39,987 nt of DNA from Candidatus Borkfalkia stercoripullorum (GTDB lineage: Bacteria; Bacillota; Clostridia; Christensenellales; Borkfalkiaceae), in the NCBI GenBank assembly GCA_019119395.1, contig DWXC01000013.1:80884-120870 (forward strand). Reading direction: 5' to 3'. Below, piece by piece: positions 1-39,987 of the stretch (positions are counted from its first letter, which is position 1; each line of letters starts with the position of its first letter). Below the pieces are notes generated by a model, which saw nothing but the letters and a program-made list of their open reading frames with translations, did no database searches and was not told the origin of the DNA. The translations under genes were made by a program, and so were the position numbers.

Positions 1-42
1 ACTGTGCGCTTTTCTTACGACTTTATTCTGACGGAGTACCGA

Positions 43-1641
43 ATGAAATACCCAAAACTGCTTCCCGAATTTTCCATGTATGAGGCGGCACGCGCGAACG
101 TTGCGGAAAGGAACGTGCGCATCGCCGTTTCTTTCTACGGCAAAAAATACACATTCGAGCGGATATTCCGCTATATCGACCTTCTTGCGGACAACCTCGC
201 GGCGGAATTTTCTCTCAAAAAGGGAGACACGGTCACGCTGTGCGCACCCAATTCCCCGCAGGCGCTCATCGCCTTTTACGCGGCGAACAAGCTGGGCGTG
301 AAGGTCAACCTCGTGCATCCTTACATCCCGCCCGAAAAACTTTCCGAAAGCATGGAGCGGACGGGCAGCAAACTTCTTTTCGTATACGATCTGTATAAGG
401 GCGACGCGGACGCGTTCGATGTGCCCGTGCTGGTGAGCAACTGCGGCGCGTTCATGAGCGGCGCGGCGAAGATTTACTACCGCCTGACCAACAAGCGCAC
501 CATGCGCGGAGGGCTGTGCTTTGAAAAATATCTCAAAGACAGGAAGTCGCCCGCAAAGACCGCGGAACGCTTCGGCACGGACGAGCCTGCCGTATATTTG
601 GCCAGCGGCGGCACGACGGGCGAGCCCAAGATCATCGCGCACAACAACTATGTGTTCAACAACCTCTGTTCGAAAGCGGAGGAGTTTTTGAGCGAACCTT
701 TGGAAAATTATACGGCGCTCTATAACGTTCTGCCCATCTTCCACGGGTTCGGGCTGTGCATCAATATGCACATGTGCATGATGATCCGTGCGACCAACAT
801 CATGTGCATCAAATTCAACGCGAAGATGAGCGCAAAGCAGATCATCGGGCAAAAGGCGAACATCCTGACGGGCGTTCCCACGATGTTTTTGAAACTTCTC
901 GGCGAAAAGGCGTTTACGGAGGCCGATCTTTCCAACCTGAAAGACGTATACGTCGGCGGCGACAGCGTGCCCGATTCCCTTGTCAGGGAATTCAATGCCG
1001 CCCTTGAAAAGGGCGGCAGTAAAGCGCGGATGTATATCGGCTACGGGCTGACGGAAACGGTCACCGTCTGCCTCGTCAATACGCTCCGCCACCATTGCCC
1101 GTCGTCTATCGGCTATCCGCTTTCCAATACGGACGTGCGCATTTATAAAGACGGCGAGCGTCTCCCCGCGGGCGAAGTCGGGGAAATTTATCTGGAAACC
1201 GACCAGTTCATGCTCGGTTACCTCGGCGAAGATCATGCGCCCTTTGCCGAGATCGACGGCAGAAAGTGGCTGAAAACGGGGGATTACGGCTGGCTGAACG
1301 AGGACGGATTCCTGTTCTTCAAACAGCGCATCAAAAACATGCTCAAAGTGAGCGGCGTGCCCGTATATCCTTCGGAGATCGAAGATGCAGTCCTTTCGGT
1401 CAAGGGCGTGAAAAAGGCGTGCGCCGTCGGCATGGACGACCCCGTGCGCGGTCAGGTCGTCAAACTCTACGTCGAGCCGGACGCCGGCGCGGAAGAGAGC
1501 GCGCTTTCCGCCGAGATCGAACGCGTGTGCAGGGAAAAGCTGATCGCTTACGCCGTGCCGAAAAAGATCGTGTTCCGCGGCAGGCTGCCCGTGAACCTCA
1601 TCGGAAAGATCGACAGGAAACAACTCGAAGAAGAACGATAA
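43..1641 (+). CDS. AMP-dependent acyl-CoA synthetase/ligase (ANL superfamily)
   Basis: The protein (532 residues from this start) should adenylate a carboxylic acid with ATP and transfer the acyl group to CoA; the substrate cannot be read from sequence. The motifs are the standard adenylate-forming series: SGGTTGEPK (phosphate-binding loop), GYGLTET (adenine binding), LKTGDYG and KVSGVPVYPSEIE (hinge and C-domain entry), and the near-terminal GKIDRK carrying the catalytic lysine. Length is normal for medium- or long-chain acyl-CoA ligases. I chose the ATG at 43 because GGAG at 33-36 lies six bases upstream; the frame stays open to a GTG at position 4 and possibly beyond the window edge, so a longer form is possible. 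A hairpin terminator follows and the next gene has its own promoter, so this ends an upstream unit. Confidence 0.9.
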   Translation: MKYPKLLPEFSMYEAARANVAERNVRIAVSFYGKKYTFERIFRYIDLLADNLAAEFSLKKGDTVTLCAPNSPQALIAFYAANKLGVKVNLVHPYIPPEKLSESMERTGSKLLFVYDLYKGDADAFDVPVLVSNCGAFMSGAAKIYYRLTNKRTMRGGLCFEKYLKDRKSPAKTAERFGTDEPAVYLASGGTTGEPKIIAHNNYVFNNLCSKAEEFLSEPLENYTALYNVLPIFHGFGLCINMHMCMMIRATNIMCIKFNAKMSAKQIIGQKANILTGVPTMFLKLLGEKAFTEADLSNLKDVYVGGDSVPDSLVREFNAALEKGGSKARMYIGYGLTETVTVCLVNTLRHHCPSSIGYPLSNTDVRIYKDGERLPAGEVGEIYLETDQFMLGYLGEDHAPFAEIDGRKWLKTGDYGWLNEDGFLFFKQRIKNMLKVSGVPVYPSEIEDAVLSVKGVKKACAVGMDDPVRGQVVKLYVEPDAGAEESALSAEIERVCREKLIAYAVPKKIVFRGRLPVNLIGKIDRKQLEEER

Positions 1642-1652
1642 ACCAAAGGCAG

Positions 1653-1700
1653 GGGCCTTTCCGCATGGCGGGAAGGCCCTCGTTTGCCGCCCGCTTTTTT
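1653..1700 (+). terminator. Rho-independent terminator after the acyl-CoA synthetase
   Basis: GGGCCTTTCC (1653-1662) pairs with GGGAAGGCCC (1670-1679), including one G-T pair, around a 7-base loop. The T-run directly after is weak; a run of six T lies at 1695-1700. It sits 11 bases after the stop codon. Confidence 0.6.
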
Positions 1701-1729
1701 ATGCCCGGGCGGAGCAGTCCGCGCGCGGG

Positions 1730-1758
1730 TTGACATTTTTCGCCGTTCATGATATAAT
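1730..1758 (+). promoter_or_regulatory. Consensus sigma-A promoter of mnmE
   Basis: TTGACA (1730-1735), a 17-base spacer, then TATAAT (1753-1758): both hexamers match the consensus. The promoter overlaps a possible upstream TTG start in the mnmE frame, which argues that translation begins at the ATG at 1781. Confidence 0.9.
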
Positions 1759-1780
1759 CTTTGCGTTATCAGGAGTTTTT

Positions 1781-3118
1781 ATGAAGAGCGAGAATATAGC
1801 CGCGATCTCCACGCCTGCGGGCAGGGGAGGCGTTGCGGTCATCCGTATCAGCGGGGAATCCCCTCTGAAAGTTGCGGAAAAGATGTTTTTTCCGAGCGGA
1901 AAAGTCAAACCGGAGGATTTCGAACCCTACCGTATGTATCCCGGCGAGATCGCCGCGGAGCATTTCAAAGATTTCGGGCTTTGCGTCTACTTTAAAGCGC
2001 CCCGCAGTTTTACGGGGGAGGATGTCGTGGAATTCCATTGCCACGGCGGCACGAGCATCGCGCGTGGAATCCTTTCGCGGGCGCTTTCGCTCGGGTGCAG
2101 GAGCGCGGAGCGCGGCGAGTTTACCAAGCGCGCCTTTCTGAACGGCAAACTTTCCCTGTCCTCGGCGGAGGGGCTGATCGACATGATCAACGGCGAAAGC
2201 GAGGCGGAAGTGCGCGCCGGTTATATGCTCTACGGCGAAAAACTCAACCGCGAGGTCGACGCGCTTCAGGCGGGCCTGACCGAGATCCTCGCGCAGATCG
2301 ACGCCGACATGGATTTCCCCGAAGAGGACATCGAGCATACCGACCTCGCAGACGTCGGCGCGCGCATCGGGGGGGTCGCGGAACGGCTCAAAAAAATGCT
2401 TGAGACCTACCGCACGGGCAGCAAGGTCAAACAGGGGGTCAACGTCGTCATAGCGGGGCGGCCGAACACGGGCAAAAGTTCCCTTCTCAACGCGCTGCTC
2501 GCGCGGGAAAAGGCGATCGTCTCCTCCGTGCCCGGAACCACGCGCGACGCGGTGGAAGGCACGCTCGAAATCGAAGGCGTGCGCTTCAATCTGTTCGATA
2601 CGGCGGGCATCCGCGAGAGCGAAAACGAGATCGAAAACATCGGCATCGCCCGCGCGCGTTCGCTCATCGGCGGGGCGGATCTCGTATTGTTCGTCCTGGA
2701 CGGCTCGGAAAAGATGAGCGCGGAAGATTTCGAGATCTATAAGCAGGTAAAGGAAAAGCCGAAGATCGTCGTTTCCAACAAAAACGATCTGGAAGGGGAC
2801 GGCGGAGAAAAATGCGACATCCGCGTTTCCGCAAAGACGGGCGAGAACATCGCCGCGCTCAAAACGATGATGCTGGAAAGGAGCATGGCGGGTTACGACA
2901 CGGACGCGGCTTTCCTCATCGAAGAGAGGCATTTCAACGCGCTTTCGGCGGCATTTTCTGAACTGGAAACGGCGCTTTCGCTGTGCGGCGGCGCGCCGCT
3001 CGACCTTTTGGGCGTGCATCTGAAAGCCGCATGGGACAAGCTCGGCGAGATCAGCGGCAGGACGGCGACGGAAGAGATCATCAACGAGATATTTTCCAAA
3101 TTCTGTGTCGGCAAATAA
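1781..3118 (+). CDS. mnmE: tRNA uridine-5-carboxymethylaminomethyl modification GTPase MnmE
   Basis: MnmE (TrmE), with MnmG, installs the carboxymethylaminomethyl or aminomethyl group on the wobble uridine of certain tRNAs; it is a cytoplasmic K+-stimulated GTPase. The 445 residues show the N-terminal folate-binding domain opening with ISTPAGRGGVAVIRISG, a helical domain, and an inserted G domain with GRPNTGKSS (P-loop), GTTRD, DTAG, NKND and SAK. The C-terminus is FCVGK, the family's conserved C-x-G-K end whose cysteine (Cys442) is functionally important. The start at 1781 has AGGAG at 1771-1775 and a consensus promoter just upstream. MnmG is not in this window; a LysR gene follows after 38 bases. 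Confidence 0.97.
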   Translation: MKSENIAAISTPAGRGGVAVIRISGESPLKVAEKMFFPSGKVKPEDFEPYRMYPGEIAAEHFKDFGLCVYFKAPRSFTGEDVVEFHCHGGTSIARGILSRALSLGCRSAERGEFTKRAFLNGKLSLSSAEGLIDMINGESEAEVRAGYMLYGEKLNREVDALQAGLTEILAQIDADMDFPEEDIEHTDLADVGARIGGVAERLKKMLETYRTGSKVKQGVNVVIAGRPNTGKSSLLNALLAREKAIVSSVPGTTRDAVEGTLEIEGVRFNLFDTAGIRESENEIENIGIARARSLIGGADLVLFVLDGSEKMSAEDFEIYKQVKEKPKIVVSNKNDLEGDGGEKCDIRVSAKTGENIAALKTMMLERSMAGYDTDAAFLIEERHFNALSAAFSELETALSLCGGAPLDLLGVHLKAAWDKLGEISGRTATEEIINEIFSKFCVGK

Positions 3119-3156
3119 CGGCGCGGCGAAAAAGTTTAAAAGGAGAGGGCTGAAAA

Positions 3157-4047
3157 ATGGTCAATCTTGAATTGTACAGGGTCTTTTATACGGTCGCGAA
3201 GTGCGGAAGCCTCACGAGGGCGGCGGACGAACTCTTTATCAGTCAGCCCGCCGTTTCGCAGGCGATCAAACAGCTGGAGGGACAGCTCGGCACGCCCCTG
3301 TTCAACCGCACGCACCGCGGCATGGAGCTTTCCGACCGGGGCGGCAAACAGATCTTCGACATCGTTGCCCGCGCGCTCGCGGAACTGGACGAGGCGGAGA
3401 ACAAACTCAAAGAGATCAATTCTACCGCAACGGGCACTATCCGCATCAGCGCGTCGGACACCATTTTTTCTTACGTGGTCATCGACAAGATCGCGGAATA
3501 TCATGAAAAATTCCCCGACGTGAAGATCAATCTCATCAACTGCATCACCACGGAAACGCTCGATCTTCTCAAAAACAACAAGTGCGACATCGCGTTTTTG
3601 AACCTTCCCGTCGACGACAAGGACATCAATCTTACGAGCGTCATCATGCCGCTGCACGATACGTTCGTCGCGAACAAGAACTATGCGGCGCTCGCCGAGG
3701 ACGTGCAGCCGCTCAAATCCATGCACGATTATCCGCTTCTGATGCTCGATCAGAACACGGTCACGCGCAAGGCGATCATCAATTTTTCCCATTCCATAGG
3801 CGTGCATCTGCACCCCGAAGTGGAGTGCGGCAGCCTCGAACTCATGATCCAGCTCGCCAAAAACGGCGTGGGCATCGCGTGCGTGCCGAAAGAATACGTG
3901 CGGCGCGAACTCAACGACGACAAAACGCTCTTCGAGATCAGAACCGAGCCAGCGCTTCCTGCCCGCTCGATCGGCATCGCTTTCCCCAAAAACCAGCCGA
4001 TCTCGTACGCGACGAAGGAGTTTTTCAAACTGTTCAACAAAGAATAA
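3157..4047 (+). CDS. LysR-family transcriptional regulator
   Basis: A 296-residue protein with the LysR winged-helix DNA-binding domain in residues 1-60 (LTRAADELFISQPAVSQAIK is the recognition region) and a C-terminal periplasmic-binding-like effector domain (about residues 88-296). An AAAAGGAG box precedes the ATG. No separate promoter is evident in the short gap after mnmE, so read-through is likely. LysR proteins often control a divergent neighbour; here the gene upstream is co-directional and the gene downstream is convergent, so the target is not obvious. Strong hairpins terminate transcription after the stop. Confidence 0.92.
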   Translation: MVNLELYRVFYTVAKCGSLTRAADELFISQPAVSQAIKQLEGQLGTPLFNRTHRGMELSDRGGKQIFDIVARALAELDEAENKLKEINSTATGTIRISASDTIFSYVVIDKIAEYHEKFPDVKINLINCITTETLDLLKNNKCDIAFLNLPVDDKDINLTSVIMPLHDTFVANKNYAALAEDVQPLKSMHDYPLLMLDQNTVTRKAIINFSHSIGVHLHPEVECGSLELMIQLAKNGVGIACVPKEYVRRELNDDKTLFEIRTEPALPARSIGIAFPKNQPISYATKEFFKLFNKE

Positions 4048-4068
4048 AGATACAAAAACCGCGCGGAC

Positions 4069-4102
4069 GCTTTTCCGCAAAGCTGCGGCTTTGCGGAAAA
4101 GC
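4069..4102. repeat. 15-bp perfect inverted repeat (hairpin)
   Basis: GCTTTTCCGCAAAGC (4069-4083) and its perfect complement (4088-4102) flank a 4-base loop TGCG. It lies just after the LysR stop and before a second hairpin. No T-tract follows directly, so it may support termination, RNA stability, or both. Confidence 0.8.
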
Positions 4103-4111
4103 GGATACGGT

Positions 4112-4149
4112 AAAAGGCGGCGGCGCAAAAACTGCGCCGCCGCCTTTTT
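4112..4149. terminator. Bidirectional terminator between LysR gene and dapB
   Basis: A 16-bp GC-rich stem (4112-4127 with 4133-4148) and a 5-base loop end in a T-run on the plus strand (4145-4149) and, with the mirror A-run, on the minus strand. It separates the convergent LysR and dap operons. Confidence 0.9.
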
Positions 4150-4165
4150 GAACGGTAAAAATGTT

Positions 4166-4918
4166 TCAGCCGATCACGTCGTGCATGTCGTATCTGCCCG
4201 CGGGCTTGCCCGCGACGAATTTTGCGGCTTTTACGGCGCCCGCGGCAAATACCTTTTTGCTCCGCGCGCTGTGCGAGAGGGTTATGATCTCGTCCTCGCC
4301 CGCGAACATCACTTCGTGTTCGCCCACGATGGTGCCGCCGCGCACCGCGTGGATGCCGATCTCCTTTTTGTCACGCGCGCCGACCATGCCTTCGCGCCCG
4401 TAAATAAAGTTTTTGCCACCTTCGAACGCTTCGTTCGCGCTTTCCGCGAGCATGAGCGCCGTGCCGGAAGGGGCGTCCTTTTTCAGGTTGTGGTGTTTTT
4501 CCACGATCTCAATGTCAAAGTTTTCGCCTAAGAACGCCGCCGCTTCCTTGACGAGCTTTTGCAGAAGATTGATGCCGACGGAAAGGTTCGCCGTTTTGAA
4601 AACCGCCACTTTTTTGCTCGCCTCGCCGATCGCTTTCAGGTCGGCTTCCGTATAACCCGTAGCCGCAAGCACGACGGGGACGCCGAACTTTTCCGCATAC
4701 GAGAGCACGTTCGCAAGGTTCGCCGCGCTGGAAAAGTCGATCACCGCGTCCGCCTTTTCTTTTACGTCCGAAAAGGAGGCATAGACGGGCGCGCCGTTCA
4801 TTTCTCCCGCTTTGAGGTCTACGCCGCACAAAAGTTCGCAGTCTTTGTCCGCTTCCACGAGTTCCGCGACGTTCCTGCCCATGTGCCCGAAAATGCCGCT
4901 GATAAGTATTCTGACCAT
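4166..4918 (-). CDS. dapB: 4-hydroxy-tetrahydrodipicolinate reductase DapB
   Basis: DapB reduces the DapA product with NAD(P)H to tetrahydrodipicolinate, the second committed step toward diaminopimelate and lysine. The 250-residue protein has an N-terminal Rossmann glycine motif SGIFGHMGRN and the family signature EKHHNLKKDAPSGTA at residues 140-154, which holds the catalytic histidine and the substrate-binding lysine. The C-terminal VRGGTIVGEHEVMFAG segment is also typical. An AAGGAG box lies upstream on the minus strand. It is the last gene of asd-dapA-dapB, 53 bases after dapA. Confidence 0.97.
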   Translation of the reverse strand: MVRILISGIFGHMGRNVAELVEADKDCELLCGVDLKAGEMNGAPVYASFSDVKEKADAVIDFSSAANLANVLSYAEKFGVPVVLAATGYTEADLKAIGEASKKVAVFKTANLSVGINLLQKLVKEAAAFLGENFDIEIVEKHHNLKKDAPSGTALMLAESANEAFEGGKNFIYGREGMVGARDKKEIGIHAVRGGTIVGEHEVMFAGEDEIITLSHSARSKKVFAAGAVKAAKFVAGKPAGRYDMHDVIG

Positions 4919-4942
4919 TGCTTTTTCTCCTTATAGTGATCG

Positions 4943-4961
4943 CCCCGCGCAGCGCGCGGGG
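4943..4961 (-). repeat. Intercistronic hairpin between dapA and dapB
   Basis: CCCCGCGC (4943-4950) and GCGCGGGG (4954-4961) form an 8-bp stem with a 3-base loop. On the coding (minus) strand no T-tract follows, so it is more likely an mRNA-processing or stability element than a terminator. Confidence 0.55.
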
Positions 4962-4971
4962 CCGTTTTGTG

Positions 4972-5865
4972 TTATGCGATGACGTTCAGCCCGAAATCGG
5001 ACAAAATTTTGCGCATCTGTTCTTTGTGCGCGGGTTCGAGTTCGGTCAGGGGCGCACGGGGCGCTCCGCCGCCGAGGCCGATCATCTCCGCCGCCGCTTT
5101 CGCGGGGATGGGATTGACTTCCATGAACATCGCGTCGATGAGCGGGAGCATTTTATCCTGTATTTCGTTCGCCGATTTCAAATCGCCCGCTTTCACGAAA
5201 TTGTAAAGCTCCTTCGTTTCCTTGGGGATGATGTTGGAGGCGACGGAAATCAATCCGGCGCCGCCGATCGCCAGAATCGGCAGGTTCAGGTTGTCGTCGC
5301 CCGAATAAAGGTCGCATTTTCCGCGGATGCGGCGCGCCGTTTCGCAGATCTGCTCCATGTTGCCGCAGGCTTCTTTCACGCCCGCGATGTTTTTGAGGGA
5401 CGCGATCCTCTCCATCGTGGCGGGCAGGATGTTCACGCCCGTGCGGGGAGGCACGTTGTAGCAGATGATCGGAATGTCCACCGCTTCGGAGATCGCCTTA
5501 TAATATTCGTAAATACCGTTCTGCGTGCATTTGTTGTAATACGGGGTCACGACGAGCAGGCCGTCCGCGCCGAAAGCCTCCGCCTTTTTGCTCGCTTCCA
5601 CGGCGTGCGCCGTGCTGTTCGAACCGCTGCCGAACACGATTTTAGCGCGCTTTGCGACCTTTTCGACGGAAAAGCGCATGACTTCTTCCTTTTCCGCCTC
5701 GCTCATCGTCGCGGGTTCGCCCGTCGTGCCCAAAATGACGAGCACGTCCGTTCCGTTTTCGATCTGATAGTCGATCATTTTCCCGAACGCGGCGAAGTCA
5801 ACGCTCCCGTCTTTCGTAAAAGGGGTGATCATTGCCGTTGCCGTTCCGTTAAAGAAACCTGTCAT
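4972..5865 (-). CDS. dapA: 4-hydroxy-tetrahydrodipicolinate synthase DapA
   Basis: DapA condenses pyruvate with aspartate semialdehyde, entering the diaminopimelate/lysine branch. The 297-residue TIM-barrel protein shows GTTGE at residues 46-50 (active-site threonines), YNVPPRTG with Tyr136, and AGVKEA with the Schiff-base lysine at Lys164, each within a few residues of the numbering known in E. coli. An AAGGGAG box precedes the ATG. It lies 42 bases after asd, whose product is one of its substrates, so the gene order follows the pathway. Confidence 0.97.
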   Translation of the reverse strand: MTGFFNGTATAMITPFTKDGSVDFAAFGKMIDYQIENGTDVLVILGTTGEPATMSEAEKEEVMRFSVEKVAKRAKIVFGSGSNSTAHAVEASKKAEAFGADGLLVVTPYYNKCTQNGIYEYYKAISEAVDIPIICYNVPPRTGVNILPATMERIASLKNIAGVKEACGNMEQICETARRIRGKCDLYSGDDNLNLPILAIGGAGLISVASNIIPKETKELYNFVKAGDLKSANEIQDKMLPLIDAMFMEVNPIPAKAAAEMIGLGGGAPRAPLTELEPAHKEQMRKILSDFGLNVIA

Positions 5866-5907
5866 GATAAAAATTCTCCCTTATAATTTATGCGGCGGCC
5901 TTGCCGG

Positions 5908-6987
5908 TCAGTCCAAATATCCTTTCGCCGCCAAAAGTTCCGCCATGAGCACCGCGCCGCCGGCAGCCCCGCGCAAAGTGTTGTGCGAAAGGCATACGAA
6001 CTTGTAGTCGAAGAGGATATCCTCGCGCAGCCTGCCCACCGATACGGCCATGCCGTTTTCCAGCATTCTGTCAAGTTTTGCCTGCGGGCGGTCGTTTTCT
6101 TCGAAGTAGTGCAGGAATTTTTTCGGCGCGCTCGGAAGCCCGAGTTTTTGCGGTTCGCCCGAAAATTCGTCCCAGGCTTTTAAGATCTCTTCTTTTGTCG
6201 GCTTTTTTTCGAAAGACACGAACACCGCCGCCGTATGCCCGTCGGAAACGGGCACGCGCAGGCACTGCGCCGTGATCTTGGGGGAGGCCGCGTTCACGAT
6301 TTTTTCGCCTTCGATGTGTCCCCAGATTTTCAGCGGCTCGAGTTCGGACTTTTCTTCCTCGCCGCCGATGTAGGGGATCACGTTGTCGATGATCTCGGGC
6401 ATCCTGTCGAAGGTCTTGCCCGCGCCGCTGATCGCTTGGTAGGTGGTGACTGCCGCGCATTTTACGCCGAATTTTTTGAGCGGATGCAGCGCGGGCACGT
6501 AGCTTTGCAGAGAGCAGTTGCTCTTAACGGCGATAAATCCGCGCTTTGTTCCGAGGCGCTTTCTCTGCGCGTTTATGATCTCCGCATGCTCGGGGTTGAT
6601 CTCGGGGATGATCATGGGAACGTCGGGCGTGCCCCTGTGCGCCGAATTGTTGGAAATGACGGGTACTTCCGCCTTGGCGTACTTTTCTTCGAGGGCGCGG
6701 ATCTCGTCCTTTTTCATGTTGACCGCGCAGAAAACGAAGTCGGCGAGGGATGCGATCTTCTGAACGTCCGCTTCCGCGTCGAGCACGGTCATGTCTTTAT
6801 AGCGTTCGGGTATGGGCGAAGCCATTGCCCAGCGGCCCGCGACCGCGTCTTCGTACCGTTTGCCCGCCGAAGAGGGGGATGCCGCCAATGCGACGGGGTT
6901 GAACCAGGGGTGGTTTTCGAGCAGGAGCAGAAATCTCTGCCCGACCATGCCCGTTGCGCCGATAACGGCGACGTTGAACTTCTTCAT
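5908..6987 (-). CDS. asd: Aspartate-semialdehyde dehydrogenase
   Basis: Reduces aspartyl phosphate to aspartate semialdehyde with NADPH, the branch point for lysine, threonine and methionine. The 359 residues begin with the Rossmann motif VAVIGATGMVGQRF and carry the catalytic cysteine in KSNCSLQ (Cys158). The length and the NPVALAASPSSAGKRYEDAV region resemble the archaeal/fungal-type Asd rather than the E. coli form; that subgroup call is from memory. The start at 6987 has AGGAG upstream; a longer frame to 7044 would run into the riboswitch terminator and is rejected. First gene of the lysine-riboswitch-controlled operon. Confidence 0.95.
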   Translation of the reverse strand: MKKFNVAVIGATGMVGQRFLLLLENHPWFNPVALAASPSSAGKRYEDAVAGRWAMASPIPERYKDMTVLDAEADVQKIASLADFVFCAVNMKKDEIRALEEKYAKAEVPVISNNSAHRGTPDVPMIIPEINPEHAEIINAQRKRLGTKRGFIAVKSNCSLQSYVPALHPLKKFGVKCAAVTTYQAISGAGKTFDRMPEIIDNVIPYIGGEEEKSELEPLKIWGHIEGEKIVNAASPKITAQCLRVPVSDGHTAAVFVSFEKKPTKEEILKAWDEFSGEPQKLGLPSAPKKFLHYFEENDRPQAKLDRMLENGMAVSVGRLREDILFDYKFVCLSHNTLRGAAGGAVLMAELLAAKGYLD

Positions 6988-7020
6988 GTCGTTATATCTC
7001 CTGAAAAAATGATTGCGTAT

Positions 7021-7048
7021 AAAAAAATGCGGCGCGAAACGCACCGCA
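7021..7048 (-). terminator. Riboswitch-controlled attenuator terminator
   Basis: On the minus strand TGCGGTGCG (7048-7040) pairs with CGCGCCGCA (7036-7028) around TTT and is followed by seven T (7027-7021). ACCGCA at 7098-7093, just after the aptamer, is complementary to the 5' arm TGCGGT (7048-7043), giving a candidate antiterminator. Lysine binding would favour the terminator. Confidence 0.9.
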
Positions 7049-7104
7049 CGGTACAGCTATTCCGAATCGCTGAATATGCCGCGGCTTTACGCTGCGGTTT
7101 TCGG

Positions 7105-7278
7105 CCCGAATAGTTCTCCACGTCGGTGACAGTCGCAAGGGTGTTAACCTTTGCGCCCAGCGGCGGCGGATGCGGAATAGCGCCGCGCTTCGGCGGGGAT
7201 ACCCTTTCCCTCCCGCCGGGAAATATCCGCTTCCCGCAGGGCAGGGGTACTCATGTTCGCCCGCTCCTCTATTTCGTG
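7105..7278 (-). promoter_or_regulatory. Lysine riboswitch (L box) aptamer
   Basis: Read on the minus strand, the leader of asd contains the conserved L-box blocks in order: ATAGAGG (P1 5' side), ATGAGTA, GAGGGAAAGGG, CGCCGAAGC (around 7195-7187), GCTGGGC, ACTGTCAC (around 7133-7126), and GTGGAGAACTATT closing P1. AATAG at the start pairs with CTATT at the end. A terminator hairpin with seven T lies downstream and the aspartate-to-lysine operon follows, as expected for a transcriptional off-switch. Confidence 0.93.
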
Positions 7279-7283
7279 CAGAC

Positions 7284-7312
7284 ATTTTAACATATCCGCA
7301 TGTAAAAGTCAA
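7284..7312 (-). promoter_or_regulatory. Promoter of the asd-dapA-dapB operon
   Basis: Minus strand TTGACT (7312-7307), 17-base spacer, TAAAAT (7289-7284), placed just upstream of the lysine riboswitch so that transcription begins close to the P1 stem. Confidence 0.85.
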
Positions 7313-7372
7313 AGGAAAAAGCGAAATGTAGGTGAAATGGCCGAATAATTTTTTATACGGGCGGCAATTTAA

Positions 7373-7401
7373 TTGAAAAAATTTCCGTTTTGTAGTAGAA
7401 T
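7373..7401 (+). promoter_or_regulatory. Promoter of the 7.5-13.0 kb operon
   Basis: TTGAAA (7373-7378), 17-base spacer, TAGAAT (7396-7401), about 60 bases before the ATG of the DUF624-like gene. It is divergent from the dap operon promoter. Confidence 0.75.
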
Positions 7402-7462
7402 AAGTTAAATAGCGTATTTTGGGTAAAACCGCAAAAGACGTTTTCACGTTTACGGAGGTACT

Positions 7463-8770
7463 ATGGCACGTCAGGGTGAGAAAAAAGGCTTCATAGCCAG
7501 AATGCTCGAAGGGAAGGAGCGCGACGAGGAATACGCGAGGAGTACCCTTCCTACCAACCGCTGGGCGCTTTTTTGGGATATATTCAAGGGCAGGTTTTCC
7601 AAACTCGTCATCGTCAACCTGCTGATGCTGCTTTTCTGCATACCGCTGATCGTCGTCGTCGTGTTCATGATGTCTTACGGTTCGGCGCAGAGAGCGCTGA
7701 TGCCCTTTTCGCAGTGGATGCTCGTCGGCTACCCGGCGATTCCTTCGCTCGTGGGCGTGCCCGAACAGGTCGCCGTGTCGACCAACCTCATGTTCACGCC
7801 CTTTATTCTGGTCGGCGCGCTCATTGCCGGCATCGGCATTTCGGGCGGCATGTACGTCATCCGCAACATGGTCTGGACGGAGGGCATCTTCGTCGCGAAC
7901 GACTTCTGGCGCGGCATAAAGATCAACATCGGCGTAGTTTTGCTGTCCACGCTGTTTTATGTGGTGATGCTGATGCTCATGATCCTCGCCATAGGCTGGG
8001 CGGATCTGTTTATCGCAACGGGCACGGGGAACAGGGTCCTGTTCACGATTTCGCAGGTCGTTTCATACATCGCGATCGCCATTTTTACCATCATGTATCT
8101 GTGGATGCTCGCGATGGGCGGCAGTTATAAACTCAAATTCCATCAACTTCTGAAAAACGCCTTTCTGATGACGTTCGGGCTCATTTTTCAGAACATCTTT
8201 TTCGTCGTGCTCATGGCGATCCCCGTCATCCTTATATTGTTGGGTTCGTTTTTCCAGATGATCGGTTTCATCATCATGGTGCTGTTCGGCCTGTCGCTGA
8301 TGCTCCTCATCTGGCTCGATTATACGCAGTGGGCGTTCGATAAATTCATCGAATCCAAGAGAGAGGGCGGCAAGGTCAACCGCGGCATCTACGAAAAGGT
8401 GAACAAAAAGGGCGGTTCGCAGAGCAAGGCCGTGCAGGAATATCAGCAGAACCTCGAAGAGGCGATGAGCGTAAAATCAGACCTTTCTTCCCGCCCGATC
8501 AAGCCGATCACGGACGATCTGAAAGTGTACGAACTCCCCGAATCCTTCTCGCGCGACGATTTGAGAAAATTGCGCGAATCCAAAGAGGCGATCGTCGAAG
8601 ACACCCAAAAATATGCCGAAGAGCATATGAACGACGAAAAGTACGTCACCTATAACGCCCAGTTCGAAAATCAGGAAGAGGAGAAAGAGGAAGAGGATAA
8701 GAAGGGCAAAAAGGACAAAAAGGACAAGAAAAAGCCCAAAGAAGAAAAGGGCGGCGAGGAAGAGCAATGA
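7463..8770 (+). CDS. Polytopic membrane protein, DUF624/YesL-like, with charged C-terminal tail
   Basis: The 435-residue protein has about six hydrophobic segments (near residues 48-69, 111-133, 155-178, 196-218, 236-261 and 264-285) followed by a cytoplasmic tail of roughly 135 residues that ends in a very Lys/Glu-rich stretch. The opening pattern (LFWDIFKGRFSKLVIVNLL, then a hydrophobic run ending in proline) and the overall layout recall DUF624/YesL proteins, whose function is unknown; this is a pattern judgement. GGAGG at 7454-7458 supports the start. Its last bases overlap the ATG of the methyltransferase gene (ATGA), indicating translational coupling. Confidence 0.75.
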   Translation: MARQGEKKGFIARMLEGKERDEEYARSTLPTNRWALFWDIFKGRFSKLVIVNLLMLLFCIPLIVVVVFMMSYGSAQRALMPFSQWMLVGYPAIPSLVGVPEQVAVSTNLMFTPFILVGALIAGIGISGGMYVIRNMVWTEGIFVANDFWRGIKINIGVVLLSTLFYVVMLMLMILAIGWADLFIATGTGNRVLFTISQVVSYIAIAIFTIMYLWMLAMGGSYKLKFHQLLKNAFLMTFGLIFQNIFFVVLMAIPVILILLGSFFQMIGFIIMVLFGLSLMLLIWLDYTQWAFDKFIESKREGGKVNRGIYEKVNKKGGSQSKAVQEYQQNLEEAMSVKSDLSSRPIKPITDDLKVYELPESFSRDDLRKLRESKEAIVEDTQKYAEEHMNDEKYVTYNAQFENQEEEKEEEDKKGKKDKKDKKKPKEEKGGEEEQ

Positions 8771-9495
8771 GCTCGGCTTATGCAAACCTTGCCGAATGGT
8801 TCGAATATCTCAATCAAGACTGCGACTATGAAAAATGGTCGCAGTATTTGCATGAGCGGCTTTTGTCTCTTGGCGTTGCGTGCGGGCGCGGGCTGGACAT
8901 CGGCTGCGGCGGCGGGTATTTTACCCGTTTTTTCCAAAGGCTCGGTTATGAGATGACCGGTTTCGACGTCAGTCCCGAAATGCTCGCCAAGGCGGCGTCT
9001 TCCGGCACGGGCGGGAGGAACCCGCAGTACGTTCTCGCGGACGTGCGCAGGTTGAAAATTAACGGCAGGGCGGACTTTGCCGTCGCCGTCAACGATTGTT
9101 TCAATTACGTGCCGCCCGAGGATATTCCCGCGGCCCTGCGCCGCGTGGCGGCGGCGCTGAAAAAGGGCGGCGCGTTCATCTTCGACGTTTCTTCCGAATA
9201 CAAACTCAGGGAGATCGTGGGGAACAACACTTTCTGCGAGGACAGGGACGAACTCGCTTATATGTGGTTCAACCGCCTCTGCGGGGACAGGGTGGAAATG
9301 GACGTGACGACGTTTGTCAGGCAGGCGGACGGCAGGTTCGTGCGCGGGGACGAAAGACATGTGCAGTACATCCATTCCGAAGAAAACATAAAGCGCGCGC
9401 TGGAAGAGGCGGGCTTTGCGTGCCTGAAAACGGAAGGGGCGTTCGGAGACCCTTCCGACAGGACGCGCGTCAATTTTATCGCAAAGAGGATGTAA
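8767..9495 (+). CDS. Class I SAM-dependent methyltransferase
   Basis: A 242-residue protein with the Rossmann SAM-binding motif GLDIGCGGGYFTRFF (about residues 40-54), the acidic GFDVSPEML at the end of strand 2, and VNDCFNYV as the post-III region. It resembles the small-molecule methyltransferases of the UbiE/Methyltransf_25 type; the substrate is unknown. Its ATG overlaps the preceding stop (ATGA). The hslO ATG follows six bases after its stop. Confidence 0.85.
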   Translation: MSSAYANLAEWFEYLNQDCDYEKWSQYLHERLLSLGVACGRGLDIGCGGGYFTRFFQRLGYEMTGFDVSPEMLAKAASSGTGGRNPQYVLADVRRLKINGRADFAVAVNDCFNYVPPEDIPAALRRVAAALKKGGAFIFDVSSEYKLREIVGNNTFCEDRDELAYMWFNRLCGDRVEMDVTTFVRQADGRFVRGDERHVQYIHSEENIKRALEEAGFACLKTEGAFGDPSDRTRVNFIAKRM

Positions 9496-9500
9496 CAGGT

Positions 9501-10379
9501 ATGAAAAAAGAGGACGTTATCCTGCGCGGATTGATCTATAACGAGGAAGTTTCGCTCGCGGTGGCGGATACGACGGCGCTGGTGAACGAGGCGATACGCG
9601 TGCACGGGCTTTCTCCCCTCGCGGCGGCTGCGCTCGGCAGAACGCTCACCGTCGCGGCGTATATGTGTTCTTCCCTCAAAACGGAGGGGAGCGCGCTTTC
9701 CGTCTCCGTCAAAGGCGACGGCGCGGGCGGGGCGATCTATGTGAGCGGCGACAAGGCGCTGCATATGCGCGGATATATCGAAAACCCGCAGGCCGCGCTC
9801 CCGCCTAACGCGCTCGGCAAACTCGACGTGGGCGGATGCGTGGGAAAAGAGGGCTACCTTTCCGTGGTGCGCGACGACGGGGAAAATCAGCCGTTCGTCG
9901 GCACGACGCCGCTCGTCAGCGGCGAGATCGGCGAAGATTTCGCCGCCTATTTCGCGTACAGCGAACAGCTTCCCACGGCGATCGCCGTAGGGGTCAGGAT
10001 CTCGAAAGAGGGAAAATGCCTCGGCGCGGGCGGCGTTTTTTTGCAGCCGCTTCCGGGGGCGGGCGAGGAGAGCATACAAAAGGCCGAAAAGGCGATCGGG
10101 CAGTTTTCCGCCGTCAGTTCCCTTTTGGAGAGCATGAGCGCGGAAGAACTTGCGGAAAAATATTTCGGGAATGTCACATTTTACAAACAAAAGCCCGAAT
10201 ATAAGTGCAATTGCAGCAGAAATTATATAGAGGGGATACTCGCTGCGATGGGGGAAAAGGAGATACGTTCCATCATCGCCGAACAGGGAAAGATCAGCGT
10301 GCATTGCCATTACTGCAATACCGATTACGAATTTTCGCCCGAAGAGGCGGAAAAGATCATAGAGCGTTCCCGCGGGTGA
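9501..10379 (+). CDS. hslO: Hsp33 redox-activated holdase chaperone
   Basis: Hsp33 is a cytoplasmic chaperone that binds zinc when reduced and unfolds into an active holdase when its cysteines are oxidised. The 292-residue protein has the C-terminal C-x-C ... C-x-x-C zinc site: CNC at Cys236/Cys238 and CHYC at Cys269/Cys272. The N-terminal core (RGLIYNEEVSLAVADTT, LGRTLTVAAYM) matches the family. The ribosome binding site before the ATG is weak, so coupling to the methyltransferase gene is plausible. Confidence 0.95.
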   Translation: MKKEDVILRGLIYNEEVSLAVADTTALVNEAIRVHGLSPLAAAALGRTLTVAAYMCSSLKTEGSALSVSVKGDGAGGAIYVSGDKALHMRGYIENPQAALPPNALGKLDVGGCVGKEGYLSVVRDDGENQPFVGTTPLVSGEIGEDFAAYFAYSEQLPTAIAVGVRISKEGKCLGAGGVFLQPLPGAGEESIQKAEKAIGQFSAVSSLLESMSAEELAEKYFGNVTFYKQKPEYKCNCSRNYIEGILAAMGEKEIRSIIAEQGKISVHCHYCNTDYEFSPEEAEKIIERSRG

Positions 10380-10397
10380 AGGGAAAAGGGGCAACGA

Positions 10398-12137
10398 ATG
10401 GAAGAAAAGGTGGTCAGATTCGATTTGGGTGCGGAAACGCTCCTGAATATCGCCGAAAAAAAGCTGGACGAAAAGGATTATATCGGGGCGCTGCGCGTTC
10501 TGCGCAAATCGGTGGAGACGAACGGCGCGACGGCGGACGAGTACGAAATGTTCGCCGACATATACGACGAGATGGAGATCTTCGAATACGCCGTCAATTA
10601 CTGGTATAAATTTCTGGACGTCTGCGCGGAAGAGGAGGTCGCCGACGCATACGAGGGGCTCGCTTCCTGCTATTACAATCTGGGGAGCGAGGCGCAGGCG
10701 GCGTTTTATTACAATATGATGATGCACGACAAATATGCCACCCCCGAAAACGGCATCGAACTCGGCGAACTGCTTTCCGAACCCGCGAAAAAGCCGTTCC
10801 GCATCGTCTATCCGCCCGAAGAGGCGGACTATTCCCCCGAACTCGAAGAGGGGCTGCGCGCCCTGCGCGGCGGAAATTACGAAAAGGCGGACGAAGTGTT
10901 TTCCTCCGTCCCCGAAAAGGCTTCCTGCTACGGGCAGGCTCAGAACTTACTCGCGCTTTCCAAACTCATGCAGGGAGACGCGGCCGCCGCGGAAAACATT
11001 TGCAGGGAACAGTTGAAAAAAGACGGCGACGACGTGGCGATCCTCTCCACTTACGCCGCCGCGCTGACCGAACAGGGGAGATCCGAAGAGAGCCGCGCGG
11101 CGGCGGTCAGGCTCGCTTCTCTGCCCGCGTCGAGCGCGGACGAGCTTTATAAGATCGCCACCGTCTGCTGCGAAAACAAACTCTACGACGAGGCATACGA
11201 AAAATTCTGCATCCTCGAAGAACGCGTGCATTACGATCTGACCCTTTTATATTTCAAGGCGGTCGCGGCGTTCAAGAGCGGCAGGGTGCAGGAAAGCCTT
11301 GCCGGGTTCGCGAAAATCGTCGACATTTATCCGGACGCGGCGGTCGCGCATTATTATTACAACGAGATCCGCCGATATGCCGAATCTGGCGGGAAAGTGC
11401 CTGAAACGGGCTTTTTCTACCGCGTGCCGAAAGAGGAAAGGGAAACGCGCGTCAAATTGCTGGCGGCGCTTTCCGAAGTGCCCGCGGCCGAGCTGGACGC
11501 ATTTCTGCGCCATGCCGACATCACCGAATATCTCGATTGGTGCTTCGACGAAGCGGACGGTGCGGATGCGGAACTCATGCTGTTGGGGCTTCGCCTCGCC
11601 GTGCGCGGCGGGTTCGACGATTTCGTGCGGGATATCCTTCTGGACAGCTCCGTGAACGACGTCGTGAAACTGGAAGGGCTTCGGTATCTGGCAGAAAGAA
11701 ATAAAGATTTCGAGGCGGGCGTGGTCATCGCCGATATTTACCGCTGCGCGTCCTTCGTGCGGCTGCACGTGGGCAGAACAAAACGCAACAAGTTCATCGC
11801 GGCGTATGCGCTCGCGTTCGCGCGCTTTGCCTTCCTTGCGGATGAGGATTGCGAAGCGTATGCGGAGGCGGCGGAGCGCATTTACGACGCTTTCGAACAG
11901 GCAGGCGATTTTTCGCTCGCGTCCGACGCGGAAAACCTTGCCTGCGCGATCTATTTCATGACGTCCAAAAACGCGCTGCTCAAAACAAAGGAAGCGCTCG
12001 GATTGCTCGGCGCGGACAGTTCCGTCGTTGCAGGCATTCTGCACGCCGTGAACGAGGCTGCGGAAAAGGAGATCGCCGCCACGGAACAAGCCCCGTCCGG
12101 CGATGCGCAGGATAAAGACGGGAAAGGAGAGAATTAA
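10398..12137 (+). CDS. Tetratricopeptide-repeat protein of unknown function
   Basis: The 579-residue protein has no signal peptide or membrane segment. TPR-like helix pairs are visible in residues 15-125 (for example YIGALRVLRKSVETNGATADEYEMFADIY and YAVNYWYKFL) and again around 145-330 (GNYEKADEVFSSVPEKAS, YDEAYEKFCILEE, QESLAGFAKI). The C-terminal half is helical but not recognisable. Such proteins usually scaffold other proteins. A GGGG-rich weak binding site lies upstream, and the next gene starts 2 bases after the stop, so the two products are probably made together and may interact. Confidence 0.8.
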   Translation: MEEKVVRFDLGAETLLNIAEKKLDEKDYIGALRVLRKSVETNGATADEYEMFADIYDEMEIFEYAVNYWYKFLDVCAEEEVADAYEGLASCYYNLGSEAQAAFYYNMMMHDKYATPENGIELGELLSEPAKKPFRIVYPPEEADYSPELEEGLRALRGGNYEKADEVFSSVPEKASCYGQAQNLLALSKLMQGDAAAAENICREQLKKDGDDVAILSTYAAALTEQGRSEESRAAAVRLASLPASSADELYKIATVCCENKLYDEAYEKFCILEERVHYDLTLLYFKAVAAFKSGRVQESLAGFAKIVDIYPDAAVAHYYYNEIRRYAESGGKVPETGFFYRVPKEERETRVKLLAALSEVPAAELDAFLRHADITEYLDWCFDEADGADAELMLLGLRLAVRGGFDDFVRDILLDSSVNDVVKLEGLRYLAERNKDFEAGVVIADIYRCASFVRLHVGRTKRNKFIAAYALAFARFAFLADEDCEAYAEAAERIYDAFEQAGDFSLASDAENLACAIYFMTSKNALLKTKEALGLLGADSSVVAGILHAVNEAAEKEIAATEQAPSGDAQDKDGKGEN

Positions 12138-12139
12138 AA

Positions 12140-12976
12140 ATGAAGTTTATCGACTTTGACGAAATTTTCAACAACCGTATGGCGGAAATGCTCGAAAAGC
12201 ATGCGGAAGAGCATACCGAAGCCGAATGGGAAGATCTTATCGCGAAGGCGTATCAGAAATTCGGCGATACCGTCATCCGTAAGATCGGCAAAACGCCGCG
12301 GCAGTATTTCAGGGAAATGAGCGACGGCGGGTTGGTCGAAACGCTCAAAGAATACCTTTTGCAGGAATTGCCCGTTTCCGACTTTTTATGCGAGGAGATC
12401 GAACGCCGAGGGGTTTTCCCCGAGCTTTTGTCCCTTTTGGACGAGACGGACGAAGAACTCGTGCATTACGCGATCAACCTGATCGGCGCGCACGGGAGTG
12501 CGGTCAAGCGCTATGCGGAAATGCTCGCCTCCGACGATTACGACGAGCATATCAAAGACGCCGTGGCGGACGTGCTGAAAACCTGCGCCGACTCCGTTCT
12601 CGAAGAGATGCTCGCGCTCTGCGATACGGACAACGCGCCGTACGCCCTGGAGATCTTGTCAAGGCTGCGCACCAAGGACGGCCGCGCCTTCGAACGGCTT
12701 TTGCGCGCGTTCCGCGAAAGCGGCAAAGAGGACATGCCGCTGTATGCGGGGTATTTGGCGTCTTACGGAGACGACAAGGCGTTGCCGTACCTTCTCAAAG
12801 AGATCGAAAAGGACGTGGGCTATATCGCCTTTCAGGAACTCAAATACGCGATCGAGGCGCTCGGCGGCGAATATTCCAAGCAGAGGGACTTCTCTTCCGA
12901 CCCCGAATACATAGCCGTGAAAAAGGCGAGCGGCGGCACGGACATTTTCGGCATGAACGCAGAGAGAAAAAACTGA
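12140..12976 (+). CDS. Hypothetical all-helical, HEAT-like repeat protein
   Basis: A 278-residue acidic protein, unrecognised by family. From about residue 90 it has repeating helix pairs of HEAT type (FPELLSLLDETDEELVHYAINLIGAHG, DDYDEHIKDAVADVLKTCADS, DKALPYLLKEIEKDVGYIAFQEL). The N-terminal 80 residues are charged and helical. GGAG in the end of the TPR gene serves as binding site. It is the last gene of the operon and is followed by a strong terminator. Confidence 0.75.
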   Translation: MKFIDFDEIFNNRMAEMLEKHAEEHTEAEWEDLIAKAYQKFGDTVIRKIGKTPRQYFREMSDGGLVETLKEYLLQELPVSDFLCEEIERRGVFPELLSLLDETDEELVHYAINLIGAHGSAVKRYAEMLASDDYDEHIKDAVADVLKTCADSVLEEMLALCDTDNAPYALEILSRLRTKDGRAFERLLRAFRESGKEDMPLYAGYLASYGDDKALPYLLKEIEKDVGYIAFQELKYAIEALGGEYSKQRDFSSDPEYIAVKKASGGTDIFGMNAERKN

Positions 12977-12994
12977 AAAACAGGGAAAAGGGAG

Positions 12995-13030
12995 CGCCCC
13001 CGCATATCAATATCGCGGGGGCGGTTTTTT
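12995..13030 (+). terminator. Rho-independent terminator of the 7.5-13.0 kb operon
   Basis: CGCCCCCGC (12995-13003) pairs with GCGGGGGCG (13015-13023), followed by six T at 13025-13030. Base composition changes to AT-rich shortly after it. Confidence 0.92.
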
Positions 13031-13064
13031 GTTTGCACAAAAAACCGCTGAAAAACTTTGTACG

Positions 13065-13346
13065 GTGAAAGACGAAATTGAGTTGCTCCTAAAAAAATAT
13101 GATTGTGAACTCATAGATTTTGAGTATCATCAAAAAGCCTTCGGGGACATTGTTGTAAGGATAAAAAGTCACGAGAAAGAGTTGATTTTTTCTACTGACA
13201 GGGGTGATATTTATTATAATTCAGATTTAGTATGCGATCACGAATATATGAGAAGTGAGGGAAAAACAATTTTACAAAAATTGATTGAAGTAGTGGAGAC
13301 CAGGCTTGTTTTGTTGGAGGATAACAGCATCCGTAATGGTTTTTAA
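13065..13346 (+). CDS. Small hypothetical protein, possibly an orphan immunity-type protein
   Basis: About 93 residues if started at the GTG at 13065; an in-frame TTG at 13029 lies inside the terminator T-run and is unlikely. No clear ribosome binding site or promoter is visible, so the 5' end may be truncated. The sequence is a soluble mixed alpha/beta domain with YDCELIDFEYHQKAFGD, FSTDRGDIYYNSD and a C-terminal helix. The FGD...DRGDIY pattern recalls small orphan immunity-like proteins of Firmicutes; this is a weak impression. A/T-rich codon use matches the neighbouring Fic gene and not the flanking genes. Confidence 0.55.
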   Translation: MKDEIELLLKKYDCELIDFEYHQKAFGDIVVRIKSHEKELIFSTDRGDIYYNSDLVCDHEYMRSEGKTILQKLIEVVETRLVLLEDNSIRNGF

Positions 13347-13392
13347 GTTTTATCCCGCGTTTGTTGTCTGTCGTTTGTTATGGATGTTTAAC

Positions 13393-13454
13393 AGCCCGAA
13401 TTTTCGGAAAATCAGCGTTTTGACCGCTCTTTTATCCGAAAATTCGGGCTTTTT
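13393..13454 (+). terminator. Long hairpin with T-run after the small orphan gene
   Basis: AGCCCGAATTTTCGGA (13393-13408) and its perfect 16-base complement (13435-13450) flank a 26-base loop; TTTTT (13450-13454) follows. It begins 46 bases after the orphan gene stop. The rest of 13347-13648 holds the operator repeats and promoter of the Fic gene and no further gene that I can support. Confidence 0.7.
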
Positions 13455-13550
13455 ACTATGTTTGAGTATTGTTTCATGTTCGTTATTGCTTTTAATTTTC
13501 AGTACATTTTTAACTGCTTTCTGTAGAGATTTTGTAGATGTAAAAGGTAA

Positions 13551-13616
13551 TATTTTTGCCCATATCGGCAAAAATACTAAGAATTATATAGATACGCGCT
13601 TGTATTTTTGCCGATA
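13551..13616. repeat. Operator-like repeats upstream of the Fic gene
   Basis: The 10-mer TATTTTTGCC occurs at 13551-13560 (plus), 13576-13567 (minus) and 13603-13612 (plus). The first two form a perfect inverted repeat with a 6-base spacer. The second and third share 14 bases, TATTTTTGCCGATA, in inverted orientation 26 bases apart. The third copy lies in the -35/-10 region of the predicted Fic promoter, so binding there would block transcription. Confidence 0.8.
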
Positions 13617-13628
13617 ATATGATACACT
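13600..13628 (+). promoter_or_regulatory. Predicted promoter of the Fic gene
   Basis: TTGTAT (13600-13605), 17-base spacer, TACACT (13623-13628) with an extended -10 TG at 13620-13621. One operator repeat lies in the spacer. Confidence 0.6.
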
Positions 13629-13648
13629 AATAGACGAGGTGCAATGGT

Positions 13649-14539
13649 ATGAAATATTTGTCTGTAACCGAAACAGCTAAAAAATGGAATATATCGGAGA
13701 GAAGTGTCCGCAACTACTGCGCTTTGGGAAAGATAGACGGTGCGTTTTTAACGGGTAAGACTTGGAATATTCCCGAAGACGCTCAAAAACCCGATCGTGC
13801 AAATAAGAAAGTTGTATTGCCGACTACCCTGTTAGAAGTACTTTCGGATGAAAAACGAGCAAAACTTCCGGGCGGCATTTATCATAAGGTACAAATCGAA
13901 TTAACATACAATTCCAATCATATTGAAGGAAGTCGTTTGACGCACGACCAAACCCGTTACATTTTTGAAACGAATACCATCGGGATCGACGGCGGATCGG
14001 TTAAGGTTGACGACATTGTAGAAACGGTTAATCACTTTAAGTGTATTGACATGATTATTGAAAGCGCAAAAAAGCCAATTACGGAAACATTCATAAAGGA
14101 ATTACACCGTACATTAAAAAGCGGAACAACGGATGCCCGTCAAGATTGGTTTGCTGTTGGCGATTATAAACGGTTGCCGAATACCGTTGGAGATATGTTT
14201 ACGGCGCAACCCGAAGAAGTCGCCCAAAAAATGAAGGAATTGCTTTTTGAATACAACGCAAAGAAAGAAAAGACTTTTGACGATCTTTTGGACTTTCATT
14301 ACAAATTCGAGTGTGTTCATCCTTTCCAAGACGGAAACGGACGTATCGGTAGATTGTTGCTTTTCAAGGAGTGCCTAAAATACAATATCGTGCCGTTCAT
14401 TATCGATGAAGAACTGAAACTATTCTATTATCGCGGCTTAAAAGAATGGATGAATGAACGCGGTTATTTACGCGATACCTGCCTGATGGCGCAAGATAAA
14501 TTTAAACTTTACCTTGACTATTTTAAGGTGCAATACTAA
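13649..14539 (+). CDS. HTH-Fic family protein (AMP transferase type)
   Basis: Fic enzymes usually transfer AMP from ATP to a hydroxyl on a target protein. The 296-residue protein has an N-terminal MerR/excisionase-like helix-turn-helix (residues 1-50, TETAKKWNISERSVRNYCALG), a linker helix with the inhibitory motif S89-N-H-I-E93-G94 fitting (S/T)xxxE(G/N), and the catalytic loop HPFQDGNGRIGR at residues 224-235 with all core residues present. An N-terminal inhibitory helix makes it a class II Fic. GAGGTG lies 8 bases upstream of the ATG. It is AT-rich relative to the flanks and has no separate antitoxin beside it. The DNA-binding domain and operator repeats suggest autoregulation. Confidence 0.92.
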   Translation: MKYLSVTETAKKWNISERSVRNYCALGKIDGAFLTGKTWNIPEDAQKPDRANKKVVLPTTLLEVLSDEKRAKLPGGIYHKVQIELTYNSNHIEGSRLTHDQTRYIFETNTIGIDGGSVKVDDIVETVNHFKCIDMIIESAKKPITETFIKELHRTLKSGTTDARQDWFAVGDYKRLPNTVGDMFTAQPEEVAQKMKELLFEYNAKKEKTFDDLLDFHYKFECVHPFQDGNGRIGRLLLFKECLKYNIVPFIIDEELKLFYYRGLKEWMNERGYLRDTCLMAQDKFKLYLDYFKVQY

Positions 14540-14640
14540 CGAAATTATATTTATAGTAATATTATTATAAGCACCTTTATCGAATCTATGATAAAACTTA
14601 TTCAAATGATATAATTCAGTTTATGAAACTAAAAAGCGAA

Positions 14641-14669
14641 ACGCCGCCGCGCTGTCTGCGCGGCGGCGT
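14641..14669 (-). terminator. Terminator of the phosphoketolase gene
   Basis: A 12-bp stem (14641-14652 with 14658-14669) and 5-base loop; on the minus strand it is followed by a T-rich stretch TTTCGCTTTTTAG. It lies 21 bases after the stop. Confidence 0.85.
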
Positions 14670-14690
14670 GCCGTATGCGGGAAATTTCGC

Positions 14691-17081
14691 TTACTTGCTT
14701 TCGGGCGTATGCCATACCCAGTCTTTGACTTCGGGGATGTCTTCGCCGACTTCCGCGATGTAATTTTTGTGTTTGACCAGGAGGTCGTTCATCTTCTGGA
14801 AGAGCGCGCTGCCCTTGTTGCCGAGTTGCGGGAGCACCGTGATCGCCGTTTTTACGAGGTCGAAGCGGTCGATCTTGTTCTGAACGCGCATGTCGAACGG
14901 CGTCGTGATCGTACCCTCTTCGATGTACCCGAACACGTGCAGGTTCTTGTTGCGGCGCGTGTAGGTGAGCTCGTGCACGAGGGTCGGATAGCCGTGGAAG
15001 TTGAAGATGATCGGCTTATCCTTGGTGAAGATCGCGTCGTAGTCGGCATCGGTCAGCCCGTGCGGGTGCATGCCGTGCGGCTGCAGTTTCATCAGGTCGA
15101 CGACGTTGACGAAACGGATCTTGAGGTCGGGGAGGTTGTCGCGCAGGATAGTGGTCGCCGCGAGCGCTTCCAGGGTAGGGGTGTCGCCGCAGCAGGCGAT
15201 GACGAGGTCGGGTTCTTCGCCCGCGTCGTTGGAAGCCCAATCCCAGATGCTCACGCCCTGCGTGCAGTGCTTGACGGCCTGTTCCATGGTCAGCCACTGG
15301 AAACTCGGGTGCTTGGACGCCACGATCACGTTGACGTAGTTTTTGCTCTTCACGCAGTGGTCGAAGCAGGAGAGCAGGCAGTTGGCATCGGGCGGGAGAT
15401 ACATGCGCACGACGTCCGCCTTTTTGTTGGCGATGTGGTCGAGGAATCCGGGATCCTGATGCGTGAAGCCGTTATGGTCTTGCTGCCACACGTTGGACGT
15501 GAGGACGAGGTTGAGCGACGCGATGTCCTGCCTCCAGGGGAGCTGGTTGCAAACTTTCAGCCATTTCGCGTGCTGCGCCGCCATGGAATCGACCACGCGG
15601 ATGAACGCTTCGTAAGAGGCGAAGAAGCCGTGGCGGCCCGTCAGGATGTAGCCTTCCAGCCAGCCTTCGCACATATGCTCGGACAGGTAAGAGTCCATGA
15701 TGCGGCCGTCTTTGGCGAGTTTGTCGTCCGTCGGCCAGATGTCCGCGTTGAAATCGCGGTTTGTCGCTTCGAAAGCGCGGTACAGGCGGTTGGACATGCA
15801 CTCGTCCGGCCCGAAAACGCGGAAGTTTTTGCTCTCTTCGTTGAGTTTGAATACGTCTCTCACATAGCCGCCGAGTTCGAGCATGTCCTGCGTTTTGACG
15901 GCGCCGGGCGCGGGAACGTCCACGGCGTATTTTTTGAAGTCGGGCAGGCGCAGATCGCGCAGCAGTTTGCCGCCGTTCGCGTGCGGGTTCGCGCTGATCC
16001 TGTGGTCTCCCTCGGGCGCGAGCGCGCGCAGTTCGGGTTTGAGACGGTAATTTTCGTCGAACAGTTCTTCGGGCTTATAGCTCAGAAGCCAGTCTTTGAG
16101 CAGCTGCATGTGCTCGGGCTTTTCCATCGTGATGGGCACCTGATGCGCGCGGAAACTGTTTTCGATCTGAAGCCCGTCCACGACCTTCGGGCCGGTCCAG
16201 CCTTTGGGGGTGCGGAGCACGATCATCGGCCAGAAGGGGCGTTCCGTCTTGCCTTTTTCGCGCGCGTCTTTCTGGATCTTTTTGATCTCGTCGATGCACT
16301 TGTCGAGCGCTTCCGCCATTTTCTTGTGCATATCCATGGGATCGTCGCCCTCGACGAAATAGGGCTTCCAGCCGCAGCCGTGGAAGAAGCTCTCCACCTC
16401 GTCGTGAGAGATGCGGGCGAACACGGTAGGGTTGTTGATCTTGTAGCCGTTCAGGTGCAGGATAGGCAGCACCGCGCCGTCGTTCGCGGGGTTGAGGAAC
16501 TTATTGGAGTGCCATGCCGTCGCGAGAGGGCCGGTTTCCGCTTCGCCGTCGCCCACGGTGACCGCCGCAATGAGGTCGGGGTTGTCGAACACCGCGCCGA
16601 ACGCGTGCGCGATGGAATAGCCGAGTTCGCCGCCTTCGTTGATCGAACCGGGCGTTTCGGGCGCGACGTGGCTGGAGATGCCGCCGGGGAAGGAGAATTG
16701 TTTGCAGAGCTTTTTCATGCCTTCATAGTCCTGCCCGACGTTCGGGTACACTTCGCTGTAAGTACCCTCGAGGTAGGAGTTGGCAACGAAGAAGTTGCCG
16801 CCGTGGCCGGGGCCGGAAAGTAAGATCATGTCGAGGTCATACTTTTTGATGACCCTGTTGAGGTGCACATACACAAAGTTCTGTCCGGGAACGGTACCCC
16901 AGTGGCCGACGATCTTCTTTTTGATCTGGTCTCTCGTCAGGGGTTCTCTGAGCAGAGGGTTGTCCAACAGGTACAGCTGTGCCGCCGCGAGATAGTTCGC
17001 CGCGCGCCAGTAAGCGTCCATTTTCTTGAGGTAATCCTCCGTCAAGGGCAGCTTTTCGGGGCATTCTTGCTTTTTGCTCAT
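14691..17081 (-). CDS. xfp: Xylulose-5-phosphate/fructose-6-phosphate phosphoketolase
   Basis: A TPP-dependent cytoplasmic enzyme that cleaves xylulose-5-P and/or fructose-6-P with phosphate to acetyl-phosphate plus a triose or tetrose phosphate. The 796 residues have the normal length. Visible landmarks are GHWGT (His60), GPGHGG (His93), [20 protein letters not shown] around His138, and the TPP/Mg motif GDGEAETGP at 178-186. The ATG at 17081 has AAAGGAG upstream; an in-frame ATG at 17129 would remove the leader and is not favoured. It is divergent from FBPase, whose product, fructose-6-P, can feed this enzyme. Whether it prefers the C5 or C6 substrate cannot be told from sequence. Confidence 0.97.
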
Positions 17082-17114
17082 AAAAATCTCCTTTGATTTA
17101 TTTTTTATACTTCT

Positions 17115-17142
17115 ATTATAACCGCTCACGGAAAAATTTCAA
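17115..17142 (-). promoter_or_regulatory. Promoter of xfp
   Basis: Minus strand TTGAAA (17142-17137), 16-base spacer, TATAAT (17120-17115), with the start codon 33 bases further on. Confidence 0.75.
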
Positions 17143-17307
17143 CAGTTTGCCGAAATTTCTCCGAAAGATTCTGCGCCGCCGCATTTTCCGCCGAGCAAAG
17201 CGCGGAAAAAACTCGGTGCATCCGATTTCGCCTAGATTATAACAGTATTATGATGTGAATGTCAACATTTTGACGCGAATTTTATGTTTTTTGCGCAAAA
17301 AAACGCG

Positions 17308-17331
17308 TTTTAGCGAAACGTTTCGCTAAAA
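17308..17331. promoter_or_regulatory. 24-bp perfect palindrome, LacI/PurR-type operator candidate
   Basis: The 24 bases read identically on both strands, with the core TAGCGAAACGTTTCGCTA. A central CG flanked by AAA/TTT is typical of LacI-family operators. It lies between the divergent xfp and fbp promoters, about 85 bases before the fbp -35. The rest of 17082-17468 is AT-rich non-coding sequence. Confidence 0.75.
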
Positions 17332-17343
17332 AACACGCAAAAA

Positions 17344-17355
17344 GTGAACGTTTAC
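17344..17355. promoter_or_regulatory. Second, imperfect operator-like site
   Basis: GTGAACGTTTAC is a near-palindrome around AACGTT, 13 bases after the 24-bp palindrome, and could be a weaker site for the same regulator. Confidence 0.4.
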
Positions 17356-17416
17356 ACCCGATTTTTCGCTGTTTTTTGCGATTTTTAATAAAATTGAACC
17401 TTTTTTCGGGCAGATA

Positions 17417-17445
17417 TTGACAGAACGTTATTTTGCGTGTACAAT
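17417..17445 (+). promoter_or_regulatory. Promoter of fbp
   Basis: TTGACA (17417-17422), 17-base spacer, TACAAT (17440-17445). The ATG follows 23 bases later with GGAG boxes in between. Confidence 0.9.
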
Positions 17446-17468
17446 AGAATAGGAGCAAGGAGAGCAAA

Positions 17469-19421
17469 ATGCAAAATCCCGATTATAAAAAAGAATACCT
17501 GAAACTTCTGGCGAATAAATTTCCCACCGCGCGCGAAGCCGCCGCCGAGATCATAGACCTCGACGCGATCATGCGCCTGCCCAAGGGGACGGAACACTTT
17601 ATGAGCGATCTGCACGGCGAGTACGAGGCGTTCTGCCACATCATGAACAACTGCTCGGGCGTCATCCGCGAAAAAGTGGAACAGCTTTACGGCAACTCCA
17701 TGACCGAAAGCGAGCGGAACGAATTCGCCACATTCGTCTATTATCCCCAGGCGGTCATCGCGGAGATGAAGGGGAAAGGCGTCGATCTGAAAGACTGGTA
17801 TATCGTGCAGCTGCACAGGCTCATCGAGGTGTGCCGCACCGTCGCCTCGAAATATACGCGCAGCAAGGTGAGAAAATCATTGCCCAAAGATTTCGGCTAC
17901 GTCATCGACGAACTCATCAACATGGACCGCGCCGATTTCGACAAGGAAGCGTACTACCGCGAGATTTTCACTTCGATCGTCGCTCTCAACCGTGCGGAAA
18001 GTTTCATCGTCGCGCTGACGGACGCGATCAAGCGCCTGGCGGTGGATACGCTGCACATCGTCGGCGACGTGTTCGACCGCGGGGAAAATCCCGACAAGAT
18101 CCTCGACCTGCTCGTCGCGCATCACAATGCCGACGTGCAGTGGGGCAACCACGACATTTCCTGGATGGGCGCGCATATGGGCAACCTCGCCTGTATCTGC
18201 AACGTGCTCGACATCTCTCTCAAATACGGCAACCTCGACCTCGTGGAGGACGGTTACGGGATCTCCCTGCGCCGCCTCTCGTCTTACGCGCGCGCCGCTA
18301 TGGACGACGACGAGCGCTTTTATCCCGCCGTGCCTTCTGCGGCGGAAACGGATCCGGACATCGCGAAGATGCGCAAGGCGGTCTTTTTCATCATGCTGAA
18401 AGCGGAGGGGCAGATCATCGCCCGCCGCCCCGAATACGGCATGGACGACAGGCTTTTGCTGAAAAAGATCGACTATTCGTCGGGTACGGTCGAACTGGAC
18501 GGGCGAAAAGTTCCGCTTTCCCGCTGCGACTTCGCGACCGTCGACCCGAAAGACCCTCTCCGTTTTACCGCCGAGGAAGAGGAAGTCGCGGAGGGGCTGC
18601 GCCGTTCCTTTATGCACAGCGAAAAGCTGGCGAGGCACGTCGCGTTTTTGATCTCGCACGGTTCGGCGTATAAAATTTCCAACGACAACCTCATTTACCA
18701 CGGCTGTATACCGCTCAACGAGGACGGCAGTTATCTCGAATTTTCGGGGCATAAGGGCAAAGCGCTCATGGACTATGCCGACGAAACCGTCCGCGCCGCG
18801 TATAAAGCGTTCGCAAAGGGCGGGGAGGACGCGCGCGCGCTCGACTTTGTATGGTATCTCTGGTGCGGGAAATGCTCGCCGCTTTTCGGCAGGGAAAAGA
18901 TCGCTACCTTCGAACGGCTGTACGTGGCCGACGCACGTTTTCACAAAGAGACTCGCAACCCCTATTATAAATATTATAACGACAAGGCTTTCTGCGAGCG
19001 CATCCTGCACGATTTCGGCATAGACGGCAAATACAGCCACATCGTCAACGGGCACGTGCCCGTCAAAAAGAAGGATGGGGAGAGCCCGATCAAGGCGGAA
19101 GGCAAACTCGTCGTCATCGACGGCGGGTTCTGTAAGGCGTACCACGCAAAAACGGGGATCGCGGGCTATACGCTCATTTACAATTCCCACGGGCTGCGCC
19201 TGTGCGCGCACGAGCCGTTCGATTCCATCGAAAAGGCGATCGAAAACCGTTCGGACATCCATTCCGAAGTCACCGTTTTCGAAACGCGCGAAAACCGCCT
19301 GCGCGTGTCCGATACCGATACGGGGCGGGAACTCGCCGAACAGGTGGAGGGGCTGAAAAGCCTTTTGGAATATTACGAAAGCTGCGCGGCGGCGGGCATT
19401 TCTCCCGCGGCGGGGAAATAA
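17469..19421 (+). CDS. fbp: Class III fructose-1,6-bisphosphatase
   Basis: Hydrolyses fructose-1,6-bisphosphate to fructose-6-phosphate in gluconeogenesis. The 650-residue length and the GTEHFMSDLHGEYEAF segment (41-55) mark the Firmicute class III enzyme, built on a metallophosphoesterase core with GDVFDRG (199-205) and GNHD (226-229). A late NGHVPVKKKDGESPIK segment supplies another metal-site histidine. The start has GGAG boxes and a strong promoter. It is divergent from phosphoketolase; a TIM-barrel isomerase-like gene follows after 25 bases, probably in the same transcript. Confidence 0.96.
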   Translation: MQNPDYKKEYLKLLANKFPTAREAAAEIIDLDAIMRLPKGTEHFMSDLHGEYEAFCHIMNNCSGVIREKVEQLYGNSMTESERNEFATFVYYPQAVIAEMKGKGVDLKDWYIVQLHRLIEVCRTVASKYTRSKVRKSLPKDFGYVIDELINMDRADFDKEAYYREIFTSIVALNRAESFIVALTDAIKRLAVDTLHIVGDVFDRGENPDKILDLLVAHHNADVQWGNHDISWMGAHMGNLACICNVLDISLKYGNLDLVEDGYGISLRRLSSYARAAMDDDERFYPAVPSAAETDPDIAKMRKAVFFIMLKAEGQIIARRPEYGMDDRLLLKKIDYSSGTVELDGRKVPLSRCDFATVDPKDPLRFTAEEEEVAEGLRRSFMHSEKLARHVAFLISHGSAYKISNDNLIYHGCIPLNEDGSYLEFSGHKGKALMDYADETVRAAYKAFAKGGEDARALDFVWYLWCGKCSPLFGREKIATFERLYVADARFHKETRNPYYKYYNDKAFCERILHDFGIDGKYSHIVNGHVPVKKKDGESPIKAEGKLVVIDGGFCKAYHAKTGIAGYTLIYNSHGLRLCAHEPFDSIEKAIENRSDIHSEVTVFETRENRLRVSDTDTGRELAEQVEGLKSLLEYYESCAAAGISPAAGK

Positions 19422-19446
19422 ACAATATGAAATTCCGGGGTGTGAA

Positions 19447-20289
19447 ATGTACAGAAACGTTGTCGGGTTGATCGAATGCGGAGTTCCTTTTGCCGAACAG
19501 GCGCGGTTGATGAAAGAGGTCGGTTGGGAAGGTGCGTTTTTCTGTTGGGATGAAAATTCCGACAATGCGGCGATCGCCGGGTGCATAAAGGATGCGGGGC
19601 TGTTTTTGCAGTCGGTTCACGCGCCTTTCGGGAAAATGGATCGTATCTGGGAGGCGGAAGAGGAAGGCTTTGCAGAGCAGGAAAATCTGATCGGAACGGT
19701 GCGGGGCGCGGCCGCCCTCGGGGCGGGGCTCGTTGTGATGCACGCCGTCATCGGTATGGAAAGAGTCGCTCCCGCCGTGCAAGAGCGCGAGCGGGCTCTC
19801 GTTAGGTTCGGCAGGATATTTGACGCCGCCGAAGAAGCGGGCGTCGTCGTGGCTGTGGAAAATACGGAGGGCGAAGGGTATTTGGATGCGGTTCTGGCGG
19901 AATACGGTCACAGAAAAAACGTGAAGTTCTGTATCGATACCGGGCATGAGATGTGTTACAACCGCAGCCGCGACATGATCGGGCGGTATAAAGACAATTT
20001 ATATTGCACGCATCTGAACGACAATCTCGGGATGAGCGGGGATAAAATCACCTGGACGGACGATCTGCATCTGCTGCCTTTCGACGGCGTTGCGGATTGG
20101 GCAGGGATTGCCCGGCGGCTGAAGAATGCGCATTATCGGGGCGATTTTACATACGAACTCAATCTTTTTTCCAAACCCGGGCGGCATGAAAACGACGCTT
20201 ACCGCGCGATGCCTTTCAAAGATTATATTTCCCTCGCGTATGCGCGCGCCCGAAAATTCCGCGGCTTGTTCGACGAAACAAACGGTTGA
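19447..20289 (+). CDS. Sugar phosphate isomerase/epimerase-like TIM-barrel protein
   Basis: A 280-residue protein of the xylose isomerase-like TIM-barrel family (AP endonuclease 2 superfamily). Metal-ligand candidates appear in the usual order: SVHAPFG, AVENTEG, CIDTGHE, CTHLNDN with DDLHLLPFDG, and YELNLF near the end. These proteins isomerise or epimerise sugars or inositol derivatives; the substrate is not readable. A GGGGTGTGA box lies before the ATG. It follows fbp closely, and no terminator was found after it. Confidence 0.8.
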   Translation: MYRNVVGLIECGVPFAEQARLMKEVGWEGAFFCWDENSDNAAIAGCIKDAGLFLQSVHAPFGKMDRIWEAEEEGFAEQENLIGTVRGAAALGAGLVVMHAVIGMERVAPAVQERERALVRFGRIFDAAEEAGVVVAVENTEGEGYLDAVLAEYGHRKNVKFCIDTGHEMCYNRSRDMIGRYKDNLYCTHLNDNLGMSGDKITWTDDLHLLPFDGVADWAGIARRLKNAHYRGDFTYELNLFSKPGRHENDAYRAMPFKDYISLAYARARKFRGLFDETNG

Positions 20290-20355
20290 ACGGGGAGGGC
20301 GGAGCATAAATATTTCGCTAAACGGTAAATTTTTGAGAAAAGCACGCAAAAACAC

Positions 20356-20384
20356 TTTACTGATTTAGCGCAATAAAGTATAAT
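20356..20384 (+). promoter_or_regulatory. Promoter of the amino-acid ABC transporter operon
   Basis: TTTACT (20356-20361), 17-base spacer, TATAAT (20379-20384). The spacer contains TTTAGCG, and CGCTAAA lies upstream at 20316-20322; both match half-sites of the palindrome at 17308-17331. A hairpin at 20392-20410 (8-bp stem, TCG loop) begins the transcribed leader. Confidence 0.8.
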
Positions 20385-20451
20385 AGACGCGTTGCCGCAT
20401 CGTGCGGCAAACACCGCCGCCTGTGGCGCGGCAAAAAGGAGTTACATAAAT

Positions 20452-21216
20452 ATGAAAAAGTTGTTGGCACTCATCTGCTCGCTCGTGCTTTTGGCGGGCG
20501 GCGTTTCGATGTTTTCCGCTTGCGGGAACGAGGACGTCATAAAAGTCGGCGTCACGCCGTATCCGCCTATGGATTACATCGACGAAACGACGAACGAGTG
20601 GACGGGCTTCGACGCGGAACTCGCGGAAAAGGCTTTCGGTGAACTCGGCTACGAGGTTGAGTTTGTGGAAATCGTTTGGGAAACCAAGATCGTTTCTCTG
20701 ACGGCCGGGGAAATCGACGTCATTTGGAACGGGATGACGGTTACGGACGAACTGAAAGAAAATATCCTGCTTTCCGATCCGTACATGGTCAATCAGCAGG
20801 TGCTCGTGATCCGTAAGGCGGACGAGGATAAATATAAGACGCAGGAAGATCTTTCCAAAGCGAGCAAGATCGCTTTCGAGGGTGGCTCTGCGGCGGATAA
20901 TATCCTGAGCGAAATGGATTCGCTGACCGAAGGGCAACTTCTTTCCATGGAAAAACAGGCGGATACGTTTTTGGAGGTCAAATCGGGTTCTTCCGATGTG
21001 GCTGTCGTAGATATCGCTCTGGCGCAGGAAACGGTGGGGCAGGGCGACTATACCGATCTTATGTATGTCAACGTAGGGTTCGAATCCGAAGATTTTGCCG
21101 TCGGATTCCGCAAAGAGGATACCGAACTTTGCGAAAAGATCAATGAGATCCTTGCAAGATACAAGCAGGACGGGACGATCGCCGAACTCGGTGAAAAATA
21201 CGGCGTATCCGTATAA
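20452..21216 (+). CDS. Amino-acid ABC transporter substrate-binding lipoprotein
   Basis: The 254-residue protein has a lysine-start signal peptide, a hydrophobic core, and a lipobox-like FSAC with the lipidated cysteine at residue 24. The mature part is a family 3 solute-binding protein: VGVTPYPPMDYIDE, EWTGFDAELAEKAFGELGY, and VEIVWETKIVSLTAGEIDVIWNGMT in several typical strands. It should bind a polar amino acid outside the membrane and deliver it to the permease encoded next. The true start is the ATG at 20452 with AAGGAG upstream; the open frame extends further upstream but overlaps the leader. Confidence 0.93.
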   Translation: MKKLLALICSLVLLAGGVSMFSACGNEDVIKVGVTPYPPMDYIDETTNEWTGFDAELAEKAFGELGYEVEFVEIVWETKIVSLTAGEIDVIWNGMTVTDELKENILLSDPYMVNQQVLVIRKADEDKYKTQEDLSKASKIAFEGGSAADNILSEMDSLTEGQLLSMEKQADTFLEVKSGSSDVAVVDIALAQETVGQGDYTDLMYVNVGFESEDFAVGFRKEDTELCEKINEILARYKQDGTIAELGEKYGVSV

Positions 21217-21230
21217 AACAGTAAAAAGTT

Positions 21231-21872
21231 ATGTTTTGGCAAGTTACGCTCAATCTTCTCGAAGGTTTCGGGGTCACATGCCTGATTTTTGCGGCAACGC
21301 TCGTATGCGCGTTGCCGCTCGGTTTGATCCTTGCGTTCGGTTCGATGTCTAAATTCAAGCCTTTGAAAGCGGTGGTCAAGGTGTTCGTATGGATCATCCG
21401 CGGCACGCCGCTGATGTTACAGATCCTCGTCATCTATTACGGGCCCGCGCTGCTGTTCGGGTGGGGATTTTTGGACAGGGTAGTCGCCGTCATCGTCGCG
21501 TTCGTCATCAACTATGCGTGCTATTTTTCCGAGATCTACCGCGGCGGGATCGAAAGTATTTCCAAGGGGCAATACGAAGCGGGGCAAGTCCTCGGCATGA
21601 CGAAGTCGCAGATCTTTTTCAAAGTCGTCCTTTTGCAGGTCGTCAAACGCATCGTGCCGCCTATGTCGAACGAAGTCATCACGCTCGTAAAAGATACGTC
21701 GCTGGCGCGTATCATCGTCGTGGAAGAAATTTTGAAAGTTGCCTACGACTATACCGTGCGGGGGCTGATATGGCCGCTGTTCTATACTGCGGTTTATTAC
21801 TTGATATTTGTCGGCGTGCTTACATTGCTGTTCGGCTTTATCGAAAAAAAACTCGGGTATTTCAGGGTGTGA
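21231..21872 (+). CDS. Amino-acid ABC transporter permease (HisM/ArtQ type)
   Basis: A 213-residue integral membrane protein of the polar amino-acid permease family. It has about five membrane segments and the cytoplasmic EAA loop YEAGQVLGMTKSQIFFKVVL, which docks on the ATPase; IIRGTPLMLQILVIYY is also typical. Only one permease gene is present, so it probably forms a homodimer. It lies 14 bases after the binding-protein gene and 3 bases before the ATPase gene. Confidence 0.95.
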   Translation: MFWQVTLNLLEGFGVTCLIFAATLVCALPLGLILAFGSMSKFKPLKAVVKVFVWIIRGTPLMLQILVIYYGPALLFGWGFLDRVVAVIVAFVINYACYFSEIYRGGIESISKGQYEAGQVLGMTKSQIFFKVVLLQVVKRIVPPMSNEVITLVKDTSLARIIVVEEILKVAYDYTVRGLIWPLFYTAVYYLIFVGVLTLLFGFIEKKLGYFRV

Positions 21873-21875
21873 CCT

Positions 21876-22784
21876 ATGGCGTTTCTCGAAGTGAAAAATT
21901 ATCGCAAAAAGTTCGGCGACAACGAGGTGCTCAAAGGCATTTCTTTCTCTCTTGAAAAAGGCGAGGTGCTCGCCATCATCGGGTCTTCCGGCGGCGGCAA
22001 AACGACGCTTTTGCGCTGCCTGAACTTTTTGGAGATCCCCGACGAGGGCACGCTTACGCTCGGCGGCGAAACGCTGTTCGACGCGTCCGAAAAAAAGAAG
22101 AACGCCGAATCGGACATCCGCGAAAAGCGCCTGCATTTCGGGCTCGTGTTCCAGCAGTTCAATCTCTTTCCGCAATATACGGTGTTTAAGAACATCACGC
22201 TCGCGCAGACTCTGCTCGCAAAGGCGGAGTTCAGGCAGAAGAAAAAAGATTTTTCCGCCGTGTTGAAAAGCGCGCCGCCCGCCGAGCGGAAAAAACTCAA
22301 AGAAGAGCAGAAGACCATCCTCGCGGAGATCCGCGCGGGGCAGAAAAAGCGGATCGAGGAAAAGGCGGAAGGCCTTCTCTCCCGCGTCGGGCTTTCGGAA
22401 AAGAAAAACGCCTATCCTTACGAGCTTTCGGGCGGGCAGCAGCAGCGCGTCGCCATTGCGCGGGCGCTCGCTTTAAGCCCCGACATTTTGTGCTTCGACG
22501 AGCCCACTTCCGCGCTCGATCCCGAACTTACGGGCGAGGTGCTCAAAGTCATAAAGGGGCTGAAATCTTCCGAAAGCACGATGATCGTCGTCACGCACGA
22601 AATGGAGTTTGCAAAGAACGTTGCAGACCACGTCATTTTTATTGCGGACGGCGTGATCGAAGAGGAAGGCACGCCCGAGGAAGTGTTCGAAAACCCGAAG
22701 AGCGAAAAGACGAAGGCATTCCTGCAAAAATCGCGCGACCTTCTCGGCGAAGAGGCGGAAGAGGTCAAAGGGGACGTTTTATGA
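21876..22784 (+). CDS. Amino-acid ABC transporter ATP-binding protein with an extra helical insertion
   Basis: Powers uptake by the neighbouring permease. Walker A is GSSGGGKTT (36-44), the Q-loop is VFQQFNLF, the signature is LSGGQQQ (184-190), Walker B is ILCFDEP (204-210) and the switch histidine is in VVTHEME. At 302 residues it is longer than the usual 240-250: roughly 35-45 extra, very Lys/Glu-rich residues lie between NITLA (106-110) and VGL (171-173), between the Q-loop and the signature, with a charged C-terminal tail as well. The insertion is open and in frame. The stop overlaps the next ATG (ATGA). Confidence 0.94.
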
Positions 22785-23047
22785 CGGAACACGCGCATAT
22801 CCTGTACCGCGCCCTGCTCAATTGCGGCAACGAGGAAGACGTGCGGGCGCTTTTGGACGATCTTTGCACCTATCAGGAGCAGGAGCAGATGATCCAGCGC
22901 GCGTATGCGGCGAAAATGCTCATCGAGGGCAAAACGTATGCCGACATCATCGCGGAAACGGACATCTCTTCCGCAACGCTGTCGCGCGTGTCGCGCGCGT
23001 TGCAACACGGCAGCGGCGGGTATAAAAAACTGATCCCCCGAACATAG
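22781..23047 (+). CDS. TrpR/YerC-YecD family regulator
   Basis: An 88-residue protein of the TrpR-like YerC/YecD family: an all-helical dimer with helix-turn-helix in [28 protein letters not shown]-like [23 protein letters not shown] precedes it. Targets of the Firmicute members are unknown. The ATG overlaps the ABC ATPase stop (ATGA), so translation is coupled and the regulator may sense or control the transported amino acid; that link is inference. A terminator follows immediately. Confidence 0.88.
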
Positions 23048-23054
23048 GGTACGC

Positions 23055-23090
23055 AAAGAGCGGTATTTAAAGGGCCGCTCTTTTTCTTTT
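23055..23090 (+). terminator. Terminator of the ABC transporter operon
   Basis: AAAGAGCGG (23055-23063) pairs with CCGCTCTTT (23075-23083), followed by TTCTTTT. Confidence 0.9.
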
Positions 23091-23094
23091 GCGG

Positions 23095-23123
23095 TTGACT
23101 TTTGCACGGCACGGGTATACAAT
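23095..23123 (+). promoter_or_regulatory. Promoter of the NifX-like/ZIP/Crp unit
   Basis: TTGACT (23095-23100), 17-base spacer, TACAAT (23118-23123); CGGAG lies before the ATG at 23157. Confidence 0.85.
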
Positions 23124-23156
23124 AATATCAAAATAAATTCACGGAGAATATATACC

Positions 23157-23573
23157 ATGAAAATTGCGGCGACTTATCTTGACGGAGAAATTTTTCAGCA
23201 CTTCGGGCATACCGAGTATTTCAAGATCTACGAAACGGACGGCAAAACCGTGCAAAGCAGCGAAGTTGTTTCTTCCGACGGGTTCGGCCACGGCGCGCTC
23301 GCGGGTTTTTTGAAGGGGCGCGGCGTGGATGCGCTCGTGTGCGGCGGCATCGGCGGCGGGGCCGTATCGGCGCTTGCGGAAGCGGGCATAAAGGTGTATG
23401 CGGGCGCTTCGGGCAGTGCGGACGACTGCGTCGCCGCCCTGCTTGCGGGCACGCTCGAATTTTCGGGCGGGGCGAACTGTTCGCACCACGCGCACGAGCA
23501 CGGCGAACGCGGCGAACGCGAGTGTTCGCACGGAGAGCATGACTGCGGTCACGGCGGCTGCGGGCGTCACTGA
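23157..23573 (+). CDS. NifX/NifB-like (dinitrogenase Fe-Mo cofactor family) protein with His/Cys-rich tail
   Basis: The 138-residue protein has an N-terminal 105-residue NifX/NifB C-terminal-like domain (MKIAATYLDGEIFQHFGHTEYFKIY, ALVCGGIGGGAVSALAEAGIKVYAGASG), a fold that binds metal cofactors. The last 32 residues hold eight histidines and four cysteines, a probable metal-binding tail. There are no nitrogenase genes here; many anaerobes carry such orphan proteins of unknown role. It shares its promoter with a ZIP transporter 44 bases downstream, so metal binding or delivery is a reasonable inference. Confidence 0.88.
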   Translation: MKIAATYLDGEIFQHFGHTEYFKIYETDGKTVQSSEVVSSDGFGHGALAGFLKGRGVDALVCGGIGGGAVSALAEAGIKVYAGASGSADDCVAALLAGTLEFSGGANCSHHAHEHGERGERECSHGEHDCGHGGCGRH

Positions 23574-23617
23574 ATTATGCATATCGAAGCGCGCCCCTGC
23601 GGAAAATACATAGTACT

Positions 23618-24409
23618 ATGTTAGGCAAAGAATTGATTTTTGCGCTCATCGGCACGGGCGCGACCTGCCTTGCGACCGTGCTGGGCGCGGCGCTGGTGTT
23701 TATTTTCAAAAAAGACATGTCGCCCAAGACCGGGCAGATCTTTTTGGGGTTTGCGGCGGGCGTCATGACGGCGGCCGCCGTCTTTTCCCTGCTTCTTCCC
23801 GCAATGGACGAGCTTGAAGCGGAGGGGAAGAGCGTGTTTCTGCCCGTCGGCGGCGGGTTCGTGCTCGGCGCGCTGTTTTTGTTCGTGCTCGACAGGGTGC
23901 TGCCGCACATGCACATCGGCAGCGACGAAGCGGAAGGGCTTCCCTCGCATTTCAAAAAGACTACCATGCTCGTCTTTGCGGTCACGCTGCACAACATACC
24001 CGAAGGCATGGCGGTGGGGCTGGCCTTTGCCGCGGCCGCGAACGCGGGGGCGGGCGCGCTTCCCGCGGCGATCGCTTTGGCTGCGGGCATGGCTCTGCAA
24101 AACTTCCCCGAGGGGGCGGCGGTTTCCCTTCCGCTCCGCTCGGGCGGCACGGGTAAGGGGAAAGCATTCCTCTGCGGCGCGCTTTCGGGCATCGTCGAGC
24201 CGGTTTTCGGCATTCTGGCGGTGCTGATCGCGGGAAGCGTTTCGGGGCTGATGCCTTGGTTTTTATCCTTTGCGGCGGGCGCGATGGTCTACGTCGTCGT
24301 CGAAGAACTTATACCCGAGGCGCATCTCGGTCAGCATTCACATATCGGAACGGCGAGCGTTCTTGTCGGCTTTTTCGTGATGATGATGCTCGACGTGATG
24401 CTGGGCTGA
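23618..24409 (+). CDS. ZIP-family divalent metal transporter
   Basis: A 263-residue membrane protein of the ZIP family (ZupT-like), which imports zinc, iron or other divalent ions. The paired metal-site motifs are present: HNIPEG at 125-130 in one membrane helix and QNFPEG at 161-166 in the next. A late EELIPEAH also fits. About eight hydrophobic segments are seen. The binding site before the ATG is poor. It lies between the His/Cys-rich NifX-like gene and the Crp/Fnr gene (4-base gap), suggesting one unit. Confidence 0.93.
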   Translation: MLGKELIFALIGTGATCLATVLGAALVFIFKKDMSPKTGQIFLGFAAGVMTAAAVFSLLLPAMDELEAEGKSVFLPVGGGFVLGALFLFVLDRVLPHMHIGSDEAEGLPSHFKKTTMLVFAVTLHNIPEGMAVGLAFAAAANAGAGALPAAIALAAGMALQNFPEGAAVSLPLRSGGTGKGKAFLCGALSGIVEPVFGILAVLIAGSVSGLMPWFLSFAAGAMVYVVVEELIPEAHLGQHSHIGTASVLVGFFVMMMLDVMLG

Positions 24410-24413
24410 AATT

Positions 24414-25070
24414 ATGGATTTTGCAAAGTATTCTTTTTACGATAAACTGACGGATAAAGAGCGGGAATTTTTCCTCGCTTCGCTGCGAACGCGCGAATTT
24501 GCCGCCGGGCAGGACGTATACCGCGGCGACTGCGCGGGGCTGATCTTTACGAGAAGCGGCAGGCTGTGCGCGTATACCCTTTCCGAAACGGGGCGCGAGA
24601 TCTCGCTGTACCGCCTGACTGAGGGGGACGTGTGCCTTTTCAGCGCCTCGTGCGCTTTGGAAAACGCCGATTTCGACGTGTTCGTGCGCGCCGAAACGCA
24701 AACGCGCGTCGCCCTGCTGCCTGCCGACGCGTTCAAAAAACTGTCGGAAAGTTCTCTCGCATTTTCAACCTTCGTGAACGCGCTGACGATGCGGCGGTTT
24801 TCCGACGTGATGTGGGTGCTCGACAGCGTGCTGAACAAAAAGTTCGACGCGCGCCTTGCGGCGCTTTTGCTGGAAGAGAGGAAGTATGCGGGCGCGGACA
24901 GGCTGAAAGTCACGCACGAACGGCTCGCCGCGCACCTCGGCACGGTGCGCGAGGCGGTTTCGCGCATGCTCAAATATTTCGAAGGGGAAGGGCTGATCCG
25001 TATTTTCCGCGGAGGCATAGACATCGCGGACGTAAAAGCGCTGGAAAAACTTGCAATTTCCGAAAAATGA
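24414..25070 (+). CDS. Crp/Fnr-family transcriptional regulator
   Basis: A 218-residue protein with an N-terminal cyclic-nucleotide-binding-like beta domain (about 10-120), a dimer helix, and a C-terminal winged helix (THERLAAHLGTVREAVSRMLKYFEGEGLI, about 167-195). Four cysteines (40, 52, 74, 80) lie in the sensor domain but not in the N-terminal Fe-S pattern of Fnr, so the signal is unknown: heme, redox or persulfide sensing are all possible. A palindrome typical of this family lies at about -41 of the next promoter, so it probably activates the thioredoxin-rhodanese-CoADR genes. Confidence 0.93.
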   Translation: MDFAKYSFYDKLTDKEREFFLASLRTREFAAGQDVYRGDCAGLIFTRSGRLCAYTLSETGREISLYRLTEGDVCLFSASCALENADFDVFVRAETQTRVALLPADAFKKLSESSLAFSTFVNALTMRRFSDVMWVLDSVLNKKFDARLAALLLEERKYAGADRLKVTHERLAAHLGTVREAVSRMLKYFEGEGLIRIFRGGIDIADVKALEKLAISEK

Positions 25071-25091
25071 CCGTGAAAAAACCGCGTATCT

Positions 25092-25104
25092 GTAACAATG
25101 TTAC
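25092..25104. promoter_or_regulatory. Probable Crp/Fnr-family operator
   Basis: GTAAC (25092-25096), AAT, GTTAC (25100-25104): a perfect 5-bp inverted repeat, centred at 25098. If transcription starts about 7 bases after the TATAAT at 25127-25132, the centre is at -41, the classic activator position. Confidence 0.7.
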
Positions 25105-25126
25105 GGAAAAAAATTTCTTTTCGGGG

Positions 25127-25132
25127 TATAAT
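25127..25132 (+). promoter_or_regulatory. -10 element of the thioredoxin operon promoter
   Basis: TATAAT at 25127-25132 has no good -35 at normal spacing, which is typical of activator-dependent promoters. GAGGAGG lies before the ATG at 25165. Confidence 0.75.
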
Positions 25133-25164
25133 AAGCGTACAAATCACCCGAGGAGGAAAGGAAA

Positions 25165-25467
25165 ATGCAGGTAAAAACGGTTACGGATAAAAATTTTGAC
25201 GAAGTTTTGCGGCACGAGGGCACGGTACTGCTCGACTTTTGGGCGGGCTGGTGCGGCCCCTGCCGCATGATGGCGCCCGTCGTGGAAGAGATCGCAAACG
25301 AACGCCCCGACGTGTTCGTCGGCAAGGTCGACGTCGACGCGGAGAGCGGACTCGCGCAGAAGTTCAACATCTATTCCATACCCACGTTCATCGTGCTCAA
25401 AAACGGGGAAGTGACGGCGCAGACGGCGGGCGCGCGCCCCAAAGCCGCGTTGGAGGAACTGCTGTAA
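25165..25467 (+). CDS. trxA: Thioredoxin
   Basis: A 100-residue protein with the active site WCGPC (Cys30 and Cys33), the FWAGWCGPCRMMAP context and the cis-proline IPTFIVLKNG: a standard cytoplasmic thioredoxin that reduces protein disulfides and persulfides. It has its own activator-type promoter. The stop shares a base with the start of the rhodanese gene, so the two are translationally coupled. Placed beside rhodanese and CoADR, it may serve sulfane-sulfur chemistry rather than general reduction. Confidence 0.96.
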   Translation: MQVKTVTDKNFDEVLRHEGTVLLDFWAGWCGPCRMMAPVVEEIANERPDVFVGKVDVDAESGLAQKFNIYSIPTFIVLKNGEVTAQTAGARPKAALEELL

Positions 25468-25772
25468 TGCTGTTTTCTCTGTTCAAAAATTTTACTTCTT
25501 ATGCGGAGCGTGCAAAAAATACGCCGGGCGCGCGCATCATAGACGTGCGCACGGAAGAGGAGTACGCCGCGGGGCATCTTCCGCAGGCGGAAAACATCCC
25601 GCTCGATAAATTGAGCGGCGCGCGGTTCAGCGAGGGAGAAAAACTGTTCGTTTACTGCCACAGCGGCGCGCGCAGCGGCAGGGCGGCGGCATATTTGAAG
25701 AGGGCAGGCGCGGATGCCGTCGATATGGGCGGCATCGCGGGATATAAAGGTGAAATTGTCGGAGGCAGATAA
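25467..25772 (+). CDS. Single-domain rhodanese (sulfurtransferase)
   Basis: A 101-residue rhodanese domain with an active-site loop CHSGARS (Cys64) and the upstream signature RIIDVRTEEEYAAGHLPQAENIPL. It accepts sulfane sulfur on the cysteine and passes it on. Start shares one base with the thioredoxin stop; the CoADR gene begins one base after its stop. It has no signal peptide; a short MLFSLFKNFTS start is only mildly hydrophobic. Confidence 0.93.
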   Translation: MLFSLFKNFTSYAERAKNTPGARIIDVRTEEEYAAGHLPQAENIPLDKLSGARFSEGEKLFVYCHSGARSGRAAAYLKRAGADAVDMGGIAGYKGEIVGGR

Positions 25773-25773
25773 C

Positions 25774-27468
25774 ATGAAGGTCGTCATCATCGGCGGCGTC
25801 GCGGGCGGCGCGACCGCCGCGGCAAGGCTGAGAAGGCTCGACGAAACCGCGGAGATCGTCGTTCTGGAGCGGGGCGGTTATGTTTCCTATGCGAACTGCG
25901 GTCTGCCGTACTATCTCGGCGGCGTCATAAAGGAGCGGTCGAAACTCCTTTTGCAGACGCCCGAAAGTTTCAGGCGGCGGTTCAATGTGGACGTGCGCGT
26001 CAAAAACGAGGTTTTGGAGATCCTTCGCGATAAAAAGCAGGTGCGCGTGCGCCGCTTGCAGGACGGGAGCGAATATTTTGAAAGTTACGACAAACTCGTG
26101 TACTGCCCCGGAGCAAAGGCGCTGCGCCCGCCTTTTATACGGGAGGACGCGCGCATCTTCACGCTGCGCACCGTCGAAGATACCTTCGCGATAGACGACT
26201 ATATCAAGGCGAACGGCGTAAAGAGCGCGGTCGTGGTCGGCGGCGGGTTCATCGGGCTGGAAGCGGCGGAAAACCTGACGGAGCGGGGCATAAAAGTAAC
26301 GCTCGTACAGCTCGAAGATCAGGTCATGCTGCCCTTCGATTACGACATGGCGTGCATTCTGCATTCCAAACTGCGCGAAAAGGGGATCGACCTTCGCCTT
26401 TCAAGTAAAGTTGCTTCCCTGCGCGGGGAAGAAAGCGGCGTCGTCGCCGAAATCGAGGGGAAGGGCTGCGTGCGCGCGGACATCGCGCTTGCGGCGGTGG
26501 GCGTCGCGCCCGAAACGGACTTGGCGAAGAGTGCGGGGCTTTCGCTCGGCATCAGGGGCGCGGTGCTCGTCGATGCGCATATGCGCACGTCCGATCCCGA
26601 CATATACGCCGCGGGCGACGCGGTGCAGGTGAAAAATTGCGTCACGGGGAAGGATTCCCTCGTCCCGCTTGCAGGGCCTGCGAACAAGCAGGGGCGCATC
26701 GCGGCGGACAACATCGCGGGCATTGCGAGCGTCTATAAAGGGGCGCAGGGTTCGTCCGTCATGAAACTGTTCGAGCTTACGGCGGCGTCGACGGGGCTCT
26801 CCGAACGCGCCGCGCGCGAGGCGGGTTATGCGGCTGAAAGCGCGCTCCTGTTCTCGCCCGACCATGCGACGTACTACCCGGGCGCGAAAAACATGACGCT
26901 GAAAGTCGTGTTCGACCGCACGGACGGCAGGATACTCGGCGCGCAGGCGGTCGGCTTCGGCGGAACGGAAAAACGGATAGACGTGCTCGCAACGGCGATC
27001 CGCGCGGGCTTTACGGCGGAGGAGCTGACCGAGCTCGACCTCTGCTACGCGCCGCCCTATTCATCGGCGAAAGATCCCGTCAATATGGCGGGGTACGTCA
27101 TCGGCAATATTTTGCGCGGAACAGTCCGTCAGCACACCTGGAAGGACGTCGAGAAGCTCGCAGACGATGAAAACGCGCTGTTTTTGGACGTGCAGACGAG
27201 GGGAGAGTACGATGCCGCGCACCTTGCGGGCGCGATCAATATTCCCGTGGACGAACTGCGCGGGCGCATGAACGAGCTGGATAAAAGCAAAACGGTCTAT
27301 GTGAACTGTTACAGCGGTTTACGCAGTTATATCGCCTGCCGCATGCTTTCCGCGAACGGGTTCAAGTGTTCCAATCTTGCGGGCGGCATACGTTTTTACA
27401 AGGTCGTCGCCGAGGGCGGCGCGTACGACGAAGTGCCGCGGCATCTGTGCGGCGCTGTCAGCAAATGA
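25774..27468 (+). CDS. CoA-disulfide reductase-rhodanese fusion (CoADR-RHD)
   Basis: A 564-residue FAD/NAD(P)H pyridine nucleotide-disulfide oxidoreductase. N-terminal FAD motif VIIGGVAGGATAAARLRR, single redox cysteine in YVSYANCGLPYYLGG (Cys42), NAD(P)H motif VVVGGGFIGLEAAENL, and a second FAD motif IYAAGDAVQV. From about residue 465 a rhodanese domain follows, with active Cys512 in VNCYSGLRS. Family members reduce CoA disulfide or CoA persulfide and polysulfide; here the fused domain and preceding rhodanese and thioredoxin suggest sulfane-sulfur reduction. I start at 25774 with GGAGG upstream; a longer open frame to 25714 overlaps the rhodanese gene. Confidence 0.95.
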   Translation: MKVVIIGGVAGGATAAARLRRLDETAEIVVLERGGYVSYANCGLPYYLGGVIKERSKLLLQTPESFRRRFNVDVRVKNEVLEILRDKKQVRVRRLQDGSEYFESYDKLVYCPGAKALRPPFIREDARIFTLRTVEDTFAIDDYIKANGVKSAVVVGGGFIGLEAAENLTERGIKVTLVQLEDQVMLPFDYDMACILHSKLREKGIDLRLSSKVASLRGEESGVVAEIEGKGCVRADIALAAVGVAPETDLAKSAGLSLGIRGAVLVDAHMRTSDPDIYAAGDAVQVKNCVTGKDSLVPLAGPANKQGRIAADNIAGIASVYKGAQGSSVMKLFELTAASTGLSERAAREAGYAAESALLFSPDHATYYPGAKNMTLKVVFDRTDGRILGAQAVGFGGTEKRIDVLATAIRAGFTAEELTELDLCYAPPYSSAKDPVNMAGYVIGNILRGTVRQHTWKDVEKLADDENALFLDVQTRGEYDAAHLAGAINIPVDELRGRMNELDKSKTVYVNCYSGLRSYIACRMLSANGFKCSNLAGGIRFYKVVAEGGAYDEVPRHLCGAVSK

Positions 27469-27486
27469 GATGATATATAATAAACG

Positions 27487-27522
27487 GGCGGCGGCGCACG
27501 GTTTCGTGCGCCGCCGCCTTTT
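27487..27522 (+). terminator. Terminator after CoADR-RHD
   Basis: A 14-bp perfect stem (27487-27500 with 27505-27518) with loop GTTT and then TTTT. It shares the GGCGGCGGCGCA core with the hairpin at 4112-4149. Confidence 0.92.
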
Positions 27523-27555
27523 CACGGGTTGGCGTGCGTCCGTTTGCGGCAAGGC

Positions 27556-28512
27556 TCATATCTGTTTGAATTTCATCACGATGTCCTGCGGGTAGTCTCC
27601 GAAGCCTTTGCCGAACAGGTTCAGCCCGCCCTGATGCTCCGCGCTTTCCTTTACGCCGATCTTCAGGCGGATGTGGTCGCCGCCTTCGTGCAGGAAATCT
27701 CCGATCGTAACGTTCGCGTTGACGGGCTGGCCGTTCAGGCAGCAGCCGTTCTCTCCTATGGTCAGGGTATACAAAAGCCCGTACTGCGTGGCGTTGAGCG
27801 GCCAGTAGGCGGGGGAATAGTTCCCCGCGCGCCCGCCGAAGTCTCCCGGGCAGGTAAACGTGGCGATCTCTTTTCCGTTCAGCCAGACGGTGACGTCGCT
27901 CGGCCAGTCGTTGCGGTAATAGGGCGCTTCCGAACAGCATTCGAAGGAGATCTCGATGTGATTGTAAAAGGGGTACGCGGCGAGATGGTTGGGAAAGTTG
28001 TAACTCACGTCTCCGTGCGAAAACCCGAGGATCTGCGCGCCCGTCCTTTCCGGCGTGAACAGCATGGAAGTGATCTGGTCTTTTTCAAAGAGATATTTTT
28101 CGGAATCGGCGAGATAGCCGCTGTTTCTGATGTTCAGTTCGACGTAATTTCCGACGGGCATCTCCACGGCGATCGCTTTGTGCGCGGGTTCGATGTCTTT
28201 GTCGGAATAGTCGATGCCGATCTCCACGACGGCTTTGTAACACAGCTTCATATGTCCCTTTTTTGCGGGCTGGTACTGTATTTTGATCAGGCGCGCCCCT
28301 TCCAAAATATTGATATGGTTGGAAACCGAGCTTGCCGCAAGGCCGAGCGCTTCGGCGATCTCCAATACGTTCATCGGCTTTTCAGACAAAAGCCGCAGGA
28401 TGCGCATCCTGTCGCGCGAGGAAAGCGCTCTGCCGAGCGCGCATATTTTCGCGTCGTCGTTTTCGTCCATGACGGAAAGATTCAGTTTGCTGACGCGGTG
28501 CAGGGTATTCAT
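27556..28512 (-). CDS. ArsR-type HTH regulator with a large C-terminal effector-like domain
   Basis: The 318-residue protein begins with an ArsR winged helix (residues 25-95; KPMNVLEIAEALGLAASSVSNHINIL). The remaining 220 residues are beta-rich, with VTVWLNGKEIATFTCPGD and NYSPAYWPLNATQYG, resembling ligand-sensing domains seen on ArsR-type regulators beside glycoside hydrolase genes; the fold is not established from sequence. It lacks the metal-binding cysteine pattern of classic ArsR. Start at 28512 has AAAGGAG upstream. It is divergent from a GH2 gene, so a role in glycoside sensing is inferred. Confidence 0.85.
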   Translation of the reverse strand: MNTLHRVSKLNLSVMDENDDAKICALGRALSSRDRMRILRLLSEKPMNVLEIAEALGLAASSVSNHINILEGARLIKIQYQPAKKGHMKLCYKAVVEIGIDYSDKDIEPAHKAIAVEMPVGNYVELNIRNSGYLADSEKYLFEKDQITSMLFTPERTGAQILGFSHGDVSYNFPNHLAAYPFYNHIEISFECCSEAPYYRNDWPSDVTVWLNGKEIATFTCPGDFGGRAGNYSPAYWPLNATQYGLLYTLTIGENGCCLNGQPVNANVTIGDFLHEGGDHIRLKIGVKESAEHQGGLNLFGKGFGDYPQDIVMKFKQI

Positions 28513-28553
28513 GATACGTCTCCTTTGAAACATTATCTTTGTGATTCAAATTT

Positions 28554-28582
28554 ATTGTATCAGAAAGGGACGGGAAAGTCAA
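28554..28582 (-). promoter_or_regulatory. Promoter of the ArsR-type regulator gene
   Basis: Minus strand TTGACT (28582-28577), 17-base spacer, TACAAT (28559-28554). Downstream, TTTGAA (28524-28529) and TTCAAA (28545-28550) form an inverted repeat between the predicted start and the ATG. Confidence 0.85.
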
Positions 28583-28604
28583 TATTCCCGAATGCTTTTG
28601 CGTA

Positions 28605-28633
28605 TTGACAGGCCGCCTTCCATCGTTTAGAAT
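28605..28633 (+). promoter_or_regulatory. Promoter of the GH2 gene
   Basis: TTGACA (28605-28610), 17-base spacer, TAGAAT (28628-28633). Its -35 faces the regulator -35 22 bases away, so one bound protein could affect both. Confidence 0.85.
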
Positions 28634-28727
28634 AGAGAGCGGGAGGTGCGGCCGTAGGCATACGGTACTGCGCCGCGGCGACCGTTTTACGGGTGCTGCC
28701 GTTATAGAACAAAAAAGGAGCAGGGTC

Positions 28728-30455
28728 ATGAAAGATATTCACGCGAATCCTCAGTTCAGAAGGGAAAACATGCGCAGCCTGGACGGGGAATGGGAGTTTG
28801 AAATTTTGGATACGCCCTTTGCCGATAATCTTACGGAGCGCACGCTGACGGGGAAGATCTGCGTGCCGTTCTGCCCCGAAAGCGAACTTTCGGGCGTGGG
28901 GTACAAGGGAGAGATACGGTATTGCGCCTATGCAAAAACTTTTTCGCTTTCGGCGGAGGAGAAAAAAGAAAAGGTGCTTCTCCGCTTCGGCGCGTGCGAT
29001 TACGAAGCGCACGTATATCTCAACGGCGTGCGCGCGGGCAGTCACCGCGGGGGCTATTCTTCCTTTTATTTGGATGTGTCGGCGCTTATTCGCGAAGGGG
29101 GAAACCGCCTCTTCGTGCTCGTATACGACGACCCGAAAGACGATTGCCCTTCGGGCAAGCAGACGTTCAAAGAGTCGTCGTTCGGCTGTTTTTATTCCCG
29201 CGTGACGGGCATCTGGCAGTCGGTCTGGCTGGAATTCGTCCCCGAATGTTACCTCACCTCCGTGCGCTTTATCCCGGATATCCGAAATTGCTCAGTCCGC
29301 GTCCGCGCGGAGTCGTTCGGCAGCGAAAAGTTCGGGATGCAGGTGTTTTACGGGGGCAGAAAAGTCGGGGAATGCGCCTTCCCGCTCACGCAGTACGGGG
29401 AAGGCGAGTGCCGCCTTTCCGAAAAACATCTTTGGGAAGTCGGCAAAGGCAGGCTGTACGACGTCGTTCTCACTTACGGCAAAGACGTCGTGCACAGTTA
29501 TTTCGGGCTTCGCGAATGCGCGTTTTCGGGCGAAAAATTCCTGCTCAACGGAAAGAGCGTGTTCCAGCGCCTCGTGCTCGATCAGGGGTATCACCCGAAG
29601 GGGCTGTATACCGTCCCCACGGAAGAGGAGATGCGCGACGAGATCGGAATGGCGACCGCTCTCGGCTTCAACGGCGCGCGCCTGCATCAGAAAGTGTTCG
29701 AGCCGCAGTTCCTGTACGAATGCGACAAAGCGGGCTATCTCGTATGGGAAGAGCTTCCGAGTTGGGGCGTCGATTATACAGACCTTTCGGGGATCGGCGG
29801 CGTGCTGGAGGAGTGGCGCGAGATCGTCGGGCGCGACGTGAACCATCCCTGCATCGTGACGTGGTGCCCCGCAAACGAATTTTGGACGGACGAATTCCGC
29901 GGGAACAAATATCCGCGCGTCTGCGACCTGCGCTATGTGAAAATTTTATACGCCTTTACGAAAATGCTCGACGATACCCGCCCGTGCGTGGATTCGAGCG
30001 GCGGCTACCATACGGGCGAAACGGACTTATACGATTTCCACACCTACGACGGCATCGAAAAGGCGGAAAAGTATCTTGCGGCGTTTGAAAGCGAGGGAAA
30101 ACTGGTCATGCCTCTCCTGATGCCCGAAAAAGCGGAATGCCGCGCGGCGGCGTACCGCCCGGGTCAGCCCGTCTTGGCGAGCGAATACGGCGGGATCGCG
30201 TACGACCCCGAAGCGTCGGGCTGGGGATACGCCGCGGCGGCGACCCCGAAAGAACTTGCCAAAAAGGCGGCGGAACTGAGCCGTGCGTATATGAATTGCC
30301 CGAAACTTTCGGGCATGTGCTATACCCAGCTTTACGACGTCGAACAGGAAAAAAACGGGCTGTATTACTATGACAGAACGCCGAAAATGAACGAATCGGA
30401 AGCGGAGATCCTGCGAAAAGTCCTCCGCGCCCCCGCAAAGATCGAAAAGGAATAG
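28728..30455 (+). CDS. Glycoside hydrolase family 2 enzyme
   Basis: A 575-residue GH2 protein, likely a beta-galactosidase, glucuronidase or mannosidase-type enzyme; the exact sugar is not readable. Opening ENMRSLDGEWEF matches the sugar-binding domain. The catalytic acid/base is Glu384 in TWCPANEFW, and the nucleophile is Glu486 in VLASEYGG. No signal peptide, so substrate is likely cleaved inside the cell. It is shorter than LacZ-type enzymes, as in many Firmicute GH2 forms. AAAGGAG precedes the ATG at 28728; the frame extends upstream but into the promoter region. Confidence 0.93.
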   Translation: MKDIHANPQFRRENMRSLDGEWEFEILDTPFADNLTERTLTGKICVPFCPESELSGVGYKGEIRYCAYAKTFSLSAEEKKEKVLLRFGACDYEAHVYLNGVRAGSHRGGYSSFYLDVSALIREGGNRLFVLVYDDPKDDCPSGKQTFKESSFGCFYSRVTGIWQSVWLEFVPECYLTSVRFIPDIRNCSVRVRAESFGSEKFGMQVFYGGRKVGECAFPLTQYGEGECRLSEKHLWEVGKGRLYDVVLTYGKDVVHSYFGLRECAFSGEKFLLNGKSVFQRLVLDQGYHPKGLYTVPTEEEMRDEIGMATALGFNGARLHQKVFEPQFLYECDKAGYLVWEELPSWGVDYTDLSGIGGVLEEWREIVGRDVNHPCIVTWCPANEFWTDEFRGNKYPRVCDLRYVKILYAFTKMLDDTRPCVDSSGGYHTGETDLYDFHTYDGIEKAEKYLAAFESEGKLVMPLLMPEKAECRAAAYRPGQPVLASEYGGIAYDPEASGWGYAAAATPKELAKKAAELSRAYMNCPKLSGMCYTQLYDVEQEKNGLYYYDRTPKMNESEAEILRKVLRAPAKIEKE

Positions 30456-30495
30456 CGGGGCGGCGGATCCGAAAAAATAAAAAGGAGAAAATGCG

Positions 30496-31797
30496 ATGAA
30501 ACAAGGCGAAAGATGCGCAAGGGATGCGGCAAAGGCGGAAGAGATCTTAAAGCGGTATGCCTCCGCGGGCAAAATGATGATCGGCGGCTGGGACAATCCG
30601 TGGCATTCATACGATGCGTACAAGACGGCGAAGGATATGGGCCTCACGCACATGTTCATGTGGGGAGACCGCGGCACGTTCCTCCCCGGGAAAAGGGCGG
30701 GCGAGGGGTCGCAAAACATGGAGGAGTTGCAGGCATGGTTTGACGAACTCGGGCTGAAAGCCGTCTGGCAGACGGGTTCGGACATGAACTCCGCGCAGGC
30801 GGGCGCGTTCAACGAGGATCTGCGCAACTATCCCTGCGTGGAAGGGATCGACCTGTTCGACGAGCCGCGCTATCCCGCCCTCGAAATGCTCAAAGGCGTG
30901 GTGAAAAATTTCGACGACAAATTCGGCGACAGCCTGCTGTGTTATTTCAACCTTCTCCCTTCGAGCACGCCCGACGAAGAACTGCACAGCACCTATGCGC
31001 AGTATATCGACAAGTTCAAAGAAATTTTCGAAGTCATCCGAAAGGGGCGGCGCATGGTCAGCACCGATGTGTATCCCCTTCTCAAAGAGGGGGACGTCCT
31101 TTCCCTCAACGATACGTGGCTGACGAATATGTATCAACTGCGCAGGCTGGCAGACGAAACGGGCGCGGAATTTACCATGTTTATCCAGTCGGTCGGGTTC
31201 AACGGGCACAGGCGGCCGAAGAGCGAAGAGGAGATACGCTTTCAGGTATGGACGGATCTTTGCTTCGGCATCACGGGCTACATCTATTTCACCTACGCGA
31301 ACGACCCCAACACGACGGGAGACTTCACGTATACGGAGACGGTCTGCAACAAAAAGGGCGAGCCGACCGATAAAAAATACTTCGAAGGATGCAAGCGGGT
31401 CAACGAGGAGGTGCATAAATTCGCGCCCGTTTACCGCTCTTTCGTTTGGAAAGGCGTGCTCGTTTCTTACGGAGACGAGGGGAGTACCGACGCCGGACTC
31501 GCCGCGCTCGGAAAATACGCGCTTCCGACGGCGGATTTTTTAAAATTTTATCAAAGCAGTTCGGACGCCGTTTACGGCGTTTACCGTGCGGCGGACGGCA
31601 GCGACGCGCTCGCCGTGGTCAATTACACAGACCCCTGCCTCGGACTCGAAAACACGGTGCGGCTGATTTTTGACGGCGCGGATTCGGTGCTGATGTTCCG
31701 CAAAGGCGCCTGGGAGTACTGCCGCGCGGCGGAGGGCATGTTCGAAGTGACGCTCGGCTGCGGAGAAGGGGTTTTCCTGATCCCTTATCGGTCATAA
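30496..31797 (+). CDS. Putative TIM-barrel glycoside hydrolase-like protein
   Basis: A 433-residue soluble protein, family not recognised with certainty. The first ~320 residues look like a glycosidase-type TIM barrel: AGKMMIGGWDNPW, MGLTHMFMWGD, GLKAVWQTGSDM, VEGIDLFDEP (possible catalytic acid in the DEP motif), DVYPLL, and ITGYIYFTYAN. The last ~110 residues are beta-rich (VYGVYRAADGSDALAVVNYT), typical of a terminal accessory domain. GGAG lies before the ATG. It follows the GH2 gene after 40 bases and ends at a bidirectional terminator, so it probably acts on related sugars. Confidence 0.7.
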   Translation: MKQGERCARDAAKAEEILKRYASAGKMMIGGWDNPWHSYDAYKTAKDMGLTHMFMWGDRGTFLPGKRAGEGSQNMEELQAWFDELGLKAVWQTGSDMNSAQAGAFNEDLRNYPCVEGIDLFDEPRYPALEMLKGVVKNFDDKFGDSLLCYFNLLPSSTPDEELHSTYAQYIDKFKEIFEVIRKGRRMVSTDVYPLLKEGDVLSLNDTWLTNMYQLRRLADETGAEFTMFIQSVGFNGHRRPKSEEEIRFQVWTDLCFGITGYIYFTYANDPNTTGDFTYTETVCNKKGEPTDKKYFEGCKRVNEEVHKFAPVYRSFVWKGVLVSYGDEGSTDAGLAALGKYALPTADFLKFYQSSSDAVYGVYRAADGSDALAVVNYTDPCLGLENTVRLIFDGADSVLMFRKGAWEYCRAAEGMFEVTLGCGEGVFLIPYRS

Positions 31798-31808
31798 CGG
31801 AAAAGCAT

Positions 31809-31845
31809 AAAACGGCGGCGCACGTTTGCAGTGCGCCGCCGTTTT
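31809..31845. terminator. Bidirectional terminator between sugar genes and the WYL gene
   Basis: A 15-bp perfect stem (31809-31823 with 31831-31845) and 7-base loop, with T-runs on both strands. It shares the CGGCGGCGCA core with the hairpins at 4112 and 27487. Confidence 0.92.
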
Positions 31846-31891
31846 GCGTCGTTCGTTCTGTTTTCGGCTTGTGCGCCGAAGGCGCGCCCGT

Positions 31892-32821
31892 TTAATCCCC
31901 CGCGTATAGCGAAGCGAGTTTTTCCGCGCGCGCCTGCACTTCTTTGGCGAGGGCCGCGGGGGAGAGCACGCGCACCCCGTCGCCGAAACTCATGATCTTA
32001 GAAAGCAACACTTCTCCCTGCGGCAGGGTCGCCTCCGCGGTGATGTTTTCGCCGTCCACGCGTATATTGTCCATGCCGAGCCACTCCTCCACGTCGGGGA
32101 GCGCTTTTTTTTGTACGGAAAACCTGACTTCGGCGAGCGGCGCGTTCTCAAAATTGAATTTGAGGGGGAGGTTGGCGCGGTCTATCTCGCGGCGGGGGAA
32201 AATTTCTCCCGTTTTGCGCGCGCTCCTGACCCTGCCCACCTTGAACAGGCGGAAATCGCCGCGTTTTCTGCACCATGCGTATACGTACCAGATATTTTGT
32301 TTATAAACGAGCAGGTGCGGCTCGACGATGCGGCGGCTCTCCCTGCCTTCGCGGTCGATATAGAGGAGATCGAGGCACTCGCAGTGTTCGGCGGCGTCTT
32401 CGAGCACTTTGAGTTTTTCGGAAAAGTCGTACGCGTCTCCCCAGGTGCCGCTGTCCACGACGATGTTGCCCGTAAGCGCCATGCTGCGGCTGTCCGCTTT
32501 CTGTTGGGAAAGAAGTTTGTCCAGCGCGCTTTTGACCGTTTCGTCGTGCATCTGTTCGTAGAGCGCGCCGAGCGCGTTGACCGCCGCGGCGTATTCGTCT
32601 TTCGTGAAAAAATTTTCGGGCAGCTTATATGTGTCGGGCAGGAATATTCCGCCGCCCCTGCCGCGTATGATATCGACGGGAACGCCCGATACGATCAGCT
32701 CTTCGAGATAGCGGTGTATGCTCCGTTCGGATACGCCGCAGTTTGCGGCGAGTTCCGCCGCCGTCGTCTGCCGTTTCTTTAAAAGAGAAAACAAAATTTT
32801 CAGCATCGCCTGGAACTTCAT
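31892..32821 (-). CDS. WYL-domain transcriptional regulator (YafY/DeoR-type)
   Basis: A 309-residue regulator with an N-terminal HTH (residues 3-55; AAELAANCGVSERSIHRYLEEL), a middle helical region, and a WYL domain (about 140-225) with the diagnostic WYVYAWC at 178-184 and RLFKVGRVRS. WYL domains often bind nucleotides, nucleic acid or other small ligands. A GAGG box precedes the ATG. It is divergent from a small Cys/Arg-rich gene, and a palindrome overlaps its own promoter, so both genes may be controlled by it. Confidence 0.92.
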   Translation of the reverse strand: MKFQAMLKILFSLLKKRQTTAAELAANCGVSERSIHRYLEELIVSGVPVDIIRGRGGGIFLPDTYKLPENFFTKDEYAAAVNALGALYEQMHDETVKSALDKLLSQQKADSRSMALTGNIVVDSGTWGDAYDFSEKLKVLEDAAEHCECLDLLYIDREGRESRRIVEPHLLVYKQNIWYVYAWCRKRGDFRLFKVGRVRSARKTGEIFPRREIDRANLPLKFNFENAPLAEVRFSVQKKALPDVEEWLGMDNIRVDGENITAEATLPQGEVLLSKIMSFGDGVRVLSPAALAKEVQARAEKLASLYAGD

Positions 32822-32860
32822 TGTTTACCTCGGAAAAAATTTTTTGGATTTCTCAAAAAT

Positions 32861-32889
32861 ATTTTAATAAATATGACAATATATGTCAA
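32861..32889 (-). promoter_or_regulatory. Promoter of the WYL gene, with overlapping palindrome
   Basis: Minus strand TTGACA (32889-32884), 17-base spacer, TAAAAT (32866-32861). TGACA-N5-TGTCA (32874-32888) overlaps the -35. On the plus strand TATAAT at 32901-32906 could serve the divergent gene, with no clear -35. Confidence 0.8.
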
Positions 32890-32959
32890 CTATTTTTTCG
32901 TATAATAGGGGCAGCAAGAACGGAAGAAGAAAAATTTCCGCAAACGGAGGACAAGCAGT

Positions 32960-33265
32960 ATGAAAAATTTATCGGGTGCCTTATTCGGGAAGAAGGAAGC
33001 GCGCTGCGTCGTTTTGCCGCTCAGCATTTGCAGGAGCGCGGTGCGCAGGGACGCGGAGCGCCCCGCCGTATGCAGGGAAGTGCCCGTACGCGCCGTTCCT
33101 TTGCGCGCTGAGCGGGAAAGGTTGGGGCGTTTTCGGTGCGGCGCGCCTTCGCGCGGAAAAAGTTGCGGCTTTTCTGTCACGCTCGACGAGATGATCGAGA
33201 ACCTTTCTCTTCTGAAAGGCCTGAACGTAGAGGAGCGCGCGCGGGCGGCGCAATCGGAAAATTGA
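32960..33265 (+). CDS. Small Arg/Cys-rich hypothetical protein
   Basis: A 101-residue open frame with GGAGG ten bases before the ATG and a plausible -10 (TATAAT, 32901-32906). Codon third positions fit the neighbours. Five cysteines (ARC, SIC, AVC, FRC, KSC) and many arginines lie in the first two thirds; the end VTLDEMIENLSLLKGLNVEER is helical. No family is recognised. A frame error in the arginine-rich middle cannot be excluded. It is divergent from the WYL regulator and ends 128 bases before gdhA, which has its own promoter. Confidence 0.5.
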   Translation: MKNLSGALFGKKEARCVVLPLSICRSAVRRDAERPAVCREVPVRAVPLRAERERLGRFRCGAPSRGKSCGFSVTLDEMIENLSLLKGLNVEERARAAQSEN

Positions 33266-33306
33266 CCCTTCATAAAAAGGTATTATGAAAAATATAAGAT
33301 TTATGA

Positions 33307-34728
<1,422 letters not shown>

Positions 34729-34749
34729 TTTAATTCCGATCACAAAAAT

Positions 34750-34788
34750 AAAACAGGCAGAACGGGTTGCTCGCTCTGCCTGTTTTTT
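34750..34788. terminator. Bidirectional terminator between gdhA and the membrane-protein gene
   Basis: AAAACAGGCAG (34750-34760) pairs with CTGCCTGTTTT (34776-34786), with one more A-T pair inside, and is followed by T on the plus strand and, through the A-run, on the minus strand. Confidence 0.88.
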
Positions 34789-36049
34789 ATAAAGTTTTAT
34801 CGGGTCGTTCGGTTGAAATCTCCTGTGCGGTTTCTTCTAATTCTTCTGTGGCGGCTTCGGGCGAAGATCCTCCGCCCGTTTCTCCGTTATCCGCGTTTTT
34901 CGGCGATTTTTTTGCCGAAGGGTAATACCTCGGCTTGCCGAAAATGTTGTAAATCATAAGGCACAAATTGAATAAAAGCATTCCGACGGAAAACAGGCCG
35001 GAAAGTTTATTGTAATTGTAGTCGGCGACGTACATTGCGGCGAGCAACAACGCGAGCGAATAGCACCTTGCGACGGCTTTGGCGATCTTCAGTTTCCGAA
35101 GCCGCTGATTGACGGCGTTTTTGCGATACAGAATGTATTCATAAACATATACGATCGCCGTGAAAACAAACGAGGAGATCAAAGCGAAGCCGATCGCATA
35201 CCCGAGGCCTTTCAATTTGCTGAACGTGATGCAGGCATGCACCGTGTATGCCGCATATGCCGTCAGATGGAGGATGCGGATAAAGTAATACCGGGTTTTC
35301 GCGTACGAGAGCGCTTTTTTGTAATCGGTGCGGTCTTTGCTGATGTTTCTGACAACGGTGTAAAGAGCCTTGTTTTTCTTTTTGACCGCATATCTTTCCG
35401 CCGTTTCAGGGTCTTTAAAACTGTAGATCCGAAAGCGTTCTTTATGAGATCGCGCCGAAAAATATCCCGTTATGCAGAACAGCAGGCTGCCGAAAACAAA
35501 GTGCGCCGCCTGCGCCATGAAAAGCTGCATGGACGATGTGCGAACGTCCGCGGCAAGGTTGGCGAGGGCGAACAGCCCCGCAAGCACAAACATCAGGAGA
35601 AAAGCCGCGATCCAGGTGAACAGCGACGCTTTGAGCGGGGAGACCCGCCGGTGTTTCTTTTCGGAGGCCCTTGCCAGAGCGGAATAAAAGACCGCGAAAA
35701 TGAGCGAGGAAAGAATAAATCCGCCGACGGCCGGCAAGAAAGAATTCAGAACGATCGTATCGGCGTGCAGGCGGGTCAGCAAAAACAGCAGTACGGAGTA
35801 AACGCAGAGGGAGATCTCGATAAAAGGCGGAATGAAATACTTGAACTTTTTTTGTATAAATACGGGGGCGGAGATCGCCGCGAGCGAAAAAGCCGTCACG
35901 AGAACCTGCACGAAAAGCGCGTAGAGCGACGAATCCGGGTAGTTTGCCAGAAATAAAACCGCAGCGCCGATCAGCGAGAGCAACAGAACTCCCGCGCAAA
36001 CGATATAGACGACGCCCGTCGACTTTTTTCCGAATATTTTTTCCAGCAT
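34787..36049 (-). CDS. Polytopic membrane protein of unknown function
   Basis: A 420-residue protein with about ten hydrophobic segments and a soluble C-terminal tail of ~50 residues rich in Glu, Pro and Ser. No family was recognised. Two halves with similar hydrophobic patterns are separated by a charged loop (FRIYSFKDPETAERYAVKKKN). The start at 36049 has GAGG upstream; the open frame extends 110 residues further but that stretch is rich in Arg and Pro and overlaps the upstream gene, so it is rejected. The next gene upstream, another polytopic membrane protein, ends 26 bases before it; the two probably form one transcript. Confidence 0.8.
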   Translation of the reverse strand: MLEKIFGKKSTGVVYIVCAGVLLLSLIGAAVLFLANYPDSSLYALFVQVLVTAFSLAAISAPVFIQKKFKYFIPPFIEISLCVYSVLLFLLTRLHADTIVLNSFLPAVGGFILSSLIFAVFYSALARASEKKHRRVSPLKASLFTWIAAFLLMFVLAGLFALANLAADVRTSSMQLFMAQAAHFVFGSLLFCITGYFSARSHKERFRIYSFKDPETAERYAVKKKNKALYTVVRNISKDRTDYKKALSYAKTRYYFIRILHLTAYAAYTVHACITFSKLKGLGYAIGFALISSFVFTAIVYVYEYILYRKNAVNQRLRKLKIAKAVARCYSLALLLAAMYVADYNYNKLSGLFSVGMLLFNLCLMIYNIFGKPRYYPSAKKSPKNADNGETGGGSSPEAATEELEETAQEISTERPDKTL

Positions 36050-36075
36050 GGCATACCTCGGCGGGGTCAGCCGTT

Positions 36076-37404
36076 TCAGTCCGGCGCAGCGGCGCATTCC
36101 TGCGGCGGCGATGGGGCGTTTTCCGCATCTGTTTCGGGCAGGGGCGGGTTTTTGCTTCGGGAAGCGTTCCCGCCGCCGCGCTTGCGGATGATTTTTGAGA
36201 ACAGTCCGTAAATAAAATATGTGATCAGGCACAGCGCAAACTGTACCGCGCACAGCACGAGCAGGTAAACGGGGGAAAACCGGAAAATGCCGAGCCTGAC
36301 AGGCAATATGGCGTGCAGGGGCAGGGGCAGGGGGCATTGCGCCACATAGGAAAAGTTGGGGTCGTACCCGTGGCCCCAATGAACGGCGAGCCCGTTGAGT
36401 ATGACCATGGAAAAATAATAGACCGCGATCGCGTAAGAGAGATGCTTCAGGTGGGCTTTTCGGGGCGCTCCGTTCAGGGACACGGCGAGATGCGCGGTCG
36501 TGACGAACAGAAGGATATGGCAGTAGACGAAATAAGTCACGTTATAGTGGAATACGGTGACTTCCCCCGCGGCGGGCCATACGAAAGCGATGATCGCGCC
36601 CGGGCAGTTGATCATGAACAGCGCTCCGCGGAAAAATGCCGAGCCGGAAAGAACCGCGAACGGCAGCAGCACGACGCCGAAACTGCACACGAACAGAGGA
36701 AGAGCCCCCACGATGCCGTGCGCCGCCTGATAATCCTGCAGCCGCACGAACGAAAAGCGCAGGCAAAGCTGCGAAAACAGCGCGAGGGACAAAAGGAACA
36801 GCGCCGTGCTCTTTTCCTCGGCCGTTTTTCCGCGCAGTAAGAAATACAGGCCGACCGTCGCGCCCGCCAGCAACAGGACGAAAAAAACGTGCCATAAACC
36901 GAAGTTGCGGAATTGAAGGAATTCGGCCGTCATGAGCGTTTCGAACTGCATAAAAAAGTTCAGGGGAAACGCGCCGAGGAGAAGCAGGGGAAAGAGGCGG
37001 GCGGCGCGCGCGATATCCGGTTTCGAGGGTTTTTCCCCGTCGAAGATCAGAAGAAGGCAGGAGGCGGTCATTGCGGCATGGAGCAGCGCGTAAGCCGCGA
37101 TCTCATGCGGGGCGGGGGCGTGTACGGCAAAAAAGGCTCGGCTGAAAACGGCGGACAAAATTTCCGCAGGCAGCACCGCGAATACCGCAATGGCGCGGCA
37201 GCGGCGTTCCCCCGTCAGAAGAGCCGGCAAAACCGCCAGAAATCCCGCCGTGCAGATCCAGCGGGCGACGCTTCCGAATATATTTGCAAAACCGTGCAGA
37301 CGGACGAATTGCTCCATGGCGTTGGCGGAAAAACTGCACCATATGAAAGCGGCGAAGGTCAATGCCGCCAGGATCAAGTTCGGCAATTTTTTCGTAAGCT
37401 GCAT
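36076..37404 (-). CDS. Polytopic membrane protein, possibly distantly YwaF-like
   Basis: A 442-residue protein with about eleven membrane segments and a hydrophilic C-terminal tail. The late pattern of a hydrophobic stretch followed by a YDPNFSYV and CPLPLPLH loop, then a final helix, recalls the YwaF/TIGR02206 group, but the match is loose and no function follows. AAAGGAG precedes the ATG at 37404 and a good promoter lies just upstream. It is followed by the second membrane-protein gene, so both likely act together. Confidence 0.8.
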   Translation of the reverse strand: MQLTKKLPNLILAALTFAAFIWCSFSANAMEQFVRLHGFANIFGSVARWICTAGFLAVLPALLTGERRCRAIAVFAVLPAEILSAVFSRAFFAVHAPAPHEIAAYALLHAAMTASCLLLIFDGEKPSKPDIARAARLFPLLLLGAFPLNFFMQFETLMTAEFLQFRNFGLWHVFFVLLLAGATVGLYFLLRGKTAEEKSTALFLLSLALFSQLCLRFSFVRLQDYQAAHGIVGALPLFVCSFGVVLLPFAVLSGSAFFRGALFMINCPGAIIAFVWPAAGEVTVFHYNVTYFVYCHILLFVTTAHLAVSLNGAPRKAHLKHLSYAIAVYYFSMVILNGLAVHWGHGYDPNFSYVAQCPLPLPLHAILPVRLGIFRFSPVYLLVLCAVQFALCLITYFIYGLFSKIIRKRGGGNASRSKNPPLPETDAENAPSPPQECAAAPD

Positions 37405-37439
37405 AAACGGCTCCTTTTGTCTTTGGTGTTTGCACCCGT

Positions 37440-37468
37440 ATTTTACCACAAAAAGGCGATTATGGCAA
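37440..37468 (-). promoter_or_regulatory. Promoter of the membrane-protein pair
   Basis: Minus strand TTGCCA (37468-37463), 17-base spacer, TAAAAT (37445-37440). Confidence 0.8.
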
Positions 37469-37552
37469 GCGGTTCGGGAAAAACCGCCTTTTCGTTCTTA
37501 TCGGCGGCCGCGGCGCATATATTAAGCCGTACAGGCATTGCGGGGAAGAAAT

Positions 37553-38338
37553 ATGGAATTATGGAAAGCTGCCGTCCTGGGTATCGTGCAGGGGCTTACC
37601 GAGTTTTTGCCCGTTTCTTCGAGCGGACATATCATCCTTTTTGAAAAATTGCTGCGCGTCGGGCCTTCCGGCGGCATGTTTTTCGGCGTCATGCTTCATG
37701 CGGGCACGCTGATCGCAGTCCTGTTCGCTTACTTTTCCAAAATAAAAGAGATCTGCAAAACCGAGAGGAAAATGCTCCTTTATCTTGCGCTCGCGACCGT
37801 TCCCGCCGCCGCCGTCGGGTTCTTTTTCGGAGACGCGGTCGACGGGTTGTTTTTCGGGGGCGAATATCTGTGGCTCTTTTTCGCTTTGACGGCGCTCCTG
37901 CTCCTCGTTTCCGAGCGGGTATCCGCAAAGCCGCGCTTATTGCGCCCCGCGGGAATAAAAACTTCCCTGATCGCGGGCGCGGCGCAGGCGTTCGCGGTCA
38001 TCCCCGGGCTTTCCCGAAGCGGGACGACCCTTTCGGCATGCCTGTTCGCGGGCATGGAGCGGGAAAAAGCGGCGGATTTTTCTTTCCTGATGAGCATACC
38101 GATCATTGCGGGGGCGATTTTTTCGGAATTGCTCAAAGTGTTTTCGGGGAATTCGCCGATCGCGGAAATTTCCTGGCAGAGCCTCGCGGCGGGAACGCTC
38201 TTTGCCGCCGTTTCCGGGTTTTTCTCCATTAAACTCGTTCTGAAAAGCGTCAGAAGCGGCAAACTGTACGGCTTTGCGGTCTATCTTCTGATCCTTTCCG
38301 CGTTTCTTTTGGCGGCACGGGTCTGGCATATCGTTTGA
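37553..38338 (+). CDS. uppP: Undecaprenyl-diphosphatase UppP
   Basis: UppP (BacA) dephosphorylates undecaprenyl diphosphate to recycle the lipid carrier for cell-wall synthesis; raised levels cause bacitracin resistance. The 261-residue membrane protein shows QGLTEFLPVSSSGH (13-26; Glu17 and His26) and PGLSRSGTT (151-159; Arg155), both catalytic motifs, and about eight hydrophobic segments. ATG at 37553 has GGGGAAG upstream; a slightly longer frame from 37538 adds only five residues. Only a weak promoter-like pair (TTCTTA, TATATT) is seen before it. Confidence 0.96.
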   Translation: MELWKAAVLGIVQGLTEFLPVSSSGHIILFEKLLRVGPSGGMFFGVMLHAGTLIAVLFAYFSKIKEICKTERKMLLYLALATVPAAAVGFFFGDAVDGLFFGGEYLWLFFALTALLLLVSERVSAKPRLLRPAGIKTSLIAGAAQAFAVIPGLSRSGTTLSACLFAGMEREKAADFSFLMSIPIIAGAIFSELLKVFSGNSPIAEISWQSLAAGTLFAAVSGFFSIKLVLKSVRSGKLYGFAVYLLILSAFLLAARVWHIV

Positions 38339-38426
38339 AAATTTTTCCGAAAGCGTCAATTGCGCGCATAATCCTCCGCGCGCCGCGCATACTGATGTCA
38401 TCTTATTGAAAGGAGGTTCAAATTCA

Positions 38427-38576
38427 ATGAGACTTAACTGCGGAGACACCGTGCCTAAAAGCTGTTCTTACACGGTCGTGAGCGAACAGGGGGAAATCAT
38501 CGGGAAAGTATATCTGAACGAGGGCGAAACGTTTCCTCCCACACAGGTTTCCGGCTGCCATTATGAAATGGACTGA
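38427..38576 (+). CDS. 49-residue small protein, possibly YjzC-like
   Basis: A short gene with a perfect AAAGGAGG ribosome binding site (38409-38416). The product has three cysteines (5, 13, 44), with MRLNCGDTVPKSC at the start and NEGETFPPTQVSGCHY at the end. The VP-KS-YTVV ... LNEGETFPPT pattern recalls small Bacillus/Clostridium proteins of the YjzC type, whose function is unknown. A strong terminator follows 27 bases later, so it is expressed either with uppP or from a promoter in the 88-base gap that I could not identify. Confidence 0.75.
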   Translation: MRLNCGDTVPKSCSYTVVSEQGEIIGKVYLNEGETFPPTQVSGCHYEMD

Positions 38577-38602
38577 ATCCGAAAGATAAAATAAAAAAGG
38601 CG

Positions 38603-38630
38603 AAAGCGCGGCGGCAGCCGCGCTTTTTTT
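38603..38630 (+). terminator. Terminator after the 49-residue gene
   Basis: AAAGCGCGGC (38603-38612) pairs with GCCGCGCTTT (38617-38626), loop GGCA, followed by seven T in total (38624-38630). Confidence 0.92.
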
Positions 38631-38682
38631 GCCGAAAATTGACGATGTTCGACATATTACTAAAATATGTAATGAAATTTAC

Positions 38683-38711
38683 TTGACAAAATCTGTGTTT
38701 TTTCATATTAT
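38683..38711 (+). promoter_or_regulatory. Promoter of the lipoprotein gene
   Basis: TTGACA (38683-38688), 17-base spacer, TATTAT (38706-38711). Upstream, ACATATT (38652-38658) and AATATGT (38664-38670) form an inverted repeat that could be an operator. Confidence 0.85.
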
Positions 38712-38768
38712 ATAAATGAGGAAGGGGGAACGTTTACCTTTCCCGAATAAAATCAAGGAGACGGAGAA

Positions 38769-39794
38769 ATGAAAAAACTGATGGCTGTGCTTATGAGCAC
38801 GACGCTGTTTTGTTCGCTCGCCCTGTTCACCGCTTGCGGCGACGAGAGAGAGAACATCGGCAAAATGGACGGCGATTTCAGTACCGAAGCCACGGACGAA
38901 GAATTTGCCGCGGCGCTCACGAGCGTGCAGAGGGCGGTCGAAAACAACACGATTCTCGGCGGGGATATGGAGTCGGCTGATTGGTCTTTCGGTTTCGATG
39001 CGGGGTTGGATCTCGATTTCGACATGACGGTATCGGGCGCGGCGAGTACGGAAACCGTGAATATCGACCTCGACGCGGGGTATCAGCTCGTCATCGACAA
39101 CGCGGGTGTGGCCGGCGCGGGCAATTTATCTTTGTCCGGCGATGCTACAAATCAGACGAATATCGACTACGATGTCGGGCTGTACAATGACGTCGAGTAT
39201 ATGTATTTCGACATGAGTTTGAATCAGTCCCAAATGAAATTCAAGATGACTTGGGAAACTTTGGCGAAGATCGCCGATTCCGCCGGTTCGGGCAGCGTCG
39301 CCGTTCCCGGGACGGAAGCGGTTCTTTCCGCGGCCGCCGATACGGGAGCGGACAACGAAGGCGGGCAGGGGAGCGACTCTGCGGTTTCCGCGGATATTGC
39401 GGAGATCATTGCCGGGCTGAAAGAAGCGGGCTGCAAAGTGTACATAGACGATTCCGACGGGCTGAAAGTCAAGTTGAGCGTATCGGAAGACACGGTCGAC
39501 ATGATTTTAGCCGGTTTGGGAACGGAACTGGAAGGCATTTCGGAGATGATCAGCTTTTCCGCATTCAAACTCGACCTGTATTTCGCCATGACGGCGGATG
39601 GGGTTTTCTCGCAGGTCAGCGCGGATATCAACATCGATATGAGCATGAACCTGGGCAACCTCGGCAGTTACGATATTGCTCTTTCGGGCGGCGTCTACGT
39701 GAAGGCGTACGACGGTGAAGTAAAACTTCCCGACGATCTGGGCTCCTATATAGAACAGACGGAAGTACCTTCGCTGCCGTCGCCCATAAACTGA
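38769..39794 (+). CDS. Hypothetical secreted lipoprotein
   Basis: The 341-residue protein has a signal peptide and a lipobox-like LFTAC with Cys23, so it should be lipid-anchored outside the membrane. The mature part is acidic and beta-rich with repeated patterns of short strands (DWSFGFDAGLDLDFDMTVSG, YVDINLDAGY-like, DINIDMSMNLGNLGSYDIALSGG), recalling beta-sandwich or barrel-like lipoproteins, but no family is recognised. AAGGAG precedes the ATG. It has its own promoter and terminator and stands alone. Confidence 0.85.
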   Translation: MKKLMAVLMSTTLFCSLALFTACGDERENIGKMDGDFSTEATDEEFAAALTSVQRAVENNTILGGDMESADWSFGFDAGLDLDFDMTVSGAASTETVNIDLDAGYQLVIDNAGVAGAGNLSLSGDATNQTNIDYDVGLYNDVEYMYFDMSLNQSQMKFKMTWETLAKIADSAGSGSVAVPGTEAVLSAAADTGADNEGGQGSDSAVSADIAEIIAGLKEAGCKVYIDDSDGLKVKLSVSEDTVDMILAGLGTELEGISEMISFSAFKLDLYFAMTADGVFSQVSADINIDMSMNLGNLGSYDIALSGGVYVKAYDGEVKLPDDLGSYIEQTEVPSLPSPIN

Positions 39795-39816
39795 ACAACG
39801 GCGATACATAAAGTAT

Positions 39817-39842
39817 AAAGGCGGGCTGCGGCCCGCCTTTTT
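39817..39842 (+). terminator. Terminator of the lipoprotein gene
   Basis: AAAGGCGGGC (39817-39826) pairs with GCCCGCCTTT (39831-39840), loop TGCG, followed by TT and preceding the IS30 fragment. Confidence 0.9.
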
Positions 39843-39987
39843 GCTGTTGTAAAGAAAGTGAATTGTCAAATCAAGTGCAACACTCAGAGAGATTTCGTTC
39901 AAATAAATCTTGCGGTGTGTGGTAGTGCAAAACTTTCTTTGGCCTGGCGTTTATAAGCGCCAGGTTCTTTTTTAATGTTGCAGGGCT
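39843..39987 (-). mobile_element. IS30-family insertion sequence, one end
   Basis: The transposase 3' end is followed by a short non-coding stretch (39843-39870) that should hold the terminal inverted repeat (GTAAAGAAAGTGAATTGTCA region). The exact end cannot be set without the other copy of the repeat. CTGGCG...CGCCAG near 39942-39962 is a small hairpin inside the gene. Confidence 0.7.
39871..39987 (-). CDS. IS30-family transposase, C-terminal end (partial)
   Basis: The last 38 codons of a minus-strand gene that continues past the window edge. The segment INARPKKVLHYHTPQDLFE matches the conserved C-terminal end of IS30-family DDE transposases (INxRPRKxLxxxTPxELF). The stop TGA reads at 39873-39871. 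The rest of the gene and its catalytic residues are outside the window, so activity cannot be judged. Confidence 0.85.
   Translation of the reverse strand, partial: SPATLKKNLALINARPKKVLHYHTPQDLFERNLSECCT

Follow-up and report, generated by a model that had tools for sequence, protein, structure and literature searches.

The window considered here, a stretch of 39,987 nucleotides from a genome of the gut Clostridia genus Candidatus Borkfalkia, contains a cluster of six genes, all on the plus strand, which make up two units: the first encodes a NifX-like protein, a ZIP transporter and a Crp/Fnr regulator (“NifX-ZIP-Crp”), and the second a thioredoxin, a rhodanese and a CoADR-rhodanese fusion (“Trx-rhodanese-CoADR”). 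Coordinates, strand and Pfam assignments all agree with the gene order given in an initial annotation of this DNA. The features are as follows.

23095..23123, plus strand: promoter-like site of the NifX-ZIP-Crp unit, TTGACT, 17 nt, TACAAT (10 of 12 consensus positions)
23157..23573, plus strand: NifX-like protein (PF02579) with a His/Cys-rich tail; Pfam Nitro_FeMo-Co 80.4 bits against a cut-off of 26.3
23618..24409, plus strand: ZIP family metal transporter, BbZIP/ZupT-like, with HNIPEG and QNFPEG metal-site motifs; Pfam Zip 77.8 against 35.1 bits
24414..25070, plus strand: Crp/Fnr-family regulator with invariant C40, C74 and C80 and recognition helix TVREAVSR; Pfam HTH_Crp_2 61.1 against 27 and cNMP_binding 34.9 against 27.5 bits
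25092..25104, no strand assigned: predicted palindromic operator GTAAC-AAT-GTTAC in the crp-trx gap, in the context TGTAACA-A-TGTTACG
25127..25132, plus strand: -10 element TATAAT, 29 bp past the operator centre, without a good -35
25165..25467, plus strand: thioredoxin, CGPC; Pfam Thioredoxin 105.1 against 23.5 bits
25467..25772, plus strand: single-domain rhodanese with a CHSGARS loop; Pfam Rhodanese 54.2 against 22.2 bits
25774..27468, plus strand: CoA-disulfide/persulfide reductase with a C-terminal rhodanese domain, C42 and C512; Pfam Pyr_redox_2 188.3 against 26.1 and Rhodanese 54.5 against 22.2 bits
27487..27518: hairpin 3' of the CoADR gene, 14 pairs of which 13 are G-C, scored as a minus-strand terminator

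The coupling of the second unit that had been noted earlier is seen as an overlap of one base between the thioredoxin and rhodanese genes and a gap of one base between the rhodanese and CoADR genes, where the CoADR start is taken at 25774, which matches its relatives in the alignment, and the longest open reading frame opens at 25714. A recount of the last 32 residues of the NifX-like protein gives the same 8 His and 4 Cys; C108, H110 and H111 are conserved without exception in the 17 relatives aligned, and the protein has the Nitro_FeMo-Co domain of its family, for which 1t3v and 1o13 are solved structures. The closest structure to the ZIP protein is BbZIP. The promoter-like arrangement before the first unit, TTGAC(A/T)...TATACAAT, is also seen 5' of NifX in several relatives; promoter scoring found 2 such sites in the region where 1.5 are expected, so that the match is weak by itself, and scored no promoter-like site at the trx -10 element. 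The palindrome in the crp-trx gap was missing from the earlier account.

The earlier proposal of a sulfane-sulfur or thiol-redox role for the Trx-rhodanese-CoADR unit fits the enzymes that it is predicted to encode. All of the catalytic cysteines are present, in the CGPC of the thioredoxin, the CHSGARS of the rhodanese, and, in the fusion protein, at Cys42 of the flavin reductase and at Cys512 of the C-terminal rhodanese domain (in CYSGLRS). The nearest relatives of the window CoADR are Npsr (Shewanella loihica, 3nta), BaCoADR-RHD (3icr) and the E. faecalis CoA-persulfide reductase (8a56), with the last of which it aligns over 544 residues; it matches these enzymes in the order of its domains and in having the two catalytic cysteines, although it falls under the curated CoA-disulfide reductase cut-offs (495.7 against 578.8 and 400.6 against 458 bits). 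In the available portion of the report on the Enterococcus faecalis enzyme, the reductase is described as sulfide-induced together with two rhodaneses under CstR, in a cst-like operon (CstR, RhdA, RhdB, CoAPR), a single sulfur-responsive unit in which rhodaneses stand together with the reductase (PMC9405070). The window likewise holds a rhodanese and a CoA-persulfide reductase-like gene in one unit, but the thioredoxin comes first here and NifX and ZIP are attached; moreover, the regulator of the cst-like operon is the CsoR-family repressor CstR, whereas the regulator linked in the window is by Pfam a Crp/Fnr protein, in predicted activator geometry, and not a CsoR-family CstR.

The window regulator has cysteines at positions 40, 52, 74 and 80 only, and C40, C74 and C80 are invariant in 81 of 81 sequences of this Crp/Fnr type across Clostridia, as is the pair R179-E180, in which we take Glu180 to be the position of CRP Glu181. 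The best match by both sequence and fold is the Crp/Fnr structure 3dv8 (Eubacterium rectale EUBREC_1222; E 3e-51, TM 0.91, 40% identity), which shares the DC-G and C-L-SASC cysteines; it is a structural-genomics entry, and in the only paper found to mention it, it serves as a template. The regulator has the cNMP fold of CRP, and the cyclic-nucleotide pocket loop of CRP is presumably replaced by the cysteine loop.

The candidate operator follows the regulator gene closely within the genus. In each of the 13 genomes of the genus in which crp is clear, trx comes after it with the palindrome between them and a spacer of 3. The distance from operator to -10 element is 29 bp in 25 of the 26 sites examined and 30 bp in the other, a spacing that is the geometry predicted of a class II activator. 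A search of 40 genus genomes returned 16 perfect sites, one per genome and every one between crp and trx, together with 3 further one-mismatch sites in that position. For the 25 genomes common to both searches, 11 of the 13 that have a clear crp carry a perfect site and 0 of the 12 others do; the two remaining clear-crp genomes carry GTAACAAAGTTAC instead. One-mismatch sites elsewhere in the genus have the frequency of a reversed control, and those examined, at L216, L220, L221, L225, L227, L230, L232, L233, L236, L242 and L092 have none of the query genes nearby. Because the sites found in the window genome at up to two mismatches do not exceed the reversed control (14 per strand, one of them perfect, against 29), no claim of a regulon wider than the crp-trx site can be made for that genome.

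Outside the genus, 67 loci with 134 upstream regions were sampled, and a spacing of 3 is the only one enriched among these regions: exact GTRAC-N3-GTYAC sites occur in 14 regions, no other spacing giving more than 1, and sites with up to one mismatch occur in 42, where other spacings give no more than 2 and the shuffled mean is 2.5; this leaves 92 of the 134 with no site within one mismatch. When whole neighbourhoods are considered, the 27 exact sites at spacing 3 (at most 3 at others) are the only clear count; the 80 sites with up to one mismatch are little above the mean of 50.5 for shuffles, which preserve single-base composition only. A strict 15-bp search of 291 class genomes found 7 sites: one in the crp-trx gap, another 1.9 kb from crp, and 5 near none of the query genes. 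Recognition-helix residue 178 is seen to covary with the operator half-site: among the loci that have sites, Ala is paired with GTGA in 40 of 42 and Val or Ile with GTAA in 14 of 16. L107 and L115, in which Ala is paired with GTAA, are exceptions, as are L147 and L163. A thioredoxin, rhodanese or CoADR gene lies within 3 kb of the regulator gene in 48 of the 67 loci and in 19 there is none. Many of the counts in this work take in related genomes. The sequences indicate that the cysteine-bearing Crp/Fnr subfamily is widespread in Clostridia. The GTAAC half-sites raised the possibility of identity with HcpR2, a Crp/Fnr regulator of anaerobes which, in the accessible text of its description, has GTAAC half-sites in operators given as GTAACnnnnGTTAC (GTAAC-N4-GTTAC), Pro at position 181 and hcp genes as targets (Rodionov 2005, PMC1274295). 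This identity was rejected on both spacing and helix residue: the type in the window has a spacer of 3, with the exact N4-spaced site in 1 of the 134 upstream regions, and Glu180, in place of the HcpR2 proline, in 81 of 81 sequences. No paper was found on this Crp/Fnr type or its site, in searches of which some terms probably missed the slash spelling “Crp/Fnr”.

The suggestion in the initial annotation that metal supply is placed under the same regulator was not borne out: no GTRAC-N3-GTYAC site at up to one mismatch lies upstream of NifX in the window and its named relatives, the NifX-ZIP-Crp unit having a consensus-like promoter instead of an operator, and ZIP is within 3 kb of the regulator gene in 0 of the 67 loci outside the genus. 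ZIP is near NifX in 1 of 40 class-level loci and appears nearly confined to the Borkfalkia genus. NifX, by contrast with ZIP, is by these comparisons truly linked to the CoADR-type cluster, since it directly precedes CoADR in four relatives without crp (once with ZIP) and lies near CoADR in 8 of the 40 class-level loci, in seven families. Because the crp-less relatives retain CoADR, and three same-genus genomes have crp-trx with neither rhodanese nor CoADR adjoining, neither part needs the other.

The gene set, its linkage, the predicted operator and its geometry, the covariation and the invariant cysteines are shown by comparison, and a gene switch that has three invariant cysteines, lies beside reactive-sulfur genes and probably uses a DNA site recurring in many related gut bacteria is likely to be a sulfur or redox sensor. 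The reading that we favour, with rather better than even confidence, is that the regulator would be a thiol switch that activates a thiol/persulfide-reducing operon, and that the system would correspond to the cst-like operon, with a Crp/Fnr protein where that operon has CstR. The NifX-like, ZIP and regulator genes would be transcribed from the consensus-like promoter, which would supply the regulator; the regulator, bound at about -41 to the 13-bp palindrome GTAAC-N3-GTTAC, would switch on trx-rhodanese-CoADR by class II activation. The rhodaneses would then accept sulfane sulfur, the CoADR-rhodanese would use NAD(P)H to reduce CoA-persulfide or polysulfide, yielding CoA and sulfide, and the thioredoxin would reduce protein disulfides and persulfides. 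Sulfane sulfur or disulfide stress would most likely be sensed through C40, C74 and C80, which are predicted to lie within or next to the loop found in place of the cyclic-nucleotide pocket, and the His/Cys tail of NifX, here together with ZIP, would most likely keep zinc or iron available and bound during sulfide release.

The main alternative to sulfur sensing is a switch for oxidative or disulfide stress (oxygen, peroxide, diamide), with the operon serving general thiol repair and sulfane sulfur incidental to it. It would account for thioredoxin being the commonest partner of the regulator (37 of 67 loci, against 20 for CoADR), for the genomes with crp-trx alone, and for TrxB within 5 kb in 11 of the 67 loci, desulfoferrodoxin in 9 and rubrerythrin beside NifX in L181, although TrxB and desulfoferrodoxin suit a sulfane-sulfur signal equally; we nevertheless regard it as rather unlikely, as the rhodanese and CoADR-rhodanese in the operon point to sulfane sulfur and there is no peroxidase in the window unit. 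Three invariant cysteines in one unit with a His/Cys-tailed NifX and ZIP could also suggest that a metal or cofactor (Zn, Fe-S, heme), served by NifX and ZIP, is bound by the cysteines, the regulator being primarily a metal, heme or gas sensor. This we consider improbable: most members of the regulator family have no ZIP or NifX gene nearby, no invariant His lies near the cysteine loop among the aligned sequences, and loop 78-81 of the structure model has low confidence. FNR has an N-terminal cysteine cluster for [4Fe-4S], and no such set is found in the window regulator, whose first Cys is residue 40. PgRsp of Porphyromonas gingivalis lends something to both of these alternatives, being, in the part of its description available, a redox-sensing Crp/Fnr regulator modelled on 3dv8, the best match of the window regulator, and one that binds heme; it differs in this heme binding and in its targets, the hmu operon and bcp (PMC6955866).

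Two further alternatives concern the operator and the grouping. Read as TGTAACA-N-TGTTACG, the palindrome has a 7-1-7 layout, and the Fur family uses 7-1-7 boxes, so that the site could belong to another regulator, for instance one of that family, with the Crp neighbour coincidental. A Fur-type owner was rejected, and we hold it to be very improbable, because the site and crp occur together, sites cluster in crp neighbourhoods and the half-site shifts with residue 178; in addition, the GTGA half-site is of Crp type and R179-E180 is invariant. That two unrelated operons simply adjoin is scarcely credible to us, even with NifX having none of the query genes nearby in 32 of the 40 class-level loci and ZIP being nearly lineage-specific. 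The linkage recurs in several families, in differing orders, and rough Poisson estimates on assumed gene densities give P 3e-6 for NifX-CoADR and 2e-20 for Crp-CoADR. The claim that the grouping is more than chance is upheld by the conserved crp-trx order in the genus and by NifX-CoADR in the crp-less relatives; the occurrence of the two units apart with no shared regulation, which had been named as the mark of a chance grouping, is not the outcome obtained. Chance is contradicted by the sequence comparisons for the regulator, thioredoxin, rhodanese, CoADR and NifX, and may account for the position of ZIP.

A bolder extension of the thiol-switch reading, which we offer tentatively and as possible rather than probable, is that a Clostridia Crp/Fnr subfamily, its nucleotide pocket replaced by a three-cysteine loop, is itself the sensor of sulfane sulfur and switches on persulfide-reducing operons from an operator one bp shorter than the usual Crp/Fnr site. 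Across much of the gut Clostridia it would then be the activator that corresponds to CstR, and in Borkfalkia it would form a single module with ZIP and a His/Cys-tailed NifX, which would hold and replenish metal against the sulfide produced. The sensing of reactive sulfur by strict gut anaerobes is largely an open question, and the known sulfur sensors, CstR among them, belong, to our knowledge, to different families. A regulator that is apparently dedicated to a single target, carries invariant cysteines, has a predicted operator and shows a readable change of specificity in one helix residue lends itself to immediate testing in culturable relatives, and the odd 13-bp operator would widen known Crp/Fnr recognition. 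The link between NifX and CoADR is a first lead on the common NifX-like family with His/Cys tails, among which a DUF134-NifX fusion occurs at L299 (1 of the 29 NifX open reading frames recognised by pattern).

All six genes proposed in the initial annotation, which encode a NifX-like protein (NifX), a ZIP importer, a Crp/Fnr regulator (Crp), thioredoxin (Trx), a rhodanese (Rhd) and a CoADR-rhodanese fusion (CoADR), are found in the window, whose source genome comprises 1.87 Mb in 39 contigs, and every one scores above its Pfam cut-off. The His/Cys-rich NifX tail (eight His and four Cys within the final 32 residues) is likewise confirmed, as is the tight coupling of the last three genes: Trx and Rhd overlap by one base, and Rhd and CoADR lie one base apart. 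By spacing the genes form two units, the first consisting of NifX, 44 bp, ZIP, 4 bp and Crp, which a 94-bp gap between Crp and Trx separates from the second. The three sulfur enzymes, Trx, rhodanese and CoADR-rhodanese, all have their catalytic cysteines. The features are as follows.

22781-23047: YerC/YecD TrpR-related gene (TIGR02531, 72.6 vs 42.2 bits)
23157-27468, + strand: the six genes, NifX to CoADR
25092-25104: palindrome GTAACAATGTTAC in the crp-trx gap, predicted operator
27556-28533: ArsR-type winged helix gene, with a long C-terminal part without a Pfam match

The YerC/YecD gene overlaps the end of an operon for an ABC transporter of the amino-acid type, and the order ABC-YerC-NifX is seen again in loci L028/L105, L072 and L073; the ArsR-type gene is convergent with CoADR, with a strong hairpin between them.

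That these genes constitute a real, conserved module is upheld by a synteny check across 25 same-genus genomes, the window's own included, in which Crp-Trx recurs, mostly together with Rhd-CoADR. Of the 25, 13 encode a clear Crp, at E 3e-73 or better; a 35% relative is present in G007, and G005 shows only a weak match. The order NifX-ZIP-Crp-Trx-Rhd-CoADR occurs in five genomes (G000, G002, G008, G012, G014), ZIP-Crp-Trx-Rhd-CoADR in three (G003, G013, G022), NifX-Crp-Trx-Rhd-CoADR in G004 and Crp-Trx-Rhd-CoADR in G024, while only Crp and Trx are together in G010, G020 and G023. Among Crp-less genomes, the order is NifX-ZIP-CoADR in G006 and NifX-CoADR in G001, G011 and G017, and in G016 and G021 CoADR lacks these neighbours. 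Because a CoADR tree of 24 rows, in which inner support is partly weak, places the full set in each of the two main branches of the genus, with G017 nested among full-set genomes, the simpler reading of these arrangements is that NifX came to adjoin CoADR by loss of the middle genes.

The module is predicted to have a dedicated regulator and operator. The palindrome GTAACAATGTTAC is the sole match in the window up to one mismatch (0.03 expected), and GTAAC-N3-GTTAC is found at the same crp-trx position in 13/13 same-genus genomes with a clear crp, amid sequence that otherwise varies; G003 and G004 carry GTAACAAAGTTAC there. The perfect site GTAACANTGTTAC occurs in 16 of 40 sampled genus genomes, once per genome and in all 16 between crp and trx, and three further genomes have a one-mismatch site in that gap; one-mismatch sites elsewhere in the 40 genomes are not commoner than those of a reversed control. 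In the 25 genomes common to both searches, the perfect site is present in 11/13 with a clear crp vs 0/12 without.

The association extends beyond the genus. Among the best 80 loci of a named-genome scan, 67 lie outside Borkfalkia, and in these the gene most often within 3 kb of Crp is Trx (37 loci), followed by CoADR (20), rhodanese (8) and NifX (4); ZIP is that close in none, and at least one of Trx, rhodanese and CoADR in 48. In the 134 regions upstream of the crp, trx, rhodanese and CoADR genes of the 67 loci, where divergent genes can share a site, exact GTRAC-N3-GTYAC occurs in 14, and every other spacing from 0 to 8 in at most one; allowing up to one mismatch, spacing 3 occurs in 42 and the others in at most two (shuffled mean 2.5). 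Across the whole neighbourhoods of all 80 loci there are 27 exact sites at spacing 3 and at most three at other spacings. Canonical Crp/Fnr sites are even palindromes, GTGAC-N4-GTCAC, whereas the predicted operator here has one base fewer. When a strict 15-bp form is sought in 291 class genomes, seven sites emerge: G074 has one in its crp-trx gap, G309 has one at a distance of 1.9 kb from crp, and the other five have none of the query genes near; the Crp type is present in 83 of the 291 at E 1e-20.

Within 81 Crp sequences (the window protein and its 80 best search matches), C40, C74 and C80 are invariant and C52 is variable, and R179 and E180 of the recognition helix are kept in all. Residue 178 of this helix is mostly Ala (63 sequences), otherwise Val (17) or Ile (1). 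Of the 42 Ala178 loci that have a site, 40 have GTGA sites (all but L107 and L115), and GTAA sites are present in 14/16 Val/Ile178 loci (all but L147 and L163). Eleven of the loci with Val or Ile, like the two exceptions with Ala, are from Borkfalkia, so these are not independent. Among the Val/Ile178 loci, L118, from a more distant Clostridia genome, carries one site of each type, GTGA and GTAA, as tandem GTGAC- and GTAAC-type operators before trx (4231-5000). Structure prediction gives the regulator a Crp-like fold (mean pLDDT 87.7; below 50 at residues 78-81), to which the closest structure is 3dv8, a Crp/Fnr protein of Eubacterium rectale.

At 26 selected sites before trx, 17 of them from Borkfalkia and 9 from elsewhere, a search of the 22-37 bp downstream puts the start of the best -10 hexamer 29 bp past the centre of the palindrome in 25 cases and 30 bp past it in the remaining one. 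The 29-bp distance places the centre near -41, the class II Crp/Fnr activator position established for CRP. No -35 element was scored at the window trx promoter. NifX is preceded in the window by TTGACT-17-TACAAT, which is weak taken alone because the region holds two such sites vs 1.5 expected. Before NifX, neither the window nor any of the 80 named loci shows a site at up to one mismatch, so NifX and ZIP are more likely co-expressed with the regulator than among its targets. Certain other families have sites upstream of crp itself.

The window's sulfur enzymes closely resemble Npsr, BaCoADR-RHD and the E. faecalis CoA-persulfide reductase. In E. faecalis, sulfide is reported to induce this last enzyme and two rhodaneses under CstR, a dithiol repressor (PMC9405070). 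By analogy with these CstR-controlled genes, the window unit would clear CoA-persulfide and related sulfane sulfur, and Crp would act as a thiol-switch activator of the sulfur-enzyme unit. A signal of oxidative or disulfide stress is a serious rival to a sulfane-sulfur signal, because TrxB is near Crp in 11/67 and desulfoferrodoxin in 9/67 of the non-Borkfalkia loci among the best 80. Searches of open-licence literature found no paper on the combination of CoA-disulfide reductase, rhodanese and Crp, on the operator sequence (six spellings), or on a polysulfide-responsive Crp activator, and further searches that paired Crp with Fnr probably missed papers that write 'Crp/Fnr' with a slash; to call the regulator and site 'not described' is to say that they were not found in that literature.

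Of the explanation, what concerns metal is least certain. C108, H110 and H111 are kept in 17/17 aligned members of the NifX subfamily, whose tails are of variable His/Cys/Gly content, and NifX is matched in 152 of 391 class genomes at E 1e-20. Around the 40 best matches outside the window's genome, CoADR lies within 5 kb of NifX at 8 loci, which represent seven families; the corresponding counts are 4 for Crp, 3 for Trx, 2 for rhodanese and 1 for ZIP, and 32 loci have none of these genes within that distance. One locus, L282 (genome G048), holds NifX, Crp, ZIP (98.1 vs 35.1 bits), CoADR, rhodanese and Trx all together in a different order, and NifX is divergent from Crp in L140, L154, L180 and L181. 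In L181 (4141-5873), rubrerythrin-like and desulfoferrodoxin-like genes adjoin NifX, and L299 (5764-6492) encodes a fusion of DUF134 with a NifX-like domain, which may be a regulator that carries a metal-cluster domain.
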